Origin: Verrucomicrobiota bacterium
GTDB lineage: Bacteria > Verrucomicrobiota > Verrucomicrobiia > Chthoniobacterales > UBA10450
Assembly: GCA_003219415.1 (NCBI GenBank)
Contig: QHOS01000018.1
Location: 1-64,000, forward strand
DNA: 64,000 nucleotides
Direction of reading: 5' to 3'
Under the pieces are notes generated by a model. That model had not been told where the DNA came from. It did not search any database and was given only the letters and a program-made list of their open reading frames with translations. Every line of letters begins with the position of its first letter. Position 1 is the stretch's first letter. The position numbers were made by a program, and so were the translations under genes. Positions 1-64,000 of this stretch are shown here, in pieces.

Positions 1-5
1 CTGGC

Positions 6-35
6 GGGCCCAGCCCGGAAGGCTTTCGGGCTGCG
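6..35. repeat. GC-rich hairpin near the window start
   Basis: AGCCCGGAA and TTTCGGGCT can pair around a short GGC loop (one G-T pair). No clear T-tract follows on the plus strand. It may be a terminator of a gene left of the window or an intergenic repeat. Confidence 0.35.
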
Positions 36-92
36 ACGCAGCGTCCTTCGGGCAGGCCCATACGGGCCCTCAGAAACGAATTATTTAGTACT

Positions 93-278
93 ATGAAAGC
101 GTTGTTTTCGATAATTCTCGCGTTTGCGGTTTCCGTCGGCACGATGCAGGCGGGACCTGTGAGAACAGCGAAAAACGTGGCGAAAAGTAGTGTACACACG
201 GCCAAGAATGTCGGCCATAGTGTGGTCAAAGGGACAAGGAGAGCCGTGCACACTGTAGTTAATACATTTACGCCATAG
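93..278 (+). CDS. Small secreted basic peptide, unknown function
   Basis: This 61-residue protein is not recognised. It opens with a convincing signal peptide (MKALFSIILAFAVSVGTMQA), so a mature peptide of about 40 residues should be exported. The mature part is built from degenerate repeats of the type TAKNV/HTAKNV/HTVVNT, rich in Lys, Arg, His and Val, with no cysteine. Such a pattern could form one amphipathic helix that binds membrane, nucleic acid or an acidic polymer, but that is inference. No Shine-Dalgarno sequence is visible, which is normal for this window. It is not in an operon with the downstream kinase, which is on the other strand. Confidence 0.5.
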   Translation: MKALFSIILAFAVSVGTMQAGPVRTAKNVAKSSVHTAKNVGHSVVKGTRRAVHTVVNTFTP

Positions 279-370
279 GCGCGCCAGTTCTCACGGTCTC
301 CGAACTTGCCAGCGTATTCGGGGGTCACAGACGGTGAGCGACTGCGCGGAGTGTTCCGCCCCGAGGCAGG

Positions 371-408
371 GTCACTGCGGTGCGGTTTACAAATACCGCC
401 CCAGTGAC
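371..408. terminator. Hairpin downstream of the histidine kinase
   Basis: GTCACTG pairs with CAGTGAC, and an inner GCGGT/ACCGC stem closes a short AT-rich loop. It lies just past the stop of the leftward kinase gene and between convergent genes. There is no long T-run, so it may act only as a weak or Rho-assisted terminator. Confidence 0.4.
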
Positions 409-416
409 GAATGCGT

Positions 417-3400
417 TTACGCGCTTACCGGCGCGGCTGCGCTTTCTTGAATAAGTAAATCGAGCTTGTTCAAATCAATCGGCTTGACGAGATGGTGCTG
501 GAATCCTGCCTCCCGACACTTGCGAATATCGTCTTCCATTCCGAAACCCGTGAGAGCAATGCCAAGAAGCGGGCGCGTGGACTGCAGCGTCTGCATCAGA
601 TCAATGCCGTTGCCATCGGGCAAAGCCAGATCGCTAATGAGTACGTCAAATTCGTGCTTTGTGCCGAGATCGAGCGCAGACTGGAAATTCAGAGCTGACT
701 GCACGTGATACCCGCGCCGTCGAAGCAAGTTCGTAAGCGATCGGTTCGAATCTTCATGATCTTCGACAAGCAGAATCCGCATGGCTTGATGTTCCGGCAA
801 TTTGGGCGAAACCGCAGGCGTAATTTGAGCCGCAGCTCTTTCGCTGGTCGGAAAAACCAGCGTAAACGCGGAGCCTTTGTTTCGACCGGCGCTTTGCGCA
901 GTGATTGTTCCTTTGTGCGCTTCCACAAGCGCTTTGCTAATGGCCAGGCCAAGACCCAGTCCTCCAAGTTGTGTCCGGCCACCTTGTTCGAAAGCATCGA
1001 AAATTTTCGGCAGTTCTTCTGACTCAATTCCCAAGCCGGTGTCCGCGATTTCAACGCGCAATTCTCCCTTGGAAGTGTTGCTCGTCGAAATGGAAATCTG
1101 CCCATCGCTGGGTGTGAACTTCACCGCGTTATTGATCAGGTTCCAAAAGATCTGCTGGAGTCGCGCCGGATCTGCTCGCAAATGAACTTTCCGTGCGCCG
1201 AGATTGAGGGTACGGCTCAGATGCTTTCGATCAATTTCCGCCTGACAAATCTCAAGCGCATTCTGCAACAAGGTATGAGCGTCAACGACTTCAAAATTGA
1301 GCTGTACTTTCCCTCGATCGATACGAGTTAAGTCGAGCAAATCATCGATCAGCCGCGCCTCCAATTCCACGTTGCGGCGGATCATGTGTAGCGATTCGTG
1401 CACTTCCTGTGGCAATGCCGGCTCGCTCTCAAGCGCGAGGGCGGACGCCAGCACCGGCGTAAGAGGCGTGCGCAACTCGTGGCTGAGCATCGCGAGAAAT
1501 TGATCCTTCGCCAGATTGGAGCGCGCTTTTTCTGCCAATTCCAGGTTGGTTTTTTGCAACTCTTCCTGGCGATTCTGAAGCTCTGACGCGAGTGACTGCG
1601 ATTGCTTGAGGAGATTTTCGGTCCGCGTGTTTGCTTCAATTGTGTGTAAGACGATTCCGATACTCTCCGTTAGTTGATCGAGAAATGCCTGATGCGTTGA
1701 ATTGAAACGCTCTAACGATGAAAGTTCCATGACTGCCTTTACTTCTCCTTCAAACAAAATCGGCAGGACCACAATATTCATTGGGCGAGCGGCACCCAAA
1801 GCGGAACTTACTTTCACGTAATCGCTGGGCGCATCGTTTAGTAGAATACGTTGTTTTTCCAGCGCGGCCTGCCCCACCAGGGTCTCGCCTAGCATGAGTG
1901 AAGTCTTCAACCCGCTCTCTTCGCGGCAGGCGTAGCTCGCGAGGAGCTTAAGCTCCGGTTCTCGCCCCGACTTGTCCATAATGTAGAACACTCCTTGTTG
2001 AGCCGGAACCACCGGGGCGAGCTCGGACAAAATCAGTTTACTAACCGTCAACAAGTCTCGCTGGCCTTGCAGCATACGCGTAAACTTTGTGAGATTAGTT
2101 TTGAGCCAGTCCTGCTCCTGATTTCGCAATGTGGTGTCCTTCAAATTGCCGATCATTTCGTTGATGTTGTCCTTCACGGCCGCAACCTCGCCCTGTGCCC
2201 CCACCTGAATCGAACGTGTCAGATCACCTTTTGTGACGGCGGTAGCAACCTCTGCAATGGCTCTGAGTTGCGTCGTAAGATTCGCCGCGAGCCGGTTTAC
2301 ATTATCGGTTAGGTCGCGCCATGTCCCGGCCGCTCCGGGCACACTAGCCTGTCCGCCCAGTTTCCCTTCGACGCCGACCTCGCGCGCGACAGTAGTTACC
2401 TGATCGGCAAACGTCGCGAGGGTATCGATCATGTTGTTGATTGTGTCGGCGAGCTCGCCGATTTCTCCTTTTGCTTCAACAAGGAGCTTTTGGTTCAAGT
2501 CTCCCTTTGCGACAGCGGTGACAATTTTCGCGATACCACGCACTTGGTTCGTCAGATTGCGCGCCATGAAATTCACACTGTCGGTCAAATCCTTCCACGT
2601 GCCGGCAACACCTTGAACTGTAGCTTGTCCACCGAGCTCACCTTCCGTGCCGACCTCACGCGCGACACGCGTTACCTCCGACGCGAATGAATTAAGCTGG
2701 TCCACCATCGTGTTCACGGTGTTTTTCAACTCAAGGATTTCGCCCTTCACATCGACCGTGACTTTTTTCGACAGATCGCCGCGCGCGACCGCCGTCGTTA
2801 CCTCGGCGATATTGCGAACCTGAGCTGTGAGATTTCCCGCCATCATATTCACGTTGTTGGTAAGATCTTGCCATGTTCCCGCAACTCCTCGCACGTCTGC
2901 CTGCCCACCCAGCTTTCCTTCGCTGCCAACCTCCCGGGCCACGCGAGTCACTTCGGACGCAAACGAACGAAGCTGATCAACCATCGTGTTGATCGTGTAT
3001 TTGAGCTCCAAGATCTCACCTCGAACGTCCACGGTGATTTTTTTCGATAAGTCACCGTTGGCCACCGCTGTCGTTACTTCAGCAATATTGCGCACTTGTG
3101 CCGTCAGGTTACTTGCCATGGAATTGACGCTTTCAGTCAAGTCCTTCCAGGTTCCTGCGACACCTCTCACGTCCGCTTGCCCGCCAAGTTTCCCCTCCGT
3201 GCCTACCTCGCGTGCAACGCGCGTCACCTCCGAGGCAAACGAGCTTAGCTGATCGACCATCACGTTAATGGTATTTTTTAATTCAAGGATCTCACCCTTC
3301 ACATCGACGGTGATTTTTTTCGACAGATCTCCCTTGGCGACAGCTGTCGTGACTGCGGCAATGTTGCGCACTTGGCCGGTGAGATTTCGCGCCATGAAAT

Positions 3401-4286
3401 TGACGGAATCTGTCAGGTCCTTCCATGTTCCTGAGACGCCCTCGACGCGAGCTTGTCCACCGAGAATCCCTTCGGAACCCACTTCGCGAGCCACGCGTGT
3501 TACCTCCGAGGCAAACGAACGAAGCTGATCCACCATCACGTTGATTGTGTCTTTCAACTCAAGGAACTCTCCTTTGACATCAACCGTGATTTTCTTTGTT
3601 AAGTCGCCAGTCGCCACTGCCGTTGTCACCGTCGCGATATTACGGACCTGATCGGTAAGGTTGCCGGCCATCAGGTTGACGTTATCAGTCAGATCTTTCC
3701 ACGTCCCCGCGACGCCTTTCACGTTTGCCTGGCCGCCCAGCTTGCCTTCTGTACCCACCTCTCGCGCGACACGTGTAACTTCGGAAGCGAAACCACTGAG
3801 CTGACGTACCATTGTATTTACGATTTTTGCGGTACGCAGAAACTCCCCTTCGAGCGCCTGGCCTTCGATTTCAGTCGCTATCGTTTGAGAAAGATCTCCC
3901 TTTGCGACAGAACCGATTACTCGCGCCATTTCGCTCGTAGGATGACCCAAGTCTCCGATCAAATTATTGACCGACCTCATCGCGTCAGCCCATAAGCCCG
4001 ACGCCTCTCCGAGGGACGCTCTTTGTCTGATCCTGCCTTCCTTTCCAACTACGCGGCTGATGCGTGCCAGTTCTTGTGTCAGGCGCTGATTGAGCCCGAT
4101 CACGTCGTTGAAGGTATCCGCAACTTTGCCGGCTATGCCTGTCCAATCGTCCGGCAGTTGAGCGGAAAAATCTCCGCGCTTGAATGCTGTCAGGGCTGCA
4201 AGGAGCTGCTTGCTATCGAGTTGGTCACCGTTGAGAGAGGAGCTATTGGCTGATCGGAGGCGGGGAGCAGAGGCAGTTTTCTTCAT
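417..4286 (-). CDS. Soluble multi-HAMP hybrid sensor histidine kinase
   Basis: This 1289-residue kinase has no membrane segment. Residues 1-165 hold a divergent HAMP-like unit. Residues 166-717 are six tandem units of exactly 92 residues, each starting FAxxVTxVAREVG and ending near TINxMVDQL: a poly-HAMP array like that of fungal group III (Nik1/Os-1) kinases. A GAF-type domain follows (about 735-885), then a short coiled coil, the HisKA box with phospho-His936 ([10 protein letters not shown]), a HATPase domain with N box near 1052 and ADTGLGI near 1082-1088, and a C-terminal receiver (1169-1289; phospho-acceptor Asp1219, Lys1268). It should autophosphorylate His936 and pass phosphate to its own receiver, probably en route to a phosphotransfer protein encoded elsewhere. 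The stimulus is unknown. In fungal homologues the array responds to osmotic state; transfer of that role here is inference. Confidence 0.93.
2136..3791 (-). repeat. Six tandem 276-bp coding repeats (HAMP array)
   Basis: Six in-frame units of 276 bp (92 codons) encode kinase residues 166-717. Protein identity between the middle units is very high while codons vary, which suggests selection on the protein or older duplications rather than a fresh expansion. The constant unit length with no indels is striking. Confidence 0.9.
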
Positions 4287-4529
4287 AGGAGATCAAGAGG
4301 CCGGGGATTCTCGGGGTCTCGAATTCGACGCGTAAAATCAGAAGACTCATATTTCAGCGTTGTAGAGTAATCGCCCCATCAATCGCACCAAGCCGTATTT
4401 TCTTTAACAAACCCGCAGGCTCCCTAGTTTGTCGCGCAAAAAAGGGCGCGGCGCAAAAATTGCATGCCTAATGCCTAAAAGGGCGCCGCAGGAAGCCCAG
4501 TTCCGCACGCTTGGCTTGGTACAGATATT

Positions 4530-5081
4530 TTAAGAGGGAGCCAACGTTCGCAGGCTGCGCAGTCGGAAGCCAAAAAACATGCCAAGAATGCCGAGTACGA
4601 CCGCGTACCATGCGATGAGCCAGATCACTGCGGCCGCGCCAGCGATAGGATTCCACAGAAGCAGCACCGCGAAAACGATTGATGCCAGCCCCATAAGAAT
4701 TAGAAACCATTCGCCTTTAATTTCGCGGCGCATCTTGACTGCTATCGCAATCTCACTTGCACCGATCATGAGTGCCCAAGCTGCGATATAGATGACTAAA
4801 GCGAGCGCCGTTATCTGAGGCGCGTGGAATGTGAGAAGCCCGACGACGATCCCGAGAATTCCGATGACGAGGTGCCAGCCCCAGTCCGCGTCGGAAGCAC
4901 GATGTCCAATCGCGCCGACAATGCGAAATATCCCGTCGATCAATACCCACGCTCCAAAAAACAGCACCAAAGTTGCGATGGTTAAGCCAGGATATACGAA
5001 CGCGATAATTCCAAAAACAATTGCAGCGATACCCCTTATCACCGGAACCCACCAATGACGTTTTAAGGTTTCGATTAGCAT
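4530..5081 (-). CDS. HdeD-family (DUF308) membrane protein
   Basis: The 183-residue protein is almost entirely hydrophobic, with about six membrane helices arranged as pairs joined by short polar loops, typical of the HdeD/DUF308 family. The N-terminus (MLIETLKRHWWVPVIRGI) and the GIxxFVYPGLT and WNPIAGA segments fit this family. In E. coli HdeD helps acid resistance at high cell density; the role of the wider family is not established. It stands alone, with divergent or unrelated neighbours. Start chosen at the ATG giving the family-typical short cytoplasmic end. Confidence 0.85.
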   Translation of the reverse strand: MLIETLKRHWWVPVIRGIAAIVFGIIAFVYPGLTIATLVLFFGAWVLIDGIFRIVGAIGHRASDADWGWHLVIGILGIVVGLLTFHAPQITALALVIYIAAWALMIGASEIAIAVKMRREIKGEWFLILMGLASIVFAVLLLWNPIAGAAAVIWLIAWYAVVLGILGMFFGFRLRSLRTLAPS

Positions 5082-5210
5082 TTGTTCGTTTTAAAGACGG
5101 GCCCCAATGAAGGCAAGCAGCATTTGAGGAACGTTTCGTCCGGGAAGAGGCGACTACCCAACGATGTCTTCCCGTCGATGGCTAGGAAGCCGTGGCTTGT
5201 GGCGCAACCA

Positions 5211-5978
5211 TCACAATCCGCACTTGGCGCCGGCTTCCGCAATGCTGGAACGAGTTCGAAGGAGAGACGCTAAATAGGTATCGACGAACGGGGCGTTGTT
5301 GATCCGCGCGAGATTGTCGGGCGATTGAAGACGCGAAAAAATCGCATAGGCAATCTTGCTTCGCGGAACACTTTTCTCGCCGTAGCCAGAGGGAATATTG
5401 CTCGACCAGTAGCGGACATACTGGCCGTCCGGGCGATTCTCCGTGCCTAAAAAAATCGTGGAATGTCCGTGCTCGTTTTTTCCCACTTGCCGCGACCAGA
5501 AAATCTTCATGAAATCGCCCGGCTTCGCTTGATCGAGGTTGTCGAAATTCTGCCCAAGCCGAAGCTCGTGAAAAAGACGGGCTGTGCCAGGTCCGTTTGC
5601 GTTCCATCGGCCCCAGACACCTTCGCCGTCGCGCTGATCTCGAATGATCAATCGCTCCAACGTGGAATAATCCAGGTGCAGCTGGCCGTGCGCACGCAAA
5701 GCCTCGATCGTTCTGATAAAAACCAGATATGTTGCGCCTGAGCAAAAACTCGGCGAGGCCTGCGAAGGCAAAATGAAAAATTTGCCGGACTCGAAGTGTG
5801 CCGAAGATTGAAGACGGATCTTTGCAAAGTGCGAAACAGAATAGCGCCCGCCTTGCGGCATCTCCTTGATCTGCTCAAGGATTAAACTGTTGCAATCGCC
5901 GGCGAACGACGCGTGCGATAAAAGAATCCCGAGGAAAACCCAAGCCGCTAGTTGCTTCACGGCGGGATAAGTAATCAT
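5211..5978 (-). CDS. Secreted NlpC/P60-like (papain-fold) protein
   Basis: Start chosen at the ATG at 5978, which opens directly into a signal peptide (MITYPAVKQLAAWVFLGILL... ending near SFAG); a TTG six codons upstream is also open. The mature protein is about 230 residues. It has a papain-like signature order: Cys in PSFCSGATYL at the head of a helix, then PGDFMKIFW, then His in HGHSTIFLG, then a polar residue in RYWSSN. This matches NlpC/P60 or CHAP-type hydrolases, which cleave peptidoglycan peptides or similar amides in the periplasm. The substrate cannot be told. The family assignment rests on motif order only. Confidence 0.6.
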   Translation of the reverse strand: MITYPAVKQLAAWVFLGILLSHASFAGDCNSLILEQIKEMPQGGRYSVSHFAKIRLQSSAHFESGKFFILPSQASPSFCSGATYLVFIRTIEALRAHGQLHLDYSTLERLIIRDQRDGEGVWGRWNANGPGTARLFHELRLGQNFDNLDQAKPGDFMKIFWSRQVGKNEHGHSTIFLGTENRPDGQYVRYWSSNIPSGYGEKSVPRSKIAYAIFSRLQSPDNLARINNAPFVDTYLASLLRTRSSIAEAGAKCGL

Positions 5979-6013
5979 CAAAACGCGATCTGGCAATGGC
6001 CCTGGCCTTCTTT

Positions 6014-6089
6014 GTCATTCCGAGCGTAGTCGAGGAATCTCTGGTCCTCGGGTACAATTAGAGATGTCTCGACTTCGCTCGACATGACA
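6014..6089. repeat. Dispersed inverted repeat, GTCATTCCGAGCG family, copy A
   Basis: About 76 bp. The left arm begins GTCATTCCGAGCGTAGTCGA and the right arm ends TCGACTTCGCTCGACATGAC. The two 29-base arms are near-perfect inverted copies around an 18-base spacer. It lies between the NlpC/P60-like gene and dapF, which diverge from it. Confidence 0.8.
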
Positions 6090-6147
6090 ATGAAGCCGTG
6101 ACTCTAGAAGCGTTGGCTTTCGTTGCAGGCTATGCTAACGAACAGAC

Positions 6148-6951
6148 ATGCTGCGTTTCACCAAAATGAACGGCGCAGGAAACGATTTCATCCTGATCGA
6201 TAACAGGGCAGGCGATATCCATCTAAATCGCACCCAAATCGCGCGCCTTTGTGATCGCCACCGTGGTATCGGAGCGGACGGAATTTTGCTTTTGGAAAAT
6301 CCATCGGACCACGCCGATTTCCGAATGCGGTACTTTAACGCCGATGGGGGAGAAGCGGAGATGTGCGGGAACGGCGCGCGCTGCTTTGCGCGGTTTGCAA
6401 ATAAGGCGGCAGGCGCCAAGGATAAGATTTCTTTTGAAACTCCAGCCGGCGTCATTTCGGCCGAGTTAGCCGGAGACCTCGTGATTCTGCAAATGACCGA
6501 GCCCACCGATTTGCGGCTGAGCATTTCACTTCGCATCGGGGCGGAGAAAAGAATCGTTCATTTCATTAATAGCGGCGTGCCTCATGTGGTTGTTCCCGTC
6601 GCACAAGTCGGTGATGTCGATGTGTCGCGAGAAGGCTCAGCCATTCGTTATCACGAAATGTTTTCGCCAAAGGGCGCAAACGTGAATTTTATTGAGAAAC
6701 GCGGAGTCGATAAGGTCGCTGTCCGCACCTACGAACGAGGTGTGGAAGACGAAACTCTCGCGTGCGGCACCGGCGTAGTTGCAAGCGCACTCGTGTTCGC
6801 GGTTACTGAAAACGTGAAGGGTCCGATCACCGTGATTGCACGCGGCGGAGACGAACTACGCGTTGGGTTTGACAGGATCGACAAGCAGTTTCGCAATGTT
6901 ACGCTCACTGGCCCGGCCGAGTTTGCATTTGAAGGCACGATCGAGATTTAG
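6148..6951 (+). CDS. dapF: Diaminopimelate epimerase
   Basis: DapF interconverts LL- and meso-diaminopimelate, the last step before lysine and the source of the peptidoglycan cross-linker. The 267 residues match the family length. The N-terminus has the typical MNGAGNDFILIDN, the first catalytic cysteine lies in MCGNGARC (about residue 72) and the second in ACGTG (about residue 207), so both acid-base cysteines of this two-thiol, cofactor-free racemase are present. It heads a rightward run dapF-dapA-dapB separated by repeat-filled gaps of roughly 140 bases, so the three may have separate transcripts. No Shine-Dalgarno is visible before the ATG. Confidence 0.97.
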   Translation: MLRFTKMNGAGNDFILIDNRAGDIHLNRTQIARLCDRHRGIGADGILLLENPSDHADFRMRYFNADGGEAEMCGNGARCFARFANKAAGAKDKISFETPAGVISAELAGDLVILQMTEPTDLRLSISLRIGAEKRIVHFINSGVPHVVVPVAQVGDVDVSREGSAIRYHEMFSPKGANVNFIEKRGVDKVAVRTYERGVEDETLACGTGVVASALVFAVTENVKGPITVIARGGDELRVGFDRIDKQFRNVTLTGPAEFAFEGTIEI

Positions 6952-6973
6952 CGCCCGCAACTCTGGGCCTCTC

Positions 6974-7058
6974 TCATTCCGAGCGCAGTCGAGGAATCTC
7001 TAATCTTAACGGACAAATAATCATCCCGCAGCAGCGGGAGACTTCGCTCGACATGACA
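6974..7058. repeat. Dispersed inverted repeat, GTCATTCCGAGCG family, copy B
   Basis: The left arm TCATTCCGAGCGCAGTCGAG matches copy A, and the right arm ends ACTTCGCTCGACATGAC. The centre differs and contains its own small hairpin (CCCGCAGCAGCGGG). It fills the dapF-dapA gap. Confidence 0.8.
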
Positions 7059-7088
7059 ATTGAATAGGCCAAACCTACAGTTAATCGC

Positions 7089-7967
7089 ATGTTCCGCGGT
7101 ACCTTCACGGCCTTAGTCACACCGTTTCGCAATGGCGCGATTGATGTTGCTGCTTTCGAGAAACTAATCGAAAACCAAATCGCTGTCGGAATTACCGGAA
7201 TTGTTGCGGTAGGCACCACCGGCGAATCGCCGACGCTGTCACACGAGGAACGCCAGGAACTGATCCGCCTTGCAGTCGCTACCGCGAAAAGCCGTTGTCA
7301 AGTTCTCGCAGGTACAGGTTCCAACGCGACGCAGCACGCCGTCGCCGATACAAAGGCGGCCGAGAAACTTGGCGCTGACGGTGCACTGCTCGTCGCGCCG
7401 TATTACAACAAGCCGAGCCAGGAAGGTTTGTTTCGCCATTTCAAAACAATTGCCGATGCCACAGCCCTGCCGATCATGCTCTACAACATTCCTGGGCGAT
7501 GCGGGGTGGATGTTGCACCCGATACGGTGACGCGCCTGGCGAAAGAATGCAGGAATATTGTTACAATCAAGGAAGCCAGTGGGAGTGTCGAGCGTGTCAG
7601 CGAGTTGGGCGCGCGTTTGGCTGAGTCATTCACGATTCTAAGCGGTGACGATTCGCTAACGCTTCCGTTCATGTCGGTCGGAGCCGTCGGCGTTGTCAGC
7701 GTTGCTTCAAATCTGTTTCCGGCTGAAATCTGCGCGCTCGTCCGAGCTTATGAATGCGGCGATGCGAAGTTAGCCTTGAACCTGCATCGTAAGATGTTTC
7801 CGCTTTTCAAGGATTTGTTCATCGAGCCGAATCCTGTTCCGGTAAAGACAGCGCTCGGCTGGCGCGGGGCGATGTCGGGCGAAGTGCGTCTCCCTTTATG
7901 CGAGATGAGCGAACCGAATCAGGCGCGCTTACGCAAGACACTCGAAGAATTCGAGCGGACGAAGTAA
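7089..7967 (+). CDS. dapA: 4-hydroxy-tetrahydrodipicolinate synthase
   Basis: DapA condenses pyruvate with aspartate semialdehyde to form the ring precursor of diaminopimelate and lysine. The 292-residue length is standard. Visible signatures are the N-terminal FRGTFTALVTPF, GTTGESPTL (substrate and proton-relay threonines), YNIPGR with the catalytic tyrosine, and the Schiff-base lysine in TIKEASG (about residue 160). The (beta/alpha)8 barrel is complete. It follows dapF and precedes dapB, each separated by an intergenic repeat element. Confidence 0.97.
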   Translation: MFRGTFTALVTPFRNGAIDVAAFEKLIENQIAVGITGIVAVGTTGESPTLSHEERQELIRLAVATAKSRCQVLAGTGSNATQHAVADTKAAEKLGADGALLVAPYYNKPSQEGLFRHFKTIADATALPIMLYNIPGRCGVDVAPDTVTRLAKECRNIVTIKEASGSVERVSELGARLAESFTILSGDDSLTLPFMSVGAVGVVSVASNLFPAEICALVRAYECGDAKLALNLHRKMFPLFKDLFIEPNPVPVKTALGWRGAMSGEVRLPLCEMSEPNQARLRKTLEEFERTK

Positions 7968-7975
7968 TTTGCAGT

Positions 7976-8098
7976 CCCTCACCTCAGTCCTCTCCTCGAC
8001 GGGGGAAGGCTGACTCGCCGTTCTGGCGACCGAGGACGCGAATTTCGAGAGCGAGGAGCATCGCCTCTCCCTTGCAAAGGGAAAGGGCAGGGTGAGGG
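7976..8098. repeat. Intergenic inverted repeat CCCTCACC...GGTGAGGG
   Basis: CCCTCACC at the left end pairs with GGTGAGGG at the right, with further complementary blocks inside (CTCTCC, CTCTCCC/GGGAAAGGG). It fills almost the whole dapA-dapB gap and could fold as a long RNA hairpin after dapA. It belongs to a different family from copies A and B. Confidence 0.65.
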
Positions 8099-8108
8099 TT
8101 CTGCTAAC

Positions 8109-8798
8109 ATGAGGTCATCTTCCGTGCGTGTATTGCTCATCGGTGCGGCTGGGCGTATGGGAAAAACTATTAGTGATCTTGCAAAGGACGACCCAAAAAT
8201 CGACGTCATCGCGCGGTGTGATCTGGGCGATCCGATTGAGCCGGCCATGAGAAACTGCGATGTGGCGATCGATTTCAGTCACGCCGGCGCCACCACTGAA
8301 ATCTGTCGCGCCGCGTTGCAGCATCGCAAGGCGTTGGTTATTGGGACGACGGGTCACACTACAGAGCAGCGCAGCACGATCGAAGAGACCGCGCAATCAT
8401 TGCCGATCGTATTCGCATCCAATTTCAGCATCGGAGTCAATGTGCTTTTCTGGCTGACGCGCAAAGCTGTCGAGCAGCTCGGCGGTAATTTTGAGGTCGC
8501 GATTGTCGAAACGCATCACAAGATGAAAAAAGATGCGCCCAGCGGGACGGCCAAAAGATTAGCCGAGGTCTTGAACGCGACTAAGAAAACGAAGCGTGAA
8601 ATTCCAATCCAATCAATCCGCGAAGGCGACGTAGTTGGCGAGCATACAGTCGTTTTCAGCGGCCCTGGCGAGCGCCTCGAGCTCACGCATCGCGCGGCGA
8701 GCCGGGAAATCTTTGCGCGAGGCGCCTTGCGCGCAGCGGAATGGATTGTCAGCCAGCCGCCGGGACTTTACTCGATGCAGAATGTTCTGGGGCTATAA
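8109..8798 (+). CDS. dapB: 4-hydroxy-tetrahydrodipicolinate reductase
   Basis: DapB reduces the DapA product with NAD(P)H on the lysine/DAP pathway. The N-terminal Rossmann motif is GAAGRMGK, IGTTGHT binds cofactor, and the catalytic/substrate block HHKMKKDAPSGTA holds the conserved His-His-Lys and the Lys of DAPSGTA. At 229 residues it is shorter than the roughly 270-residue enterobacterial enzyme; the missing part lies in the N-terminal domain between the dinucleotide loop and the DVxIDFS segment. All catalytic residues are present. No Shine-Dalgarno is visible. Confidence 0.95.
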   Translation: MRSSSVRVLLIGAAGRMGKTISDLAKDDPKIDVIARCDLGDPIEPAMRNCDVAIDFSHAGATTEICRAALQHRKALVIGTTGHTTEQRSTIEETAQSLPIVFASNFSIGVNVLFWLTRKAVEQLGGNFEVAIVETHHKMKKDAPSGTAKRLAEVLNATKKTKREIPIQSIREGDVVGEHTVVFSGPGERLELTHRAASREIFARGALRAAEWIVSQPPGLYSMQNVLGL

Positions 8799-8801
8799 AT
8801 C

Positions 8802-8852
8802 TGTAGCCGGGGGCGGTGACCCAGGCCACCGGGATCAGCGATCCCGGCTACA
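8802..8852. repeat. TGTAGC...GCTACA inverted repeat, copy 1
   Basis: TGTAGCCGGG at the left pairs with CCCGGCTACA at the right; the inside has a further GGTGACC/GGCCACC pairing. It occupies the dapB-folK gap and ends four bases before the folK ATG. Confidence 0.7.
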
Positions 8853-8855
8853 AAA

Positions 8856-9356
8856 ATGAGAACGGCAGTCGCGCTCGGATCCAATCTCGGCGATCGGCTC
8901 GAGAATTTGCGCGCAGCGCGACGACAAATTATCGAGCTTGCTGACGTAAGACCGCCTGTTTTCTCTGCGGGCATCTACGAAACCGAACCGGTAGATTGCG
9001 AGCCGGGAGCGTCAAATTTTTTGAACACAGTCATTGACTTTGATTTTGAAGGCGACCCCATGCAGTTGCTTGAAGAACTTGCTCGAATCGAGGAGTCGTT
9101 AGGCCGCAAGCGCGATCATCCGAAAAATGTCTCCCGTAGGATCGACATCGACCTGCTGTACTGCGGCGATCAGCAGATCGACAATGAACTCCTGCAATTG
9201 CCGCACCCGCGGATGCACTTGAGAAAATTCGTGCTTCAACCGCTCGCCGATATCCGGGGAGACCTGATCTTGCCTAATCAAAGAAAAGCTGTCCGGGAAT
9301 TGCTCCCAAAACCCGACGAATCTGGAGAGGTGGTTCGATTGATGAACGATTGGTAG
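8856..9356 (+). CDS. folK: HPPK, 2-amino-4-hydroxy-6-hydroxymethyldihydropteridine pyrophosphokinase
   Basis: FolK transfers pyrophosphate from ATP to the pterin, giving the substrate that dihydropteroate synthase joins to p-aminobenzoate in folate synthesis. The 166 residues show the family order: ALGSNLGDRLENL at the N-terminus, YETEPV, the LGRKRD loop, and RRIDIDLLYCGD with the two magnesium-binding aspartates, then LPHPRMHLRKFVLQPL. It matters for the CADD homologue at 56.6-57.3 kb, which in Chlamydia supplies p-aminobenzoate. Confidence 0.95.
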   Translation: MRTAVALGSNLGDRLENLRAARRQIIELADVRPPVFSAGIYETEPVDCEPGASNFLNTVIDFDFEGDPMQLLEELARIEESLGRKRDHPKNVSRRIDIDLLYCGDQQIDNELLQLPHPRMHLRKFVLQPLADIRGDLILPNQRKAVRELLPKPDESGEVVRLMNDW

Positions 9357-9366
9357 CGCGATGGAT

Positions 9367-9430
9367 TGTAGTGGCAACCGTGCCGGCTGCGTTTTGTCGT
9401 GGATTTGCAGGCCACACGCCTGCCTTTACA
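9367..9430. repeat. TGTAG...TTTACA repeat, copy 2
   Basis: A block starting TGTAGTGGCAACCGTGCCGG and ending CACGCCTGCCTTTACA contains two small hairpin halves. It lies between folK and panB and overlaps the open frame upstream of the chosen panB start. Confidence 0.5.
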
Positions 9431-9515
9431 GGAATTCGGCGCCGCAAATTTTGCCCGTGGCTCTGTCGCTACAGCTTGCGTTCTCGAGTTAGCAGCTGAT
9501 CTTCCGGCAGATCCG

Positions 9516-10268
9516 ATGAAAGATTTTCGCCAAATGAAACAACGCGGCGAAAAGATCACCGCGTTGACGGCTTACGATTATCCCACGGCGCGTCTATTGG
9601 ACGAAAGTGGCATCGACATCATCCTGGTAGGCGACTCGTTAGGCATGGTGGTACTTGGTTGCCAGGATACGACTGGTGTAACGCTGGAAGAAATGCTGCA
9701 TCACACCCGGGCAGTTGCTCGCGGTGTTAAGCAGGCGTTACTCGTGGCGGATCTGCCGATCCACACGTACGATACACCCGAACAGGCTGTGGAGGCCGCC
9801 AGGAAATTTGTCGATGTCGGCGCACAGGCGGTGAAGCTTGAAGGCGGCGTGAGTCATGTGACGCAAATTCAAGCGATCACAAAGGCGGGTATCCCGTTCA
9901 TGGCGCACATCGGCATGCTACCCCAAAGTGTGCGGGAAGAAGGTGGCTACAGGATCAAGGGGCGTACTCAGTCCGAAGCCGAAGCGCTTCTCGCGGACGC
10001 CCGAGCGGTGGAAGAAGCCGGCGCATTTTCTGTTGTGCTCGAGATTGTGGTCGCAGATATCGCAAAGCAGATCACAAGGGCAATCGGCATCCCCACCATC
10101 GGTATCGGATCCGGCAAGCATTGCGATGGACAAATCCTGGTCACGCACGACTTGATCGGACTCTTTCCTTGGTTCACACCGAAATTTGTGTCACCCGAGG
10201 CGCGCGTAGCAGACGAAATCCGCCGCGCCGCAAGCGCCTTCATCGAGCGAACGCGTGCCGGGGGCTAG
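9516..10268 (+). CDS. panB: 3-methyl-2-oxobutanoate hydroxymethyltransferase
   Basis: PanB makes ketopantoate from 2-ketoisovalerate and methylene-tetrahydrofolate, the first committed step to pantothenate and coenzyme A. The start is set at 9516 because MKDFRQMKQRGEKITALTAYDY aligns with the usual N-terminus, giving 250 residues; a GTG 39 codons upstream is open, but that stretch covers a repeat element. Key parts are ILVGDSLGMV (Mg-binding Asp), ADLPIHTY, the VKLEGG lysine-glutamate, AHIGMLPQS, and GIGSGKHCDGQILVTHD near the end. It is the last gene of this rightward biosynthetic run. Confidence 0.95.
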   Translation: MKDFRQMKQRGEKITALTAYDYPTARLLDESGIDIILVGDSLGMVVLGCQDTTGVTLEEMLHHTRAVARGVKQALLVADLPIHTYDTPEQAVEAARKFVDVGAQAVKLEGGVSHVTQIQAITKAGIPFMAHIGMLPQSVREEGGYRIKGRTQSEAEALLADARAVEEAGAFSVVLEIVVADIAKQITRAIGIPTIGIGSGKHCDGQILVTHDLIGLFPWFTPKFVSPEARVADEIRRAASAFIERTRAGG

Positions 10269-10339
10269 GAAAATAGTGCCATGGTGAACTTTCGTAGGGC
10301 CATAGCTCGCCTGTCCGAATGTGATATGTTGAAAACCAC

Positions 10340-11389
10340 ATGAGAGTTTCCGATTTCGACGACTTCGACCGGTTCGAGACCGAAGGACTGCTCACGGGTA
10401 CCAAAGAGCGCAGCTGGCTCTGGTTTGGATTAATCGTTTCGCTGGGAATACACCTCGCGCTCTGCGCCTATTTTTACCGGACGCGTTTCCAAACCGTAGA
10501 AGCTTTGACCCCACCAAATGAGCAGACGCCAACATTCAAGGTGAGAAGCATCAACACGTCAGACCTTGGCAAAAGCAGTGTCGATCAGACAAATCCGGCG
10601 GCAAAACCGAACCCGGACAATACCGATGTGCAGTTGCCAGACGAAAAGAAATCGTTCGACAAGCTATTGCAGGACGTTCAAGCAAGCGCGGCGATTCCGG
10701 ACGACATGCGGGACGTTTTGCCTGATCAACCTAAGGTGGAACAGCCCGAGGTAAATTCCGTTCTTACTGAAATCGAGCGATCGACTGCGCAGAGTCTCGT
10801 CAACGATTCAAACGCGACGCACGAACAATCGCTGCTCAACAATAGTTCACAATCGGGCCGTCCACAGCCCGCGCTTAGCGGAACGGAGCTGGCCACGAGT
10901 ACGACGATCAAGCGCCCCAACACCTTTACCAGCAAGATGCCCGGTGACAGCGCTGGACCAATTAAAGGGCACACCGCCGGCTTCAGCGACTTGGATCAAC
11001 TGCTCGCGCAAAAAGGTCCGCTCGGGTCAGGCACAAAATTACGACTGCCGGACGATCAACTCTTCGAATACGACAGCGACGTGCTGCAATCAAGCGCTAT
11101 CAGTCAATTGCAAAAGCTGGGCACTCTCATCCAGCGTAATCCGAAAGCTACGTTTTCCGTGGAAGGTTACACGGATTCATTCGGCTCATTCGAATACAAC
11201 CTCGATCTGAGTCAGCGCCGAGCTGACAGCGTGAAACGCTATTTAGTGGAGGCAATGCGGATTAACCCTGCGCAAATTGAAACGCGCGGTTACGGCGCAG
11301 CGAAATTCCGAGCGTCGCCAAACGGATCAATTGGAGAGCAGAGTCCCAATCGCCGTGTGGAGGTTGTGGTGCATACGAGCGAGGGATGA
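10340..11389 (+). CDS. Inner-membrane-anchored OmpA-domain protein
   Basis: A 349-residue envelope protein. Residues 26-46 form one membrane helix preceded by a short acidic cytoplasmic end, an arrangement like TonB or MotB-type anchors. A long Pro/Asn/Ser/Asp-rich periplasmic linker follows (about 50-220). The C-terminus (about 235-345) is an OmpA/MotB peptidoglycan-binding domain: LFEYDSDVL, VEGYTDSFGS (the DAP-binding Asp), LSQRRADSVKRYL and PNRRVEVVV. It probably links the inner membrane to the cell wall. The neighbouring leftward pilus operon is convergent, so a functional link is only possible. Confidence 0.85.
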   Translation: MRVSDFDDFDRFETEGLLTGTKERSWLWFGLIVSLGIHLALCAYFYRTRFQTVEALTPPNEQTPTFKVRSINTSDLGKSSVDQTNPAAKPNPDNTDVQLPDEKKSFDKLLQDVQASAAIPDDMRDVLPDQPKVEQPEVNSVLTEIERSTAQSLVNDSNATHEQSLLNNSSQSGRPQPALSGTELATSTTIKRPNTFTSKMPGDSAGPIKGHTAGFSDLDQLLAQKGPLGSGTKLRLPDDQLFEYDSDVLQSSAISQLQKLGTLIQRNPKATFSVEGYTDSFGSFEYNLDLSQRRADSVKRYLVEAMRINPAQIETRGYGAAKFRASPNGSIGEQSPNRRVEVVVHTSEG

Positions 11390-11412
11390 GCGGCGCGCCC
11401 AGCGGTCGCGCC

Positions 11413-12159
11413 CTACCAATTTTTGATCCACTGTGGAGTAATCGTGTCGGGATTGGGAGGGTTCATAGTTAGTCCTGCCGTACTCCACAGATCGAAGGTT
11501 GGGTTATAGCCAGTGTTTGGATCGTATTGATATGCTGTCGAATAGCCATAGGCGCTGCCGAAAGGGTCGCGAACGTACTGGATATTCTGAGTTTGGTCAG
11601 CGGGACTCAGCATGTTCGGCTTAAATGTGAAGTAAGACTTCGGCGGCGAAGTGAGAGGTGGGCTCAATGTCGAACCGTCGATGTTAAAGTTTTCGTCCGA
11701 AGCGTTCACAGCGCGATCAAGATTTCTATCGCCAGAAAGGGCGCGGTATAGGACAAGAATTGCTGCGCTGTAGAGCGTTGTTGTAGAGTCACCCATTATA
11801 CGGGAATTCAATCTGTCCGTAGCGGTATTTGCAGTTGGATCCCTAGGATAAGCTGCATTGTCGGATTTGTAATTTTCCAACGCGGCCGACATGGCGGCGA
11901 TTTCGGTCTCGGCACGGGCGCGGGCACCTTTCTTCTGAACGTAGCCGACCGTGCTTAGAACCAATCCAGTCAGAATGATGATAACCGTGGTGACGACGAT
12001 CAGTTCAATGAGAGTAAACGCGGCACTGACGCGAAATGACGAATGGCTGCGCCTCGTTAAATCGTTGAGCCGTTGAGTCGTTGAACCGTAAATCCGCTCC
12101 AACGCTGTAACGATGCGACGAATCACGCTCTGCTTCGTCGTTCCTTCGACATTCGACAT
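11413..12159 (-). CDS. Type II secretion/type IV pilus pseudopilin
   Basis: The prepilin signature AAFTLIELIVV (cleavage before the Phe, Glu at +5) begins a long hydrophobic helix, followed by a globular domain with AETEIAAMSAALENYKSDNAAYP, the usual GspG-like continuation. The only start codon giving this frame is the ATG at 12159, which makes the leader about 47 residues, much longer than the usual 6-20. Much of that leader (TTQRLNDLT) is translated from an intergenic word repeat, so a non-ATG start nearer the processing site or a recently lost start is possible. It is the last gene of the leftward GspE-GspE-GspF operon. Confidence 0.85.
   Translation of the reverse strand: MSNVEGTTKQSVIRRIVTALERIYGSTTQRLNDLTRRSHSSFRVSAAFTLIELIVVTTVIIILTGLVLSTVGYVQKKGARARAETEIAAMSAALENYKSDNAAYPRDPTANTATDRLNSRIMGDSTTTLYSAAILVLYRALSGDRNLDRAVNASDENFNIDGSTLSPPLTSPPKSYFTFKPNMLSPADQTQNIQYVRDPFGSAYGYSTAYQYDPNTGYNPTFDLWSTAGLTMNPPNPDTITPQWIKNW
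12056..12094. repeat. Word repeat CGTTGA, inside the pseudopilin leader
   Basis: On the plus strand the unit (A)TCGTTGA(G/A)CCGTTGA occurs about four times with small changes. The same word occurs at 23430-23462 before lpxD. Here it is read in frame as part of the pseudopilin N-terminus. Confidence 0.75.
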
Positions 12160-12177
12160 TCGAATTTCATCATTCGC
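12147..12177. repeat. Word repeat CATTCGA, pseudopilin-gspF junction
   Basis: CGACATTCGACATTCGAATT followed by TCATCATTCG: the word CATTCG occurs three times. It covers the pseudopilin start codon. A related word set (CGAATG, AATGACG) is at 13553-13589. Confidence 0.7.
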
Positions 12178-12189
12178 ACTGCAGGCGCA

Positions 12190-13479
12190 TCACGTCTGCT
12201 GCTGCAAGCCGGTGATGATGCTAATAAGCGGCGTAAAAAGAGCGAGCACGATCGTACCGACAATCAGCGCCAGAAAAACGATCATGATGGGCTCGAGCAT
12301 CGATGTGAGGGCCGCAACCGCGTTATCGACTTCATCATCGTACACATCGGCAATCTTCAAGAGCATGTCTGGAAGTTTACCGGTTTCTTCGCCCACATCG
12401 ACCATGCTGGTCACCATCGGCGGAAAAGCGCGACTAGCTTCCAGCGGTTGAACAATCGATTCGCCTTCCTTTACGCTGTCGTGCACGCGTGAAATCGCGG
12501 CGGCAATTACGGAGTTGCCGGCGGTTTCGCGAGTGATATTCAGTGCCTGCAAAATCGGCACACCGCTCGTGACCAGCGTTCCAAGTGTGCGCGCAAATCG
12601 CGAGATTGCCGTTTTGCGATTCAAATCGCCAAACAGCGGCATGCGCAGTTTGAAACTGTCAATCACGAATCGCCCGCCTCGCGTGCGGCCAATGAATTTG
12701 TAAGCCGTCACGGCAACGATTACCGCTCCGAGCAGAACAAGACCATGATTCTTTACGAGGCTACTCGTTCCGATAACAAACTGGGTGACGGCTGGTAGCG
12801 GTTTATCGCCAAGCATGTCGTGAAAGATCGCTTCAAATTTCGGCACAATGAAGACAAGGAGAAAAGCCATGATGCCCACTGCCATTGTCATCACAATGAG
12901 CGGATAGACCATTGCTGCGATGACCTTGTTCTTAATCTTCGCAGCTTTCTCCTGAAATTCCGAAAGCCGGTTGAGCGCCATCTCGAGCACACCGCCCACT
13001 TCGCCGGCTTTAACCATGTTAACGTACAAATTGTTAAAGATTCGCGGATGCAGGGCCAGCGCGTCAGAAAAAGTATTACCGCTCTGAACCGAATCGGAGA
13101 GGCTGTTAATTGTATTCTTTAATACCTTGTCGCGTTCCTGCTTTGCCAAGACGGTCAGACTTCGCACCAACGGCAACCCGGAATCAATGAGCGTTGCCAA
13201 TTGTCGCGTGAAAATCATCAGGATTTTTGGCTTAATCTTCGTGCGCTTGAAAAGAGCAATTCCGGTCTTCGCGCGCGGTTTCGTCGCGCGCACCATCTTC
13301 GCCGCGCGGCGGCGGGCTGCTTTGTCGTCGGCGCGGGCTACAGCCTCCTCGTAGACACTCGTTGGAAAATACCCAGCCTGACGCAATCGGCCGATTGCAT
13401 CATTTGTCGAAGCAGCTTCAACCAACCCGGTAGCTTCTTGTCCACGGGAATCGAGAGCTACATAGTTATAACGCGCCAT
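12190..13479 (-). CDS. GspF/PilC inner-membrane platform protein
   Basis: The 429 residues hold two copies of the T2SSF domain (about 95-220 and 295-420) with three membrane helices near 197-220, 248-268 and 400-422. Signatures include FTRQLATLIDSGLPLVRSL in the first copy and FARTLGTLVTSGVPILQAL in the second. It is the membrane platform on which the cytoplasmic ATPase acts to add or extract pilin subunits. The N-terminal MARYNYVALDSRG fits the family. It sits between the two ATPase genes and the pseudopilin, which supports one machine. Pilus and secretion versions cannot be separated by sequence alone. Confidence 0.94.
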   Translation of the reverse strand: MARYNYVALDSRGQEATGLVEAASTNDAIGRLRQAGYFPTSVYEEAVARADDKAARRRAAKMVRATKPRAKTGIALFKRTKIKPKILMIFTRQLATLIDSGLPLVRSLTVLAKQERDKVLKNTINSLSDSVQSGNTFSDALALHPRIFNNLYVNMVKAGEVGGVLEMALNRLSEFQEKAAKIKNKVIAAMVYPLIVMTMAVGIMAFLLVFIVPKFEAIFHDMLGDKPLPAVTQFVIGTSSLVKNHGLVLLGAVIVAVTAYKFIGRTRGGRFVIDSFKLRMPLFGDLNRKTAISRFARTLGTLVTSGVPILQALNITRETAGNSVIAAAISRVHDSVKEGESIVQPLEASRAFPPMVTSMVDVGEETGKLPDMLLKIADVYDDEVDNAVAALTSMLEPIMIVFLALIVGTIVLALFTPLISIITGLQQQT

Positions 13480-13552
13480 GGCCAGCGATCTTAGTTAGTT
13501 AGGAGTGCCATGTCGAGCACTGGGATTCCACGAATCCACCAAATGACAAAAT

Positions 13553-13589
13553 CCGAATGTCGAATGACAGATTAATGACGAATGATAAG
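13553..13589. repeat. Word repeat CGAATG/AATGAC between gspE and gspF
   Basis: CCGAATGTCGAATGACAGAT then TAATGACGAATGATAAG: the words CGAATG and AATGA recur about three times each. A second loose set (TCCTCATTTCCTCATGT) lies at about 13667-13684 at the stop of the upstream ATPase gene. Confidence 0.65.
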
Positions 13590-13680
13590 AGCGCCAAGAA
13601 CGGAAAAGCGACGTCTCTTCTTTCATCATTCGGTGATTTTGGCTTCCTTCCGCCTTCGTCATAACTCCTTCCTCATTTCC

Positions 13681-15375
13681 TCATGTGTATCTCAGCACTT
13701 CCTCGACGGTGGTGTCGCCAGCGAAGACGCTGCGCAAGCCGTCCTGGCGCAGTGTTACCATTCCAAGCTCCACAGCCTTTTGCTTTAAGGTAACCGTTGG
13801 TGCGCGTTCATTGATTAGCTCACGAATCGGGTCGGTGAGGCTCAACAGCTCGTAGATTCCCTTTCGTCCTTTGTAGCCGGTGTTGTTACAAGCGTCACAA
13901 CCTTTGCCATAAAAGAATTGTCTGTTGCCGATGTCCTGCGGCGAGATTCCCAGCTCAGCAAGTAAACTCTCGCTCGGTGTGTAAGTCGTGCGACACTGTC
14001 GGCAGATGCTGCGCAGTAAACGCTGACCGAGGACTGCCTCGAGCGTGGATGAGATTAGAAACGGTTCCACACCCATGTCGATCAAACGCGTGATTGCTCC
14101 GGGCGCATCGTTTGTATGGAGCGTCGTGAAAACAAGATGCCCGGTCAGAGAGGCTTGGATTGCAATTTGCGCGGTCTCAAGATCGCGTGTCTCGCCGACC
14201 ATGATGCGATCCGGGTCCTGGCGCAGAAACGACCGCAAGACACGTGCAAAGGTCAGACCGATCGCATCGTTCACCGGCACTTGTACGATCCCTTCCAGAT
14301 CGTATTCGACCGGCTCTTCTGCAGTCAGGAGCTTCGAATCAATCGTGTTAACTTTACGGAGGCAGGAGTAAAGCGTCGTTGTCTTTCCAGAGCCGGTCGG
14401 TCCGGTCGCAATGAAGATGCCGTTCGGGCGCTCGATCATCTCCAGTAGAAAATTGTAGATGTAATCGGGCATTCCGAGTGCTTCGAGATCCAGATTTACG
14501 ATGCTGCGATCAAGAACCCGCAGCACGAGGCTCTCGCCGAATTGAGTTGGCAATGTTGAAACGCGAAGATCGACGTTGCGTCCGGCAATATGCTTCTGGA
14601 TGCGACCATCCTGGGGCAACCGTCTTTCTGCGATGTTCATATTTGCCATCACTTTCAACCGCGAGATGACCGGCAGAGCAAGATGACGTGGCGGTGGCGA
14701 CATTTCGTAGAGTGCGCCATCGACGCGATAGCGGATCTTGAACTCATTTTCAAATGGCTCGAAATGAATGTCGCTCGCACGGTCCTGGATCGCCTGGTAA
14801 AGAATGAGATCGACGAAGCGAATGATCGGAGTTGCGTTTGCTTCGGCTTCAACTGCCGCTTCGCCGTTTCCCTCGCGTCCGCTAGAGACGGACAGAAGCT
14901 CCCCAGCCTGGCCGAGTTGCTTGAGAACTTCGTCCATGCTCGTCGTATCGGTGCCGTAATGCTGTTTGATCAGGTCTTCGATTTGATCCGAGGGCGAAAC
15001 GACGACGTGGATGTCTTTACCGAGCGCAAAGCGAAGATCCTCCGCAGCGGTGAGATCGAACGGATCAACCAGGGCGACTCGCAATGTGGTTCCGCTCATT
15101 TCAATCGGAAGAGCACCGTGTAACCGAGCCAGACCGCTGGGAATCAGACGCAAAATCTCCGGCGGAATATCGCGCTCGGTTAGGTCGATCAAGTCGGTGC
15201 CGAGCCCGTTAGCAATTGTCTGATAAAAGCCGTGCTCGTCGATGAAGCCGCCATCGATCATCGCCTGGGCAACGGTTTTCCCGTTCAATTCTACTTCCCT
15301 TAGGACGTCTTCCGCTTGCGAAGGCTCGACCACCCGCTGCTCGATAAAAAATTCGGCTAACTGCTTTTCCGTCAT
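13681..15375 (-). CDS. GspE/PilB assembly ATPase, second copy
   Basis: A 564-residue hexameric assembly ATPase. The MshEN-type N-domain covers about 1-145. The ATPase core has Walker A GPTGSGKT at 325-332, an Asp box EEPVEYDLEG, Walker B RIMVGETRD and a His box TGHLVFTTLHTNDAP. Two Cys pairs (CRQC and CDAC) form the zinc site of GspE/PilB. It should power pseudopilus or pilus assembly with the GspF and pseudopilin genes downstream. It lies 5 bases after the related ATPase gene upstream, so the two are co-transcribed. Which copy is the extension motor is unclear. Confidence 0.94.
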   Translation of the reverse strand: MTEKQLAEFFIEQRVVEPSQAEDVLREVELNGKTVAQAMIDGGFIDEHGFYQTIANGLGTDLIDLTERDIPPEILRLIPSGLARLHGALPIEMSGTTLRVALVDPFDLTAAEDLRFALGKDIHVVVSPSDQIEDLIKQHYGTDTTSMDEVLKQLGQAGELLSVSSGREGNGEAAVEAEANATPIIRFVDLILYQAIQDRASDIHFEPFENEFKIRYRVDGALYEMSPPPRHLALPVISRLKVMANMNIAERRLPQDGRIQKHIAGRNVDLRVSTLPTQFGESLVLRVLDRSIVNLDLEALGMPDYIYNFLLEMIERPNGIFIATGPTGSGKTTTLYSCLRKVNTIDSKLLTAEEPVEYDLEGIVQVPVNDAIGLTFARVLRSFLRQDPDRIMVGETRDLETAQIAIQASLTGHLVFTTLHTNDAPGAITRLIDMGVEPFLISSTLEAVLGQRLLRSICRQCRTTYTPSESLLAELGISPQDIGNRQFFYGKGCDACNNTGYKGRKGIYELLSLTDPIRELINERAPTVTLKQKAVELGMVTLRQDGLRSVFAGDTTVEEVLRYT

Positions 15376-15380
15376 GTTTG

Positions 15381-17084
15381 TTAGCTCACGTCGCCGACCG
15401 TAATGGAGATGACTTCTTCCGCAGAGGTGAGGCCGGCGAGCACCTTGCGGACCCCGTCTTCGCGAAGCGTGCGCATGCCCAGTTCACGCGCTCGTTGCCG
15501 CAGCGACAAGGTCGAGTTGCGTTTGTTAATCATATGGCGCACATCGTCGTTGATCACAAAAATCTCGAAGATGCCGATTCGACCCTTGTAACCGATCTGA
15601 CGGCATCGCTCGCACCCTACTGGCTTCATTACTTGAGCCTCGGAGAGCTGACCGGGCTCGATTTGCAGCGCGCGCAATTCGGTCTCGCTGAGTTCCCCTG
15701 GTTGTTTGCAGTGTGCACATAATCTGCGGATAAGCCTTTGCGCCATGATTGCTCGCACGGAGGAAGCCACCAGAAACGGCTGAACACCAAGATCGGCCAA
15801 GCGCGCCACCGCAGAAGGGGCATCATTGGTGTGCAGCGTACTGAAAACGAGGTGACCAGTGAGACTCGCGTTAGTAGCAATGCTCGCTGTCTCGAGATCT
15901 CGAATTTCACCAATCATGATGATGTTCGGCGCCTGGCGCAGAATGGAACGCAAGGCCGCCGGAAAAGTCATCCCGACCTCATTATTCACCTGCACCTGAT
16001 TGATGCCGGTCATTTGATACTCGACCGGCTCTTCCACCGTGATGATTTTGCGGTCGGGTTTGTTGATGTAATTGAGGCAGGCGTAGAGAGTGGTCGTCTT
16101 TCCGGAGCCGGTAGGGCCGGTGACGAGTAAAATGCCGTCCGGCAGTTTGATCAGGCGTTCGAATGTTTCCTGGTCGTCTGAGAAAAATCCAAGCTCCGGC
16201 AAGCCAAGCTTTAGACTGGATTTATCCAGCAGGCGCATCACTACGCCCTCACCGTGATTAGTAGGAATCGTTGAGACGCGAAGATCGATTGGCTTCTTTT
16301 TGATTTTTACCTGGATCCGACCGTCCTGTGGCAGGCGTTTCTCTGCAATGCTCATGGAACCGGTCATAATTTTGAGGCGGCTGATGATTGCAGATTGCAA
16401 ACGTTTCGGTGGCGCTTGCATCTCCTGCAAAACACCATCGATTCTGAAGCGAACCCGAAACTTCTTGTCCAGCGGTTCCAGATGAATATCGCTTGCACCA
16501 GCGCGGTGCGCCTCGATCAACAACATGGAGACAAGCCGGATAATTGGCGCGTCGGCTTCATCGATTGCGGTCGCTTCCAAGCCATCACCAATTTCCAACC
16601 CGAGATCGATGTCATCTCCGATTTTTTTCTGCAGGACGTCGGCTGCTTCGTCTGCCGTCCCATAGTATTTGATCAGTGCATCACGAATTTTCTGGGGACT
16701 GGTGCATACCAGTTCCAGCTCGCGTTGCAGGAGAAAACTCAGACTGTCGATCGTATCGATGTCCAGTGGATTACCGACCGCCACTACGAGACCGGTCTCG
16801 CCGAAGGCGACCGGGATCACTTTGAAACGGCGCGCGTCTTCGCCTCGGATTTGATTGATGATCTGTGGCGGAATCACCATGGAAGAGATGTCGATCCAAT
16901 CCATGTGCGCTTGCGCCGCGAGCGTGCGCGAGACCTCCACGTCGGAGACAACTCCATCGTCGATTAAAATATCCACTACGCCGGGTTCGCCGTTCAGAAG
17001 TGACCTCGCGCTGTCGATCTGCGGACGCGTGACGAGTCCGCCTTCTTCGAGGACCTTGAGCACGTACTCTTCGTTGTGTTGCAC
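15381..17084 (-). CDS. GspE/PilB assembly ATPase, first copy
   Basis: A 567-residue paralogue of the next gene, starting at a GTG. Walker A GPTGSGKT is at 323-330, His box TGHLVFSTLHTNDAP, and zinc pairs CAHC and CERC. Around Walker B the usual RQDPD is RQAPN (then IIMIGEIRD), but the catalytic Glu remains. The N-domain (about 1-150) is divergent from that of the second copy, so the two probably have different partners or ligands. It is the first gene of the leftward operon. Two adjacent complete GspE-type motors with one platform gene suggest hetero-hexamers or switchable motors; that is inference. Confidence 0.94.
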   Translation of the reverse strand: MQHNEEYVLKVLEEGGLVTRPQIDSARSLLNGEPGVVDILIDDGVVSDVEVSRTLAAQAHMDWIDISSMVIPPQIINQIRGEDARRFKVIPVAFGETGLVVAVGNPLDIDTIDSLSFLLQRELELVCTSPQKIRDALIKYYGTADEAADVLQKKIGDDIDLGLEIGDGLEATAIDEADAPIIRLVSMLLIEAHRAGASDIHLEPLDKKFRVRFRIDGVLQEMQAPPKRLQSAIISRLKIMTGSMSIAEKRLPQDGRIQVKIKKKPIDLRVSTIPTNHGEGVVMRLLDKSSLKLGLPELGFFSDDQETFERLIKLPDGILLVTGPTGSGKTTTLYACLNYINKPDRKIITVEEPVEYQMTGINQVQVNNEVGMTFPAALRSILRQAPNIIMIGEIRDLETASIATNASLTGHLVFSTLHTNDAPSAVARLADLGVQPFLVASSVRAIMAQRLIRRLCAHCKQPGELSETELRALQIEPGQLSEAQVMKPVGCERCRQIGYKGRIGIFEIFVINDDVRHMINKRNSTLSLRQRARELGMRTLREDGVRKVLAGLTSAEEVISITVGDVS

Positions 17085-17184
17085 CTGGGAAGAATGCTGG
17101 AGCGCGCGCAGTTTACTGCAAAACCGCTAAATTTCCAGCGAGAGCGGATTTTCGGGCATCGCGACTGTCCTAACAAGATGGAGA

Positions 17185-19056
17185 TTATTCCACGGTCACA
17201 CTCTTGGCGAGATTGCGCGGCTTATCGACGTCCCGGCCCAGCTGAACTGCCAGGTGGTAAGCGAGAAGTTGAAGCGGAACGACAGACAGGATGGGCATTA
17301 CGTACTCAGGCGCTTCCGGCAGCACGATGATTTCGTTGGCAACTTCTTTGAGGTGTTTAGCGCCGTTTCCACTAGTTACCGCGATGATCGGCCCTTTGCG
17401 GGCTTTTACCTGCTCCATGTTATTCAGGTTTTTGGAGAAAACTGAATCATCGGGCGCGATAAATACGGAGGGGAGATCGGGCCGGATTAGCGCTATGATA
17501 CCATGCTTGAGCTCGGCGCTGGGATGCCCTTCCGCAAACAGATAGGTGATCTCCTTCATCTTCAGCGCACCTTCGAGCGCGACGGGAAAGTTGAATTGCC
17601 TGCCAAAGAAAAGCATGCCGTTTGAATTGGCATATTTTTTGGCGACTGCCTTAATTTGGTCGCTGAGATCCAGAACCGTTTCGATCTGGCCGGGCAACGC
17701 TTCGAGCGCTTCAATCACTCGGCTCCCATCCGTTGCGGAAAGATTTCGCATCCGGCCAAAGAGCAACCCAAGGAGCGTAAGAATCGCAAGTTGCGACGTA
17801 AAAGATTTTGTAGCGGCGACGCCGATTTCCGGACCGGCGTGCATATAAACTCCTCCATCGCTTTCGCGGGCAATCGTGCTTGCGACGTTGTTACAAATTC
17901 CCAGAGTGCGAAAGCCTTTGCGCCGGCTTTCGCGTAGGGCTCCGAGTGTATCCGCGGTTTCGCCGCTCTGACTGATCGCAAAGACCAGCGTCTCAGGAGT
18001 CATCGGTGTATTACGATGACGAAACTCACTCGCGTATTCGACTTCGGTTGGAATGTTCGCAAGTCGCTCGATCAAATATTCACCGACAATGCCGGCATGA
18101 AGCGCGGTGCCACAGCCTGTAAGGACGATACGGCCGACATCGCGAAGCTCGGGAGGCGTCATGTTCAAGCCGCCCAGCTTTGCCGTGCATTCCTCCGGGT
18201 TGAGACGGCCACGCATCGCGTCGCGTACCGTGTCTGGTTGCTCAAAGATTTCTTTGAGCATGTAATGGGGATAATCCCCTTTTCCGATGTCTTCGGCTGT
18301 AAATTCAACCTTGCTGACTGGGTGTTCGCTGCTATCTCCCGCGAGCGAAGTAATCTCGAATTTGTCGCTTCCCGCAGCAACGATGTCGAAATCGTTTAAA
18401 TAAACAGCGTCACGGGTGTAAGCGACGATCGCGCTGACATCGCTGGCCAGAAAATTTTCGCCTTTGCCTACTCCGAGCACGAGTGGACTTCCCCGCCTTG
18501 CGCCGATCATGAAATCCGGCACATCGGCGTGGACCAAAGTAATACCATAGGTGCCGATCACCTGGCGAAGCGCGGCGCGAACAGCCGCAAGCAGTCGCGC
18601 CTTTTTTTCGGGCACATCCACCGTGTTGGCGCATGAGTCGTCGTAGAGTTTCCCAATCAGATGCGCCAGTACTTCGGTGTCGGTTTCGGAACGAAATTTT
18701 GTATCACCGCTTCGGATCAGCTCATCTTTGAGCGTCTGATAATTTTCTATTACGCCATTGTGGACCAGCGCCAGTTTGCCGCTGGCGTCAAAGTGCGGAT
18801 GCGCGTTTTGGTCGGTGACTTTGCCGTGTGTGGCCCAGCGCGTGTGACTGACTCCGAGCGACCCTGAGACCGGTTGCTTTCGCATTAGTTTTGAGAGCGC
18901 CGCGATGCGTCCGGCGCATTTGCGCGTTTCCAGGCGCCCGCCTTCTATAATGGTGATGCCGGCTGAGTCGTAGCCTCGATACTCAAGGCGACGCAGTCCG
19001 TCGAGCAAAATGGGCGCGGCTTGAGCGCGCCCAACGTAGCCAACAATTCCACACAT
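17185..19056 (-). CDS. glmS: Glutamine--fructose-6-phosphate aminotransferase
   Basis: GlmS makes glucosamine-6-phosphate from fructose-6-phosphate and glutamine, the entry to UDP-GlcNAc for peptidoglycan and lipid A. The 623 residues hold the glutaminase domain with nucleophile Cys2 (MCGIVGYVG) and RRLEYRGYDSAG, then two SIS domains (SQSGETADTLGALRE in the first) and the C-terminal DKPRNLAKSVTVE that ends the family. No glmS ribozyme was recognised in the 143-base gap upstream, which instead holds a TGTAGC repeat. It diverges from glgC. Confidence 0.97.
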   Translation of the reverse strand: MCGIVGYVGRAQAAPILLDGLRRLEYRGYDSAGITIIEGGRLETRKCAGRIAALSKLMRKQPVSGSLGVSHTRWATHGKVTDQNAHPHFDASGKLALVHNGVIENYQTLKDELIRSGDTKFRSETDTEVLAHLIGKLYDDSCANTVDVPEKKARLLAAVRAALRQVIGTYGITLVHADVPDFMIGARRGSPLVLGVGKGENFLASDVSAIVAYTRDAVYLNDFDIVAAGSDKFEITSLAGDSSEHPVSKVEFTAEDIGKGDYPHYMLKEIFEQPDTVRDAMRGRLNPEECTAKLGGLNMTPPELRDVGRIVLTGCGTALHAGIVGEYLIERLANIPTEVEYASEFRHRNTPMTPETLVFAISQSGETADTLGALRESRRKGFRTLGICNNVASTIARESDGGVYMHAGPEIGVAATKSFTSQLAILTLLGLLFGRMRNLSATDGSRVIEALEALPGQIETVLDLSDQIKAVAKKYANSNGMLFFGRQFNFPVALEGALKMKEITYLFAEGHPSAELKHGIIALIRPDLPSVFIAPDDSVFSKNLNNMEQVKARKGPIIAVTSGNGAKHLKEVANEIIVLPEAPEYVMPILSVVPLQLLAYHLAVQLGRDVDKPRNLAKSVTVE

Positions 19057-19067
19057 CTTTTTTGGAG

Positions 19068-19095
19068 TGTAGCGGCGGCTGTCCTCAGCCGCAAG
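19068..19095. repeat. TGTAGC repeat, copy 3
   Basis: TGTAGCGGCGGCTGTCCTCA followed by GCCGCAAG: a short hairpin GGCGGCTG/CAGCCGC in the divergent glmS-glgC gap, 12 bases from the glmS start codon. Confidence 0.55.
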
Positions 19096-19208
19096 AAACA
19101 GACGCTTTCGCTTGCACCTTTCATTAAAACTCGAGTCGCCGGCGTCGTTTTAGCTCACGCAAAAAAGTTACCGCAAAGAAGCAGTCGCTGAGTTATTGAT
19201 TGTTAACA

Positions 19209-20549
19209 ATGCAACACCGGCCGCAGCGCGACTCCCTTCCAAAAAATCCCAGCGTAGAAGCGTTCGGGGCATTGCCGCCGGGCACGACCCAGCGAACGCT
19301 TGCCATAATCATGGGCGGTGGTGCCGGCAGCCGTTTGTTCCCGTTGACGAAGGATCGCGCCAAGCCGGCTGTGCCGCTTGGAGGGAAATATCGGATTGTC
19401 GATATTCCCATCAGCAATTGTCTCAACTCCGGGCTGCGCTCGATCTATGTGCTCACCCAGTTCAACAGCATGTCGCTGCATCGTCATATTCAAGCCAGCT
19501 ACAAGTTCGACAATTTCTCGCGTAGCTTTGTGGACATTCTTGCCGCTCAACAAACGCCGACCGGCTCGCAGTGGTATCAGGGGACTGCTGACGCTGTCCG
19601 GCAAAATATGCGCTATTTTCTCGAGCGTCCGTTCGATTATTACCTGGTCCTAAGCGGCGACCAGCTTTACCGGATGGATTTTCGTGCGCTGCTGCATCAG
19701 CACATCCGGCTTGGCGCAGACATCACTTTGGCTACTAAACCCGTAGCGCTGCATCAGGTTTCTGAGTTTGGCATTATGCAGAGTGGTGTTGATCGCCGAA
19801 TCACGCGTTTTGTCGAGAAGCCAACCGATCAAGCAGTCTTACAGGAAATGAAGATGAGCCGGGAGCTTCTCAGCGCCATCGGCTCCAACGACGATGAAGA
19901 ATTGTTCCAAGCCTCGATGGGAATTTACGTCTTCAACCGCGACGTGCTCATCCAATCGTTGCAGAACGATCTGGTCGATTTCGGAAAACATATTATCCCG
20001 CAGTCGATCAAAGACCGGCGTGTCAGCGCATTTATTTTTGAGGGTTATTGGGAAGACATCGGAACAATCCGCGCTTTCTACGAGGCGAATCTGGATCTCA
20101 CGGATGTAGTGCCCGAATACAGTTTCTTTGAGCCCGAGTCCCCGATTTACACGCATCCGCGCTTTTTGCCGGGAAGCAAAATCAATGGCGCCACCCTGCG
20201 ACAGGCAATCATTTCGGATGGATGCATCATCTCGGATGCGCATCTGGAACGATGTGTGGTGGGGATACGCAGTGTTATTCAAAGCGGCGCGACGATCCGG
20301 AACAGCATCGTGATGGGCGCGGATTATTTTGAATTAGAACAGACCGATTCGTCAAACCTGCCAATAGGCATTGGACGTAATTGCGTGATCGATCGCGCCA
20401 TCATCGACAAAAATGCTCGCATCGCTGATGGCGTTGTGATTACGCCGGAGGGTAAACCCTTAAACTTGGATGCAGAGAATTACTTTATCCGCGACGGCAT
20501 TGTCGTGATACCCAAAGACGCAGTCATTCCAGCCGGTTTCTGGATTTGA
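19209..20549 (+). CDS. glgC: Glucose-1-phosphate adenylyltransferase
   Basis: GlgC makes ADP-glucose for glycogen. Start at the ATG at 19209 (446 residues); a TTG three codons upstream is also open. The nucleotide-binding loop is IIMGGGAGSRLFPLT, with KPAVPLGGKYRIVDIPISN next, then GTADAVRQN, YLVLSGDQLYRMD with the catalytic Asp, and FVEKPTD. The C-terminal left-handed beta helix begins near residue 310. The 21 or so residues before the catalytic domain are a short extension. Together with the trehalose synthase-maltokinase fusion at 57-61 kb it suggests alpha-glucan storage fed by two routes. Confidence 0.95.
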   Translation: MQHRPQRDSLPKNPSVEAFGALPPGTTQRTLAIIMGGGAGSRLFPLTKDRAKPAVPLGGKYRIVDIPISNCLNSGLRSIYVLTQFNSMSLHRHIQASYKFDNFSRSFVDILAAQQTPTGSQWYQGTADAVRQNMRYFLERPFDYYLVLSGDQLYRMDFRALLHQHIRLGADITLATKPVALHQVSEFGIMQSGVDRRITRFVEKPTDQAVLQEMKMSRELLSAIGSNDDEELFQASMGIYVFNRDVLIQSLQNDLVDFGKHIIPQSIKDRRVSAFIFEGYWEDIGTIRAFYEANLDLTDVVPEYSFFEPESPIYTHPRFLPGSKINGATLRQAIISDGCIISDAHLERCVVGIRSVIQSGATIRNSIVMGADYFELEQTDSSNLPIGIGRNCVIDRAIIDKNARIADGVVITPEGKPLNLDAENYFIRDGIVVIPKDAVIPAGFWI

Positions 20550-20560
20550 TCGGTTTCGTT

Positions 20561-20629
20561 ATAGCCGGGGTTGATGAACCCGAAAGGCGCTTTAGTTCCT
20601 CACTGCCGCGGTCAACGCCCGCGGCTACA
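20561..20629. repeat. TAGCC...GGCTACA repeat, copy 4
   Basis: ATAGCCGGGGTTGATGAACC at the left and GCCCGCGGCTACA at the right, with internal GCCGCGG/CCGCGGC pairing. It fills the space after glgC before the convergent lipoprotein gene. Confidence 0.55.
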
Positions 20630-20639
20630 GCCACCGCTG

Positions 20640-20846
20640 CTAGCGCCTATCTGTCATTCCCGCAAACTGCCCTTGGGTTTCCCATTTTTCTTGCTTATTC
20701 CACGGGATCTGTGAGTCGTGACGATCGTCCGGATCTCTGACCAGGGCAGTTTCCTTCTGTGTCGCGCAGGAGGACATGCCTGCCACGAACGCACACAGCA
20801 GAACAGGGACGACAATTGTTCGAAGATTACGGATTTGTGCCAGCAT
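20640..20846 (-). CDS. Small lipoprotein
   Basis: A 68-residue protein with a membrane-entry segment (TIVVPVLLCAFVAGMSSC) ending in a lipobox-like MSSC, so Cys27 would be lipidated after signal peptidase II cleavage. The remaining 41 residues are polar (DPDDRHDSQIPWNKQEKWE). Not assigned to a named family. Its start overlaps the end of the upstream coiled-coil gene by 20 bases, so the two are translationally coupled and likely act together in the envelope. Confidence 0.65.
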   Translation of the reverse strand: MLAQIRNLRTIVVPVLLCAFVAGMSSCATQKETALVRDPDDRHDSQIPWNKQEKWETQGQFAGMTDRR

Positions 20847-21660
20847 ATATTACGTTGTCTCCGGGTTGCATTTGAGCGCCGCGCGCCAAACTGCTGGTGA
20901 TGATATCGCCGATAGCGGTCGCCGGTTCAACTGAAGAAATGCGAATTTTTCCGACCAACGTTCCATCCCGCAGAACAAGCATCTCCGCATTCGACTCGAC
21001 TCCGTGGCGAGTGCCGAGATTCAGTACCACGAAGTTGTAGGCCTGATTGACTGCAAGGATCGTCCCGCGCAAACCTGTTCGGTGGGAGACAGTCTCGCGG
21101 ACAGCTTCCCGGCGTTTCTTTCCTTCCTTCGGCTGATCGGCGCGATCCTGGATGGCCTGTAGTTTTTCGGAAAGAAAAGACTTTTCTTTTTCCGCGCTGT
21201 CCAATTGACGGCGAAGATCATCGATTTGCGACTGCAAATCCGCGGCTGGCGCTGTCGCCGAGTTGTCAGCCGGCAAAGCATTAGGATTTTTTTCCGCTTC
21301 TTGCACGGGCGTCTGTAAAGAAGCTATCTCTTTCTGGTTCTGGTCTAATTTGGTCTGCAGATCGGCCTTCTCTTTCTGTATTTGGGCGAGCTCTGCCTCG
21401 GCTTTTGCGGCTCTGTTTTCCGCTTGCGCAACTTTACCCTGGTCTTCTACGGCACCACCGGCCTGCGGATTCAGTTTCTCGTGTATGCCGCGTTCTGCTG
21501 CATCGCGCGCGGTCTGTGCAGTCGCCACCGTTGCGCGAAGCGTTTTCATTTTTTGGCTGTTTAAGAGACCGAAAAATGCTGCCAATACGAGCAGCAAAAT
21601 GGCAAAGCCGGCCACGCCTTTCGGTGTGACCGCGGAAAGCGCGGATTCCCGGTGCGTCAT
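20827..21660 (-). CDS. Membrane-anchored coiled-coil protein with small C-terminal beta domain
   Basis: Start chosen at the ATG at 21660 (277 residues); the frame is open 29 codons further up. A single membrane helix (about 15-35, GVAGFAILLLVLAAFFG) is followed by a long Ala/Glu/Lys/Gln coiled coil (about 40-180, interrupted by a Pro/Ala stretch). The C-terminal 85 residues form a separate domain (GTILAVNQAYNFVVLNLGTR ... GVESNAEMLVLRDG ... VGKIRISSVEP ... GDNVIYAG). The same domain closes the protein at 34200-35090 inside the ribosomal cluster, so the two are paralogues in architecture. Function unknown; periplasmic scaffold or septal/wall-associated role is conceivable. Coupled to the lipoprotein gene downstream. 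Confidence 0.75.
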   Translation of the reverse strand: MTHRESALSAVTPKGVAGFAILLLVLAAFFGLLNSQKMKTLRATVATAQTARDAAERGIHEKLNPQAGGAVEDQGKVAQAENRAAKAEAELAQIQKEKADLQTKLDQNQKEIASLQTPVQEAEKNPNALPADNSATAPAADLQSQIDDLRRQLDSAEKEKSFLSEKLQAIQDRADQPKEGKKRREAVRETVSHRTGLRGTILAVNQAYNFVVLNLGTRHGVESNAEMLVLRDGTLVGKIRISSVEPATAIGDIITSSLARGAQMQPGDNVIYAGTNP

Positions 21661-21680
21661 AGGAGAGTGTGAGGAGTGAG
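21661..21680. repeat. Word repeat GTGAGGA before the coiled-coil gene
   Basis: AGGAGAGTGTGAGGAGTGAG repeats GAGTGTGAG/GAGTGAG immediately upstream of the chosen ATG, in the place where a Shine-Dalgarno sequence would be. On the coding strand it reads as CTCAC-type words. Confidence 0.5.
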
Positions 21681-21798
21681 GCTTTTTTAAACCAATCACG
21701 CAGAAACGCAATCTTGATTTCGAGGCGAATGCTGGAAGGCGAAACAATCGGAGTTTAATCGGATTGCGTTTCCTGTCGTTTCAACCGATAGACATTCC

Positions 21799-21942
21799 GT
21801 GGGACAACAGCACCGTGTACGAGGCAAACGCAAGCGACGCAAGGCGTATCTGGAGCGCAAGAAAACAGCGCTGCGTGCCAGCGCCATGCAACCAGCTTCA
21901 GGCAAGCAGCGGACAAAGAAGGAATCCAACGCGGAAGAGTAA
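21799..21942 (+). CDS. Small, strongly basic 47-residue protein
   Basis: An open frame from a GTG at 21799 to TAA at 21942. The product starts VGQQHRVRGKRKRRKAYLER and continues KKTALRASAM; 19 of 47 residues are Lys or Arg. There is no alternative ATG. Gene-like features are the clear basic composition and the position 59 bases before the YacP-type nuclease gene on the same strand. Ribosome- or nucleic-acid-binding would fit the composition but is inference. It resembles small ribosome-associated basic proteins in character; no family is assigned. Confidence 0.55.
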   Translation: MGQQHRVRGKRKRRKAYLERKKTALRASAMQPASGKQRTKKESNAEE

Positions 21943-22001
21943 ATTCGACTCAATCGCTGTGTGACGACCTGGGTTTGGCGATTTCATGCACAGACGTAGC
22001 A

Positions 22002-22412
22002 ATGCCGAACCGGGCCCGCTATCTGATTGTCGATGGGCACAGCATTATTTTTGCCTGGCCTGAATTGCGCAAGCTCCAAACGCGGCGGTCCTCGCTGGCC
22101 CGTGAAGCGCTGACAAAACGCTTGCGAGATTATCAAGATTGGACGGGCGTGCGTGTGGTAGTCGTCTTTGATGGCAAAGGAAAAAGGATCGACGCGACTT
22201 CCGACCCGGCTGACGTACAAGTCTTTTATTCTCGCACAGGGCAGACAGCCGACGCTATCGTCGAGCGACTCGCAAGCATATACGCGAAACGATTCGAGTT
22301 AATGGTCGCCACTTCAGATTCCTTGGAAGCAGAAACGGTCCAGGCGTGCGGCGCAGAATGGATTTCCCCCGAAGGGTTGCGCTCGCTTCTCCTTCGCGCG
22401 CGACGAGTCTAA
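22002..22412 (+). CDS. YacP/Rae1-type NYN-domain nuclease
   Basis: The 136-residue product (ATG at 22002; a TTG nine codons upstream is also open) is one NYN domain of the YacP family: YLIVDGHSIIFAWPEL at the N-terminus with the first acidic residue, VVVVFDGKGKR, and MVATSDSLEAETVQACGAEW with the distal Asp/Glu cluster. In Bacillus the relative Rae1 is a ribosome-associated endoribonuclease that cleaves mRNA in the A site. Here it follows a tiny basic protein gene and overlaps the stop of lpxD tail to tail by four bases. Confidence 0.85.
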   Translation: MPNRARYLIVDGHSIIFAWPELRKLQTRRSSLAREALTKRLRDYQDWTGVRVVVVFDGKGKRIDATSDPADVQVFYSRTGQTADAIVERLASIYAKRFELMVATSDSLEAETVQACGAEWISPEGLRSLLLRARRV

Positions 22413-23425
22413 AGTCCCAGTTTCTTCTCAATCTCTTTCACTCGAGCGAAAAGTTTTCCGAGTCGGTGGATCCAAGCAATTTGTCGGTGTGCCTCCACAA
22501 GTGGAACCGCGGGAGAGCCGAACCAAACGCCTCCTGGAAGGCTCTTCGAGACACCGCTTTGCGCACCAATCGCCGTGCCGTCGCCAATTTCAAGATGCCC
22601 TGCAAAGCCAACCTGCCCTCCCATCATCACGTGTTCGCCCACGCGTGTGCTGCCTGATATGCCAGTCTGCGCCGCGATGACCGAATTTTTTCCAATGATG
22701 ACGTTGTGCGCGATCTGCACGAGATTGTCGATCTTCACACCTTGCTGAATCCAGGTCCGGCCAAACCGGGCGCGGTCGATGGTCGTGTTTGCGCCAATCT
22801 CGACATCATCATCGATCTGAACGATCCCGAGTTGCTGAATCTTTTGCTGCCGGCCATCGACCACTTCAAAACCAAAGCCGTCCGCGCCAATGACTGCGCC
22901 GCTGTGAAGTATTACTCGCGAACCAATCCGGCTGCGCTCGCGAATGGTCACGAGCGGATAAATCAGGCACGCCGACCCGATTGTTGTTTCATGTCCAACG
23001 TAACTTCCAGCGCCAATAATTGTGTCATTGCCGATTTGGGAACCGTCTTCGATGACCGCATGAGGCTGGATTGATACACGTTCTCCGAGGCGAACGCCGG
23101 ATCCGACAATCGCGCTCGGATGAACGCCCGAAGCAAAGGTGATCGGTTTCGGTGCGAATTTGAGCACAACCTGTTCGAACGCTTTGGTAGGATTTGAGAC
23201 GCGAACCTGGGCCGTCGCCAGCGGTTCGGCGAAATCGGGCGGAACGAAAACAGCTGAAGCCCGCGTCTTGCGCAACAGCCCGATATATTTTCGATTAGCG
23301 AAAAAACTGATCTCTCCGCTGCTTGCGTCTGCGAGCGATGCAGCGCCGGTGATGTTCAGCTTTGGATCGCCAACCAACTCGCCGCCAGACATGCTGGCCA
23401 GTTCTTGAAGAGTGAAGGACACCAC
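22409..23425 (-). CDS. lpxD: UDP-3-O-acylglucosamine N-acyltransferase
   Basis: LpxD adds the N-linked acyl chain in the third step of lipid A synthesis, so the organism makes LPS. The 338 residues show the N-terminal uridine-binding domain (GAASLADASSGEISFFANRKY), then left-handed beta-helix hexapeptides from about 105 to 300 with the catalytic-His region in IGADGFGFE and LVQIAHNVIIG, and a C-terminal helix (HRLGKLFARVKEIEKKL). It starts at a GTG directly downstream of a CGTTGA word repeat. It stands apart from other lipid A genes in this window. Confidence 0.95.
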   Translation of the reverse strand: MVSFTLQELASMSGGELVGDPKLNITGAASLADASSGEISFFANRKYIGLLRKTRASAVFVPPDFAEPLATAQVRVSNPTKAFEQVVLKFAPKPITFASGVHPSAIVGSGVRLGERVSIQPHAVIEDGSQIGNDTIIGAGSYVGHETTIGSACLIYPLVTIRERSRIGSRVILHSGAVIGADGFGFEVVDGRQQKIQQLGIVQIDDDVEIGANTTIDRARFGRTWIQQGVKIDNLVQIAHNVIIGKNSVIAAQTGISGSTRVGEHVMMGGQVGFAGHLEIGDGTAIGAQSGVSKSLPGGVWFGSPAVPLVEAHRQIAWIHRLGKLFARVKEIEKKLGL

Positions 23426-23429
23426 GAAG

Positions 23430-23462
23430 TTCGTTAATCGTTGAACCGTTAAATCGTTGAAG
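23430..23462. repeat. Word repeat CGTTGAA/CGTTAA before lpxD
   Basis: TTCGTTAATCGTTGAACCGT followed by TAAATCGTTGAAG: CGTTAA and CGTTGAA alternate four times. The same word family occurs at 12056-12094 and, inverted, at 39004-39037. Confidence 0.75.
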
Positions 23463-23486
23463 CCGACCAGTGGTCACAAAGCGCCG

Positions 23487-24362
23487 TTACAGTCCGCTTT
23501 CGCGCCGTTTCGCCGTTTCGCCGATTCCTTCTTGTTTCCAGCGCGGCGGACGCTTGTCAATGAATGCCTGAACGCCTTCGAGCGCAGCTTCATTCATCAT
23601 GTTGGAGGCCATGGCCCGTGCAGCCGCTTGATAAGCTGACGCAATGTCCAGTTCAATTTGCCGGTAAAAGAATTCCTTTCCTATCGCCACAGCGACACGC
23701 GGTTTCGCGATGATTGCCGCAACGAGTTTCTCAACTTCGGCGTCGAGCTGTTCCGGATCCACAACGCGGTTAATCAACCCGCGCACTTTTGCTTCATCGG
23801 CGCTGATAAATTCGCCTGTTACGAGCATCTCGAACGCCGCTTTACGCAAAAGATTGCGCGAAAGCGCCACGCCCGGTGCCGAGCAAAAAAGACCGAGGTT
23901 AACTCCGCTGACCGCGAACTTGGCAGTGCTTGCCGCTACGGCGAGATCGCACATCGCCACCAATTGGCAGCCTGCCGCAGTGGCGATACCTTGAATACGA
24001 GCGATGACCGGCACAGGCAATCGCTGAATGCCAAGCATCATCTCGGAACATTGATTGAAGAGCCCCTCGTAGTACTGAAGCGATGGCTTTGCCCGCATCT
24101 CTTTGAGATCGTGACCGGCGCAGAATGCCTTGCCCCCCGCCGAGAGAACGACTACCCGCACTGACTCCTCTTTGGCTATTGCCTCGAATTCGTGCTGTAG
24201 TTCCGCAAGCACCGTCTCCGACAGGGCATTGAACGCATGTGGTCGGTTTAGCGTCAGCGTGACGACGCCGCGTTCGTCCTGGCTGCATAAGACAACGGGT
24301 TCCTCACGCTCCAACGGTTTCGCCGTCGGGACAGGTTCGATTGATACTGAAGGAGCTTTCAC
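23487..24362 (-). CDS. Enoyl-CoA hydratase/isomerase family protein (ECHDC3-like)
   Basis: A 291-residue crotonase-fold protein. The acyl-CoA/oxyanion parts are visible: FCAGHDLKEM (about 112-121) and RIQGIATAAGCQLVAMCDLA. In place of the hydratase LPGxGGT segment it has GLFCSAPGVALSR, the pattern of the ECHDC3 subgroup, so the classical second catalytic Glu is not evident and true hydratase activity is uncertain. About 20 extra N-terminal residues (PVPTAKPLEREE) precede the fold. The last residues (GETAKRRESGL) are translated from a CGCCGTTT word repeat, suggesting that the stop codon moved into intergenic sequence. Confidence 0.85.
   Translation of the reverse strand: MKAPSVSIEPVPTAKPLEREEPVVLCSQDERGVVTLTLNRPHAFNALSETVLAELQHEFEAIAKEESVRVVVLSAGGKAFCAGHDLKEMRAKPSLQYYEGLFNQCSEMMLGIQRLPVPVIARIQGIATAAGCQLVAMCDLAVAASTAKFAVSGVNLGLFCSAPGVALSRNLLRKAAFEMLVTGEFISADEAKVRGLINRVVDPEQLDAEVEKLVAAIIAKPRVAVAIGKEFFYRQIELDIASAYQAAARAMASNMMNEAALEGVQAFIDKRPPRWKQEGIGETAKRRESGL
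23501..23528. repeat. Word repeat CGCCGTTT, end of the crotonase-family gene
   Basis: CGCGCCGTTTCGCCGTTTCG followed by CCGATTCC: the 8-mer CGCCGTTT occurs twice plus partial copies. It lies inside the last codons of the leftward gene. The same word occurs once more at 27125-27142 inside tgt. Confidence 0.7.
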
Positions 24363-24380
24363 ACGCTCTTAACGCTACTG

Positions 24381-24412
24381 CTGAAATTTCAAATCTGAAA
24401 TCCGAAAAATTT
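24381..24412. repeat. Word repeat GAAATTTCAAATC upstream of parA
   Basis: TGAAATTTCAAATCTGAAAT followed by CCGAAAAATTT: the word (C/T)(T)GAAAT recurs three times with an inverted ATTTC. It lies in the divergent crotonase-parA gap. Confidence 0.6.
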
Positions 24413-24509
24413 AGTTTCCGTTTGCAGCGACTGGCAACATCATCTGGCCAGCTTCAAACACGGCAAACAATGCTCCAGTCCGGATCGATTAGATTGACTA
24501 TTCTGATTT

Positions 24510-25334
24510 ATGAAGATCGTCGCGATCGCTAATCAAAAAGGCGGCGTAGGCAAAACCACTACGGCCGTAAATCTCGGCGCAGCACTGGCTGAAATAGGTC
24601 ATCGCATTTTGATTATCGATCTTGATCCACAAGCGAATGCTACCAGCTCGTTTGGGTTGCAAGCAGTAGAGCAAACCAGTCTTTACGAGCCGTTACTTGG
24701 CGGCGCTTCCATTACGGAAAGAATTTTTCCCACCGAACGCGAAGCCCTGTTCATTGTGCCTTCCGATCTCGATCTTGCTGGTGCCGAGGTCGAGATTGCG
24801 CGGATGCCGAATCATCTCACGCGTCTGGCGGAAACGCTTCAGCCGCTTCACGCAGACGACACATTTGACTTTGTCCTGCTGGATTGTCCACCGTCTCTTG
24901 GAATCCTGATGACCAACGCGCTCGCCGCCGCCGATGAACTCTTAACCCCAATACAGTGTGAGTATTTCGCCCTGGAAGGACTGGTCAAAATTGTTCGGCT
25001 GATCGAGCAGGTGCGCGATTCAGGCGCGAACAAGCGCCTCGAACTTGGCGGTATCGTTATGACGATGTTTGACGCCCGGACAAATCTTAGCGAGCAGGTG
25101 GTTGCGGAGGTGCGTCAGCATTTCGGCGAGCGCGTTTATCAAACGGTGATTCCGCGCAGTGTGCGCTTGAGCGAAGCGCCCAGCTTTGGGAAATCAATTC
25201 TGGAGTACGCTCCGGCTGGAGCGGCCGCCGAAGCCTACCGAGCACTCGCGCGCGAGTTCATCCAGCGCCACTCGCCGCCTGCCATTTCTCCCGAGACAAC
25301 GCAAACACAGTCGTCGGAAAGCCGCGAAACGTAA
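24510..25334 (+). CDS. parA: ParA/Soj-type partition ATPase
   Basis: The 274-residue protein has the deviant Walker A KGGVGKTTTAVN at residues 9-20 with the signature lysine, the switch I/Walker A' region IIDLDPQANATSS and Walker B FDFVLLDCPPSLG. This is chromosomal ParA (Soj): it dimerises on ATP, binds DNA and is stimulated by ParB. No parB follows; the next gene is a convergent acetyltransferase. The last 25 residues are a Gln/Ser/Thr-rich tail that overlaps the acetyltransferase gene, so the family core probably ends near residue 250. No Shine-Dalgarno is visible. Confidence 0.92.
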   Translation: MKIVAIANQKGGVGKTTTAVNLGAALAEIGHRILIIDLDPQANATSSFGLQAVEQTSLYEPLLGGASITERIFPTEREALFIVPSDLDLAGAEVEIARMPNHLTRLAETLQPLHADDTFDFVLLDCPPSLGILMTNALAAADELLTPIQCEYFALEGLVKIVRLIEQVRDSGANKRLELGGIVMTMFDARTNLSEQVVAEVRQHFGERVYQTVIPRSVRLSEAPSFGKSILEYAPAGAAAEAYRALAREFIQRHSPPAISPETTQTQSSESRET

Positions 25335-25782
25335 TTTCCTTTTCCGGCGTCATTCCAATTTTCTCGGCCACACGACGCGAGGGAATGTTTTCCGGATGAA
25401 TCAGGGAAATCACTCGTGGTAATTTTAGCCCGACAAACGCATAATCGCGCACGGCGCGTGCGGCTTCCGTGATCAGACCACGGTTCCAATACGCAGGATC
25501 CAGCCGGTAACCAATTTCGATCTCTTCTGGTGCTTCATGGTGATGGAGAAAACCGCAGTAACCCAGGAGATGGTTATTCTCACGAAGAACAACTGCAAAT
25601 TGCGAAGGCAGACCAGCGTGGTTCCGAGAGAGGAATTTCTGGAGTACGGTCTCCGTTTGCTCGCGCGTGTATGGGCCGAGCGAAAAGCGCATGAAATCGC
25701 GGCTGGCCATCAATTCGGCAAGCCGCCCGATGTCTTCGTCTTGGAATGGACGCAGAATTAGTCGCGATGTTTCCAGAATCAT
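25258..25782 (-). CDS. GNAT-family N-acetyltransferase
   Basis: A 174-residue RimJ/RimL-type acetyltransferase; start at the ATG at 25782, giving MILETSRLILRPFQDED, the usual first strand. The acetyl-CoA loop lies in YRLDPAYWNRGLITEAARAV, and ENIPSRRVAEKIGM is the typical family helix. Substrate could be a protein N-terminus or a small amine. The stop lies 77 bases inside the 3' end of parA on the opposite strand, a tail-to-tail overlap. Confidence 0.88.
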   Translation of the reverse strand: MILETSRLILRPFQDEDIGRLAELMASRDFMRFSLGPYTREQTETVLQKFLSRNHAGLPSQFAVVLRENNHLLGYCGFLHHHEAPEEIEIGYRLDPAYWNRGLITEAARAVRDYAFVGLKLPRVISLIHPENIPSRRVAEKIGMTPEKEITFRGFPTTVFALSREKWQAASGAG

Positions 25783-25832
25783 TTGGTTAAACAAACACAA
25801 ATTCTAAGGCAGTTGCGATTCATAATCGAAAG

Positions 25833-26474
25833 ATGGCGACGGGCACTGAAGAATACGCGCGCCCAGCGCAACCGCCGGACACGTCAAGCTTGGCCGGGTT
25901 GCGCGACGCGGCGCGCGAATGCAAAGCGTGTCATCTTTACAAGCGGGCTACACAAACCGTGTTTGGCGAAGGCCCGAAAGACGCAGCGATCATGCTGGTC
26001 GGCGAGCAGCCTGGCGATTACGAAGATCAGGAGGGTAAACCCTTCGTTGGACCCGCTGGAAAAATCATGGATCAGGCCCTCGAAGAAGCGGGAATTGATC
26101 GCAAGGAAGTTTACGTCACGAACGCGGTGAAACACTTCAAATGGGAGCCTCGTGGGAAGCGCCGGATTCATCAGAAACCAAATTCGCGCGAAATCGCAGC
26201 CTGTCGGCCATGGCTGGAAGCGGAGCTGCGTCTTGTGAAGCCAAAGTTGCTGGTGTGTCTCGGCGCCACGGCAGCGCAGACGGTCTTCGGTCCATCATTC
26301 CGTGTGACTCGCGAACGCGGCAAGGTATTATCTTCGAAACTTGCGCCGAGAACCCTCGCCACCGTGCATCCATCATCTCTTCTTCGACAACCGGACGAGG
26401 AATCGCGGCAACGCGAGTATAAGCGGTTCGTAGTGGATCTGCGCGCGGCACGAAGGGCAGCCAGCAAAGAATAG
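25833..26474 (+). CDS. udgX: Uracil-DNA glycosylase of the UdgX type
   Basis: A 213-residue family-4-like uracil-DNA glycosylase. Four cysteines placed for the 4Fe-4S cluster are C30, C33, C124 and C142. Motif 1 is GEQPGD (57-62) with GKPFVGPAG, and motif 2 is HPSS (179-182). The loop GKRRIHQKP contains KRRIH at 109-113, the hallmark of UdgX, in which the His attacks the abasic sugar and leaves the enzyme covalently bound to DNA after uracil removal. The match of GEQPGD and KRRIH is the basis for this call; covalent trapping by His113 is an inference from the family. The gene stands alone between the acetyltransferase and tgt. Confidence 0.92.
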   Translation: MATGTEEYARPAQPPDTSSLAGLRDAARECKACHLYKRATQTVFGEGPKDAAIMLVGEQPGDYEDQEGKPFVGPAGKIMDQALEEAGIDRKEVYVTNAVKHFKWEPRGKRRIHQKPNSREIAACRPWLEAELRLVKPKLLVCLGATAAQTVFGPSFRVTRERGKVLSSKLAPRTLATVHPSSLLRQPDEESRQREYKRFVVDLRAARRAASKE

Positions 26475-26511
26475 ATTAATGGTAGCGAGGCTGCGCTGCG
26501 CTGTCCCTGCC

Positions 26512-27669
26512 TCATTCGACCCTAAGCAGATCTCGCGTTTTGTATTCAGCGGCAAACGCTTTGCGAAACCGATCGAATGTTCCCTTTTCGATTTCAGCGC
26601 GCGCCTGATTCATCAGATTCAAATAAAAATGCAAGTTATGCAGCGTGATCAGGCGAAGACCAAGAATTTCTTCTGCCTTGATAAGGTGTCGAATGTAGCC
26701 ACGCGTAAATTCACGACAGGCCTCGCACGCGCAGTTTTCTTCTATCGGATTCTTGTCCAGAATGAACTCGGCGTTTTTTAAATTGATCGTGCCCGCCGCC
26801 GTAAATGCTGTTCCATTTCGCGCCAGGCGCGTCGGCAAAACGCAATCGAACATGTCCATCCCGCGCGCGATCAGCTCCAGCAGTTGCGGCGGCGTGCCGA
26901 GTCCCATCGCGTAACGTGGCTTATTCGCGGGCAAGAATGGCTCCGCCCATTCGACGGCTCGCATCATTTCCTCCTCTGGCTCGCCCACGCTCACGCCGCC
27001 GATGGCATAACCAGCGAAATCAAGATCCACAATCGCTTGCGCGCTTTCTTTGCGCAGATCTTCAAACGTCCCGCCTTGAACGATGCCGAAGAGCATCGAA
27101 TCGGCGAGTTCCGGCCTTGCCATTTCGGCGTTTCGCCGTTTCCACTCCCGGCATCGTTTCGCCCAGCGCGTTGTCATCTCTGCGCTTTCCGCTGCGTAAT
27201 CGTATTCACACGGATACGGAACGCACTCGTCGAGCGCCATTGCGATGTCGCTGCCGAGCAACGTCTGAATTTCCATGGCGATCTCCGGTGAAATGAATGC
27301 TCGCGCGCCGTCGATGTGATTTTGAAACTCGACACCTTGCTCTGTGATTTTCCGCAATTTGGCCAACGAAAAAATCTGGTAACCACCGCTATCCGTCAGA
27401 AGGGGGCCATCCCAGTTCATAAAGTTGTGCAAGCCGCCAAAATGTTTGAGCACATCGAGTCCGGGCCTAACGAATAGATGGTACGTATTTCCGAGAACGA
27501 TTTGCGCATTCAGTTCGTGCAGCTCCCGCGGACTGACGCCTTTCACCGAACCTTGTGTTCCTACGGGCATGAACGTCGGCGTATCGATCTCGCCATGCGC
27601 AGTCGTTAGGCGCCCACGCCGGGCGTTCGAATGGCTATCGGTAGCTAAACGTTCGAAGCTTTGCTGCAT
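26512..27669 (-). CDS. tgt: tRNA-guanine transglycosylase
   Basis: Tgt exchanges G34 of GUN-anticodon tRNAs for preQ1 on the way to queuosine. The 385 residues include TFMPVGTQGSVKG, the substrate-binding LLTDSGGYQIFSL with the catalytic Asp, GIVQGGTFEDLR, GYAIGGVSVGE and the zinc site CACEACREFTRGYIRHL. Length and motifs are standard. It diverges from the ribosomal cluster. Inside it, the codons for EWKRRNAEM are made from the same CGCCGTTT word seen at the end of the crotonase gene. Confidence 0.97.
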   Translation of the reverse strand: MQQSFERLATDSHSNARRGRLTTAHGEIDTPTFMPVGTQGSVKGVSPRELHELNAQIVLGNTYHLFVRPGLDVLKHFGGLHNFMNWDGPLLTDSGGYQIFSLAKLRKITEQGVEFQNHIDGARAFISPEIAMEIQTLLGSDIAMALDECVPYPCEYDYAAESAEMTTRWAKRCREWKRRNAEMARPELADSMLFGIVQGGTFEDLRKESAQAIVDLDFAGYAIGGVSVGEPEEEMMRAVEWAEPFLPANKPRYAMGLGTPPQLLELIARGMDMFDCVLPTRLARNGTAFTAAGTINLKNAEFILDKNPIEENCACEACREFTRGYIRHLIKAEEILGLRLITLHNLHFYLNLMNQARAEIEKGTFDRFRKAFAAEYKTRDLLRVE

Positions 27670-27675
27670 CTCAAT

Positions 27676-27705
27676 CAGAGATTGCTCGACTCCGTTCGGA
27701 ATGAC
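27676..27705. repeat. GTCATTCCGAGCG family, half-site D
   Basis: CAGAGATTGCTCGACTCCGT followed by TCGGAATGAC: one arm of the dispersed inverted repeat, placed at the tgt start and upstream of the rpsL promoter. Confidence 0.65.
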
Positions 27706-27726
27706 AAACGGAGTATAAAATATTTT

Positions 27727-27754
27727 TTGCAGACCGCGTTTTTCCCTCTATATT
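27727..27754 (+). promoter_or_regulatory. Candidate sigma-70-type promoter for the ribosomal cluster
   Basis: TTGCAG (27727-27732) and TATATT (27749-27754) are separated by 16 bases and precede rpsL by 110 bases. The untranslated leader this implies contains a GGGCG/CGCCC hairpin with a T-rich loop at 27800-27819, a possible site for autogenous control. The promoter is predicted by eye. Confidence 0.5.
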
Positions 27755-27864
27755 CGGGGCTCACCGCATCAGGCGCGTGAGAGAGTTTGCGCGCGACCTG
27801 GGCGGGTTTTTTGTCGCCCCGGGCACGACGCTTTTGGCGGCTCTTTGTTTTTGAAATTTGGAAG

Positions 27865-28284
27865 ATGCCCACGATTAATCAACTGATCCGGAAAGGACGC
27901 CGAAAGATATCGGTGAAGTCGAAGTCACCTGCGCTGGCCGATTGTCCGCAGCGGCGTGGTGTGTGTGTGCAGGTGATGACACGCACACCTAAGAAGCCGA
28001 ATTCTGCGCTGCGCAAAGTGGCAAAAGTGCGGTTGACGAACGGTCAGGAAGTGATTGCCTACATTCCGGGCGAGGGGCATAATTTACAGGAGCACTCCAT
28101 CGTGCTTGTACGTGGGGGACGCGTGAAGGATTTGCCGGGTGTCCGCTATCATATTGTGCGCGGAACGCTCGACGCGCTGGGCGTGGATGGGCGCCGGCGC
28201 AGCCGCTCCAAATACGGGGCGAAGCGTCCTAAGGGTGGTGCTGGCGGAGGCACAGCGAAGGAAGCCGCCGCCGAGAAGAAATGA
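27865..28284 (+). CDS. rpsL: 30S ribosomal protein S12
   Basis: Start at ATG 27865 ([12 protein letters not shown]); the open frame upstream is not coding. The 139 residues carry [17 protein letters not shown] (streptomycin-site lysine) and [15 protein letters not shown], with the Asp that is methylthiolated in many bacteria. The last 15 or so residues ([16 protein letters not shown]) are an extra Gly/Ala/Lys tail. S12 is at the decoding centre. First gene of the str-S10-spc block. Confidence 0.97.
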
Positions 28285-28305
28285 TATTGGATAGGAAAAC
28301 CGACA

Positions 28306-28779
28306 ATGTCGCGACGGAAAAGAGTTTACAAAAAGGAGGAGCGCGTCGATTCCCGCTATGGGAGTCCGGCGGTGGAACGCCTGATTACCACGGTGATGAA
28401 GCGTGGCAAGAAATCGCTGGCGGAGCGGATTGTGTACACAGCGATCGACAAATCTCGTGAAGGTTCTGATTCAGTCGATCCGTTGGAAGTCGTGAATAAG
28501 GCGGTCGAGAATGTCCGTCCGCGATTAGAAGTAAAATCACGCCGGGTCGGCGGAGCAACTTATCAAGTCCCGATGGAGGTGACGCCCGCGCGACAGATTT
28601 CTCTGGCTACTCGTTGGATCGTCCAATACGCGGACAATCGCAAAGGCATGCCGATGGCCGAAGCACTGGCTCAGGAAATAAAAGACGCCGCGGCAGGCCA
28701 GGGGAACGCGATCAAGAAACGCGAAGACACTCATAAAATGGCGCAAGCGAACCGCGCGTTTGCGCATTTCCGTTGGTGA
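28306..28779 (+). CDS. rpsG: 30S ribosomal protein S7
   Basis: The 157-residue protein starts [20 protein letters not shown] and ends [10 protein letters not shown], the canonical ends of S7. It nucleates folding of the 16S 3' domain. A weak TAGGAA lies upstream. It lies 21 bases after rpsL and its stop is 5 bases before the chosen fusA start. Confidence 0.97.
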
Positions 28780-28784
28780 CGACT

Positions 28785-30965
28785 ATGGCGACGGCGACGA
28801 TGGAACAGAAAAAGAGCCCGGTGAAAAATCCAAATTCACCGAATCGCAAGTTCCCGCTGGAACGAACGCGGAACATCGGCATCGCAGCGCACATCGACGC
28901 CGGCAAGACGACGATTACCGAGCGCGTGCTGTTTTACACCGGCATGATTCATAAGATGGGCGAGGTGCATGAAGGCACTACCGTCACCGATTGGATGGAC
29001 CAGGAGCGCGAACGGGGCATTACGATTACATCGGCAGCGACGACGTGCAGTTGGGCGCAACGCAAAGAAGAAGGCGTTTACAAGATTTTTGAAGGCATCA
29101 AGCAGCGGATCAACATTATTGATACGCCCGGACACGTCGATTTCACCGCGGAGGTCGAGCGTTCGTTGCGTGTACTCGATGGCGCGATCGCAGTTTTCGA
29201 CGGTGTGGCCGGCGTGCAGCCGCAATCGGAAACAGTCTGGCGTCAGGCGACAAAATACAATGTGCCACGCTTGGCGTTCATCAACAAAATGGATCGCGTC
29301 GGGGCCAACTTTGAAATGTCGGTGGACAGCATTCATAAAAAACTTGGCGCGAACGCGTGGCCGGTGTTGCTGCCGCTCGGCAGAGAAGATCAACTTAAAG
29401 GTCAGCTCGACGTCATTAATAAGAAGGCAATTATCTATTCAGACAGCGACCAGCTGGGATCGACCTACGAAGTCACCGATGTGCCGAAGGAATATGTCGA
29501 TCTCGTTGAGAAGGCTTATAACGATCTGGTCCAACAAGTTTCTAATATCGATGACGAGGTTGCCGAGGCTGTCATCCATGAAAAACCGGTCACGCCGGAG
29601 CTATTGAAGGCTGGAATTCGCCGGCAAACGATCGCGAATAAATTTGTGCCGGTCATCGGTGGCTCGGCGTTAAAGAACATTGGCGTGCAGTACCTGGTCG
29701 ATGCGGTGGTCGATTATTTGCCCAGCCCGCTCGACATTCCGGCGGCGAGAGGTCAGGACCCCGATACCGGCGAGCCGATTGATGCGCCGACTGATGACAA
29801 CGGCAACTTCTGCTCGCTGGCCTTCAAGCTTTGGAGCGATCCGTTTGTAGGAAAACTGGTTTTCTTCCGTGTTTATTCCGGCACGTTGAGCAAAGGCGAC
29901 ACGGTTTACAACCCGCGCACGAACAAGCGAGAGCGCATCTCGCGATTGATTCAGATTCAAGCCGATAAACGCGCAGACATAGAGACCTGTTACTCGGGCG
30001 ATATCGCCGCCATTGTCGGAATTAAAAATATCACCACGGGCGATACTCTTTGCGACGAAGACCATCCGATTCTGCTCGAGCCGCCGACATTTCCTGATCC
30101 CGTCATTTCAATGGCCATCGAGCCAAAGACAAAATTGGATCAGGAAAAAATGGGCATCGCCCTGCAGCGGTTGTCTGAAGAAGATCCGACGTTCAAGGTT
30201 TATACGCACGAAGACACCGGCCAGACCATCATTGCCGGGATGGGCGAGCTGCATTTGGAGATTATTCGCGACCGCATGTTCCGCGAATTCAAAGTCGACG
30301 CGAACGCGGGCAAACCCCAAATCGCGTACCGCGAAACGATCACTGCCAGCGCGCACGGCGTCGGCAAGTTGATCAAGCAATCAGGTGGCCGCGGTCAGTA
30401 CGGCCACGTCGAAGTGGATGTTCGTCCCGGCGCTCGAAGCACCGGGTTGGTTGTCGAAAACAAAATTGTCGGCGGCGTCATTCCGCGCGAATACATTCCT
30501 GCCGTCAAAAAAGGCATCGACGAAGCCGTGCTCAACGGCGTACTGGGCGGTTATCCTGTTGTCGATGTTGAGGTCGATATCGTTTACGGTTCGTTTCACG
30601 AAGTCGATTCCAACGAGCTTGCATTTAAGATGGCGGCGATCTTCGCGATGAAAGATGGGTTTAAACAGGGCAAACCGATTCTGCTGGAGCCGATCATGAA
30701 GGTCGAAAACATCACCCCGGACGAGTTTCAGGGAGACATTTGCGGCGACTTGAGCCGGCGTCGTGGCAGCATAAACAATATCGAGACACGCGGCAATCTC
30801 GCCATTATTCACGCCGAAGTTCCGCTCGCCGAGTTGTTCGGTTACGCGACTGCCATTCGTTCGCTTTCCAAGGGTCGCTCCAGTTATTCGATGGAACCGT
30901 CGCATTTCCAACCGGTGCCAGCGAACCTGGTTTCGGGTATTCTCGACCAGAAAGAGGCCAAATGA
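28785..30965 (+). CDS. fusA: Elongation factor G
   Basis: EF-G drives ribosomal translocation and, with RRF, recycling. Start at ATG 28785 (726 residues). G1 [10 protein letters not shown]2 region [13 protein letters not shown]3 DTPGHVDF and G4 NKMD are intact; domain IV and the C-terminal [12 protein letters not shown] are typical. A roughly 20-residue N-terminal addition ([16 protein letters not shown]) is unusual. It is in the classical rpsL-rpsG-fusA order, but tuf is absent and rpsJ follows directly, overlapping by ATGA. Confidence 0.97.
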
Positions 30966-31273
30966 GTAATGGCCAACGCATTCGAATTCGCTTGAAGGCG
31001 TTCGATCACCGCATGCTCGATCAATCCGCGGTAGAGATCGTTGAAACTGCGAAACGCACAGGGGCGCGCGTGGCTGGGCCGATTCCACTGCCGACGTTGA
31101 TTGAGAAATTCACGGTGAATCGTTCTCCGCACGTTGATAAAAAGTCGATGGAGCAATTTGAAATTCGCACGCACAAACGGCTGTTGGATATCATTGAGCC
31201 GACGGCGAAGACAGTGGATGAATTAAAGAAATTGAATTTGCCTGCGGGCGTTGACATTACGATTAAGATTTAA
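30962..31273 (+). CDS. rpsJ: 30S ribosomal protein S10
   Basis: Start ATG 30962 overlaps the fusA stop (ATGA), so translation is coupled. The 103 residues match S10: [26 protein letters not shown] and [14 protein letters not shown]10 is also NusE, the partner of NusB/NusG in antitermination. It opens the S10 operon, here without an evident separate promoter. Confidence 0.97.
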
Positions 31274-31310
31274 GCGGAGGCGCTTCTGAAACATTTGCAA
31301 TCGCACGGTC

Positions 31311-32021
31311 ATGATCATCGGACTTCTTGGACAAAAAATTGGTATGACCAGCGTCTACGACGCCAAGGGTCGATTGTGCCCCGTGACCGTGATCGCTGCC
31401 GGCGATAACGTTTTGCTGCGTCGTTTGACCGAAGATAATGAGGGCTATTCCGCCGTGCAGGTCGGGTTCGCTGCACAGAAGGAATCGCGCGTGACCAAAG
31501 CTTTGCTTGGCGAATTCAAAAAGGCAGGCGTAGGACCGCAAAAATTCGTGCGGGAGTTTCGTCTCGCATACGATCTCCCTGAAGGCGAGGTCAATCTAAG
31601 CGTCACGCAATTTCAAGCGGGTGACTATGTCGATGTAATCGGCCGATCGAAGGGAAAAGGATTTCAGGGCGTGATGAAGAAGCACAACTTTCATGGGCAA
31701 GGCGCCGCGCACGGTTCGAAGACCCACCGACGCATTGGCGCGGTCGGCAATCGGTCCACGCCCGGACGGATTTGGAAAAACCAAGGCATGCCGGGCCATC
31801 TCGGCGATGAACGTGTGACCGTGCAAAATCTTCAGGTCATGCAGGTGCGCGAAGCCGATAATATTATTTTGATCAGTGGCGCCGTTCCGGGAGCGAATGG
31901 AAGTTATGTCATTGTCAGACCGGCAATCAAGAATCCTGGAGTGAGAATTGCGGAGCATCAAGCGCACAAAAAAGCAGATCAAGCAGTCGCGGCGAAGAAG
32001 CCGGCAATAACAGTTCGATAA
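31311..32021 (+). CDS. rplC: 50S ribosomal protein L3
   Basis: The 236-residue protein begins MIIGLLGQKIGMTSVYD and contains GKGFQGVMKKHNFHGQGAAH with GSKTHRRIGAVG, the loop that reaches the peptidyl transferase centre, including the Gln methylated in other bacteria. The C-terminal 25 residues form a Lys/Ala tail. A GGAGG 30 bases upstream is too far to be its ribosome site. Confidence 0.97.
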   Translation: MIIGLLGQKIGMTSVYDAKGRLCPVTVIAAGDNVLLRRLTEDNEGYSAVQVGFAAQKESRVTKALLGEFKKAGVGPQKFVREFRLAYDLPEGEVNLSVTQFQAGDYVDVIGRSKGKGFQGVMKKHNFHGQGAAHGSKTHRRIGAVGNRSTPGRIWKNQGMPGHLGDERVTVQNLQVMQVREADNIILISGAVPGANGSYVIVRPAIKNPGVRIAEHQAHKKADQAVAAKKPAITVR

Positions 32022-32024
32022 GAA

Positions 32025-32660
32025 ATGAGCGCAAAAGTTCTAACCAAAGCCGCTGCCAAGGAAGCCGGGATTGAACTGATCGAAGACGGGCACGGCACCC
32101 AGGCTGTGCACGACACGATCGTTGCTATGCGAGCGGCGCGGCGTTCCGGTTCGGCCAATACCAAGACGAAAGCAGAAGTGGATCTCTCGGGTGCAAAACC
32201 GTGGCGACAAAAAGGGACCGGCCGCGCGCGAGCCGGCTACAAATCGTCGCCCATCTGGCGCGGCGGCGGCGTCGTTTTTGGTCCCAAGCCGCGAGATTAT
32301 TCCAAAAAGATCTCGAAATCCGTACGGCGTCTCGCCTTTCGAAAAGCATTGAGCGAGCGAATCAAAGGAGGCGACATTTTGACGATTGACAAATTCGCTG
32401 TGCCAGAGCTGAAGACGAAATCGTTTGTGACACTGCTGAAAAAACAAACAGACGCCCGGAAAGTTTTATTGGTCTCGGATGCATTTGATCAAAACACGTT
32501 GAAATCAGGACGGAACATCAAACCGGTGACGCTTGCCACCGCTTCAGGTGTGAACACGGAGCAGTTGCTTGCGTTCGAGAAAATTCTCGTTACGCAGAAG
32601 GCGCTGGAAAGATTAGCGGAGCGGACTCGCCCGCCTCGAAGTAGCGGATCCACGGAATAA
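32025..32660 (+). CDS. rplD: 50S ribosomal protein L4
   Basis: The 211 residues contain KPWRQKGTGRARAGYKSSPIWRGGG, the extended loop lining the exit tunnel. In E. coli L4 also represses its own operon. Three bases separate it from rplC. The last residues (RTRPPRSSGSTE) are a non-conserved tail. Confidence 0.96.
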   Translation: MSAKVLTKAAAKEAGIELIEDGHGTQAVHDTIVAMRAARRSGSANTKTKAEVDLSGAKPWRQKGTGRARAGYKSSPIWRGGGVVFGPKPRDYSKKISKSVRRLAFRKALSERIKGGDILTIDKFAVPELKTKSFVTLLKKQTDARKVLLVSDAFDQNTLKSGRNIKPVTLATASGVNTEQLLAFEKILVTQKALERLAERTRPPRSSGSTE

Positions 32661-32664
32661 TGCG

Positions 32665-32946
32665 ATGAACGAGCCGCACGAGATTATTCAAACTGCATCG
32701 TTGACTGAAAAATCAACACTGATGAGCGAGAAACAGAACAAGTACGTTTTTCGCGTCAGTCCGCGCGCTAACAAGATTCAGATCAAGAACGCAATCGAGC
32801 GCCTGTTTCAAAAGAAAGTGATCGATGTGAACACTTGTAATTACGCGGGCAAGGAGAAACGAGTGCGCGGCCCTGTGGGACGACGACCGCGTTGGAAGAA
32901 AGCCATTGTGACTTTGAAGGAAGGCGACAAGATCGACCTTATCTAG
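32665..32946 (+). CDS. rplW: 50S ribosomal protein L23
   Basis: The 93 residues hold [22 protein letters not shown] and [18 protein letters not shown], the L23 fold at the exit of the tunnel, where trigger factor and SRP dock. The first 20 residues are shorter in conserved content than usual but include SLTEKS. It follows rplD by four bases. Confidence 0.96.
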
Positions 32947-32948
32947 CT

Positions 32949-33797
32949 ATGGCATTAAAAGAATTTCGCCCATTAACGCCGACGCTCCGCTTCAAGTCAC
33001 TGCCTACTTTCGATGAAATCACAAAGTGGCGGCCTGAGAGGAGGCTTGTCGAGCCGAAGAAAAAAACCGGCGGTCGCAACAGCTACGGGCGGCTCACGTC
33101 GCGGCATATCGGCGGCGGACACAAACAGAAATATCGCAAGGTTGATTTTGCGCGACGCAAGCGCGGGGTCTCCGCAGAGGTTATAGGAATCGAATACGAT
33201 CCAAACCGCTCTGCGCGCATCGCTCTCATTAAGTACGCCGACGGCGAACTAAGTTACATTCTCGCGCCAAACGGCCTTCGGGTGGGATCGACGGTCGCCG
33301 CCGGAGACGATGTCGCGCCTGACCTCGGAAATGCTTTGCCACTTCGCGCCATTCCGTTGGGTACTAATATTCATAACATCGAACTGAGTCCGGGCCGCGG
33401 TGGAAAGGTTGCGCGAAGCGCGGGGCAACAGGCAACTCTAACAAACATCGAAGGTGGTTACGCACTGGTGAAAATGCCTTCGGGCGAAATTCGGCGCATT
33501 CACGAAAACTGCTTCGCGACAATTGGACAGGTAGGAAATGTCGATCACATGAACGTATCGAGCGGTAAAGCGGGACGTACTCGCTGGCGAGGACGGCGGC
33601 CGCATGTGCGCGGCATGGTGATGAACCCGATCGATCATCCAATGGGTGGCGGCCAGGGTAAATCAAAAGGCGGCGGAGGACGGCACCATCCGGTTAGTCC
33701 CTGGGGACAACTGGCCAAAGGATTTAAGACGCGCAGCAAACATAAGCCGAGTGATCGCTTTATTTTGGAAAGGAGAAGACCGAAAAAGAAATCGTGA
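32949..33797 (+). CDS. rplB: 50S ribosomal protein L2
   Basis: Start ATG 32949, two bases after the rplW stop region (282 residues). Conserved L2 features: [37 protein letters not shown], and the C-terminal [28 protein letters not shown] with the His needed for peptidyl transfer. Ends in a Lys/Arg tail. The upstream open frame is shared with rplW and is not used. Confidence 0.97.
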
Positions 33798-33866
33798 GTG
33801 CTGGAGGGCGGAGCGCTGTGACGCCGGTCTCGCAGAGCTCGATCCTCCACTATTCACTTGAAAATT

Positions 33867-34145
33867 ATGGCTAGATCGTTAAAGAAAGGACCCTTCGTCG
33901 AGTTGTATCTTCTGGAGAAGATCGACAAGATGAACAGCGCTGGCGTAAAGAAACCGATCAAAACGTGGTCGCGGCGCTCGATGGTGACGCCGGATTTTGT
34001 CGGCCACACGTTTTTGGTGCATAACGGAAAGACGTTTAATTCCGTTTTCGTTACCGAGAACATGGTCGGTCATAAGCTGGGCGAATTTTCGCCCACGCGC
34101 GTGTTTAAGAAACACGGTTCGCATACGGCGAAGGTGACGAAATAG
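33867..34145 (+). CDS. rpsS: 30S ribosomal protein S19
   Basis: Start ATG 33867 ([12 protein letters not shown]), 92 residues. [20 protein letters not shown] and [16 protein letters not shown] are typical. S19 sits at the head of the 30S near S13. Unlike in most bacteria, the next gene is not rplV but an envelope-type coiled-coil protein. Confidence 0.97.
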
Positions 34146-34158
34146 TTTTTTAGTTACG

Positions 34159-34230
34159 AGTTGATAGTTGATAGAAATGAACCTGTGCACGTTGCCAAGG
34201 TGAAACAATCAACAATCAACTATCGACTAG
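34159..34230. repeat. Inverted word repeat GTTGATA...TATCAAC after rpsS
   Basis: GAGTTGATAGTTGATAG at 34159-34175 faces CAATCAACAATCAACTATCG at 34207-34226. Each arm is a two- to threefold word repeat, and together they form a stem. The right arm is translated as the N-terminus of the inserted gene. The same word occurs at 45479-45512. Confidence 0.75.
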
Positions 34231-35090
34231 CGACTTTTTTGGTAGTGGGTTGCGTTGCGCTGGTCCAAGGGCTGGCGGCACAGGGAAATAGTTCTTTGTC
34301 AGAATCCAAAACTGAAAACGCGGGAGCGAGTAACACCGCGGTGGCAGGCGTGTTGCCTGCGGCATCGGCGAATTCGCAACCCCGAAAACTTTCGGGGCTG
34401 CCTTCAGAGATGACTGCGTCGGGATTGCTTCAGCAAAATGAAGATTTGCAGAGGCAATTATCGATCGCCCAGGAATCGCTGAAGGCCTTGACCAGCAGCC
34501 TGGCGGAGTCTAATGCGGAGGCGGAATTGTTTCGCCGCAAGTACTCCGAAGTGCAGTTGCAGATGGAGGCGCTAGGGCTGGCGTCCGCGAACAAGGACCG
34601 TGCGAAGCTGGAGCAGCGTCTACTGGCGGCAGTAAGTGATCTTCAACTCGCGCAGAAGGAGCGCGACGAGTATCGCGATCAAATGCTGCGTCTGGATGAA
34701 TCGGTGTTGTGTTACTTGAAAACGTCGCAGAGTGCGGATGCGAAGACGCGAATGGACGTGGAGACTCAGCTGCGCAGCATAGACAAGCTCGTGACAAAGT
34801 CCTCGAATACGCCGGATTTACCGGAACCAAGTTTGATGGACGGGAACGTGATCAGCGTGAAGGATGAATGGTCATTTGTAGTTGGTAACTTTGGCGAAAA
34901 ACAAGGCGTCAAGGTTGGCATGCCAATGCGGGTAACGCGCGGCGATAAAAGAATCGCGACCTTGAGGGTAGTCGATGTGCGACAAAGGATTTGCGGCGCC
35001 GTGATTCAGGAAATGGATTCAAAGAAGGACAGAATAAAAGTAGGGGACCGCCTCCAGGTGGATGCGCAACCGAATGTGAGTTTGAAATAA
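34200..35090 (+). CDS. Exported coiled-coil protein inserted in the S10 operon
   Basis: Start chosen at GTG 34200 (296 residues) because it opens into a signal-peptide-like N-terminus (KQSTINYRLATFLVVGCVAL...GLAAQ); a TTG 13 codons upstream is also open. Residues about 75-210 form a coiled coil (LQQNEDLQRQLSIAQESL, KDRAKLEQRLLAAVSDLQLA). The C-terminal 85 residues (GNVISVKDEWSFVVGNFGEK ... GVKVGMPMRVTRGD ... ATLRVVD) match the end domain of the protein at 20827-21660. It is not ribosomal. Its place between rpsS and rplV, on the same strand with small gaps, means it is probably co-transcribed with translation genes. Function unknown. Confidence 0.8.
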   Translation: MKQSTINYRLATFLVVGCVALVQGLAAQGNSSLSESKTENAGASNTAVAGVLPAASANSQPRKLSGLPSEMTASGLLQQNEDLQRQLSIAQESLKALTSSLAESNAEAELFRRKYSEVQLQMEALGLASANKDRAKLEQRLLAAVSDLQLAQKERDEYRDQMLRLDESVLCYLKTSQSADAKTRMDVETQLRSIDKLVTKSSNTPDLPEPSLMDGNVISVKDEWSFVVGNFGEKQGVKVGMPMRVTRGDKRIATLRVVDVRQRICGAVIQEMDSKKDRIKVGDRLQVDAQPNVSLK

Positions 35091-35160
35091 GAAGACGAGA
35101 ATCGAAAACCGAGAATCGGGAGACCGAGTTACGAATTTCGATTCTCGAATTACAGAACAA
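35091..35160. repeat. Word repeat GAGAATCG before rplV
   Basis: GACGAGAATCGAAAACCGAG is followed by AATCGGGAGACCGAG and then TTTCGATTCTCGAATTAC: the word (C)GAGAATCG appears at least twice, and once inverted as CGATTCTCG. It fills the gap between the inserted coiled-coil gene and rplV. Confidence 0.7.
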
Positions 35161-35164
35161 GGTC

Positions 35165-35650
35165 ATGGAAGTCAGATCGATATACAAGTATGCGCGGATT
35201 TCGCCGTTTAAAGCGCGCGAAGTCACCCGTGAGATCCAGGGTCTGCCGGTTTCGGCAGCGCTCGATCTGCTTGCTTTTACACCTAAGAAAGCGGCGTTCC
35301 TTATCAACAAGACATTGAAAAGTGCGATCGCTAATGCCGAGAACAACGCAAACCTCAAGCCGGACGGATTGGTCGTAAAAGAAGCGATTGTAGGCGAAGG
35401 GCCGACGTTCAAGCGGATTATGCCGCGTGCCCGGGGTAGCGCGAGCCGGATTTTGAAGCGGACCAGTCATATCCGAATCGTGCTTACGGACGAAATTGAA
35501 GTTGAGACACGCGAGACTAGAAGGGCCAAACAGAAAGCGGAACAGAGGGCCGAGAAGAAGAAGGAAACCGGAGCCGGGGCCGCGACCGGAAAGTCGAAGA
35601 CTGAAAAAAAGCCGCGAGCGAAAAAGGCGGCCAGGAAATCGAACAAGTAA
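35165..35650 (+). CDS. rplV: 50S ribosomal protein L22, with long basic tail
   Basis: Start ATG 35165 (MEVRSIYKYARISPFKAREV), 161 residues against about 110 in E. coli. The L22 core ends near residue 112 with the tunnel hairpin (FKRIMPRARGSASRILKRTSH). The extra 45-50 residues (RAEKKKETGAGAATGKSKTE) are Lys/Ala/Glu-rich. The upstream open frame is not used because it covers repeats and the preceding gene. Confidence 0.95.
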   Translation: MEVRSIYKYARISPFKAREVTREIQGLPVSAALDLLAFTPKKAAFLINKTLKSAIANAENNANLKPDGLVVKEAIVGEGPTFKRIMPRARGSASRILKRTSHIRIVLTDEIEVETRETRRAKQKAEQRAEKKKETGAGAATGKSKTEKKPRAKKAARKSNK

Positions 35651-35667
35651 TTTTGTTATACTGACTT

Positions 35668-36360
35668 ATGGGACAAAAAGTTAATCCGATTGGCTTTCGC
35701 CTGGGCGTGAACCGCGACTGGCGCTCGCGCTGGTATGCCTCGCCCCAGGAGCTGCCGGCGTTTTTGCACTCCGATTTAGAGATTCGTGGTTACGTGAAGA
35801 AAAAGCTGCAGTATGCGGCTGTCTCAAAAATTGTGATCGAGCGGGCGTGGAACAGCATCCGGGTGACCATTTTCACTGCGCGTCCGGGAATCGTCATCGG
35901 ACGCAAGGGCGCCGAGATCGAGAAAATGACAGAAGAGATTTCCAAGATGGCGCAGGGCAAGCAAGTCAAGATCGACATTCAGGAGATCAAGACACCGGAG
36001 CTCGATGCGCAATTGGTGGCGGAGAATGTGGCGCTACAAATCGAGCGGCGGATTGCTTATCGCCGCGCAATGAAGAAGGCCGTGCAGACGGCGATGGATT
36101 TTGGCGCCGAAGGAATTCGGCTCCGTTCTTCAGGCCGGCTTAATGGTGCGGAGATTTCGCGCTCGGAATGGTATCGGGAAGGCAAAGTTCCTCTGCACAC
36201 GTTGCGAACGGCGGTCGATTACGGGTTTGCCGAAGCCAATACCGTTTACGGAAAAATCGGAGTGAAATGTTGGATCTGTAAGAAGGAGGAGCCAGTGCCC
36301 CAGCCCGCTTCTCCGCCTCCACCACCGCCAGCTCCGGCACCAGAGCCGACTGCAGTCTAA
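35668..36360 (+). CDS. rpsC: 30S ribosomal protein S3, with proline-rich tail
   Basis: The 230 residues start [20 protein letters not shown], contain the KH domain with the GRKG loop ([15 protein letters not shown]) and GVKCWICKK at the normal end of the core. The last 23 residues are Pro-rich ([20 protein letters not shown]). S3 lies at the mRNA entry and has helicase activity with S4 and S5. The function of the tail is unknown. Confidence 0.96.
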
Positions 36361-36364
36361 GGAG
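36359..36364 (+). promoter_or_regulatory. Shine-Dalgarno AAGGAG before rplP
   Basis: AAGGAG eight bases before the rplP ATG overlaps the rpsC stop. It is one of the very few clear Shine-Dalgarno sequences in the whole ribosomal block. Confidence 0.75.
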
Positions 36365-36372
36365 AAATTTTT

Positions 36373-36798
36373 ATGCCGTTGATGCCAAAACGCGTGAAGT
36401 ATCGAAAAACCCAGCGGGGCAGCCGCAAGGGAACCGCTTCGCGCAATCTCAGGATCGACTTTGGCGAGTTTGGATTGCAGACACTCGAACGTGCGTGGAT
36501 CACGAACACGCAATTGGAGGCCGCGCGTGTAGCGCTCACACGCAATATGAAACGCAAAGGCAAGTTGTGGATCCGCATTTTTCCGGACAAATCCGTAACG
36601 TCTCGTCCACCGGAAACGCGCATGGGCAAGGGCAAAGGCCAGCCCGAGCACTGGGTCGCGACGGTGCGACCTGGTAATATTTTGTTCGAATTAGACGGCG
36701 TGCCGGAATCGGTAGCGCGCGAGTCTTTGCGACTGGCTGCGGATAAATTGCCGGTGCGGACGAAATTTCTGACACGCCATCACGTAAGGGCCGCTTAA
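36373..36798 (+). CDS. rplP: 50S ribosomal protein L16
   Basis: 141 residues, [20 protein letters not shown] at the N-terminus and [17 protein letters not shown] in the core, with the usual length. L16 organises the A-site tRNA region of the 50S. It is preceded by a rare clear Shine-Dalgarno sequence. Confidence 0.97.
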
Positions 36799-36803
36799 GC
36801 ATC

Positions 36804-37007
36804 ATGAAGATGAAAGAAATCACCGAGCTGAGCACCGACGAGTTACTGACAAAGAGGCGCGATTTACGCCAGGAAAGACTCCACCTGCGTTTGCAACAAC
36901 AGAGCGGCCAGCTGGAACAGCCAAGCAGGTTACGCCTGCTGCGGCGGGATATTGGCCGGATCGAAACGGAGCTATCGCAGCGCGAGAAACAAACTGAAGC
37001 GAAGTAA
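36804..37007 (+). CDS. rpmC: 50S ribosomal protein L29
   Basis: 67 residues: [40 protein letters not shown] and [16 protein letters not shown] two-helix protein at the tunnel exit. Five bases after rplP and two before rpsQ. Confidence 0.95.
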
Positions 37008-37009
37008 CT

Positions 37010-37297
37010 ATGGCTGACGAACTCCAACCGCAATCCGCTCCCGCCTCTATCACCCGCGGCTCGCGTAAGACGCGCACCGGCGAAGTGGTTTCCAGCGGCA
37101 TGAATAAAACAATTGTAGTGCGCACGGTGACGCGTGTGCCGCATCCGAAGTTCGGCAAGATCGTGAAACAGATGAAAAAATTCTACGCGCACGACGAACA
37201 GAACCGGGCGAAAACTGGTGACCGGGTCCGCATCATGGAGACCCGGCCGCTCAGCAAGCTGAAACGGTGGCGCCTGGTGGAGGTCATCCAAAAGTAA
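37010..37297 (+). CDS. rpsQ: 30S ribosomal protein S17
   Basis: 95 residues. The S17 core begins at [20 protein letters not shown] (about residue 22) and continues [24 protein letters not shown] and the usual [18 protein letters not shown]. The first 20 residues ([17 protein letters not shown]) are an extra hydrophilic extension. Confidence 0.95.
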
Positions 37298-37308
37298 CTA
37301 TCGATTTT

Positions 37309-37674
37309 ATGGTACAACTTCGATCCAGATTGGATGTGGCAGACAATAGCGGTGCGCGCATGGCCACGATGATTGGTGTCATTGGCAAAGCCACGCGTTA
37401 CGCAGGGATCGGCGACGTGATTACTGCAAACGTGAAGGAAGCAAGCGCAACAGGGACTGTGAAGAAGGGCGAAGTGGTACGCGCAGTGCTTGTTCGCACC
37501 AAGCAGCCGATCCGGCGCGAGGATGGGTCGCTGCTGCGCTTCGATAACAATGCCATCGTGATTATCGATAAAGATTTGAATCCCCGCGGCACGCGCATCT
37601 TTGGACCAGTCGCCCGTGAATTGCGTGAGCGGAATTTCATGAAAATTGTCTCGCTTGCCCCGGAAGTCTTATGA
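37309..37674 (+). CDS. rplN: 50S ribosomal protein L14
   Basis: Start ATG 37309, 121 residues: [42 protein letters not shown], and [30 protein letters not shown]14 forms intersubunit bridges and binds the silencing factor RsfS. Overlaps rplX by ATGA. Confidence 0.97.
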
Positions 37675-37973
37675 ACCGCATCAAGTGTCACGTTAAAAAA
37701 GGCGATCAAGTCGAGGTCATCTCCGGGAATTTCCGCGGCTCTTCAGGGAAGATTCTAGCGGTGTTTCCGGGAAAACAGCGTGTTGTCGTCGAGGGCGTGC
37801 GGATCATCAAGAAACACCTTCGAAAATCCCAGGATAATCCGAGCGGGAAAATCGCCGAACGGGAAGGACCCATTCATATCTCGAATGTGAAATTGATCGA
37901 GCGCGAGAAGAAGACTGAGAAAAAGGCTGCGAAGAAATCGAAGAAGGAAAAAGAAGAGCAAAAAGCAGCTTAA
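37671..37973 (+). CDS. rplX: 50S ribosomal protein L24
   Basis: 100 residues with the KOW motif [20 protein letters not shown] and the [13 protein letters not shown] loop. The last 22 residues are a lysine-rich tail ([18 protein letters not shown]). It initiates 50S assembly. A dispersed half-repeat separates it from rplE. Confidence 0.96.
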
Positions 37974-37987
37974 GTAATTAGTTAACC

Positions 37988-38017
37988 AGAGATGTCTCGA
38001 CTTCGCTCGACATGACA
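37988..38017. repeat. GTCATTCCGAGCG family, half-site C inside the ribosomal block
   Basis: AGAGATGTCTCGACTTCGCT followed by CGACATGAC, identical over its length to the right arm of copy A. It lies between rplX and rplE, the widest gap of this part of the operon. Confidence 0.75.
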
Positions 38018-38026
38018 AACTGAAAA

Positions 38027-38599
38027 ATGGAAAACGAATTTCATCGCGATTACAAAGAGCGCGTTATGCCGGCGCTGCAAAAGCAGCACGGTTACAAAAA
38101 CGTTCACCAGGTTCCCAAGGTGGAAAAAGTGGTGATTAATACTTCCGTTGGCTCGCAATCTGATGTGAAGCAAGCGCTAGAAGAAGCGAAAGCGGAGCTT
38201 GCGTTGATCACGGGGCAGCGCCCCGTCGAAACGCTGGCCAAGAAAAGTATTTCCAACTTCAAATTGCGCAAAGGCCAGGCCATTGGCGCGAAGGTGACTT
38301 TGCGCGGAGAGCGCATGTACGAATTCCTCGAACGCTTCATCAAAGCCGCGCTGCCACGCATCCGCGATTTTCGCGGTGTCTCTCCGCGCTGTTTTGATAA
38401 CCAGGGCAATTATACGCTCGGGGTTTCGGATCAATCGATTTTTCCAGAGGTCGAGCTGGATAAAATCAAGCGCAATATTGGATTTGATGTTACAATCGTC
38501 ACCACGGCACGGACCGACGAGGAAGCCAAATCGCTGTTAAGCGAAATGGGAATGCCGTTTAGCGACCGGGCAAAGAAGCCCGCCGCGCAACCCGCCTGA
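38027..38599 (+). CDS. rplE: 50S ribosomal protein L5
   Basis: 190 residues: [38 protein letters not shown], and [17 protein letters not shown]5 binds 5S rRNA and contacts the P-site tRNA. The last dozen residues are a short Ala/Pro tail. The next gene is rpsH; rpsN (S14), usually in this place, is missing. Confidence 0.97.
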
Positions 38600-38604
38600 T
38601 TGTC

Positions 38605-39003
38605 ATGAGCACTGTTACTGATCCTATTGCTGATTTTCTGGCGCGTGTCCGCAACGGGACGCGCGCGCAAAAATCCGAAGTGCTTGTGCCGTACTCGAAG
38701 ATCAAGGCCGAGCTCGCGCGCATTCTGAAGGATGAAGGTTACATTTCCGATTACTCGGTCGACACGAGTGCCGCGCATCCGCGCATCAAGATTACCAACA
38801 AACTTGTGAACCGGTCGAGCGCCATTGCCGGGCTGCGTCGTGTGAGCCGCCCGGGATTACGGCGATACGTTGCCGCGGATGAAATCCCGAGGGTTCTGGG
38901 TGGAATGGGTTTGGCCATCCTTTCTACGTCGCGCGGCGTTTTATCCGGCCGCGAAGCGCGAAAGCAAAAGGTGGGCGGCGAGCTACTGGCTTACGTTTGG
39001 TGA
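38605..39003 (+). CDS. rpsH: 30S ribosomal protein S8
   Basis: 132 residues: TDPIADFLARVRNGTRAQKS, EGYISDYSV, and LGGMGLAILSTSRGVLSGRE. In E. coli S8 represses spc translation. It directly follows rplE, without rpsN between. Confidence 0.96.
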   Translation: MSTVTDPIADFLARVRNGTRAQKSEVLVPYSKIKAELARILKDEGYISDYSVDTSAAHPRIKITNKLVNRSSAIAGLRRVSRPGLRRYVAADEIPRVLGGMGLAILSTSRGVLSGREARKQKVGGELLAYVW

Positions 39004-39037
39004 AGATTTAACGTTGTAATGATTTAACGAATCACGA
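39004..39037. repeat. Word repeat GATTTAACG between rpsH and rplF
   Basis: GATTTAACGTTGTAATGATT followed by TAACGAATCACGAA: the 9-mer GATTTAACG occurs twice. It is the inverse form of the CGTTAAATC word before lpxD. Confidence 0.7.
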
Positions 39038-39041
39038 ACTC

Positions 39042-39581
39042 ATGTCACGAATTGGAAATAAGGCGGTCGAGATTCCCGATAAAGTCAAAGTAAACGTTGA
39101 CGAAGAGGGAGCCGTTTCAGTGGAGGGGCCGAAGGGAAAACTGCAGTGGAAACTTCCGCGTCAGATCCGGGCAAGCGTAAAAGACAATCAGGTATCGGTG
39201 ATGCGCGAAGCAGAATCACGCAGCGTAAAAGCCTTGCATGGGCTGTCGCGCAGCCTGGTGCACAACATGGTGCAAGGTGTGAGCGAGGGATTCACCAAGC
39301 AACTCGAGATCGAAGGAGTAGGTTTCAAGGCTGCCGTTCAGGGTTCCACCCTTAACTTGAGCCTTGGTTTCTCGCATCCAGTTCCATTTTCAATTCCAGC
39401 AGACATTAAAATCACTGTCGCCGATAATACGAAGATTACAGTTCAAGGCGTAGACAAAAAATTGGTTGGGCAGGTGGCGGCGGACATCCGTCGCTTTTAT
39501 CCTCCGGAACCGTACAAGGGCAAAGGCGTTCGCTACGCGGGCGAGCAGATTCGTCGCAAAGAGGGCAAGACTGTTCAATAA
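39042..39581 (+). CDS. rplF: 50S ribosomal protein L6
   Basis: 179 residues: [26 protein letters not shown], the usual [10 protein letters not shown] and the C-terminal [18 protein letters not shown]6 lies near the factor-binding site and is needed for 50S assembly. Confidence 0.97.
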
Positions 39582-39583
39582 TT

Positions 39584-39946
39584 ATGGCGACGATTCGTAA
39601 GGCAGCGCGACAAAGCGTTCATCGAAGGATCAGGAAAAAGGTGGCAGGCACGGCGCAACGACCGCGGCTGTCAGTTCATTTCTCTGGCAAACACGTTTAT
39701 GCTCAGGTGATCGACGACGATGCGGGACGGACGCTGGCCGCTGCATCGACGGCGGAGCCTTCCCTGGTTGGTAAAGACAAGGCCGCTGCAAACAAGACCG
39801 CGGCGGAACACGTCGGCAAGGCAATCGCGGAACGTTTACTGGCAAAAAAACTCGAGCGAGTCGTTTTTGATCGCGGGGGGTTCCTTTATCACGGAAAAGT
39901 GAAAGCATTGGCAGACGCTGCCCGTGCAGGCGGCTTAAAATTTTAA
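39584..39946 (+). CDS. rplR: 50S ribosomal protein L18
   Basis: 120 residues: [40 protein letters not shown], and [20 protein letters not shown]. It binds 5S rRNA with L5. Two bases after rplF. Confidence 0.96.
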
Positions 39947-39949
39947 TTC

Positions 39950-40516
39950 ATGGCTCAAACACATTCAGGAGGCAGACGACCGGATATGCGCCGGACAGAT
40001 AAGGCGCCGGCGGCAAGGGGCGATACGACAGAGAAAGTCGTATTCATCAACCGCTGCGCGAAGGTCGTGAAGGGCGGACGCCGTTTTAGCTTTAGCGCGT
40101 TGATCGTGGCTGGAGATCACGATGGAAAAGTGGGATGCGGATTTGGCAAGGCCAACGAAGTATCAGAGGCGATTCGGAAGGCCTCTGAAGCCGCGCGCAA
40201 AGCCATGGAAAAGGTTTCATTGAACGAAAACACAATTCCCCACGAAGTGATTGGCGAATACGATGGAGCGCGAGTGCTATTGCGTCCCGCGTCGCCCGGG
40301 ACTGGAGTTATTGCCGGAGGAGGTGTTCGGGCGGTCGCCGAAGCAGCCGGGATCCGCGACGTGCTGGCCAAATCGCTCGGATCAAGCAATCACGCCAACG
40401 TAGTGAAAGCGACGATCGCTGCGTTGAAATCACTTCGCCGCCGCGACCAAATTTATAAACTGCGCGGAATTCACTTTAACGATGCAAAGGGCAACCAACA
40501 TGATGCGTCTTCATAA
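39950..40516 (+). CDS. rpsE: 30S ribosomal protein S5
   Basis: 188 residues. The dsRNA-binding core contains [20 protein letters not shown] and [17 protein letters not shown]; the C-terminal half has [19 protein letters not shown]. The first 22 residues are a basic extension. Rpm D (L30), which normally follows, is absent and rplO overlaps its end. Confidence 0.96.
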
Positions 40517-41075
40517 TTTACAACCGCGTCCCGGCTCGCGACATCGCGTGAAGCGTCTGGGTTGCGGGGAAAGTTCAGGGCACGGAAAGACCAGCGGCAA
40601 AGGTCACAAGGGGCAAAAGGCGCGCTCGGGAGGGAGCATTCGGCTGGGCTTCGAGGGTGGCCAAATGCCCCTGATTCGACGGTTGCCAAAGCGAGGGTTT
40701 AATAATGCCGCCTTTCATAAGCGGTATGCGATTGTCAACCTTGATGATCTCAATGCGTTTAAGGCCGGAACTGCCGTGAACGAACAACTCTTGCGCGAGT
40801 CGAAGCTCGTAAGAGGTCATTTCGTAGGGATAAAAATTCTTGGTGACGGTGAGTTAAAACACGGGCTGAAGGTGGAAGCCGATAAAATCAGCACAACGGC
40901 CCGGGAAAAAATCGAAAAGGCCGGAGGGACAATTACGCTTCGTGAGAAAGGTGCCGCCGTGGCCGCCGGCAGCTCGACGGAGGAGCCGTCTGGCGCGCCT
41001 GCGCCAAAGGCGATCGGGAAGAAGAAATCGAAGACCTCGGCCAAAGCGAAAAAGAAAGCGTCGCGGGAGAGCTAG
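40500..41075 (+). CDS. rplO: 50S ribosomal protein L15, with long tail
   Basis: Start at ATG 40500 (or the next codon), overlapping rpsE by 17 bases. The 191 residues begin [20 protein letters not shown], with [20 protein letters not shown] and [18 protein letters not shown]. About 45 residues beyond the usual end form an Ala/Pro/Lys tail ([18 protein letters not shown]). Confidence 0.95.
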
Positions 41076-41107
41076 CTTCCCGGCGCATAATGTTTCACAT
41101 TTAGCGG

Positions 41108-42616
41108 ATGGTTTCGGCGTTTCTCAACACGGTCAAGATACCGGAATTGCGCCGGCGCATTTTGTTTACGCTGGCGGTAATCGTGCTTGTGCGTTTAGGA
41201 GCAGCGATCACGACTCCCGGAGTTAACCAGGGTGTGTTGCAGGAATGGTTTCGCACTTCACTGAGCCAGCGCACGGGAGGTGGTCTTGCAGCGCTTTTTA
41301 ACTTGTTCAGCGGCGGCGCGCTGGAGAATTGCGCCGTATTTTCGCTGGGCATCATGCCGTACATCAGCGCATCGATCATGATGCAGTTGCTGACCGCGGT
41401 GATTCCGCAGCTTGGGAGACTTGCACGCGAAGATGGCGGGCGGCAAAAGATTATGCAGCTAACGCGCTACGCCACAGTCGGGCTGTGCATTTTCCAAGGC
41501 TATTTGCTGGCGTTGTCATTTCAGCACCCGGAATCGTATCACACGATGCTGCCAGGGATTACAGACACGATCAGAAACCTCGGCGTCCCGCTGGTCGATG
41601 ACCTGGGCTGGAAATTTCGAATCGTAACCGTGGTTTCCCTAACGACTGGGACGCTTTTGTTAATGTGGATGGGCGATCAAATTACTGAGCGCGGCATTGG
41701 AAATGGAATATCGCTCATTATTACCGTTGGCATAGTTGCGCGGCTGCCCGCTGCGCTCGCGCAGGCTTGGAAGACTTTTGTGCCCTCAGCGCAGACTGGA
41801 TCCAGCCAGGTGAATCCGATGGTCCTTGTGCTGCTGGTCTTGTTCTTGATCATCGTCATCGCTGCGGTCATCACGATTACGCAAGGCGTGCGCAAGATTA
41901 CCGTGCAGTACGCCAAGCGTGTAGTTGGCCGCAAAATGTACGGAGGCCAGACGCAATACATGCCTTTGAAAGTCAATTACGCCGGCGTAATGCCCATCAT
42001 CTTCGCCTGGGCGCTGCTTCTCTTTCCGGCAACAATTGTCCAGTATGGATTTCGAAACAGCCCTACAGCCGCGCGGATTGCTAGCGCGCTTTCCACCGGC
42101 TGGCCCCATTACGTTGCTCTCGCTGCAATGATTTTCTTTTTCAGTTATTTCTGGGTTGCGACGCAGTTTCAACCAACCCAAATCGCGGATGACCTGAAGA
42201 AATACGGCGGATACATTCCGGGTGTGCGACCGGGAAAACCGACTGCCGATTTTCTTGATTTCACAATGACGCGACTAACGTTTGCCGGCGCAATATTCCT
42301 GACGCTCATAGCGGTATTGCCAAGTCTTCTAAGCCAGGGATTGAACGTGCCCATGATTACGGCGCAATTTTTTGGCGGCACAAGCTTGCTGATCATAGTT
42401 GGCGTTATGCTCGACACCATGCGCCAGGTAGAGACGCACCTTATTCAGCGGCATTACGACGGTTTCTTGCGCAAGGGTCGTATTCGGGGCAGAGCATTTG
42501 GTGCGGGTGCGTACAGTCGCGGCGAAACGGCAGCAAGCGGCACGCTGTTGTGGCTCTATGTTGGGATTGCGGTGCTGTTCATTGCCGGGATGGCCATTTT
42601 CCTTTACGGGCGATAG
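41108..42616 (+). CDS. secY: Preprotein translocase subunit SecY
   Basis: SecY forms the protein-conducting channel in the inner membrane. The 502 residues have ten membrane helices, with the plug region after the first helix, GIMPYISASIMMQLL, the GIGNGISLII motif in the TM5 loop, and the C-terminal cytoplasmic loop YGGYIPGVRPGKPT. It is longer than the 443-residue E. coli protein, with extra sequence around residues 35-60 and 130-165. adk starts one base after its stop. Confidence 0.97.
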   Translation: MVSAFLNTVKIPELRRRILFTLAVIVLVRLGAAITTPGVNQGVLQEWFRTSLSQRTGGGLAALFNLFSGGALENCAVFSLGIMPYISASIMMQLLTAVIPQLGRLAREDGGRQKIMQLTRYATVGLCIFQGYLLALSFQHPESYHTMLPGITDTIRNLGVPLVDDLGWKFRIVTVVSLTTGTLLLMWMGDQITERGIGNGISLIITVGIVARLPAALAQAWKTFVPSAQTGSSQVNPMVLVLLVLFLIIVIAAVITITQGVRKITVQYAKRVVGRKMYGGQTQYMPLKVNYAGVMPIIFAWALLLFPATIVQYGFRNSPTAARIASALSTGWPHYVALAAMIFFFSYFWVATQFQPTQIADDLKKYGGYIPGVRPGKPTADFLDFTMTRLTFAGAIFLTLIAVLPSLLSQGLNVPMITAQFFGGTSLLIIVGVMLDTMRQVETHLIQRHYDGFLRKGRIRGRAFGAGAYSRGETAASGTLLWLYVGIAVLFIAGMAIFLYGR

Positions 42617-43276
42617 GTGAAAAGGCGGCTCGTTCTTCTCGGCGCGCCCGGTTCTGGAAAAGGAACCCAGGCAGAAATGATTACGCGCCAATTCGGCATT
42701 CCCGTCACTTCGCCAGGCGCAATTCTGCGGCGTGAAAGAGACCTCGGAACGCCGTTGGGAAAAGAGACCGCCGAAGTGCTGCAAAGCGGAGGGCTCGTCT
42801 CCGATAAAATAATCATCGAACTAATCGAAGACTGGTTACGTTTGCATGGTGGTCACGGATTCGTCTTCGATGGTTTTCCCCGAACATTGCGGCAGGCCGA
42901 GAGTTTGATGACTATCTTGGCGCGGTTGCGTACCGCCCTGGATTTAGCGATATGGCTTGAGGTATCGGACCAGACTGTGCGCGATCGCATCGCCGGGCGG
43001 CTCCAATGTGGGGAATGCGGTTTTACAACCAGCTCGTCGAGCGCGCAGTTTTCGGAACGTCCCGTGTGTCCCTATTGCGATGGTCCATTAGTGCGTCGCA
43101 ACGACGATGATCTGAGCGTGCTGCAAACTCGCCTGCAAGAATTTCGCACTAAGACCGAGCCGCTTGCATCCTTTTATGGAAAGATGTCGATATTGCATCG
43201 GATTGACGGCAACCGCGATCGCGAGGCAGTCTTTAGCGATATTTCGCGGCTGATTGAAGACAAAAGTGCAGCATGA
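42617..43276 (+). CDS. adk: Adenylate kinase, zinc-lid type
   Basis: Starts at a GTG directly after the secY stop. The 219 residues hold the P-loop GAPGSGKGTQ, VFDGFPRTLRQAE and a lid with two Cys pairs (CGEC and CPYC) that should bind zinc. It balances AMP, ADP and ATP. The stop overlaps map by ATGA, giving a tight secY-adk-map unit. Confidence 0.95.
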   Translation: MKRRLVLLGAPGSGKGTQAEMITRQFGIPVTSPGAILRRERDLGTPLGKETAEVLQSGGLVSDKIIIELIEDWLRLHGGHGFVFDGFPRTLRQAESLMTILARLRTALDLAIWLEVSDQTVRDRIAGRLQCGECGFTTSSSSAQFSERPVCPYCDGPLVRRNDDDLSVLQTRLQEFRTKTEPLASFYGKMSILHRIDGNRDREAVFSDISRLIEDKSAA

Positions 43277-44049
43277 TCCCGATCAAGAACGTGAAGGAAA
43301 TTGAGAAGATGCGACAGGCGTGCCGCACCGCGAGCGATATTCTCGACCGTGTTAGTGAGCTGGTTCGTCCCGGTATTACGACAAAAGAAGTGGACGAAGC
43401 GGCAGCCGACTTCATGAGCGACGCACACGTGAAAAGTGCATTTCTCGGCTATCGACTCGGGCACCGGGTTTTTCCGGGCAACATTTGCATTTCCTTGAAT
43501 GACGAAGTTGTGCACGGCATCGGCACCCAACGCCGCATTCAATATGGCGACGTCGTAAAACTGGATATTGGCATCGTTCGGGAGGGTTGGGTAGGGGACA
43601 ATGCGACTACTGTACCGGTGGGAATCATTGACGAGCGGACCGACCAATTGCTGCGCGTCACGGAAAATGCGTTGTCCCGCGCAATTGGGGCCGCCCGCGA
43701 AGGCCAGCGCGTCGGCGACATCTGCGCTGAAATTGAGGATGAAGCGCGCCGCTTTGGTTTTTCAGTCGTGCGCGAATTTGTTGGACACGGTGTGGGACGA
43801 AAAATGCACGAGGAGCCGCAAATTCCTAACTACGGCAAGCGCGGTAGCGGCCCGAAGTTAAAGCCAGGGATGACGCTGGCCATTGAGCCGATGATTAACA
43901 TCGGCACGTCCGACGTAAGATTGCTCGACGACGGTTGGACGGTGCGCACGGCGGATGGGATGCCCTCGGCGCACTTCGAGCACACGGTTTTGATCACGAA
44001 GGACGAGCCAGATATTCTGACATGGCGCGCAAAGACGCAATTGAAGTAG
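43273..44049 (+). CDS. map: Methionine aminopeptidase, type I
   Basis: The 258 residues start [20 protein letters not shown] and contain the metal ligands in [15 protein letters not shown] (Asp pair: D in LDIG and D in GDN), [12 protein letters not shown] (His), and the two Glu residues in AIEPMINIG and [11 protein letters not shown]. It removes the start methionine. Overlaps infA by 28 bases. Confidence 0.96.
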
Positions 44050-44240
44050 AAGGCACTGTCCTCGAGTTGCTGCCCAATACCATGTTTCGGGTCCAGCTGG
44101 CCAATGGTCACCGTGTCCTGGCCCATATTTCCGGGAAAATGCGGCTGCACTTCATTCGGATCTTGCCAGGAGACAAAGTTATGCTAGAGATTTCACCTTA
44201 CGATTTGTCGAAAGGGCGAATTACCTATCGCCAAAAGTGA
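44022..44240 (+). CDS. infA: Translation initiation factor IF-1
   Basis: Start ATG 44022, inside the last codons of map. The 72 residues ([44 protein letters not shown]) are a complete S1-fold IF-1, which blocks the A site during initiation. Confidence 0.97.
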
Positions 44241-44279
44241 CAACGCGGAGCCCGCTCCGCGTTTTCCGTCTCGCGGATT

Positions 44280-44393
44280 ATGAAAGTACGACCATCAGTA
44301 AAAAGGCTTTGTGCCAGTTGCAGGATCGTGAAGCGCAAGAACGTGGTGCGCGTGATCTGCAAGAACCCGCGCCATAAACAAAGGCAAGGGTGA
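44280..44393 (+). CDS. rpmJ: 50S ribosomal protein L36
   Basis: A 37-codon gene, too short for most automatic calls: [20 protein letters not shown], then [17 protein letters not shown]. It is the zinc-binding form, with Cys11, Cys14, Cys27 and His32 as ligands. In the usual infA-rpmJ-rpsM order. Confidence 0.95.
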
Positions 44394-44452
44394 TTGATGA
44401 GAACTGATTAATGATTGAGCCCTTTTTAAGCTTGTAACTTTTTAACTAATAC
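44394..44452. repeat. Word-repeat-like junction rpmJ-rpsM
   Basis: ATTGATGAGAACTGATTAATGATTGAG repeats the word TGAT(T/G) four times, followed by CTTTTTAAGC and AACTTTTTAAC (word TTTTTAA twice). It replaces any recognisable ribosome site before rpsM. Confidence 0.55.
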
Positions 44453-44453
44453 C

Positions 44454-44849
44454 ATGCCAAGATTACTAGGAGTCGAAATTCCAGCAGAAAAACGCATCGA
44501 AGCGTCTCTCACCTATATCTATGGAATCGGCTTTGCCACAGCTCGACGGATTCTCGAACAGACGAATATCGATCCCAACTTGCGGGCGAAAAATCTTACG
44601 CCACAGCAATTGAACGAAATCATTCACGCGATTACGAACAACAAGCTCAAGATCGAAGGCGATTTGCGTCGTGACGTACAGGGCAACTTGAAACGTCTGC
44701 AGGCAATCAATTGTTATCGCGGCATTCGGCATCGGAAAGGTTTGCCCGTGCGCGGACAACGCACTTCGACGAATGCCCGGACGCGCAAAGGACCACGCAA
44801 AACCGTGGGCGTTGTCCGCAATCCGGAAGCCAAAGCCGGCAAGGTCTAA
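44454..44849 (+). CDS. rpsM: 30S ribosomal protein S13
   Basis: 131 residues: [26 protein letters not shown], and [29 protein letters not shown]13 contacts the P-site tRNA and bridges to the 50S. Standard length. Confidence 0.97.
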
Positions 44850-44865
44850 CGAACTAACTAGAGTT

Positions 44866-45477
44866 ATGGCTGATCCAGAAAATCCAACCAACCCAAGCCC
44901 AGAAGAGCCGAAAGCGAAGGAGTCCACGCCCGCGACGCCGCCCGCTGGTCCCCGGGAAGGCGAAAAGCCGGCAGCTTCAAAGGCTGACGCGGCAGTGAAG
45001 CCTGCTAAGAAATCAGGCAAACAAAAAAAAGAACGGCCAGCTCCTGCCGCGGCAGCAGCTTCGGAAAATCTTTCGCTTTCAGGCGGTGACGTCGAGAAGC
45101 CAAAGATCGTCAAGGCGAAAGGCAGCAAGAACGTTCATTCGGGCATCGCGCATGTGCTTTCGACGTTTAACAACACAATCGTGACGATCACCGACATGAA
45201 AGGCAACGTGATCGGATGGTCGAGCGCTGGCAAAGTCGGCTTCAAAGGTTCGCGCAAAAGCACTGCTTATGCAGCGCAGATGGTTGCCCAAGACGCTTCC
45301 CGACAGGCAATGGGCCATGGGCTGAAGGAAGTGGAAGTTTTGGTTAAAGGGCCAGGAGCAGGGCGTGAATCTGCTGTGCGCGCGTTACAGGCGGTCGGGC
45401 TCGATCTTACAGTAATCCGCGACGTTACTCCGGTACCGCATAACGGTTGTCGCCCGCCAAAACAGCGCCGGGTCTGA
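44866..45477 (+). CDS. rpsK: 30S ribosomal protein S11, with long N-terminal extension
   Basis: Start ATG 44866, 203 residues compared with about 129 in E. coli. The S11 core starts near residue 85 ([20 protein letters not shown]) and runs through [14 protein letters not shown] to [15 protein letters not shown]. The first 80 residues are low-complexity Pro/Glu/Ala/Lys ([20 protein letters not shown]), absent from standard S11. An internal start cannot be excluded, but no ATG lies just before the core. Confidence 0.93.
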
Positions 45478-45478
45478 T

Positions 45479-45512
45479 GCTATCGGCTATCAACTTTTAA
45501 CTATCAACTTTC
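45479..45512. repeat. Word repeat CTATCAAC between rpsK and rpsD
   Basis: CTATCGGCTATCAACTTTTA followed by ACTATCAACTTTCT: CTATCAACTTT occurs twice and CTATCGG once. It is the inverse of the GTTGATAG word after rpsS. Confidence 0.75.
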
Positions 45513-45516
45513 TAAA

Positions 45517-46128
45517 ATGGGCAGATACACCGGACCAAAAACGAGAGTGAGCCGTCGCTACGGGGTGCCGCTTTTCGGTCCCTCCAAGGCATTGGAGCGG
45601 AAAAATTATCCGCCTGGTATACATGGCCCGAGAGGTTCCCGGCGCAAACAATCGGATTACGCAATTGCGCTCGGCGAAAAACAGAAGCTGCGCTATCAAT
45701 ATGGGCTTCTCGAGCGGCAATTTCGGAGGATTTTCGAGAAGGCGCTGCAGAAGCGCGGTGTGACAGGTGAAACACTTCTTCAACTATTAGAAACGCGTAT
45801 CGATAATGTCGTTTACCGACTTGGTCTCGCGAACACCCGCAGCGGCGCGCGCCAGCTCGTGTCGCATGGCCACGTGCTCGTGAACGGGCGCGGCGTGAAT
45901 GTCGCTTCCTACAATGTGAAGGCAGGCGACGAGATCACGATTAAGGACAAACCGAAATCGCGTCAGTTGGTGCTCCGTAACCTTGATCTTACACAGATCG
46001 TTCCCGTGCCCGACTGGCTCACCGTCGATCGCGACGGGCTCAGCGGCAAGGTTACGCGCATCCCAACTCGAGAAGAGATACAGCCGATCGTGAACGAGCA
46101 GCTCATCGTCGAGCTGTATTCACGGTGA
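45517..46128 (+). CDS. rpsD: 30S ribosomal protein S4
   Basis: 203 residues: MGRYTGPKTRVSRRYGVPLF, then RRKQSDYAIALGEKQKLRYQYG and the S4 RNA-binding domain RLDNV-like RIDNVVYRLG, ARQLVSHGHVLVNG. It lacks the N-terminal zinc cysteines. S4 is a primary 16S binder. It is the last gene of the block; rpoA and rplQ do not follow. Confidence 0.97.
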   Translation: MGRYTGPKTRVSRRYGVPLFGPSKALERKNYPPGIHGPRGSRRKQSDYAIALGEKQKLRYQYGLLERQFRRIFEKALQKRGVTGETLLQLLETRIDNVVYRLGLANTRSGARQLVSHGHVLVNGRGVNVASYNVKAGDEITIKDKPKSRQLVLRNLDLTQIVPVPDWLTVDRDGLSGKVTRIPTREEIQPIVNEQLIVELYSR

Positions 46129-46357
46129 TCTGTCGCTCGAGCAACTCGAGCGCTTTGTCATAACTCTTGCGCTGAAGGTAATGTGCTAGTCGGGGATCGA
46201 TGGGCTGCGGCAGCGCTGCGTGTAACCGGTCGATCTTTTCTGAGACAGTGCGCAATCGCGCGATGTGTTTTGCTTCATCACGGCGGCTTTGCTCGTCGCG
46301 AATCACTCCGAGGCGTTCTCGCAGCGCCTGCGCTAAATCGACAAGAGCGTTTTCCAT
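46103..46357 (-). CDS. Small helical protein, unknown function
   Basis: 84 residues, probably two or three helices (MENALVDLAQALRERLGVIR, HIARLRTVSEKIDRLHAALP, LAHYLQRKSYDKALELLERQ). Charged and soluble; no family recognised. Its end overlaps rpsD tail to tail by 26 bases, and it follows the DUF2934 gene on the same strand at a distance of 42 bases, so the two are likely one transcript. Confidence 0.6.
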   Translation of the reverse strand: MENALVDLAQALRERLGVIRDEQSRRDEAKHIARLRTVSEKIDRLHAALPQPIDPRLAHYLQRKSYDKALELLERQITVNTARR

Positions 46358-46399
46358 TCCACTAATAAACGGCGATTCGCGGCCGCTTTAGTTCTCACC

Positions 46400-46732
46400 T
46401 TAGCGGTGACTGGCTTCAGATACCAGCTGCCGCTTTGCTTCGAGCCAATCGGAATCTGCATCACCGGGCAGCGCAAATCGACGTCGTCGCTCCGAGATGA
46501 AGTAGGCTCGGAGCCGAATCGCTTCGTCCGACGGGTCTGCGATGCCGGCCGTCTCAAGTGGGATTGAAGCGTTTGCTATGGCCGCACTTTTCCTGGCACT
46601 GGTCTCGCGCGGTTTTCGACTCGCAGCGGCGCGTCGAGTGCGATTGCCTTTACCAGATTTTACTTTGAAGGAGCCGCCGGTCTCGGGAGGCGTCTCATTT
46701 TTATCTTGGACAATTCTCTTTTTTTTCGGCAC
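46400..46732 (-). CDS. DUF2934-family protein
   Basis: 110 residues. The N-terminal 60 are basic and low-complexity (KPRETSARKSAAIANAS). The C-terminal part DPSDEAIRLRAYFISERRRR followed by SDWLEAKRQL is the DUF2934 signature, a short helical domain found in many soil bacteria with unknown function. The ATG at 46732 gives MPKKKRIVQDKNE. Confidence 0.8.
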   Translation of the reverse strand: MPKKKRIVQDKNETPPETGGSFKVKSGKGNRTRRAAASRKPRETSARKSAAIANASIPLETAGIADPSDEAIRLRAYFISERRRRFALPGDADSDWLEAKRQLVSEASHR

Positions 46733-46838
46733 AGATTTTATCGTTGATGACTTTAATTCGTTTAGCGTTCATCGATTGGTTGGCAAGTGCTTTCTCGCGC
46801 TTCTTTAATCGAGGAGTAAACTTAGAAACTTCACTGGC

Positions 46839-47252
46839 ATGAGACATTTTGTTTTCCGCTGGATCGCGACCACAATTGCCGTGTTTGTGGCTGCGCCGAT
46901 TGTCGGAATCAATTACGGTGACCGCCTGGGTTGTCTGCTGGGCGCATCGCTTCTGCTCGGTATCATCAATGCTTTTATTCGTCCCATCCTTCTGTTGCTG
47001 AGTCTGCCGTTGATTCTCGTTACGCTGGGGCTTTTCATCTTAATTATTAACGCGCTGATGTTGAAATTCGTTGGCGAGATCATGCCATGTTTTGAAGTTC
47101 CAGGTTTCTGGCGAGCATTTTTTGGTGCAATCATCATTTCGCTCGTCAGCTGGCTGTTAAGCGCTTTTTTTCGTGGTAGCGATGGACGTGTCCACGTGCT
47201 CACGCATCATAGCCAAATTAAGCGTGTGCGGGGCCGGGTGATTGAGCGGTAG
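46839..47252 (+). CDS. Phage holin superfamily IV/YvlD-type membrane protein
   Basis: 137 residues with four membrane helices (about 7-25, 31-50, 54-78 and 93-110). The signature GIINAFIRPILLLLSLPLIL followed by VTLGLFILIINALML is that of the YvlD/Mycobacteriophage-holin-like (DUF360-type) family. The role is unknown; some members belong to envelope-stress operons. A strong hairpin repeat follows its stop. Confidence 0.82.
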   Translation: MRHFVFRWIATTIAVFVAAPIVGINYGDRLGCLLGASLLLGIINAFIRPILLLLSLPLILVTLGLFILIINALMLKFVGEIMPCFEVPGFWRAFFGAIIISLVSWLLSAFFRGSDGRVHVLTHHSQIKRVRGRVIER

Positions 47253-47258
47253 CCTTTA

Positions 47259-47287
47259 CTGCAGGGGAAGCGTCAGCTTCCCCTACA
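47259..47287. repeat. Strong hairpin GGGGAAGC-GTCA-GCTTCCCC (TGTAG-type family)
   Basis: CTGCAGGGGAAGC and GCTTCCCCTACAG pair almost perfectly around GTCA. It lies between a rightward membrane protein gene and the convergent sigma factor gene, so it could end both transcripts; it also has the TACAG end of the TGTAG repeat family. Confidence 0.65.
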
Positions 47288-47331
47288 GGAGAAACGAGCA
47301 TGAGCACGAGTAAGAGGAAGAAACGCCAATC

Positions 47332-47934
47332 CTAACCAAGATACTTGCTCAATCGCGAGCGCAGTTCGGTGCGCGCGCGAAAGAGAACGCTTTTTACAGC
47401 GGGAACTGAGAGGTCAAGAACCTCGGCAATTTGCTCATAACTAAGCTGCTCATACCTCCGGAGGACCAGTGCCATTCGCTGCGTCTCTGGAAGCTGGAGG
47501 ATGGCTGCTTCGATCGTTCGCTGAAGTTCCCCTTCCAGCAAGGAAGCATCGGGAGCCAGGTTCGCCTCATCTTTCAGAGGCGGATCTTCTGCGCCCGCTT
47601 CCGGCTGAAGTGGAACATGCGCGTGACGCTTGGCGCGGCGGAGTTCGTTGAAAACGAGATTACGCGTAATTTTCAATAGCCAGGTCGTGAATTTTGCCTG
47701 CGGGACATAGCGACGCGCGCTTTTCCACACTCGAATGAATACCTGCTGCGCGATGTCTTCCACGTCGGAATTGCTGCCCAGCATGCGTGCTACGGTGCCG
47801 GCGACCAAAGCTTGGTGTTTCTCGATTAGCTGCTCGAGCGCAATGGTGTCGCCTCGACCGATGAGCTGCATGAGGCGCACGTCGTCGGCGTCTTCTTCCG
47901 ATCTCCCTTTATTTCCGTGATCGTTACGAGCCAT
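47332..47934 (-). CDS. ECF-type RNA polymerase sigma factor
   Basis: 200 residues. Region 2 is visible in LVAGTVARMLGSNSDVEDIA and QQVFIRVWKSARRY, with the promoter-melting segment KFTTWLLKITRNLVFNELRR. Region 4 is the helix-turn-helix YEQLSYEQIAEVLDLSVPAVKSVLFRAR. There is a 30-residue linker rich in Pro/Glu/Asp. No anti-sigma gene lies next to it, so its control is not visible here. Confidence 0.92.
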   Translation of the reverse strand: MARNDHGNKGRSEEDADDVRLMQLIGRGDTIALEQLIEKHQALVAGTVARMLGSNSDVEDIAQQVFIRVWKSARRYVPQAKFTTWLLKITRNLVFNELRRAKRHAHVPLQPEAGAEDPPLKDEANLAPDASLLEGELQRTIEAAILQLPETQRMALVLRRYEQLSYEQIAEVLDLSVPAVKSVLFRARTELRSRLSKYLG

Positions 47935-48193
47935 CGGTCACTGTAGTTTACCCTCCCTCGTGCTCTTGCTCATACCCCAACACTTGGCTCTGCGGCAGGA
48001 GAAAGAGTAGGAACGAGCACGCCGACGCACTTCCACAGTCTCCATTAGACGTTGGCGTCCAGCGAACTTTGGTAAAAAAATGCAACTGTCCAAAATTCGT
48101 CCTCCGTCACATTCGTGGCCGCCATGGTTTTTGTTGCAAGGCTCAAGCTGCCTGTGCAATGCTTGTTACCGAGGGCTTACCCTCAGCCTCCGC

Positions 48194-49339
48194 ATGAATT
48201 ACCAGCTTATTCCGAAAGAACTCAGGCCGATTGCAGAAAGGATTGAAGCGCGGGAGCGACTTTCAGAGGCGGACGCTCTCACTCTGTATCGCGTAAATGA
48301 TCTTAATGCCCTTGGAATGATCGCCAACCTTGTGCGCGAACGAAAGAACGGCAACTACGCCACTTACATCCACAATCGCTACATCAATTACTCCAACATT
48401 TGTATCTTATCCTGCCAGTTTTGTGCTTTCGCGGCCAAAAAGCGCGACGCACACGCGTTTGAGTACGCGATCGACGAAATCGTTCGAGTAGTGGGAGATG
48501 CACTCCCCCTTGGAGTTACCGAAGTGCACATGGTAGGCGGACTGCATCCCACACTAAAGAAAGAATGGTATTTGGATCTTTTGCAGAGGCTGCGCGCACT
48601 CGAGCCGAACCTTCACATCAAGGCTTTTACCGCGATCGAGGTGCGGCATTTGGCCCAGCGGATTTTCCGGATGCCAATCCGTGACACACTGGAGACTTTG
48701 CGCGCCGCTGGGCTCGGCTCGATCACAGGGGGTGGCGCAGAGATTTTTGATCCGGCCGTTCGCGACAAAATCTGCCGCGGCAAAGAAACCGCATCTGAAT
48801 GGCTGGACGTTCATCGAACGTGGCACTCAATGGGCGGCCGCAGCACGTGCACCATGCTCTACGGGCATATTGAGACGCATGCTCAGCGGGTAGATCATTT
48901 GCGTCAACTTCGGGAATTGCAGGATGAGACCGGCGGATTCACTGGCTTCGTTCCCTTTGCTTTCGAGCCATCCCAATCCCATGGAATCCTGGCCCAGATC
49001 AAGCGCGCCTCCGCGTTTGAGCAGCTTCGCAATCTCGCGGTGAGCCGCATTTATTTGGATAACATCGATCATCTGACCGCTTATTGGGTCAGCCTTGGTT
49101 TGCCTCTTGCGCAGGTGTCGCTCAGCTACGGCGTGGACGATCTGCATGGCACAATTTTGGAAGAGAAAATCTTCCACATGGCTGGCGCAACTACTCCGCA
49201 GCAGCAGACCGTAGCTGCTCTCGAACATGCCATTCGGGAAGCCGGCCGCGAACCCGTGCAGCGTGACAGTCACTATCGACGTTTGAATGGCGCCGGCCGA
49301 GCGAGACAGCCTAACGAGCCCGAATTAGTCTGCGCGTGA
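48194..49339 (+). CDS. mqnE: Aminodeoxyfutalosine synthase
   Basis: A 381-residue radical SAM enzyme; start at ATG 48194 (MNYQLIPKELRPIAERIEAR). The 4Fe-4S cysteines are C70, C74 and C77 in CILSCQFC. HMVGGLHP, GGGAEIF and TMLYGHIETHAQRVDHL are typical of MqnE. It adds the radical of SAM to carboxyvinyl-oxybenzoate to form aminodeoxyfutalosine on the alternative menaquinone pathway. mqnA follows 94 bases later, so both act in succession (MqnA first). The open frame upstream of the chosen start has no conserved content. Confidence 0.94.
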   Translation: MNYQLIPKELRPIAERIEARERLSEADALTLYRVNDLNALGMIANLVRERKNGNYATYIHNRYINYSNICILSCQFCAFAAKKRDAHAFEYAIDEIVRVVGDALPLGVTEVHMVGGLHPTLKKEWYLDLLQRLRALEPNLHIKAFTAIEVRHLAQRIFRMPIRDTLETLRAAGLGSITGGGAEIFDPAVRDKICRGKETASEWLDVHRTWHSMGGRSTCTMLYGHIETHAQRVDHLRQLRELQDETGGFTGFVPFAFEPSQSHGILAQIKRASAFEQLRNLAVSRIYLDNIDHLTAYWVSLGLPLAQVSLSYGVDDLHGTILEEKIFHMAGATTPQQQTVAALEHAIREAGREPVQRDSHYRRLNGAGRARQPNEPELVCA

Positions 49340-49351
49340 CGGTCAGTACGA

Positions 49352-49436
49352 AGTGAGAGGTGAGACGTGAAAAGTCGGAATGAAGGTTACTGTTAGTCTC
49401 GCTCGTCTCACTTCTTACTAATCACATCTCACGTTG
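49352..49436. repeat. Word repeat GTGAGA/TCTCAC between mqnE and mqnA
   Basis: AGTGAGAGGTGAGACGTGAA at the left faces TCTCGCTCGTCTCACTTCTT and CACATCTCACG at the right: words GTGAGA and GTCTCAC occur several times in both orientations and could form a stem. The right end touches the mqnA start codon. Confidence 0.65.
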
Positions 49437-50246
49437 AAATCGCTCCGCGTCGGTTGCGTAAAATATCTCAACGCCCGCCCGCTCATACACGGCTGGGAAG
49501 GCGACGTGGACTTCGATCACCCGTCAGCGCTCTGCAACAAGCTCACCGCCGGTAAACTTGATGTTGCGCTTGTCTCCAGTTTCGAGTTTTTGCGTAACCC
49601 AATCTACCGGATCGTTGATGACGTTTCCATTTCCTCGAACGGACCGGTTTACAGCGTAATCGTCGCACATCGTGGCGAGATTACGGAGATCAAAGAGATC
49701 GAACTCGATCCAGCATCAGAAACTTCTATCAACCTTTTGCGTTGTTTACTCGCGGATCTCGGATTGAACCCGCGCTTAGTTAGGCGTGTCGCGGAAGCCC
49801 CCCTCATGACGAAGTCAGCCTTGGTCGGTCGCGCACAACTTTTCATCGGTGATCAAGCCATCTACGTCCGACAAAAGTACGCTAACGAATTTTCCTTCTG
49901 GGACCTGGGTGAACAGTGGCGGAAGTTCGTCGGACTTCCGTTTGTTTACGCGCTCTGGCTTATTCGCCCGGAAGTCGCCGATCCAAAAGGAATCGCGAAC
50001 GCGCTGCGCGCCTTGCGCGATGCAAACCTTGCTAATCTCGACAACTTGGTCGCGGAAGTTGTAGGCGGGGTCGCCGACTCCGGCCAACGGAGGGGAGTCG
50101 ATGGTGAATTCCTCTCGCGCTACTACTCCGAACATCTTCGATTCGGGTTCGAGGAAAACGAAAAGGAAGGCCTGCGAATCTTTGCAAATTTGTGCATAAA
50201 GCGCGGTCTGCTTCCAAAGCGCGATCTCGCGTTCCGCGTTGTTTAG
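49434..50246 (+). CDS. mqnA: Chorismate dehydratase
   Basis: 270 residues, TTG start giving MKSLRVGCVKYLNARPLIHG, the conserved MqnA N-terminus. VALVSSFEFLRNP, YSVIVAHRG, LFIGDQAIYV and FVYALWLIRP follow. It removes water from chorismate to make 3-carboxyvinyl-oxybenzoate, the first futalosine-pathway step. Its last 432 bases are also an open frame on the opposite strand, continuing the DUF2939 gene. Confidence 0.94.
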   Translation: MKSLRVGCVKYLNARPLIHGWEGDVDFDHPSALCNKLTAGKLDVALVSSFEFLRNPIYRIVDDVSISSNGPVYSVIVAHRGEITEIKEIELDPASETSINLLRCLLADLGLNPRLVRRVAEAPLMTKSALVGRAQLFIGDQAIYVRQKYANEFSFWDLGEQWRKFVGLPFVYALWLIRPEVADPKGIANALRALRDANLANLDNLVAEVVGGVADSGQRRGVDGEFLSRYYSEHLRFGFEENEKEGLRIFANLCIKRGLLPKRDLAFRVV

Positions 50247-50774
50247 CGAGCCATTTCGTTGGTGAAGAACTATCGGCTTTGCCTCACCCAGACCAAGGTC
50301 GAGGTCGTAGAGCTTCCAGCCCGAGCCTGTAAAACGGAACCGGAGTTTGATCCCCTCTCGTTCGACAACAAAAGTGCGCGGACCTGTAAAGAATGCATGT
50401 TTTACTTTCGACCAATCTTCAGCTTTGCCGGTAGGGAAGCGTAACTGTTGCGGATGTTTCAGGCTCTTCAGGATTTCCGGGTTGGATATCAACGCCGCAA
50501 TGCCTTCCGGAGTAACGTAAGCGTCAATAATCGTGTCAATCAGCGTTGGGCCAAGGTCTTTCCACCACTTGTGACTTGTCGTTCCCTTGGTGAACCGTGC
50601 AACAAGCTGTTTCTTTAGCGACGCCCGAATAGCGGGAAAATCCATACGTGAACTCAATGCGGCGCTGTCGCCAGACCGAAGTGCTGCTGTGAATCGCCAG
50701 AATGAAAAGTATGGCGACGCCCCGTAGACCAGCAGAAGAAGAATGCAGATGAGCACTAACCAGCGGAATCTCAT
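49815..50774 (-). CDS. DUF2939-family protein with antisense tail
   Basis: Residues 1-176 lie outside mqnA: a signal-anchor (MRFRWLVLICILLLLVYGAS) and a DUF2939-like domain (YFSFWRFTAALRSGDSAALSS, MDFPAIRASLKKQLVARF, GSGWKLYDLDL). Residues 177-319 are read antisense to the 3' half of mqnA and show no recognisable domain. The likely story is that a stop codon near residue 180 was lost and translation now runs into the neighbour, or that an error hides the stop. Function of the family is unknown. Confidence 0.6.
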   Translation of the reverse strand: MRFRWLVLICILLLLVYGASPYFSFWRFTAALRSGDSAALSSRMDFPAIRASLKKQLVARFTKGTTSHKWWKDLGPTLIDTIIDAYVTPEGIAALISNPEILKSLKHPQQLRFPTGKAEDWSKVKHAFFTGPRTFVVEREGIKLRFRFTGSGWKLYDLDLGLGEAKPIVLHQRNGSLNNAEREIALWKQTALYAQICKDSQAFLFVFLEPESKMFGVVAREEFTIDSPPLAGVGDPAYNFRDQVVEISKVCIAQGAQRVRDSFWIGDFRANKPERVNKRKSDELPPLFTQVPEGKFVSVLLSDVDGLITDEKLCATDQG

Positions 50775-51034
50775 TTGAATCTGATTGTCTGTAACGCGGC
50801 TGAAATTAGTGGTCCGAGGTTCGATGCATCTCTAACTGGAGGGTACCGGTCTAATTTTTTTCAACATTGAAGAATTCGTCCGCTTCAGTGATATGCCGCC
50901 CGCTACAAAACCGGTATCGCTTTAATCATGGCGCTTTTTGGAGTGAAAATCGTTCTCTGTCGAGCGTGATCGCGAGGAGTGGCGGATAAATTGATCGTAT
51001 CTTGTCAGAGGACCTTTCGCAAATAAGCTGATCG

Positions 51035-52867
51035 GTGCAGAGCCGCGTAGACGAGAGTCCAATCGATGCAGAGGGGCCCAGAAGTTTTACGCGGCAAGAC
51101 CGCGCAGAGGAAAATCCAGTTGCTGCGCAGTCTCTTGGGAAATTTACCCGGCCGCAAAGCCGATGGGTCATTGCGCAGCCAGAGGAGCTGAATGCTGACG
51201 AGTCGGGAATTACGTGGAGCGAAATTTGCGGATTGGAGTGTATTGCGCGGTTGCTTTTGCGAAAAGGGTTTCGTTGCGCCGAAGATGTGAACGCATTTCT
51301 GCGGCCGCGCCTGAGCTCGCTGAGTGATCCATTTTTACTGCCCCAAATGCACACCGCTGTTGCCCGCCTTCTCGAGGCCTTAAATCGACGGGAACGCATC
51401 GTGCTCTTCGGCGACTACGATGTGGATGGCATCACATCATTGGCGCTGCTTGCGGAGGTGTTGCGCGCTTACGGCAGCACTCCAGAATTGTTTTTGCCGT
51501 TGCGTATGGAGGAGGGCTACGGCTTGAGTCCCGAAGGTCTCGAGCGTTGTCTCGGACAATATCGACCTCAACTGCTGATCGCTATCGATTGCGGTACCTC
51601 GTCGGCAACGGAGATTGCCGATCTTCGGAAACGCGATGTGGACGTGATCGTGCTCGATCATCATGAGCCAAAGTCGGCGTTACCCGACTGCATCGCGATC
51701 GTAAACCCGAAGACAAAGGACTCCGGGTTTGAGTACCTCTGCAGCGTCGGCATCGTTTTCAAACTTTGTCATGCATTGCTCAAAACGGCGCCACTGCCTG
51801 AGTTCGATTTGAAATCAAAGCTCGACCTAGTGGCGCTCGGCACCGTGGCGGACATCGTACCGCTTCGTGCCGAAAACCGCGTTTTAGTTCAGCGCGGCGC
51901 GATTGAGATCGGGAAGACCTCCCGTATCGGGCTGAGGAAATTAATGCAGGTTGCCGGGGTCCGGCCGCCAATTTTGCCTGAGGACATTGGTTACCGACTT
52001 GGCCCGCGACTGAACGCTGCAGGGCGTTTGAGCACAGCGGAGAAATCGTTACGCCTACTGCTCACCGACGATGACGGCGAGGCAACGATACTCGCGGCAG
52101 AGCTCGACCGGGAAAATCGCGAACGCCAGGAGGTGGAAAAACAAATTTTCAACTTAGCCATAGAGCAGATAGAGGGTCGGCTCGATGCGGCGCGCGACGC
52201 AGCAATCGTGGTTGGGGCGCCTGGTTGGCATCAGGGAGTGCTGGGAATTGTGGCATCACGGATCGCTCGAAGATATCATCGACCCACAATCGTCATTGGC
52301 TTTGACGAGAATGGAATCGGCAAAGGAAGCGGACGAAGCATTGAGGGGTTGAATCTCGTCGAAGCGTTGAGCTGCTGTGCGGAGAGACTCGACAGATTCG
52401 GCGGACACGAAATGGCCGCCGGTCTTGCACTGCACGAGGAGAATTTCGACCTGTTTGCTCAAGCATTTCGCAAAGTTGCACGTGAAATTCTTTCCGAAGA
52501 GGCTCTTCAACCTTGCGTACGATTGGACCACGAGCTGGCATTCACGGAGATCGATATAGATTTACTGCGCTGGCACGAAATGTTGCAGCCGTTTGGAAAT
52601 GGAAATCCCCAGCCGCTTTTCCTTGCGCGCGACGTCGAGCCGGTCGCGCTTCCCAGGATAGTCAACGAAAAGCATCTCATCTTTCGTCTGCGTCAAGGCA
52701 ATCGCCATCGCCGCGCGGTTTTTTTTGACGGTGTGACGAATGCGCTGCCACCAACGCCGTGGGATATCGCATTTCGGATCCGCGCAGACGAATATGACGG
52801 CGAAACTCTGGTTGCCATGCAGATCGAGGCGGTGCGGCAGGCTGAACGCCGCGCTGGTGAACAGTGA
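51035..52867 (+). CDS. recJ: Single-stranded-DNA-specific exonuclease RecJ
   Basis: 610 residues from a GTG. The DHH phosphoesterase motifs are FGDYDVDGITS, DHHEPK and the DHHA1 part with GRSIEGLNLVEAL and FGGHEMAAG; the LGTVADIVPL segment is typical. It degrades 5' ssDNA in recombination repair, mismatch repair and base excision repair. The first 45 residues (up to RWVIAQPEE) are not conserved, so a later start is possible. Its stop overlaps recG (GTGA), so the two repair genes are coupled. Confidence 0.95.
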   Translation: MQSRVDESPIDAEGPRSFTRQDRAEENPVAAQSLGKFTRPQSRWVIAQPEELNADESGITWSEICGLECIARLLLRKGFRCAEDVNAFLRPRLSSLSDPFLLPQMHTAVARLLEALNRRERIVLFGDYDVDGITSLALLAEVLRAYGSTPELFLPLRMEEGYGLSPEGLERCLGQYRPQLLIAIDCGTSSATEIADLRKRDVDVIVLDHHEPKSALPDCIAIVNPKTKDSGFEYLCSVGIVFKLCHALLKTAPLPEFDLKSKLDLVALGTVADIVPLRAENRVLVQRGAIEIGKTSRIGLRKLMQVAGVRPPILPEDIGYRLGPRLNAAGRLSTAEKSLRLLLTDDDGEATILAAELDRENRERQEVEKQIFNLAIEQIEGRLDAARDAAIVVGAPGWHQGVLGIVASRIARRYHRPTIVIGFDENGIGKGSGRSIEGLNLVEALSCCAERLDRFGGHEMAAGLALHEENFDLFAQAFRKVAREILSEEALQPCVRLDHELAFTEIDIDLLRWHEMLQPFGNGNPQPLFLARDVEPVALPRIVNEKHLIFRLRQGNRHRRAVFFDGVTNALPPTPWDIAFRIRADEYDGETLVAMQIEAVRQAERRAGEQ

Positions 52868-55026
52868 ACAGCGCGAAGTTATCTCACCGATCACCGATCA
52901 CTGATCACGGATCGTCGGCGTTTCCGAAAGAGTTGGCCAGCAGCGTTGCAATTTCGCAGTCGCTCGAAGAATTAGGTTGGATCCCGCGCCCGAAGCTTCT
53001 CGCGTTGCGGCGGCTTGGAATCGAGACGGTGGAAAATTTGCTTACGCATTTTCCGCGACGCCACGAAGATCGAACTGAGTTCCCACAGTTTCCACGCGAG
53101 GAGAGCGATGTTCCGATCTGTCTTTGCGGGGAGGTGATCAAAACGTCGCTGCGGCGTTTCGGCGGTTGGAAGAAGATTTTCGAGGTCACATTGCAAGAAT
53201 CGAACCCAAACGCTCTGAGCGAGCCGCTGGTGTGCCGCTGGTTCAATCTGCATTACGTGCAAAAAATGATCGCTACCGGTCACCGCATGGTGGTCTTTGG
53301 CAAGCCTCGGCTACGCGGAAAGCGAATTTGCATGGACCACCCAGAGTTCGAAGTCATTGAGAATGACGAGGAGATCTCGATCCATTTTCGTAGAATCACG
53401 CCGATTTACCCTGCGACGGAAGGGCTTTCGCAGCGCGTCTTGCGCGGCATGATTTACCGTCTGTTAAACGAACTTCCTTCCACTGATGCCGGGTTGGAAA
53501 GATTGACGCCAAGCAACCTTGCGAAGGGCGAGAGACGCGACGCGATTCGCGCAATCCATTTCCCAGCCAGCTGGGAAGCGCGTGATGCCGCGCACGAACA
53601 TCTTGTGCTCACCGAATTCTTCGCAATGCAAATGCTGATTGCGTCGCGACGCGCCGACGCCTCGATTCGACAGGGCGAGAAACACTGTGGGGCAGGGGCG
53701 CTGCTCGATAGGTTACTGAAGTCGTTACCATTCGAGTTAACTGCCGCGCAATCTAGGGTGATTAGTGAAATCCGGCATGATCTGGCAGCTAGTCATGCGA
53801 TGAATCGTTTGTTACAGGGCGACGTGGGTTCGGGAAAAACCGCTGTGGCTATCGCAGCGATGCTGCTCGCCGTGGAGGGCGGCTATCAGGCCGCGTTCAT
53901 GGCGCCTACGCAAATTCTGGCGGAGCAACATTATGATGTCTTACAACGGTGGCTCGAGCCGCTCGGCATACGCGTGGCGCTGCGAACCGCCGCCCGACAG
54001 GAAGAAAGCGGACCGTTGCCGCTGTTTGTGTATGCAGGCAATTCGGAGCGCCAGGAACCTCAGATCATTGTGGGGACGCATGCCCTGCTGTACGACAAAG
54101 TTTCTTTTTCGAAGCTTGGGCTCGTTGTGGTCGATGAGCAGCATAAGTTCGGTGTTGCTCAGCGCGCCCAGTTGAGTGCGCGCGAACCTGCGCCCGATGT
54201 GCTCGTGATGACCGCAACGCCGATCCCGCGCACGCTGACAATGACGATCTACGGCGACCTCGATGTCTCAACGATCGACGAGATGCCGCGGAACCGGGGA
54301 AAAATTATCACGGCTGTGCGCGATGAGTCGAAGCTCGGCGAGGTGCTCGCGTTTTTGCGAACACGGTTAGAGGTCGGCCGCCAGCTTTATGTGATCTATC
54401 CGTTGATCGATGAAAGCGAAAAACTCGATGCTAAAGCGGCCGCGGCCGAGTACGAATTGTGGAGAGAGCGTTTGCATCCGTTTCGCTGCGATCTGCTGCA
54501 CGGCCGAATTCCTCCGTCGGAGAAGCGGGAAATCATGGAACGTTTTCGCAGCGGTGAGACAAACGCGCTGATCAGCACGACCGTACTTGAGGTCGGTGTA
54601 GACGTTCCCAACGCCACCGTGATGCTTATTGAAAACGCCGAGCGTTTTGGGCTTGCGCAACTGCATCAGCTTCGCGGACGAATCGGGCGAGGGGAGCACA
54701 AGTCGTATTGCATTTTGCTCACCTCGGCTCAGGCGAAAGAAGCTTCGGCAAAACTGGCAGTTTTGGAAGAAACAAGAGACGGCTTCGAAGTGGCAGAAGC
54801 AGACTGGGAATTGCGTGGCCCAGGCGACCTGCTTGGCACGGCTCAGAGCGGCCTGCCTGCACTTAAGATTGGTAACTTGAAGACAGACGCGCGTTTGATG
54901 CGGCGCGCGCGCGCGGCCGCCGTATCGATTTTGGAAAGGGACCCGCGTTTGGAATCGCCTGAGAATCAACGTTTCCGGCGTTTAATTGTCGAACAACAGG
55001 GACGAACTTTTTCTAACGTTAGTTAA
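52864..55026 (+). CDS. recG: ATP-dependent DNA helicase RecG
   Basis: 720 residues from a GTG within the recJ stop. A wedge domain (about 90-190), then Walker A GDVGSGKTAVA, DEQHKFGV (motif II), MTATPIPRTL (motif III), and the C-terminal RGRIGRGEHKSYC and GDLLGTAQSGLP. It reverses stalled forks and moves branched DNA. Residues 6-18 (LSHRSPITDHGSS) come from a word repeat and are not conserved in RecG; the real domain starts near SLEELGWIP. Confidence 0.96.
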   Translation: MNSAKLSHRSPITDHGSSAFPKELASSVAISQSLEELGWIPRPKLLALRRLGIETVENLLTHFPRRHEDRTEFPQFPREESDVPICLCGEVIKTSLRRFGGWKKIFEVTLQESNPNALSEPLVCRWFNLHYVQKMIATGHRMVVFGKPRLRGKRICMDHPEFEVIENDEEISIHFRRITPIYPATEGLSQRVLRGMIYRLLNELPSTDAGLERLTPSNLAKGERRDAIRAIHFPASWEARDAAHEHLVLTEFFAMQMLIASRRADASIRQGEKHCGAGALLDRLLKSLPFELTAAQSRVISEIRHDLAASHAMNRLLQGDVGSGKTAVAIAAMLLAVEGGYQAAFMAPTQILAEQHYDVLQRWLEPLGIRVALRTAARQEESGPLPLFVYAGNSERQEPQIIVGTHALLYDKVSFSKLGLVVVDEQHKFGVAQRAQLSAREPAPDVLVMTATPIPRTLTMTIYGDLDVSTIDEMPRNRGKIITAVRDESKLGEVLAFLRTRLEVGRQLYVIYPLIDESEKLDAKAAAAEYELWRERLHPFRCDLLHGRIPPSEKREIMERFRSGETNALISTTVLEVGVDVPNATVMLIENAERFGLAQLHQLRGRIGRGEHKSYCILLTSAQAKEASAKLAVLEETRDGFEVAEADWELRGPGDLLGTAQSGLPALKIGNLKTDARLMRRARAAAVSILERDPRLESPENQRFRRLIVEQQGRTFSNVS
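52882..52918. repeat. Word repeat CGATCAC, translated as the RecG N-terminus
   Basis: TCTCACCGATCACCGATCAC followed by TGATCACGGATCGTCGG: the word (C)CGATCAC recurs three to four times. It lies 18 bases inside recG. Confidence 0.75.
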
Positions 55027-56558
55027 TGAAAAACTTTGCGAAATTTTTGCTTTTTGTCCTGCTGGTCAGCGCAGGAATTTCTCTCCTGTACGACTATCGC
55101 CTGAAGCATGGCGGGCTGAATCTCCCTTCTGGTCGAAAGCCGGAAAAATACACGCTGGCATCGAATCCGAGCGTGGATCCAAAGCAAGTCCCATCGCTAG
55201 AGGCGTTGAACCGGGAGCGGCGCGCACTGGTCAAGAGCGTGATCCCGTCAGTTGTTGCCGTCAAAACATCAAAGAAGGTCGGTATCCGGCGGGAATACGG
55301 GCTTGATCCGTTCGAATTTTTTTTCCAGAACCGGCGACAATTTCGTAGTCCGCGCGACGAGACTCTCGTGCAAAACTCGCTTGGCTCAGGTGTGATCGTA
55401 ACAAACGAAGGCCATATCATCACAAACAGTCACGTGGTCACCGATAGAGAAGGCAACCAGGTTGATCAAATCGAGGTGCAGTTGAGTGACGGGCAAACGA
55501 AGAAGGCGCGGTTAGTCGGCGCGGATTCTGAGGTCGATCTGGCTGTGCTCAAGATTGACGACCCGAGCGCAAAGCCGCTCAAGCTCGCTGACTCGGACAC
55601 GGTGCAACCGGGAGACTTTGTTCTAGCCATCGGCAATCCATTTGGATTCGAGGAAACCGTGACGGACGGAATCATTAGCTCGAAAGGACGGCCGAACAGG
55701 ACGGATTTCTTTGGTGATTTGATTCAGACCAATGCTGCGATCAATCCCGGAAATAGCGGCGGACCGCTAATCAATCTTCGCGGCGAAGTGATTGGGATCA
55801 ACACGGCAATCGCTTCAACCACCGGCGGCTCGCAGGGAATCGGTTTTGCCATTCCATCAAATACAGTCCGCACCGCATTGGAAAGTCTACTCAAACAAGG
55901 ACGAATCATCCGTGGTTATCTCGGGATCCAGAGCAGGGCAATACAGCCCGATGAAACCAGTTTGGATACGGATGGAGTGACGGTCGCGGAGGTGATGCCT
56001 GGATCTCCCGCAGCCCAGGCGGGCGTTCAGCCAGGCGACGTCATCCGCAAATTCGATGGGCGTGAAGTCAAGAATTTCACTGCCTTGCGAACCTTCGTGG
56101 CTCAGACGCCGTTAAATAAGCAAGTGGAGCTCGACATCGTGCGTGCCGGAAAACCGGTCAAGATGACGACGAAGATCAAAGAGCAACCGATTGATTATCA
56201 AACTTCGGTTGTCCCCCCCGGACAAAAGCAGCCGCAGCAACGCCCGGGACAACCGAGCGATCAAGAAGCTGCCGCCGGACCTCTCGCTTCAATTCATGTA
56301 GAAGAGCTGACGCCTGAAACAGCACGCCAGCTTGATCTGCCTGCAAATGTGCAAGGTGTTTTGGTTAGCGGCGTCGATCCTGACAGCGGGGTGGCCGAAT
56401 TGCAAAAAGGCGACGTGATCGAAGAAATCAATCAACAACCGGTTACGTCAGTTGCCGATTACAACAAGATCGCTGCCGCGCTTGATCCCAGTCAGCCGCA
56501 AGTGCTGTCAGTTTGTCGCCACAAGATGCGTTCGTTTCTCGTATTGCGGCCGCGGTAA
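55026..56558 (+). CDS. HtrA/DegP-type periplasmic serine protease
   Basis: 510 residues. An N-terminal membrane segment (about 6-22) exports or anchors it. The protease triad is His136 (ITNSHVV), Asp171 (SEVDLAVLK) and Ser244 (NPGNSGGP). Two PDZ domains follow (about 285-385 and 425-500), separated by a Pro/Gln linker (GQKQPQQRPGQPSDQ). It should degrade or refold damaged envelope proteins. Start overlaps the recG stop by one base (TAATG), though the functions are unrelated. Confidence 0.95.
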   Translation: MKNFAKFLLFVLLVSAGISLLYDYRLKHGGLNLPSGRKPEKYTLASNPSVDPKQVPSLEALNRERRALVKSVIPSVVAVKTSKKVGIRREYGLDPFEFFFQNRRQFRSPRDETLVQNSLGSGVIVTNEGHIITNSHVVTDREGNQVDQIEVQLSDGQTKKARLVGADSEVDLAVLKIDDPSAKPLKLADSDTVQPGDFVLAIGNPFGFEETVTDGIISSKGRPNRTDFFGDLIQTNAAINPGNSGGPLINLRGEVIGINTAIASTTGGSQGIGFAIPSNTVRTALESLLKQGRIIRGYLGIQSRAIQPDETSLDTDGVTVAEVMPGSPAAQAGVQPGDVIRKFDGREVKNFTALRTFVAQTPLNKQVELDIVRAGKPVKMTTKIKEQPIDYQTSVVPPGQKQPQQRPGQPSDQEAAAGPLASIHVEELTPETARQLDLPANVQGVLVSGVDPDSGVAELQKGDVIEEINQQPVTSVADYNKIAAALDPSQPQVLSVCRHKMRSFLVLRPR

Positions 56559-56581
56559 GAGGCTGGTCGAGGCGTCAATGG

Positions 56582-56601
56582 CACGGCAACACACAGCCGT
56601 G
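56582..56601. repeat. CACGGC-N8-GCCGTG hairpin with GGCTACA end
   Basis: CACGGCAACACACAGCCGTG then GCTACAACTC. It lies between htrA and the convergent CADD-like gene and has the GGCTACA end of the TGTAGC family. It may terminate htrA. Confidence 0.5.
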
Positions 56602-56627
56602 GCTACAACTCCATAAACGAACCAGTC

Positions 56628-57299
56628 TCAGCACGCGATGGCGTGACGCCGGCAAACGCCCGAGAGCATTTCCCAGAGTGCGTCGAGAATGCGGTTTACT
56701 GACGCTTTCACTGATTCGAAATTGCGCTCGTTGACGTAACGGTTCAGCATTTCACGCTCAGCAGTAGAATGTTCTCGATCCGCCTCGATGTGAATCGCGA
56801 AATATTCGTAGTGCTCAGGCTTGGCGAATCCGTAGTGTTTTTTGAGCCCGTCAATCTTCGATTCACAGATGGAGGGAATTTGGCTCTCGTACGCATACAA
56901 TGCGCCCAAACCTTCAGCCGTCGATCCCTGGCCACAAACCGAGCGAAATGTTTCAATCAATTTTTTCGTCTCCGTTTGTTTCTCGGTTCGCGCAAGCTCG
57001 GCATCGTCGATGCCGAGACCATCCGCAAATTTCTTCCAAAGCTCGGGATGATTCGGCGAGCCGGCCTCTTCATCGATCAAATTGCCGAGCAACTGTTTCC
57101 GGGTTGCTTGATCGTCACAGTTCGCGTGCACCGCCGAGAGATACGTCGGAAACGCCGCGACATGATGATAGTACTGTCGCGCATAATCTGTAAGCGCGTC
57201 CTTGCTTAATTCACCGCGCGTCCACGCGAGATAAAACGGATGTTTCAAAAGATGTTTCACCGCGATGTCATTGTCGATTTTGTCGAGATATTGGTTCAT
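56628..57299 (-). CDS. CADD-like non-heme diiron protein (putative p-aminobenzoate synthase)
   Basis: 223 residues of the TENA/PqqC-like helical fold, very similar in pattern to Chlamydia CADD: HPFYLAWTRGELSKDALTDY, QYYHHVAAFPTYLSAVHANC, IDEEAGSPNHPELWKKF, YAYESQIPSICESKI and YFAIHIEADREHS. In Chlamydia CADD is a self-sacrificing enzyme that makes p-aminobenzoate from its own tyrosine using a diiron site and a conserved lysine. The matching Tyr23 (HPFY), the Glu/His metal ligands and the Lys in SKIDGL are present. The product would join the FolK product in folate synthesis. The transfer of function is inference; the family match is strong. ATG start at 57299. Confidence 0.85.
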   Translation of the reverse strand: MNQYLDKIDNDIAVKHLLKHPFYLAWTRGELSKDALTDYARQYYHHVAAFPTYLSAVHANCDDQATRKQLLGNLIDEEAGSPNHPELWKKFADGLGIDDAELARTEKQTETKKLIETFRSVCGQGSTAEGLGALYAYESQIPSICESKIDGLKKHYGFAKPEHYEYFAIHIEADREHSTAEREMLNRYVNERNFESVKASVNRILDALWEMLSGVCRRHAIAC

Positions 57300-57373
57300 A
57301 AAACTGGTTGAGTGTGCTTATAAGCGCAGACTAGATCGCTGCAAGTATTTAATATGATCTTCTGAAAACAGGC

Positions 57374-57389
57374 CAGCGTTTCAACGCTG
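57374..57389. repeat. Hairpin CAGCGT-TTCA-ACGCTG
   Basis: A perfect 6-base stem between the trehalose synthase-maltokinase stop and the CADD-like gene, both leftward. No T-run follows. It may be a weak terminator or a repeat. Confidence 0.35.
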
Positions 57390-57444
57390 AGGCAATCTTG
57401 TTACATCATCCAGACGAAGGATTGCGATCAGATTGACGGATACT

Positions 57445-60400
57445 TCAAACCGATTTCAAAATGTGCTTGATCCCGCGGACGGGGATCACGACCCAGCTGG
57501 GGCGATTGTTCAGTTCGTAACCAATTTCGTAAACAGCTTTGTCGAGCAGGTAGGCTTCGATCATAATTTGGAGATCTTCGCTGTTGTGAGGTATGAAGAT
57601 GGCGCTGCCCGTTGTCTTCAAATAACTCTGTAGAAAGACGCTGCCCATGTGACGATACCAAAGATCGGCCCACCGCTCGAGGAATGGCACATCCTCTTTA
57701 CGCATGGCCGGCTGCCAGAGAGCACTGCAGGCAGCGTATTGGAACGAACGCATCATACCTGCTACATCCCGGAGCGCGGAACGTTTCAGCTTCCGTTCGC
57801 TCAGCGGTCGCGCCGGTTCGCCTTCGAAGTCCAAAATGACGAAGTCTTTTCCGGTGTAAAGCAACTGACCCAGATGGTAATCGCCATGAATCCGAATTTT
57901 CGCGGCATTAGTGCGACGATCGAGCAGCCGTTTTTCACGTGCGAGGATCTCGTGTTCCGCGCTTAGCACTTCTTTTGCTTCATCGCGGAAGGTCGCCGGA
58001 AGGTCGCATAATTTCTTTTCCAAAAGAATAAACGCACGTCGCAGCGACGCCCGCATGTTTTGGTAAACAGAGCGTTGTGCCATCGCGTTGAATGGCTCGG
58101 GCCGGAACGCCGGATCGTCCGGATACGAGGCGAGGGCGAGATGCAGTTCACCAGTGCGTTGCCCGAGCAGCTTCATTTTCTCAGGATAAACGCCACCGAA
58201 CAGCTCATCGAGCAGCGCCCCCGGGGGCGCGATTTCATTCTGAAGATCGGCTTTGCGACCAAGTACCCGCTCGTAATAGCGGCCGACTGCGTCCAGGGTG
58301 AGCGACCAGACATCCCCTTCGTTAGTAACGGCGCTCTGCAGTAAGCACACGACAGTCGGCTCCGCTTTCGGGCGGCGATATTCGATTGCGCCGACAAACG
58401 CCGGCACATTTGGGAACTTGGTGTGTTCTGTGAGAAACCGAGTTATTTCAACATCCGGATTAACGCCATCCTCGATTTTGCGATAGAGTTTCAGAAAGAA
58501 CTTGTTATCAAAGAGCATTGAGGAGTTGCTCTGCTCCGCGCTTAAGACTTGCGAATTCTGTGGGCTAGTGAATTGATCAGCTTCGAAATCCTTGGCAGTA
58601 ATGCCGACCAGTTCGCCAGCGCGAGCCTTTACGATCTCGCGCCTCGCGATCGTATCGAACAACCGCGAGCGGCATTTCACGTCCCAGGTTGCATCAAACA
58701 GAACGTTTTCATCGTTACCTGCGAAACGCGCAATAATGGCGTGCGGCGCGGCTTGCGAAAGAGCGCGCGCGGTTTCACCGGAGGCAATGCTGACCGGAAG
58801 GACATATGTCTCAGTGGGTGCGTCGAGATAGCTGACTTCAACGAGCCAAAGTTGAGCACTATCGGCGTCGTCCGAGATCGAAGGCTGCTCAACGATTTTC
58901 AAACTGCGAAAGGTTCGCGCCTTCGAACCGAACCAGCGGCAGGTTTGGAGGTATCGAGGTAAAATTTCGTGTTCGATTGCGGCGCGTTGACCATTAGTGA
59001 GCAATGTTTCCAGCTCCATTGGTGCATTGATCACTGGCACCGTTTTCTTTCTTGGAGTACGGCGCCCGTCGGTCGGCGCGTGCAGGGCGAACCAGTAGTA
59101 TGCATGCGGTCCAAGGGTGATGACGTAGCGGGATTTTCTAATTGGGCGAAAAAGATTGCGGCTAAAAACTTCCATCGGCACGAACCCAGCGAAGCGGGAA
59201 AGGTCTAATTCCGCTGATTGCGCGAAGCGGGAGAGGTTCACTATCACCAGAACGATCTCATCTTCGTACCGGCGAAGGAAAGCGAGAACCTTCGGGTTGT
59301 CGGGATAGAGAAATTCCAGCGAGCCGCGCGAGAACGCCTTGAAATTTTTCCGCATGGCGATGACCCGTCGCATCCACCACAGCAACGAAGAGAGATTTTT
59401 CTGCTGATTCTCCACGTTGACGGCTTCGTAATGATATTCAGGGTCGATCGTGATCGGAAGATAAAGTTGCTGTGGGTTTGCTCGTGAAAATCCGGCGTTG
59501 CGGTCAGGGCTCCACTGCATCGGTGTGCGGCAACCGTTGCGATCGCCGAGATAGAAATTGTCGCCCATGCCGATCTCATCCCCGTAGTAGATGATCGGGG
59601 TGCCCGGCATCGAGAACAGCAGGGTATTAAGCAGCTCGATTTTGCGACGGCTGTTTGCCAGCAGTGGAGCAAGACGCCGACGGATTCCAAGATTTATACG
59701 AGCGTGGGGATCGGTAGCGTAAACGCGGTACATGTAGTCGCGTTCCTCGTCGGTGACCATTTCCAGGGTCAGCTCGTCATGGTTGCGCAGAAACATCGCC
59801 CACTGACACTGTTCGGGAATCGACGGAGTCTGCTCGAGAATGTCGATGATGGGAAAGCGGTCCTCCATCTGCAACGACATGAACATGCGTGGCATGAGAG
59901 GAAAGTGAAAATTCATGTGCGATTCGTCGCCGTTACCAAAGTAAGCGGCTGCATCTTCCGGCCATTGGTTCGCTTCGGAGAGCAGCATGCGATTTGGAAA
60001 TTTCGCGTCAATGTGGGCACGGAGCTTACGGAGGTATTGATGCGTCTCTGGGAGGTTCTCGCAGCTCGTGTTTTCTCGTTCGTAAAGGTAGGGGATAGCG
60101 TCAAGGCGAAGCCCATCAACGCCCAGTCCGAGCCAAAAATCGCAGACTTTCTCTACGGCATCGTGCACTGCCGGGTTATCAAAGTTCAGGTCTGGCTGAT
60201 GCGAATAAAAGCGATGCCAATAATAGGCTTTTGCGACTGGGTCCCATGCCCAGTTCGATGTTTCGAAGTCTTTAAAAATGATTCGCGAATCCTTGTATTT
60301 TTCCGGGGTATCACTCCACACATAGAAGTCTTTGTAGGCGAGATCGTCGCTGGAGATGCCGGCACCAGCTGCGGCAACAGCGCGCCGCGACTTTTGAAAC

Positions 60401-60756
60401 CATGGGTTTTGATCGGAAGTGTGATTGATGACCAGCTCCGTGATGACGTGCAGATTTCGCTGGTGCGCCGCATCAAGGAATGCGCGGAAATCATCCAACG
60501 TGCCGAAATTTGGATTGACGTCGAAGTAATCGGCAATGTCGTATCCGTCATCTCGCAGCGGCGACGGATAAAAGGGCAGGAGCCAAATGGCGGTGACGCC
60601 GAGTTCCTGAAGATAATCCAGTTTCTCGATTAGTCCGCGAAAGTCACCCATCCCGTCCCCGTCGCTGTCGCAAAACGTTTTGACGTGCGTCTCGTAGATG
60701 ATTGCGTCTTTGTACCAGAACGGATCCACGCTCGTTGGAGTCTCCCCTTGCGCCAT
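57445..60756 (-). CDS. treS: Trehalose synthase-maltokinase fusion
   Basis: 1103 residues; start at the ATG at 60756 (MAQGETPTSVDPFWYKDAII). Residues about 10-560 form a GH13 trehalose synthase: GVTAIWLLPFYPSPLRDDGYD, VITELVINHTSDQ, GLRLDAIPYLYERE (nucleophile Asp), MLLSEANQWPED (general acid Glu), MFLRNHDELTLE. Residues about 600-1100 form a maltokinase of the aminoglycoside-kinase fold: LPRYLQTCRWFGSKAR, HGDYHLGQLL and VILDFEGEPARP. Together they turn trehalose into maltose and then maltose-1-phosphate, the substrate of GlgE for alpha-glucan; glgE is not in the window. Confidence 0.94.
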   Translation of the reverse strand: MAQGETPTSVDPFWYKDAIIYETHVKTFCDSDGDGMGDFRGLIEKLDYLQELGVTAIWLLPFYPSPLRDDGYDIADYFDVNPNFGTLDDFRAFLDAAHQRNLHVITELVINHTSDQNPWFQKSRRAVAAAGAGISSDDLAYKDFYVWSDTPEKYKDSRIIFKDFETSNWAWDPVAKAYYWHRFYSHQPDLNFDNPAVHDAVEKVCDFWLGLGVDGLRLDAIPYLYERENTSCENLPETHQYLRKLRAHIDAKFPNRMLLSEANQWPEDAAAYFGNGDESHMNFHFPLMPRMFMSLQMEDRFPIIDILEQTPSIPEQCQWAMFLRNHDELTLEMVTDEERDYMYRVYATDPHARINLGIRRRLAPLLANSRRKIELLNTLLFSMPGTPIIYYGDEIGMGDNFYLGDRNGCRTPMQWSPDRNAGFSRANPQQLYLPITIDPEYHYEAVNVENQQKNLSSLLWWMRRVIAMRKNFKAFSRGSLEFLYPDNPKVLAFLRRYEDEIVLVIVNLSRFAQSAELDLSRFAGFVPMEVFSRNLFRPIRKSRYVITLGPHAYYWFALHAPTDGRRTPRKKTVPVINAPMELETLLTNGQRAAIEHEILPRYLQTCRWFGSKARTFRSLKIVEQPSISDDADSAQLWLVEVSYLDAPTETYVLPVSIASGETARALSQAAPHAIIARFAGNDENVLFDATWDVKCRSRLFDTIARREIVKARAGELVGITAKDFEADQFTSPQNSQVLSAEQSNSSMLFDNKFFLKLYRKIEDGVNPDVEITRFLTEHTKFPNVPAFVGAIEYRRPKAEPTVVCLLQSAVTNEGDVWSLTLDAVGRYYERVLGRKADLQNEIAPPGALLDELFGGVYPEKMKLLGQRTGELHLALASYPDDPAFRPEPFNAMAQRSVYQNMRASLRRAFILLEKKLCDLPATFRDEAKEVLSAEHEILAREKRLLDRRTNAAKIRIHGDYHLGQLLYTGKDFVILDFEGEPARPLSERKLKRSALRDVAGMMRSFQYAACSALWQPAMRKEDVPFLERWADLWYRHMGSVFLQSYLKTTGSAIFIPHNSEDLQIMIEAYLLDKAVYEIGYELNNRPSWVVIPVRGIKHILKSV

Positions 60757-61010
60757 GCGTTTAATTTTTGACGTATAAGACGCGCAACGCAATCATCCGT
60801 TCGTCAATTGTTCCGCAAGACTTGTGTCTTCTTCCCAGAACAGAAGCGGGCACGTTGCCGTAGCCACTTTCAGAAAAAATGTATGCGTTAATGTACATTG
60901 GCGAGTCTGTCTTGGAAACCGATGGACGAAGTGGTCTGTGCAGCTTAAGAGACCTGGTGGTTAGTTCGCGTGCACTCTGCTGATTGATTATTGCAATTTC
61001 TTAACCTTTC

Positions 61011-61688
61011 ATGGGACGATCCAAACTCATATCTACCACACGCCGCAAACCAAGGAAACGTCTGCGCGTCACAAAATCGCGGACGCGACCGTTCTCTGTC
61101 ACCCCGCAACTCGAACCCGGAGCGCCGAGCGACTTGGAATTGATGAAGGCGATCCAAGCGGAGGATCCCGATGCGCTCTCTCAGCTCTACGATCGATACA
61201 ACGGCATTTTGAAGGCGCTTATTTTGCGAGTGATTCATAACGAAGCGGAAGCTGACGATCTCTTACAAGAGATTTTCATGGAGATCTGGAACCAGGCGAA
61301 AAACTTCTCTTCACAAAAGGGCAAACCACTTGGCTGGATGGTGACACTGGCCCGGCGTCGGGCGATTGACGGGTTGCGGAAAAAGCAGGCTTATGCGCGT
61401 GCAGAAGAACGGTTGCAAAATGAAACCGAACAACAGCCTGATGCATGGGTCCATAATTCCACCGAAGAAGAAATCGTGCTTAGTGACACGCGCAGCCTGA
61501 TACGCAAGGTAATCAGTGGGCTTCCACCCGCCCAACAGGAAGCAATCGACCTGGCATTTTTTCGAGGTATGAGCCAGCGCGAAATCGCCGCCAAAACGAA
61601 TACACCTTTAGGCACGGTAAAGACCAGGCTTGAATTAGGACTAAAAAAAATCTATGACGGCCTAAAGGAGTTGAAAGGTGAACTTTAA
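61011..61688 (+). CDS. ECF sigma factor, SigK/RpoE-like
   Basis: 225 residues. The first 35 are a basic leader. Region 2 is in LSQLYDRYNGILKALILRVI, EAEADDLLQEIFMEIWNQAK and GWMVTLARRRAIDGLRKK. Region 4 is AIDLAFFRGMSQREIAAKTNTPLGTVKTRLELGL. It overlaps a small anti-sigma-like gene by 11 bases, so the pair is translated together, as with SigK-RskA. Confidence 0.93.
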   Translation: MGRSKLISTTRRKPRKRLRVTKSRTRPFSVTPQLEPGAPSDLELMKAIQAEDPDALSQLYDRYNGILKALILRVIHNEAEADDLLQEIFMEIWNQAKNFSSQKGKPLGWMVTLARRRAIDGLRKKQAYARAEERLQNETEQQPDAWVHNSTEEEIVLSDTRSLIRKVISGLPPAQQEAIDLAFFRGMSQREIAAKTNTPLGTVKTRLELGLKKIYDGLKELKGEL

Positions 61689-61914
61689 GGAATTCCAGAA
61701 CCAATCGCGCCTCTACGTCATCGGGGCGCTGGAGACGGAAGAGTTGGAGGAATTCGAAAAAGCGCGGAAGAAATTTGGAAAAAAGGCAGAGGACTACATC
61801 GGTGAATGTTATGGGTTGCACGAAGCATTCGCGCTGAGTCTGCGTCCGGCAAAGTCTTCAGACGCAATCAAAGACCGCCTCATGACAATGGTGCGTGCGC
61901 GAAAAGAAGCGTAA
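61678..61914 (+). CDS. Single-domain anti-sigma-like protein without membrane segment
   Basis: 78 residues from a GTG inside the end of the sigma factor gene. NQSRLYVIGALETEELEEFE, KARKKFGKKAEDYIGECYGL and HEAFALSLRPAKSSDAIKDR match the sigma-binding N-domain of RskA-type anti-sigma factors. The usual membrane helix and extracytoplasmic domain are absent: a TAA follows ARKEA. It is thus probably a soluble anti-sigma or a remnant that no longer senses an outside signal. Confidence 0.75.
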   Translation: MNFKEFQNQSRLYVIGALETEELEEFEKARKKFGKKAEDYIGECYGLHEAFALSLRPAKSSDAIKDRLMTMVRARKEA

Positions 61915-61931
61915 TCGCAGGCCGTGGTCTC

Positions 61932-62423
61932 TCAACCGCCCAAGTCGCGCAGGATGAATTCCTGCAGAAAACCGTAGAGGTTTATCTGGAACAGACTCAG
62001 GTCCCGGCGCGACCCAATGGGCGAGCGAAGGTGATCGCCCAATTCGCCTTCGGTGAAGTTATTTTTTGCCGCGATGACCAGACGCGCCTGATTGAGCGCG
62101 TTCAGCCAGGCATCAGCATGTTTGGTGGGAATGCGCAGGGTACGATTCGCGAGACTTTTTTCGTTGCCGTTTAGTTGCTCCAAATCGGCAGCCACCGTTT
62201 CGGTGGCGCTCTGAAAAAGGCGCCGCAGTTCAGGTTCGACGTACACCTTCCACTCCGCGCAAAGCTCGGTCTCTTTTCTGTTCGCTGGAGAACTGAAAAG
62301 ACGTTGCTCGGCGGCTGATACCCCGTCTGGGCTGGCGCTTGCGGGAATCTGCCGAAGGAGCTCGGCAAGAAAAGGGTCTAACTCGGAGATCTCGATATGA
62401 TCGTGGTGCCGGCAAATCTCCAT
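61932..62423 (-). CDS. DUF2017-family protein, ClpS partner
   Basis: Start at ATG 62423, one base after the clpS stop (163 residues). ISELDPFLAELLRQIPASAS, EWKVYVEPELRRLFQSATET and IPTKHADAWLNALNQARLVI are typical of DUF2017, a helical family often encoded beside clpS in actinobacteria. The function is unknown, but the coupling to clpS suggests a role in adaptor-regulated proteolysis. Longer starts upstream overlap clpS. Confidence 0.8.
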   Translation of the reverse strand: MEICRHHDHIEISELDPFLAELLRQIPASASPDGVSAAEQRLFSSPANRKETELCAEWKVYVEPELRRLFQSATETVAADLEQLNGNEKSLANRTLRIPTKHADAWLNALNQARLVIAAKNNFTEGELGDHLRSPIGSRRDLSLFQINLYGFLQEFILRDLGG

Positions 62424-62424
62424 A

Positions 62425-62796
62425 TCAACTGATCTTTTCCAGTGTAGCGAGCAGGAGATAGCCGTGTAACTGCTGCACATAAAGCTCGGCAGGCTCTCGC
62501 ATGCCGGCCCATAATACTGAACGTCCCTTCTGATGCACCTCTAACATGTGTCTTTCTGCTTTCTCGCGCGGATACCCGAAGACCCGTTGAAAAACCATGG
62601 TCACGTAGCTCATTAAATTCACGGGATCATTGTGGACCACTACCTGCCATGGAAGGTCGATATCTTCTTCCGAATGCGTTTCCGTGGTCGGCTCCGCGGT
62701 TGTTACCGAGCCAGTCTCATCCAAAACACGAGTCGTTGCCTCTGTTTCTTTGCTCTGGGCCCGGCATCCGACTTCCCGCCGTGGCTCGCGACTCAT
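62425..62796 (-). CDS. clpS: ATP-dependent Clp protease adaptor ClpS
   Basis: Start chosen at ATG 62796 (123 residues); other in-frame starts exist at 62856 and 62895. The ClpS core is PWQVVVHNDPVNLMSYVTMV, FGYPREKAERHMLEVHQKG and AELYVQQLHGYLLLATLEK. It hands N-degron substrates to ClpA/ClpC. The 45 residues before the core are acidic and low-complexity (ETGSVTTAEPTTETHSEEDI). Confidence 0.93.
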   Translation of the reverse strand: MSREPRREVGCRAQSKETEATTRVLDETGSVTTAEPTTETHSEEDIDLPWQVVVHNDPVNLMSYVTMVFQRVFGYPREKAERHMLEVHQKGRSVLWAGMREPAELYVQQLHGYLLLATLEKIS

Positions 62797-62921
62797 GGAG
62801 GAAACGCTAACATACGACGCTGTCAGTTCAAACAAGCTGTCTGCTATGGCCGACATCGGAGTACGTGTTTTTGGGGTCCATTCGGCCGGGATCACCGATC
62901 CGCGGATACAAGGTTGGCGGG

Positions 62922-63362
62922 CTAAACAGCGCCACTACAGTCGCGCAGAATCTTTTCCTGTATCTTGTGCATTTTCCGTGCCCCGGATCGCGTTTGATCA
63001 TCGAAGCCATGCAGATGTAGAAGCCCATGGATGATATAGAGGCGAAGTTCGCTCGCGGGCGAGTTCCCAAACGCGCGGGCGTGTCTCTTTGCTGTCTCAA
63101 CGCTGATAAAGATTTCGCCGTGTTGAAAAGTCAGCACGTCGGTCGGCCCTGTTCGATGCATGAATTTTCGATGTAACTGCGCTATCCGGCGATCCGAGAT
63201 GAGCCAGACTAAAACCCCATCCAATTTATCCAGGTCCGTCGGTTTTCGCTTGCGTAACTGCAAACAGCGGCGCAAGGCCTTCACGGCGAAATTTTGGAGC
63301 TCCGCAACGTTGACGGATACTTTTCGCTGAAGATTACGTACGGAAATGTCTGGAGCTGTCAT
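62922..63362 (-). CDS. ybeY: Endoribonuclease YbeY
   Basis: 146 residues from the ATG at 63362. YbeY matures 16S rRNA 3' ends and takes part in ribosome quality control. The metal motif reads HGLLHLHGFDD: His112 and His116 match the usual H-x3-H, but the third ligand position, 5 residues on, is Asp122 instead of His; His118 may help. The ATG and the next two bases are the end of a dispersed inverted repeat. An in-frame start further up would lie inside the repeat. Confidence 0.9.
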   Translation of the reverse strand: MTAPDISVRNLQRKVSVNVAELQNFAVKALRRCLQLRKRKPTDLDKLDGVLVWLISDRRIAQLHRKFMHRTGPTDVLTFQHGEIFISVETAKRHARAFGNSPASELRLYIIHGLLHLHGFDDQTRSGARKMHKIQEKILRDCSGAV

Positions 63363-63447
63363 TCTGAGCGAAGCGAAGAATTTCTGATGATTTCCGCGGG
63401 GCAATCGAAAACAATAATCAGAGATGTTTCGCTTCGCTCAACATGAC
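63358..63447. repeat. Dispersed inverted repeat, GTCATTCCGAGCG family, copy E
   Basis: GTCATTCTGAGCGAAGCGAA at the left and TTTCGCTTCGCTCAACATGAC at the right. It has the same ends and arm layout as copies A and B but a diverged arm (GAAGCG instead of GTAGTCG). It fills the ybeY-NDH-2 gap and supplies the ybeY start codon. Confidence 0.75.
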
Positions 63448-63452
63448 ATCCA

Positions 63453-64000
63453 TTATACCGGCGGTCTTTGCTCCGACTGGAAATTACGGGTGATCAATCG
63501 TGCGCCTTTATCGAACGTAAAATACGCCCAGGCCCATTGAAATAGGACGAGGAAGCGGTTTCGAAAACCGATCAGAAAAACGATGTGCACGAACAACCAC
63601 GCCATCCATGCCGGAAGACCGCGCAAGTGAATGAATTTTAGATCCGCGACCGCTTTGTTCCGACCAATTGTAGCGATGTTTCCCTTGTCCCAATAGTGGA
63701 AGCGCCGCGGTTTGCGTCCTTTAATCATCGCAAGAATGTTACGCGCGGCGTGACGTCCTTGTTGGATGGCGACGGGCGACACTCCCGGCAAAGGCTCTCC
63801 GGTCTGATGTGAAAAGTTTGCCAGGTCACCGATGACCTGAACTTCGGGATGGCCGGGAATGGTAAGATCATCGTTCACAACAATGCGGCCGACCCGATCA
63901 ACTGGCTCGCCCAGTGTTTTGCCAACAAATGATGCATTGTTCCCGGCTGCCCAAATTTTAACCCTGCAGGGTATGAATTCGTCGCCGAGTTGCACTCCGG
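63453..64000 (-). CDS. ndh: Type II NADH dehydrogenase, C-terminal part (cut by window edge)
   Basis: The frame is open to the window end, so only the last 182 or so codons are seen. VKIWAAGNNAS, VQVIGDLANF (second dinucleotide-fold motif, GD of the FAD site), GVSPVAIQQGRHAARNI and FHYWDKGNIATIGRNKAVAD are typical of NDH-2. The C-terminal stretch (FIHLRGLPAWMAWLFVHIVF) is the membrane-binding amphipathic part. It would pass electrons from NADH to menaquinone, which agrees with the mqn genes. Confidence 0.9.
   Translation of the reverse strand, partial: GVQLGDEFIPCRVKIWAAGNNASFVGKTLGEPVDRVGRIVVNDDLTIPGHPEVQVIGDLANFSHQTGEPLPGVSPVAIQQGRHAARNILAMIKGRKPRRFHYWDKGNIATIGRNKAVADLKFIHLRGLPAWMAWLFVHIVFLIGFRNRFLVLFQWAWAYFTFDKGARLITRNFQSEQRPPV

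Follow-up and report, generated by a model that had tools for sequence, protein, structure and literature searches.

In a draft genome of soil Verrucomicrobiota, we analyzed a stretch of 64,000 nucleotides (hereafter the window) and identified a gene whose product is very probably a p-aminobenzoate (pABA) synthase of the CADD/PabS type that works for a single turnover and would feed folate synthesis after the loss of PabABC. The best reading of the genomes compared here is that this one-turnover enzyme stands in for PabABC throughout the clade.

A predicted CADD-family gene and its active site

The gene is an ORF of 223 amino acids that runs from an ATG start at 57299 to 56628 on the minus strand, the stop codon being within these coordinates. 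The relevant features of the window are:

56628..57299, minus strand: predicted CADD-family self-sacrificing pABA synthase gene (TIGR04305 score, residue alignment to 1RCW and 9pj4, AlphaFold2/Foldseek)
57233-57231, minus strand: Tyr23 codon, predicted source of the pABA ring
56858-56856, minus strand: Lys148 codon, predicted amine donor
56802..56891, minus strand: Tyr137-Tyr166 codons, the ends of the span being the counterparts of CADD Tyr141 and Tyr170 (alignment)
57445..60792, minus strand: trehalose synthase/maltokinase-like gene of 1115 aa, upstream of the CADD gene (likeness judged from the sequence)
8856..9356, plus strand: folK (HPPK; TIGR01498, 110 bits, cut-off 54.1), unlinked to the CADD gene

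The initial annotation had proposed a CADD homologue at this position, which is borne out by the family model and by known structures. The protein is a member of NCBIfam family TIGR04305 (fol_rel_CADD) with 297.7 bits and an E-value of 4.4e-89 (cut-off 200), and phmmer searches against PDB chains retrieved CT610/CADD (1rcw, E-value 5.8e-56) and a 4-aminobenzoate synthase (9pj4, E-value 9.2e-58). Over the aligned regions, identity is 44% with CADD and 49% with the 9pj4 enzyme.

The alignment also agrees with the earlier proposal that Tyr23, the metal ligands and the lysine nitrogen donor are kept. Tyr23 corresponds to the sacrificed tyrosine (Tyr27 of CADD; Tyr25 of NePabS, the synthase of Nitrosomonas europaea), and Lys148 occupies the amine-donor position (CADD Lys152, NePabS Lys159). 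All six dimetal ligands, three His and three carboxylates, are present as Glu77, His84, Glu138, His170, Asp174 and His177, which match, in the same order, CADD Glu81, His88, Glu142, His174, Asp178 and His181. The second-shell aromatics Tyr39, Tyr43 and Trp88 are the equivalents of CADD Tyr43, Tyr47 and Trp92; Tyr39 further matches NePabS Tyr41, and Tyr43 and Trp88 match NePabS Tyr45 and Trp99, these being essential or important aromatics. In addition, Tyr137 and Tyr166 align with CADD Tyr141 and Tyr170, a pair of the Mn/Fe type. At every catalytic and ligand position compared, the window protein has the same residue as CADD.

An AlphaFold2 model of the protein, built from a 26-row alignment, reached a pLDDT of 95.7 and a pTM of 0.92. 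In Foldseek the CADD chains 1rcw and 8va9 were the top PDB matches of this model, with TM scores of 0.92-0.97 and an rmsd of 1.1-1.2 A; PqqC and BesC ranked far lower, the lead of CADD in E-value being some eight orders of magnitude. This ranking bears on whether the protein might be a different heme-oxygenase-like dimetal enzyme, similar to PqqC or BesC and acting on an external substrate, whose likeness to CADD is one of fold only. Both belong to the same superfamily, and the superfamily models PF14518 and PF03070 match the window protein, as do the BesC (NF042919) and PqqC (TIGR02111) models more weakly. The latter two reach only 65.9 and 61.2 bits where 500 and 240 are required, against 298 bits for the CADD model; moreover, the Tyr and Lys that are sacrificed do not vary, and the genome has a separate PqqC-like gene adjoining a pqqB-like gene. 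A fold-only resemblance is therefore highly improbable, and we continue with the assignment as a pABA synthase. Together with the absence of pabB and of a dedicated pabC described below, family score, residues and predicted fold support the predicted function of a CADD-type pABA synthase outside Chlamydiae, as had been suggested.

The source genome, a draft of 3.6 Mb in 253 contigs with 96.5% completeness, falls within "Candidatus Udaeobacter", a clade of soil Verrucomicrobiota that NCBI places in Chthoniobacterales and that is described in the literature as free-living. The nearest named loci are from a soil Verrucomicrobia MAG (L101, 96% protein identity) and Candidatus Udaeobacter sp. AEW3 (L147, 84%); the window protein, L101, L102, L103 and L147 form one supported group in the tree. 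Clade proteins are 64-96% identical to the window protein, and the catalytic residues are invariant across them.

In most clade loci (L101-L138, L147), the order of the trehalose synthase-like gene followed by the CADD gene is kept, and a Deg-type protease gene and recG are often next, on the opposite strand. This conserved order indicates vertical inheritance rather than a folate operon, and linkage of CADD to folate genes was not found in the clade loci. Among the loci with scanned neighbours, such linkage was seen only in the Chlamydia-like L170, where CADD adjoins folE-like and folate gamma-glutamate ligase-like genes. As initially noted, folK is indeed in the window, but it is about 47 kb away in another gene cluster and is no evidence of linkage. 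A promoter/terminator scan gave matches near chance level.

Several relatives showed unusual features. A homologue in L130 (5001-5798; the same gene in L098) carries an in-frame insertion of 129 bp (43 aa) after position 100, which is rich in inverted repeats and looks like a palindromic element placed in frame within a coding gene. One MAG (G378) has two intact CADD genes on contigs C129 and C334 (L109, L118), which reflect either a mixture of bins or a duplication, the latter being plausible for an enzyme with a single turnover. A divergent homologue (L085, G422:C18), possibly a degraded or repurposed copy, has Ala at the position of CADD His181, the final one of the His ligands, and Phe at position 141.

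Folate and chorismate genes in the source genome and its order

FolP is encoded elsewhere in the source genome, outside the window, and the presence of FolP and FolK implies that this organism needs pABA. We examined the genome for pabABC, a check proposed with the initial annotation, and neither pabB nor a dedicated pabC was found. The only gene matched by the pabB model (on C31) scored 281 bits, under the cut-off of 328, and was rejected as PabB: it encodes a TrpE-TrpD fusion, follows trpG and passes the cut-offs of both the trpE and the trpD model. A PF00425 search of the genome revealed no chorismate-binding enzyme besides this fusion. Both class IV aminotransferases fell below the pabC cut-offs and scored best as the branched-chain type. 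The trpG_papA model fits L003, and L008, among the four remaining PF00117 (GATase) matches, is a weak one whose best model is gamma-Glu-GABA hydrolase (52 bits). Judged from its gene content, the genome needs pABA yet is without the standard route.

A missing pabB might be explained by a gap in a single draft genome of 253 contigs and 96.5% completeness, but not in 67. Among the 197 genomes of the order, CADD scored above the cut-off in 48 of the 67 genomes of the window's family and in none of the 130 elsewhere. Two or more chorismate-binding genes (PF00425) were present in 0/67 genomes of the family versus 104/130 outside it; within the family, 47 genomes have one such gene and 20 have none. 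The family's TrpE copies, where fetched, sit beside trpG and/or trpD, and in the tree of chorismate enzymes the PabB branch consists of genomes without CADD only. FolP-family genes were found in 60 of 61 genomes of the family. Moreover, in 38 CADD carriers from other groups, the chorismate enzymes, identified from family scans of selected proteins or from their place in the tree, were TrpE, isochorismate synthase or salicylate synthase, and PabB was not seen among them.

A competing explanation is that pABA or folate is taken up from soil, or that pABA arises through promiscuous TrpE/TrpG together with an IlvE-type aminotransferase acting as lyase, CADD being a minor contributor or a relic. 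TrpG-type subunits are common to both pathways in some bacteria, in keeping with the trpG_papA fit of L003; class IV aminotransferases are promiscuous, and a scavenging life with salvage routes has been reported for Udaeobacter (PMC7343977). The product of TrpE, however, is ortho- and not para-substituted, and the clade copies score as TrpE and lie beside trpG/trpD. A 100% complete genome of the family (G013) with no chorismate-binding gene retains CADD and FolP-family genes, and catalytic residues that stay invariant across a clade of 64-96% identity would be unexpected for a relic. Such a soil or TrpE-based supply is thus improbable, and replacement of PabABC by the self-sacrificing enzyme is preferred.

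The association of CADD with absence of PabB in the order goes back to a small number of ancestral events, perhaps a single one, and not to 67 separate cases; the pattern is a strong description but offers little independent replication. In another family of the order (f60; G244, G251, G266, G275 and others), genomes mostly have a single chorismate-binding gene and are without CADD; the second gene can thus be lost where CADD is not present, which limits the inference. Other Verrucomicrobiota matches to TIGR04305 (27-69 bits) were rejected as CADD, being far under the cut-off of 200, and three pattern matches in viral contigs included no relative. Within the window's family, one genus (g138; L079-L084 from G404, G417, G396, G322, G358 and G420) has a much diverged CADD (41% identity in L082) that retains every key residue and sits on a long branch of its own, possibly a displacement by a second CADD lineage.

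Neither DHFR (PF00186) nor ThyX (PF02511) was found in the source genome by whole-genome profile search, which leaves the folate pathway incompletely explained; tetrahydrofolate reductase has also been reported missing from a published Udaeobacter MAG (PMC7343977). A second TENA/PQQC-family match in the genome (on C76) was rejected as a second CADD because it is PqqC-like and follows a pqqB-like gene. Two adjacent ORFs in the window (48080-50246, plus strand) look, by eye only, like mqnE and mqnA, genes of the menaquinone pathway through futalosine, which fits the absence of an isochorismate synthase.

Proposed reaction and metal choice

Homology, residues, predicted fold and genome context were established directly for the window protein, and we infer its chemistry, stoichiometry, metal and physiological role. 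By homology to CADD and NePabS, O2 would be activated at the dimetal site formed by Glu77, His84, Glu138, His170, Asp174 and His177, and an oxidising equivalent would pass to Tyr23 via aromatic residues, for which Tyr137, Tyr166, Tyr43 and Trp88 are among the candidates. The C-alpha/C-beta bond of Tyr23 would then be cleaved, leaving Gly in the protein, and the freed ring would obtain both carboxylate oxygens from O2. Lys148 would donate the amine and become aminoadipate. Each 223-residue protein could thus yield at most one pABA, which FolP would couple to the pterin produced by FolK.

NePabS has Phe at both metal-proximal positions and prefers Fe/Fe; replacement of both by Tyr shifts it to Mn/Fe, and the F148Y variant accepts either metal pair (PMC11965152). 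Since the window protein carries Tyr137 and Tyr166 as in CADD, we predict from its sequence that it prefers Mn/Fe over the Fe/Fe of NePabS. Use of Fe/Fe, or of either metal pair, by a genuine pABA synthase is an appreciable possibility here, though a less probable one. The Mn choice of CADD is seemingly not structurally encoded, its ligands being identical to those of diiron enzymes (PMC13108848), and the Tyr/Phe rule is based on two enzymes and their variants; against this stand the shift of NePabS toward Mn/Fe when both Phe are changed to Tyr and the presence of Tyr at both metal-proximal positions in the window protein.

Among 87 aligned sequences, the metal-proximal pair is Tyr/Tyr in 78, Phe/Phe in five, Tyr/Phe in three and His/Tyr in one. 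The Tyr/Tyr set includes free-living soil lineages, and Phe/Phe is the Nitrosomonas and Nitrosospira type. In a tree inferred without the two pair columns, a single change suffices for each Phe state, and the eight Phe-bearing sequences lie on one side of a branch with a support of 98.9. On this unrooted tree of the best 80 of 572 relatives in the genome collection, the Phe pair of the Fe/Fe type has a single origin, around Nitrosomonadaceae. The simplest reading of these sequences is a history of Tyr/Tyr to Tyr/Phe to Phe/Phe, in which Tyr170 would have changed to Phe first and Tyr141 later; the surviving Tyr/Phe relatives, among them L171 (Zixibacteria RBG-1), would represent the intermediate state and should accept either metal, like F148Y. 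The sole His seen at the position of CADD Tyr141 occurs in Candidatus Udaeobacter AEW3 (L147, and also L036) and may alter the metal choice.

We tentatively suggest, as a proposal about as likely to fail as to hold and perhaps slightly more so, that Mn/Fe is usual and probably ancestral in the self-sacrificing pABA synthases of bacteria living freely in soil, among them Verrucomicrobiota, Acidobacteriota and Armatimonadota, with the Fe/Fe state of Nitrosomonadaceae as a derived exception. It has been suggested that Mn/Fe in Chlamydia reflects iron restriction by the host (PMC11965152). A Tyr/Tyr norm in free-living soil phyla (78/87) argues against Mn/Fe as an adaptation to iron restriction by a host, and if Mn/Fe is ancestral in soil bacteria, that idea would be wrong. 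Neither this norm nor the single origin of the Phe pair was found described in the literature searched.

Relation to known pABA synthases

The initial annotation had held that a free-living relative would show the self-sacrificing route not to be confined to parasites; published work has already provided such a case. CADD is an established self-sacrificing enzyme, and so is NePabS (NE1434) of the free-living Nitrosomonas europaea: an E. coli strain deleted for pabABC is rescued by it, and its sacrifice of Tyr25 and Lys159 was shown biochemically. Putative synthases have also been stated to occur in diverse environmental bacteria (PMC11965152). A free-living self-sacrificing pABA synthase is thus already known, as is the enzyme type from Chlamydia and Nitrosomonas. 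The distribution of the cofactor switch and the clade-wide replacement of PabB are useful additions, and earlier mention of verrucomicrobial homologues is possible.

If our interpretation is right, a highly abundant and globally common free-living soil lineage makes a folate precursor with a single-use enzyme, and the self-sacrificing route is not peculiar to parasites and not uncommon, having replaced PabABC across a whole family. Pathway reconstructions based on pabABC only would miscall Udaeobacter as a pABA auxotroph. These proteins would also offer a direct test of the choice between Mn/Fe and Fe/Fe in heme-oxygenase-like dimetal enzymes: a 2026 review lists the Chlamydia enzyme as the sole case of Mn/Fe known (PMC13108848), but dozens are predicted from sequence.

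Among known systems, PqqC and BesC have a superfamily fold in common with the window protein, which scores far under their family cut-offs. CADD (CT610) of Chlamydia trachomatis (PDB 1RCW, 8VA9, 8VAG) shares with it the family, the fold, the sacrificial Tyr and Lys, the six ligands and both metal-proximal tyrosines (141 and 170). The window protein differs from CADD in being only 44% identical, in belonging to a host that is free-living in soil and in being encoded beside a trehalose synthase-like gene instead of folate genes; there is no reason to expect for it the apoptosis-related role reported for CADD. NePabS has a free-living host and an identical set of Tyr, Lys and ligands. The 9pj4 structure is of the NePabS type, at 49% identity, and has a loop of roughly nine residues that the window protein is without. 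NePabS combines Phe/Phe with Fe/Fe, in contrast to the Tyr/Tyr pair of the window protein.
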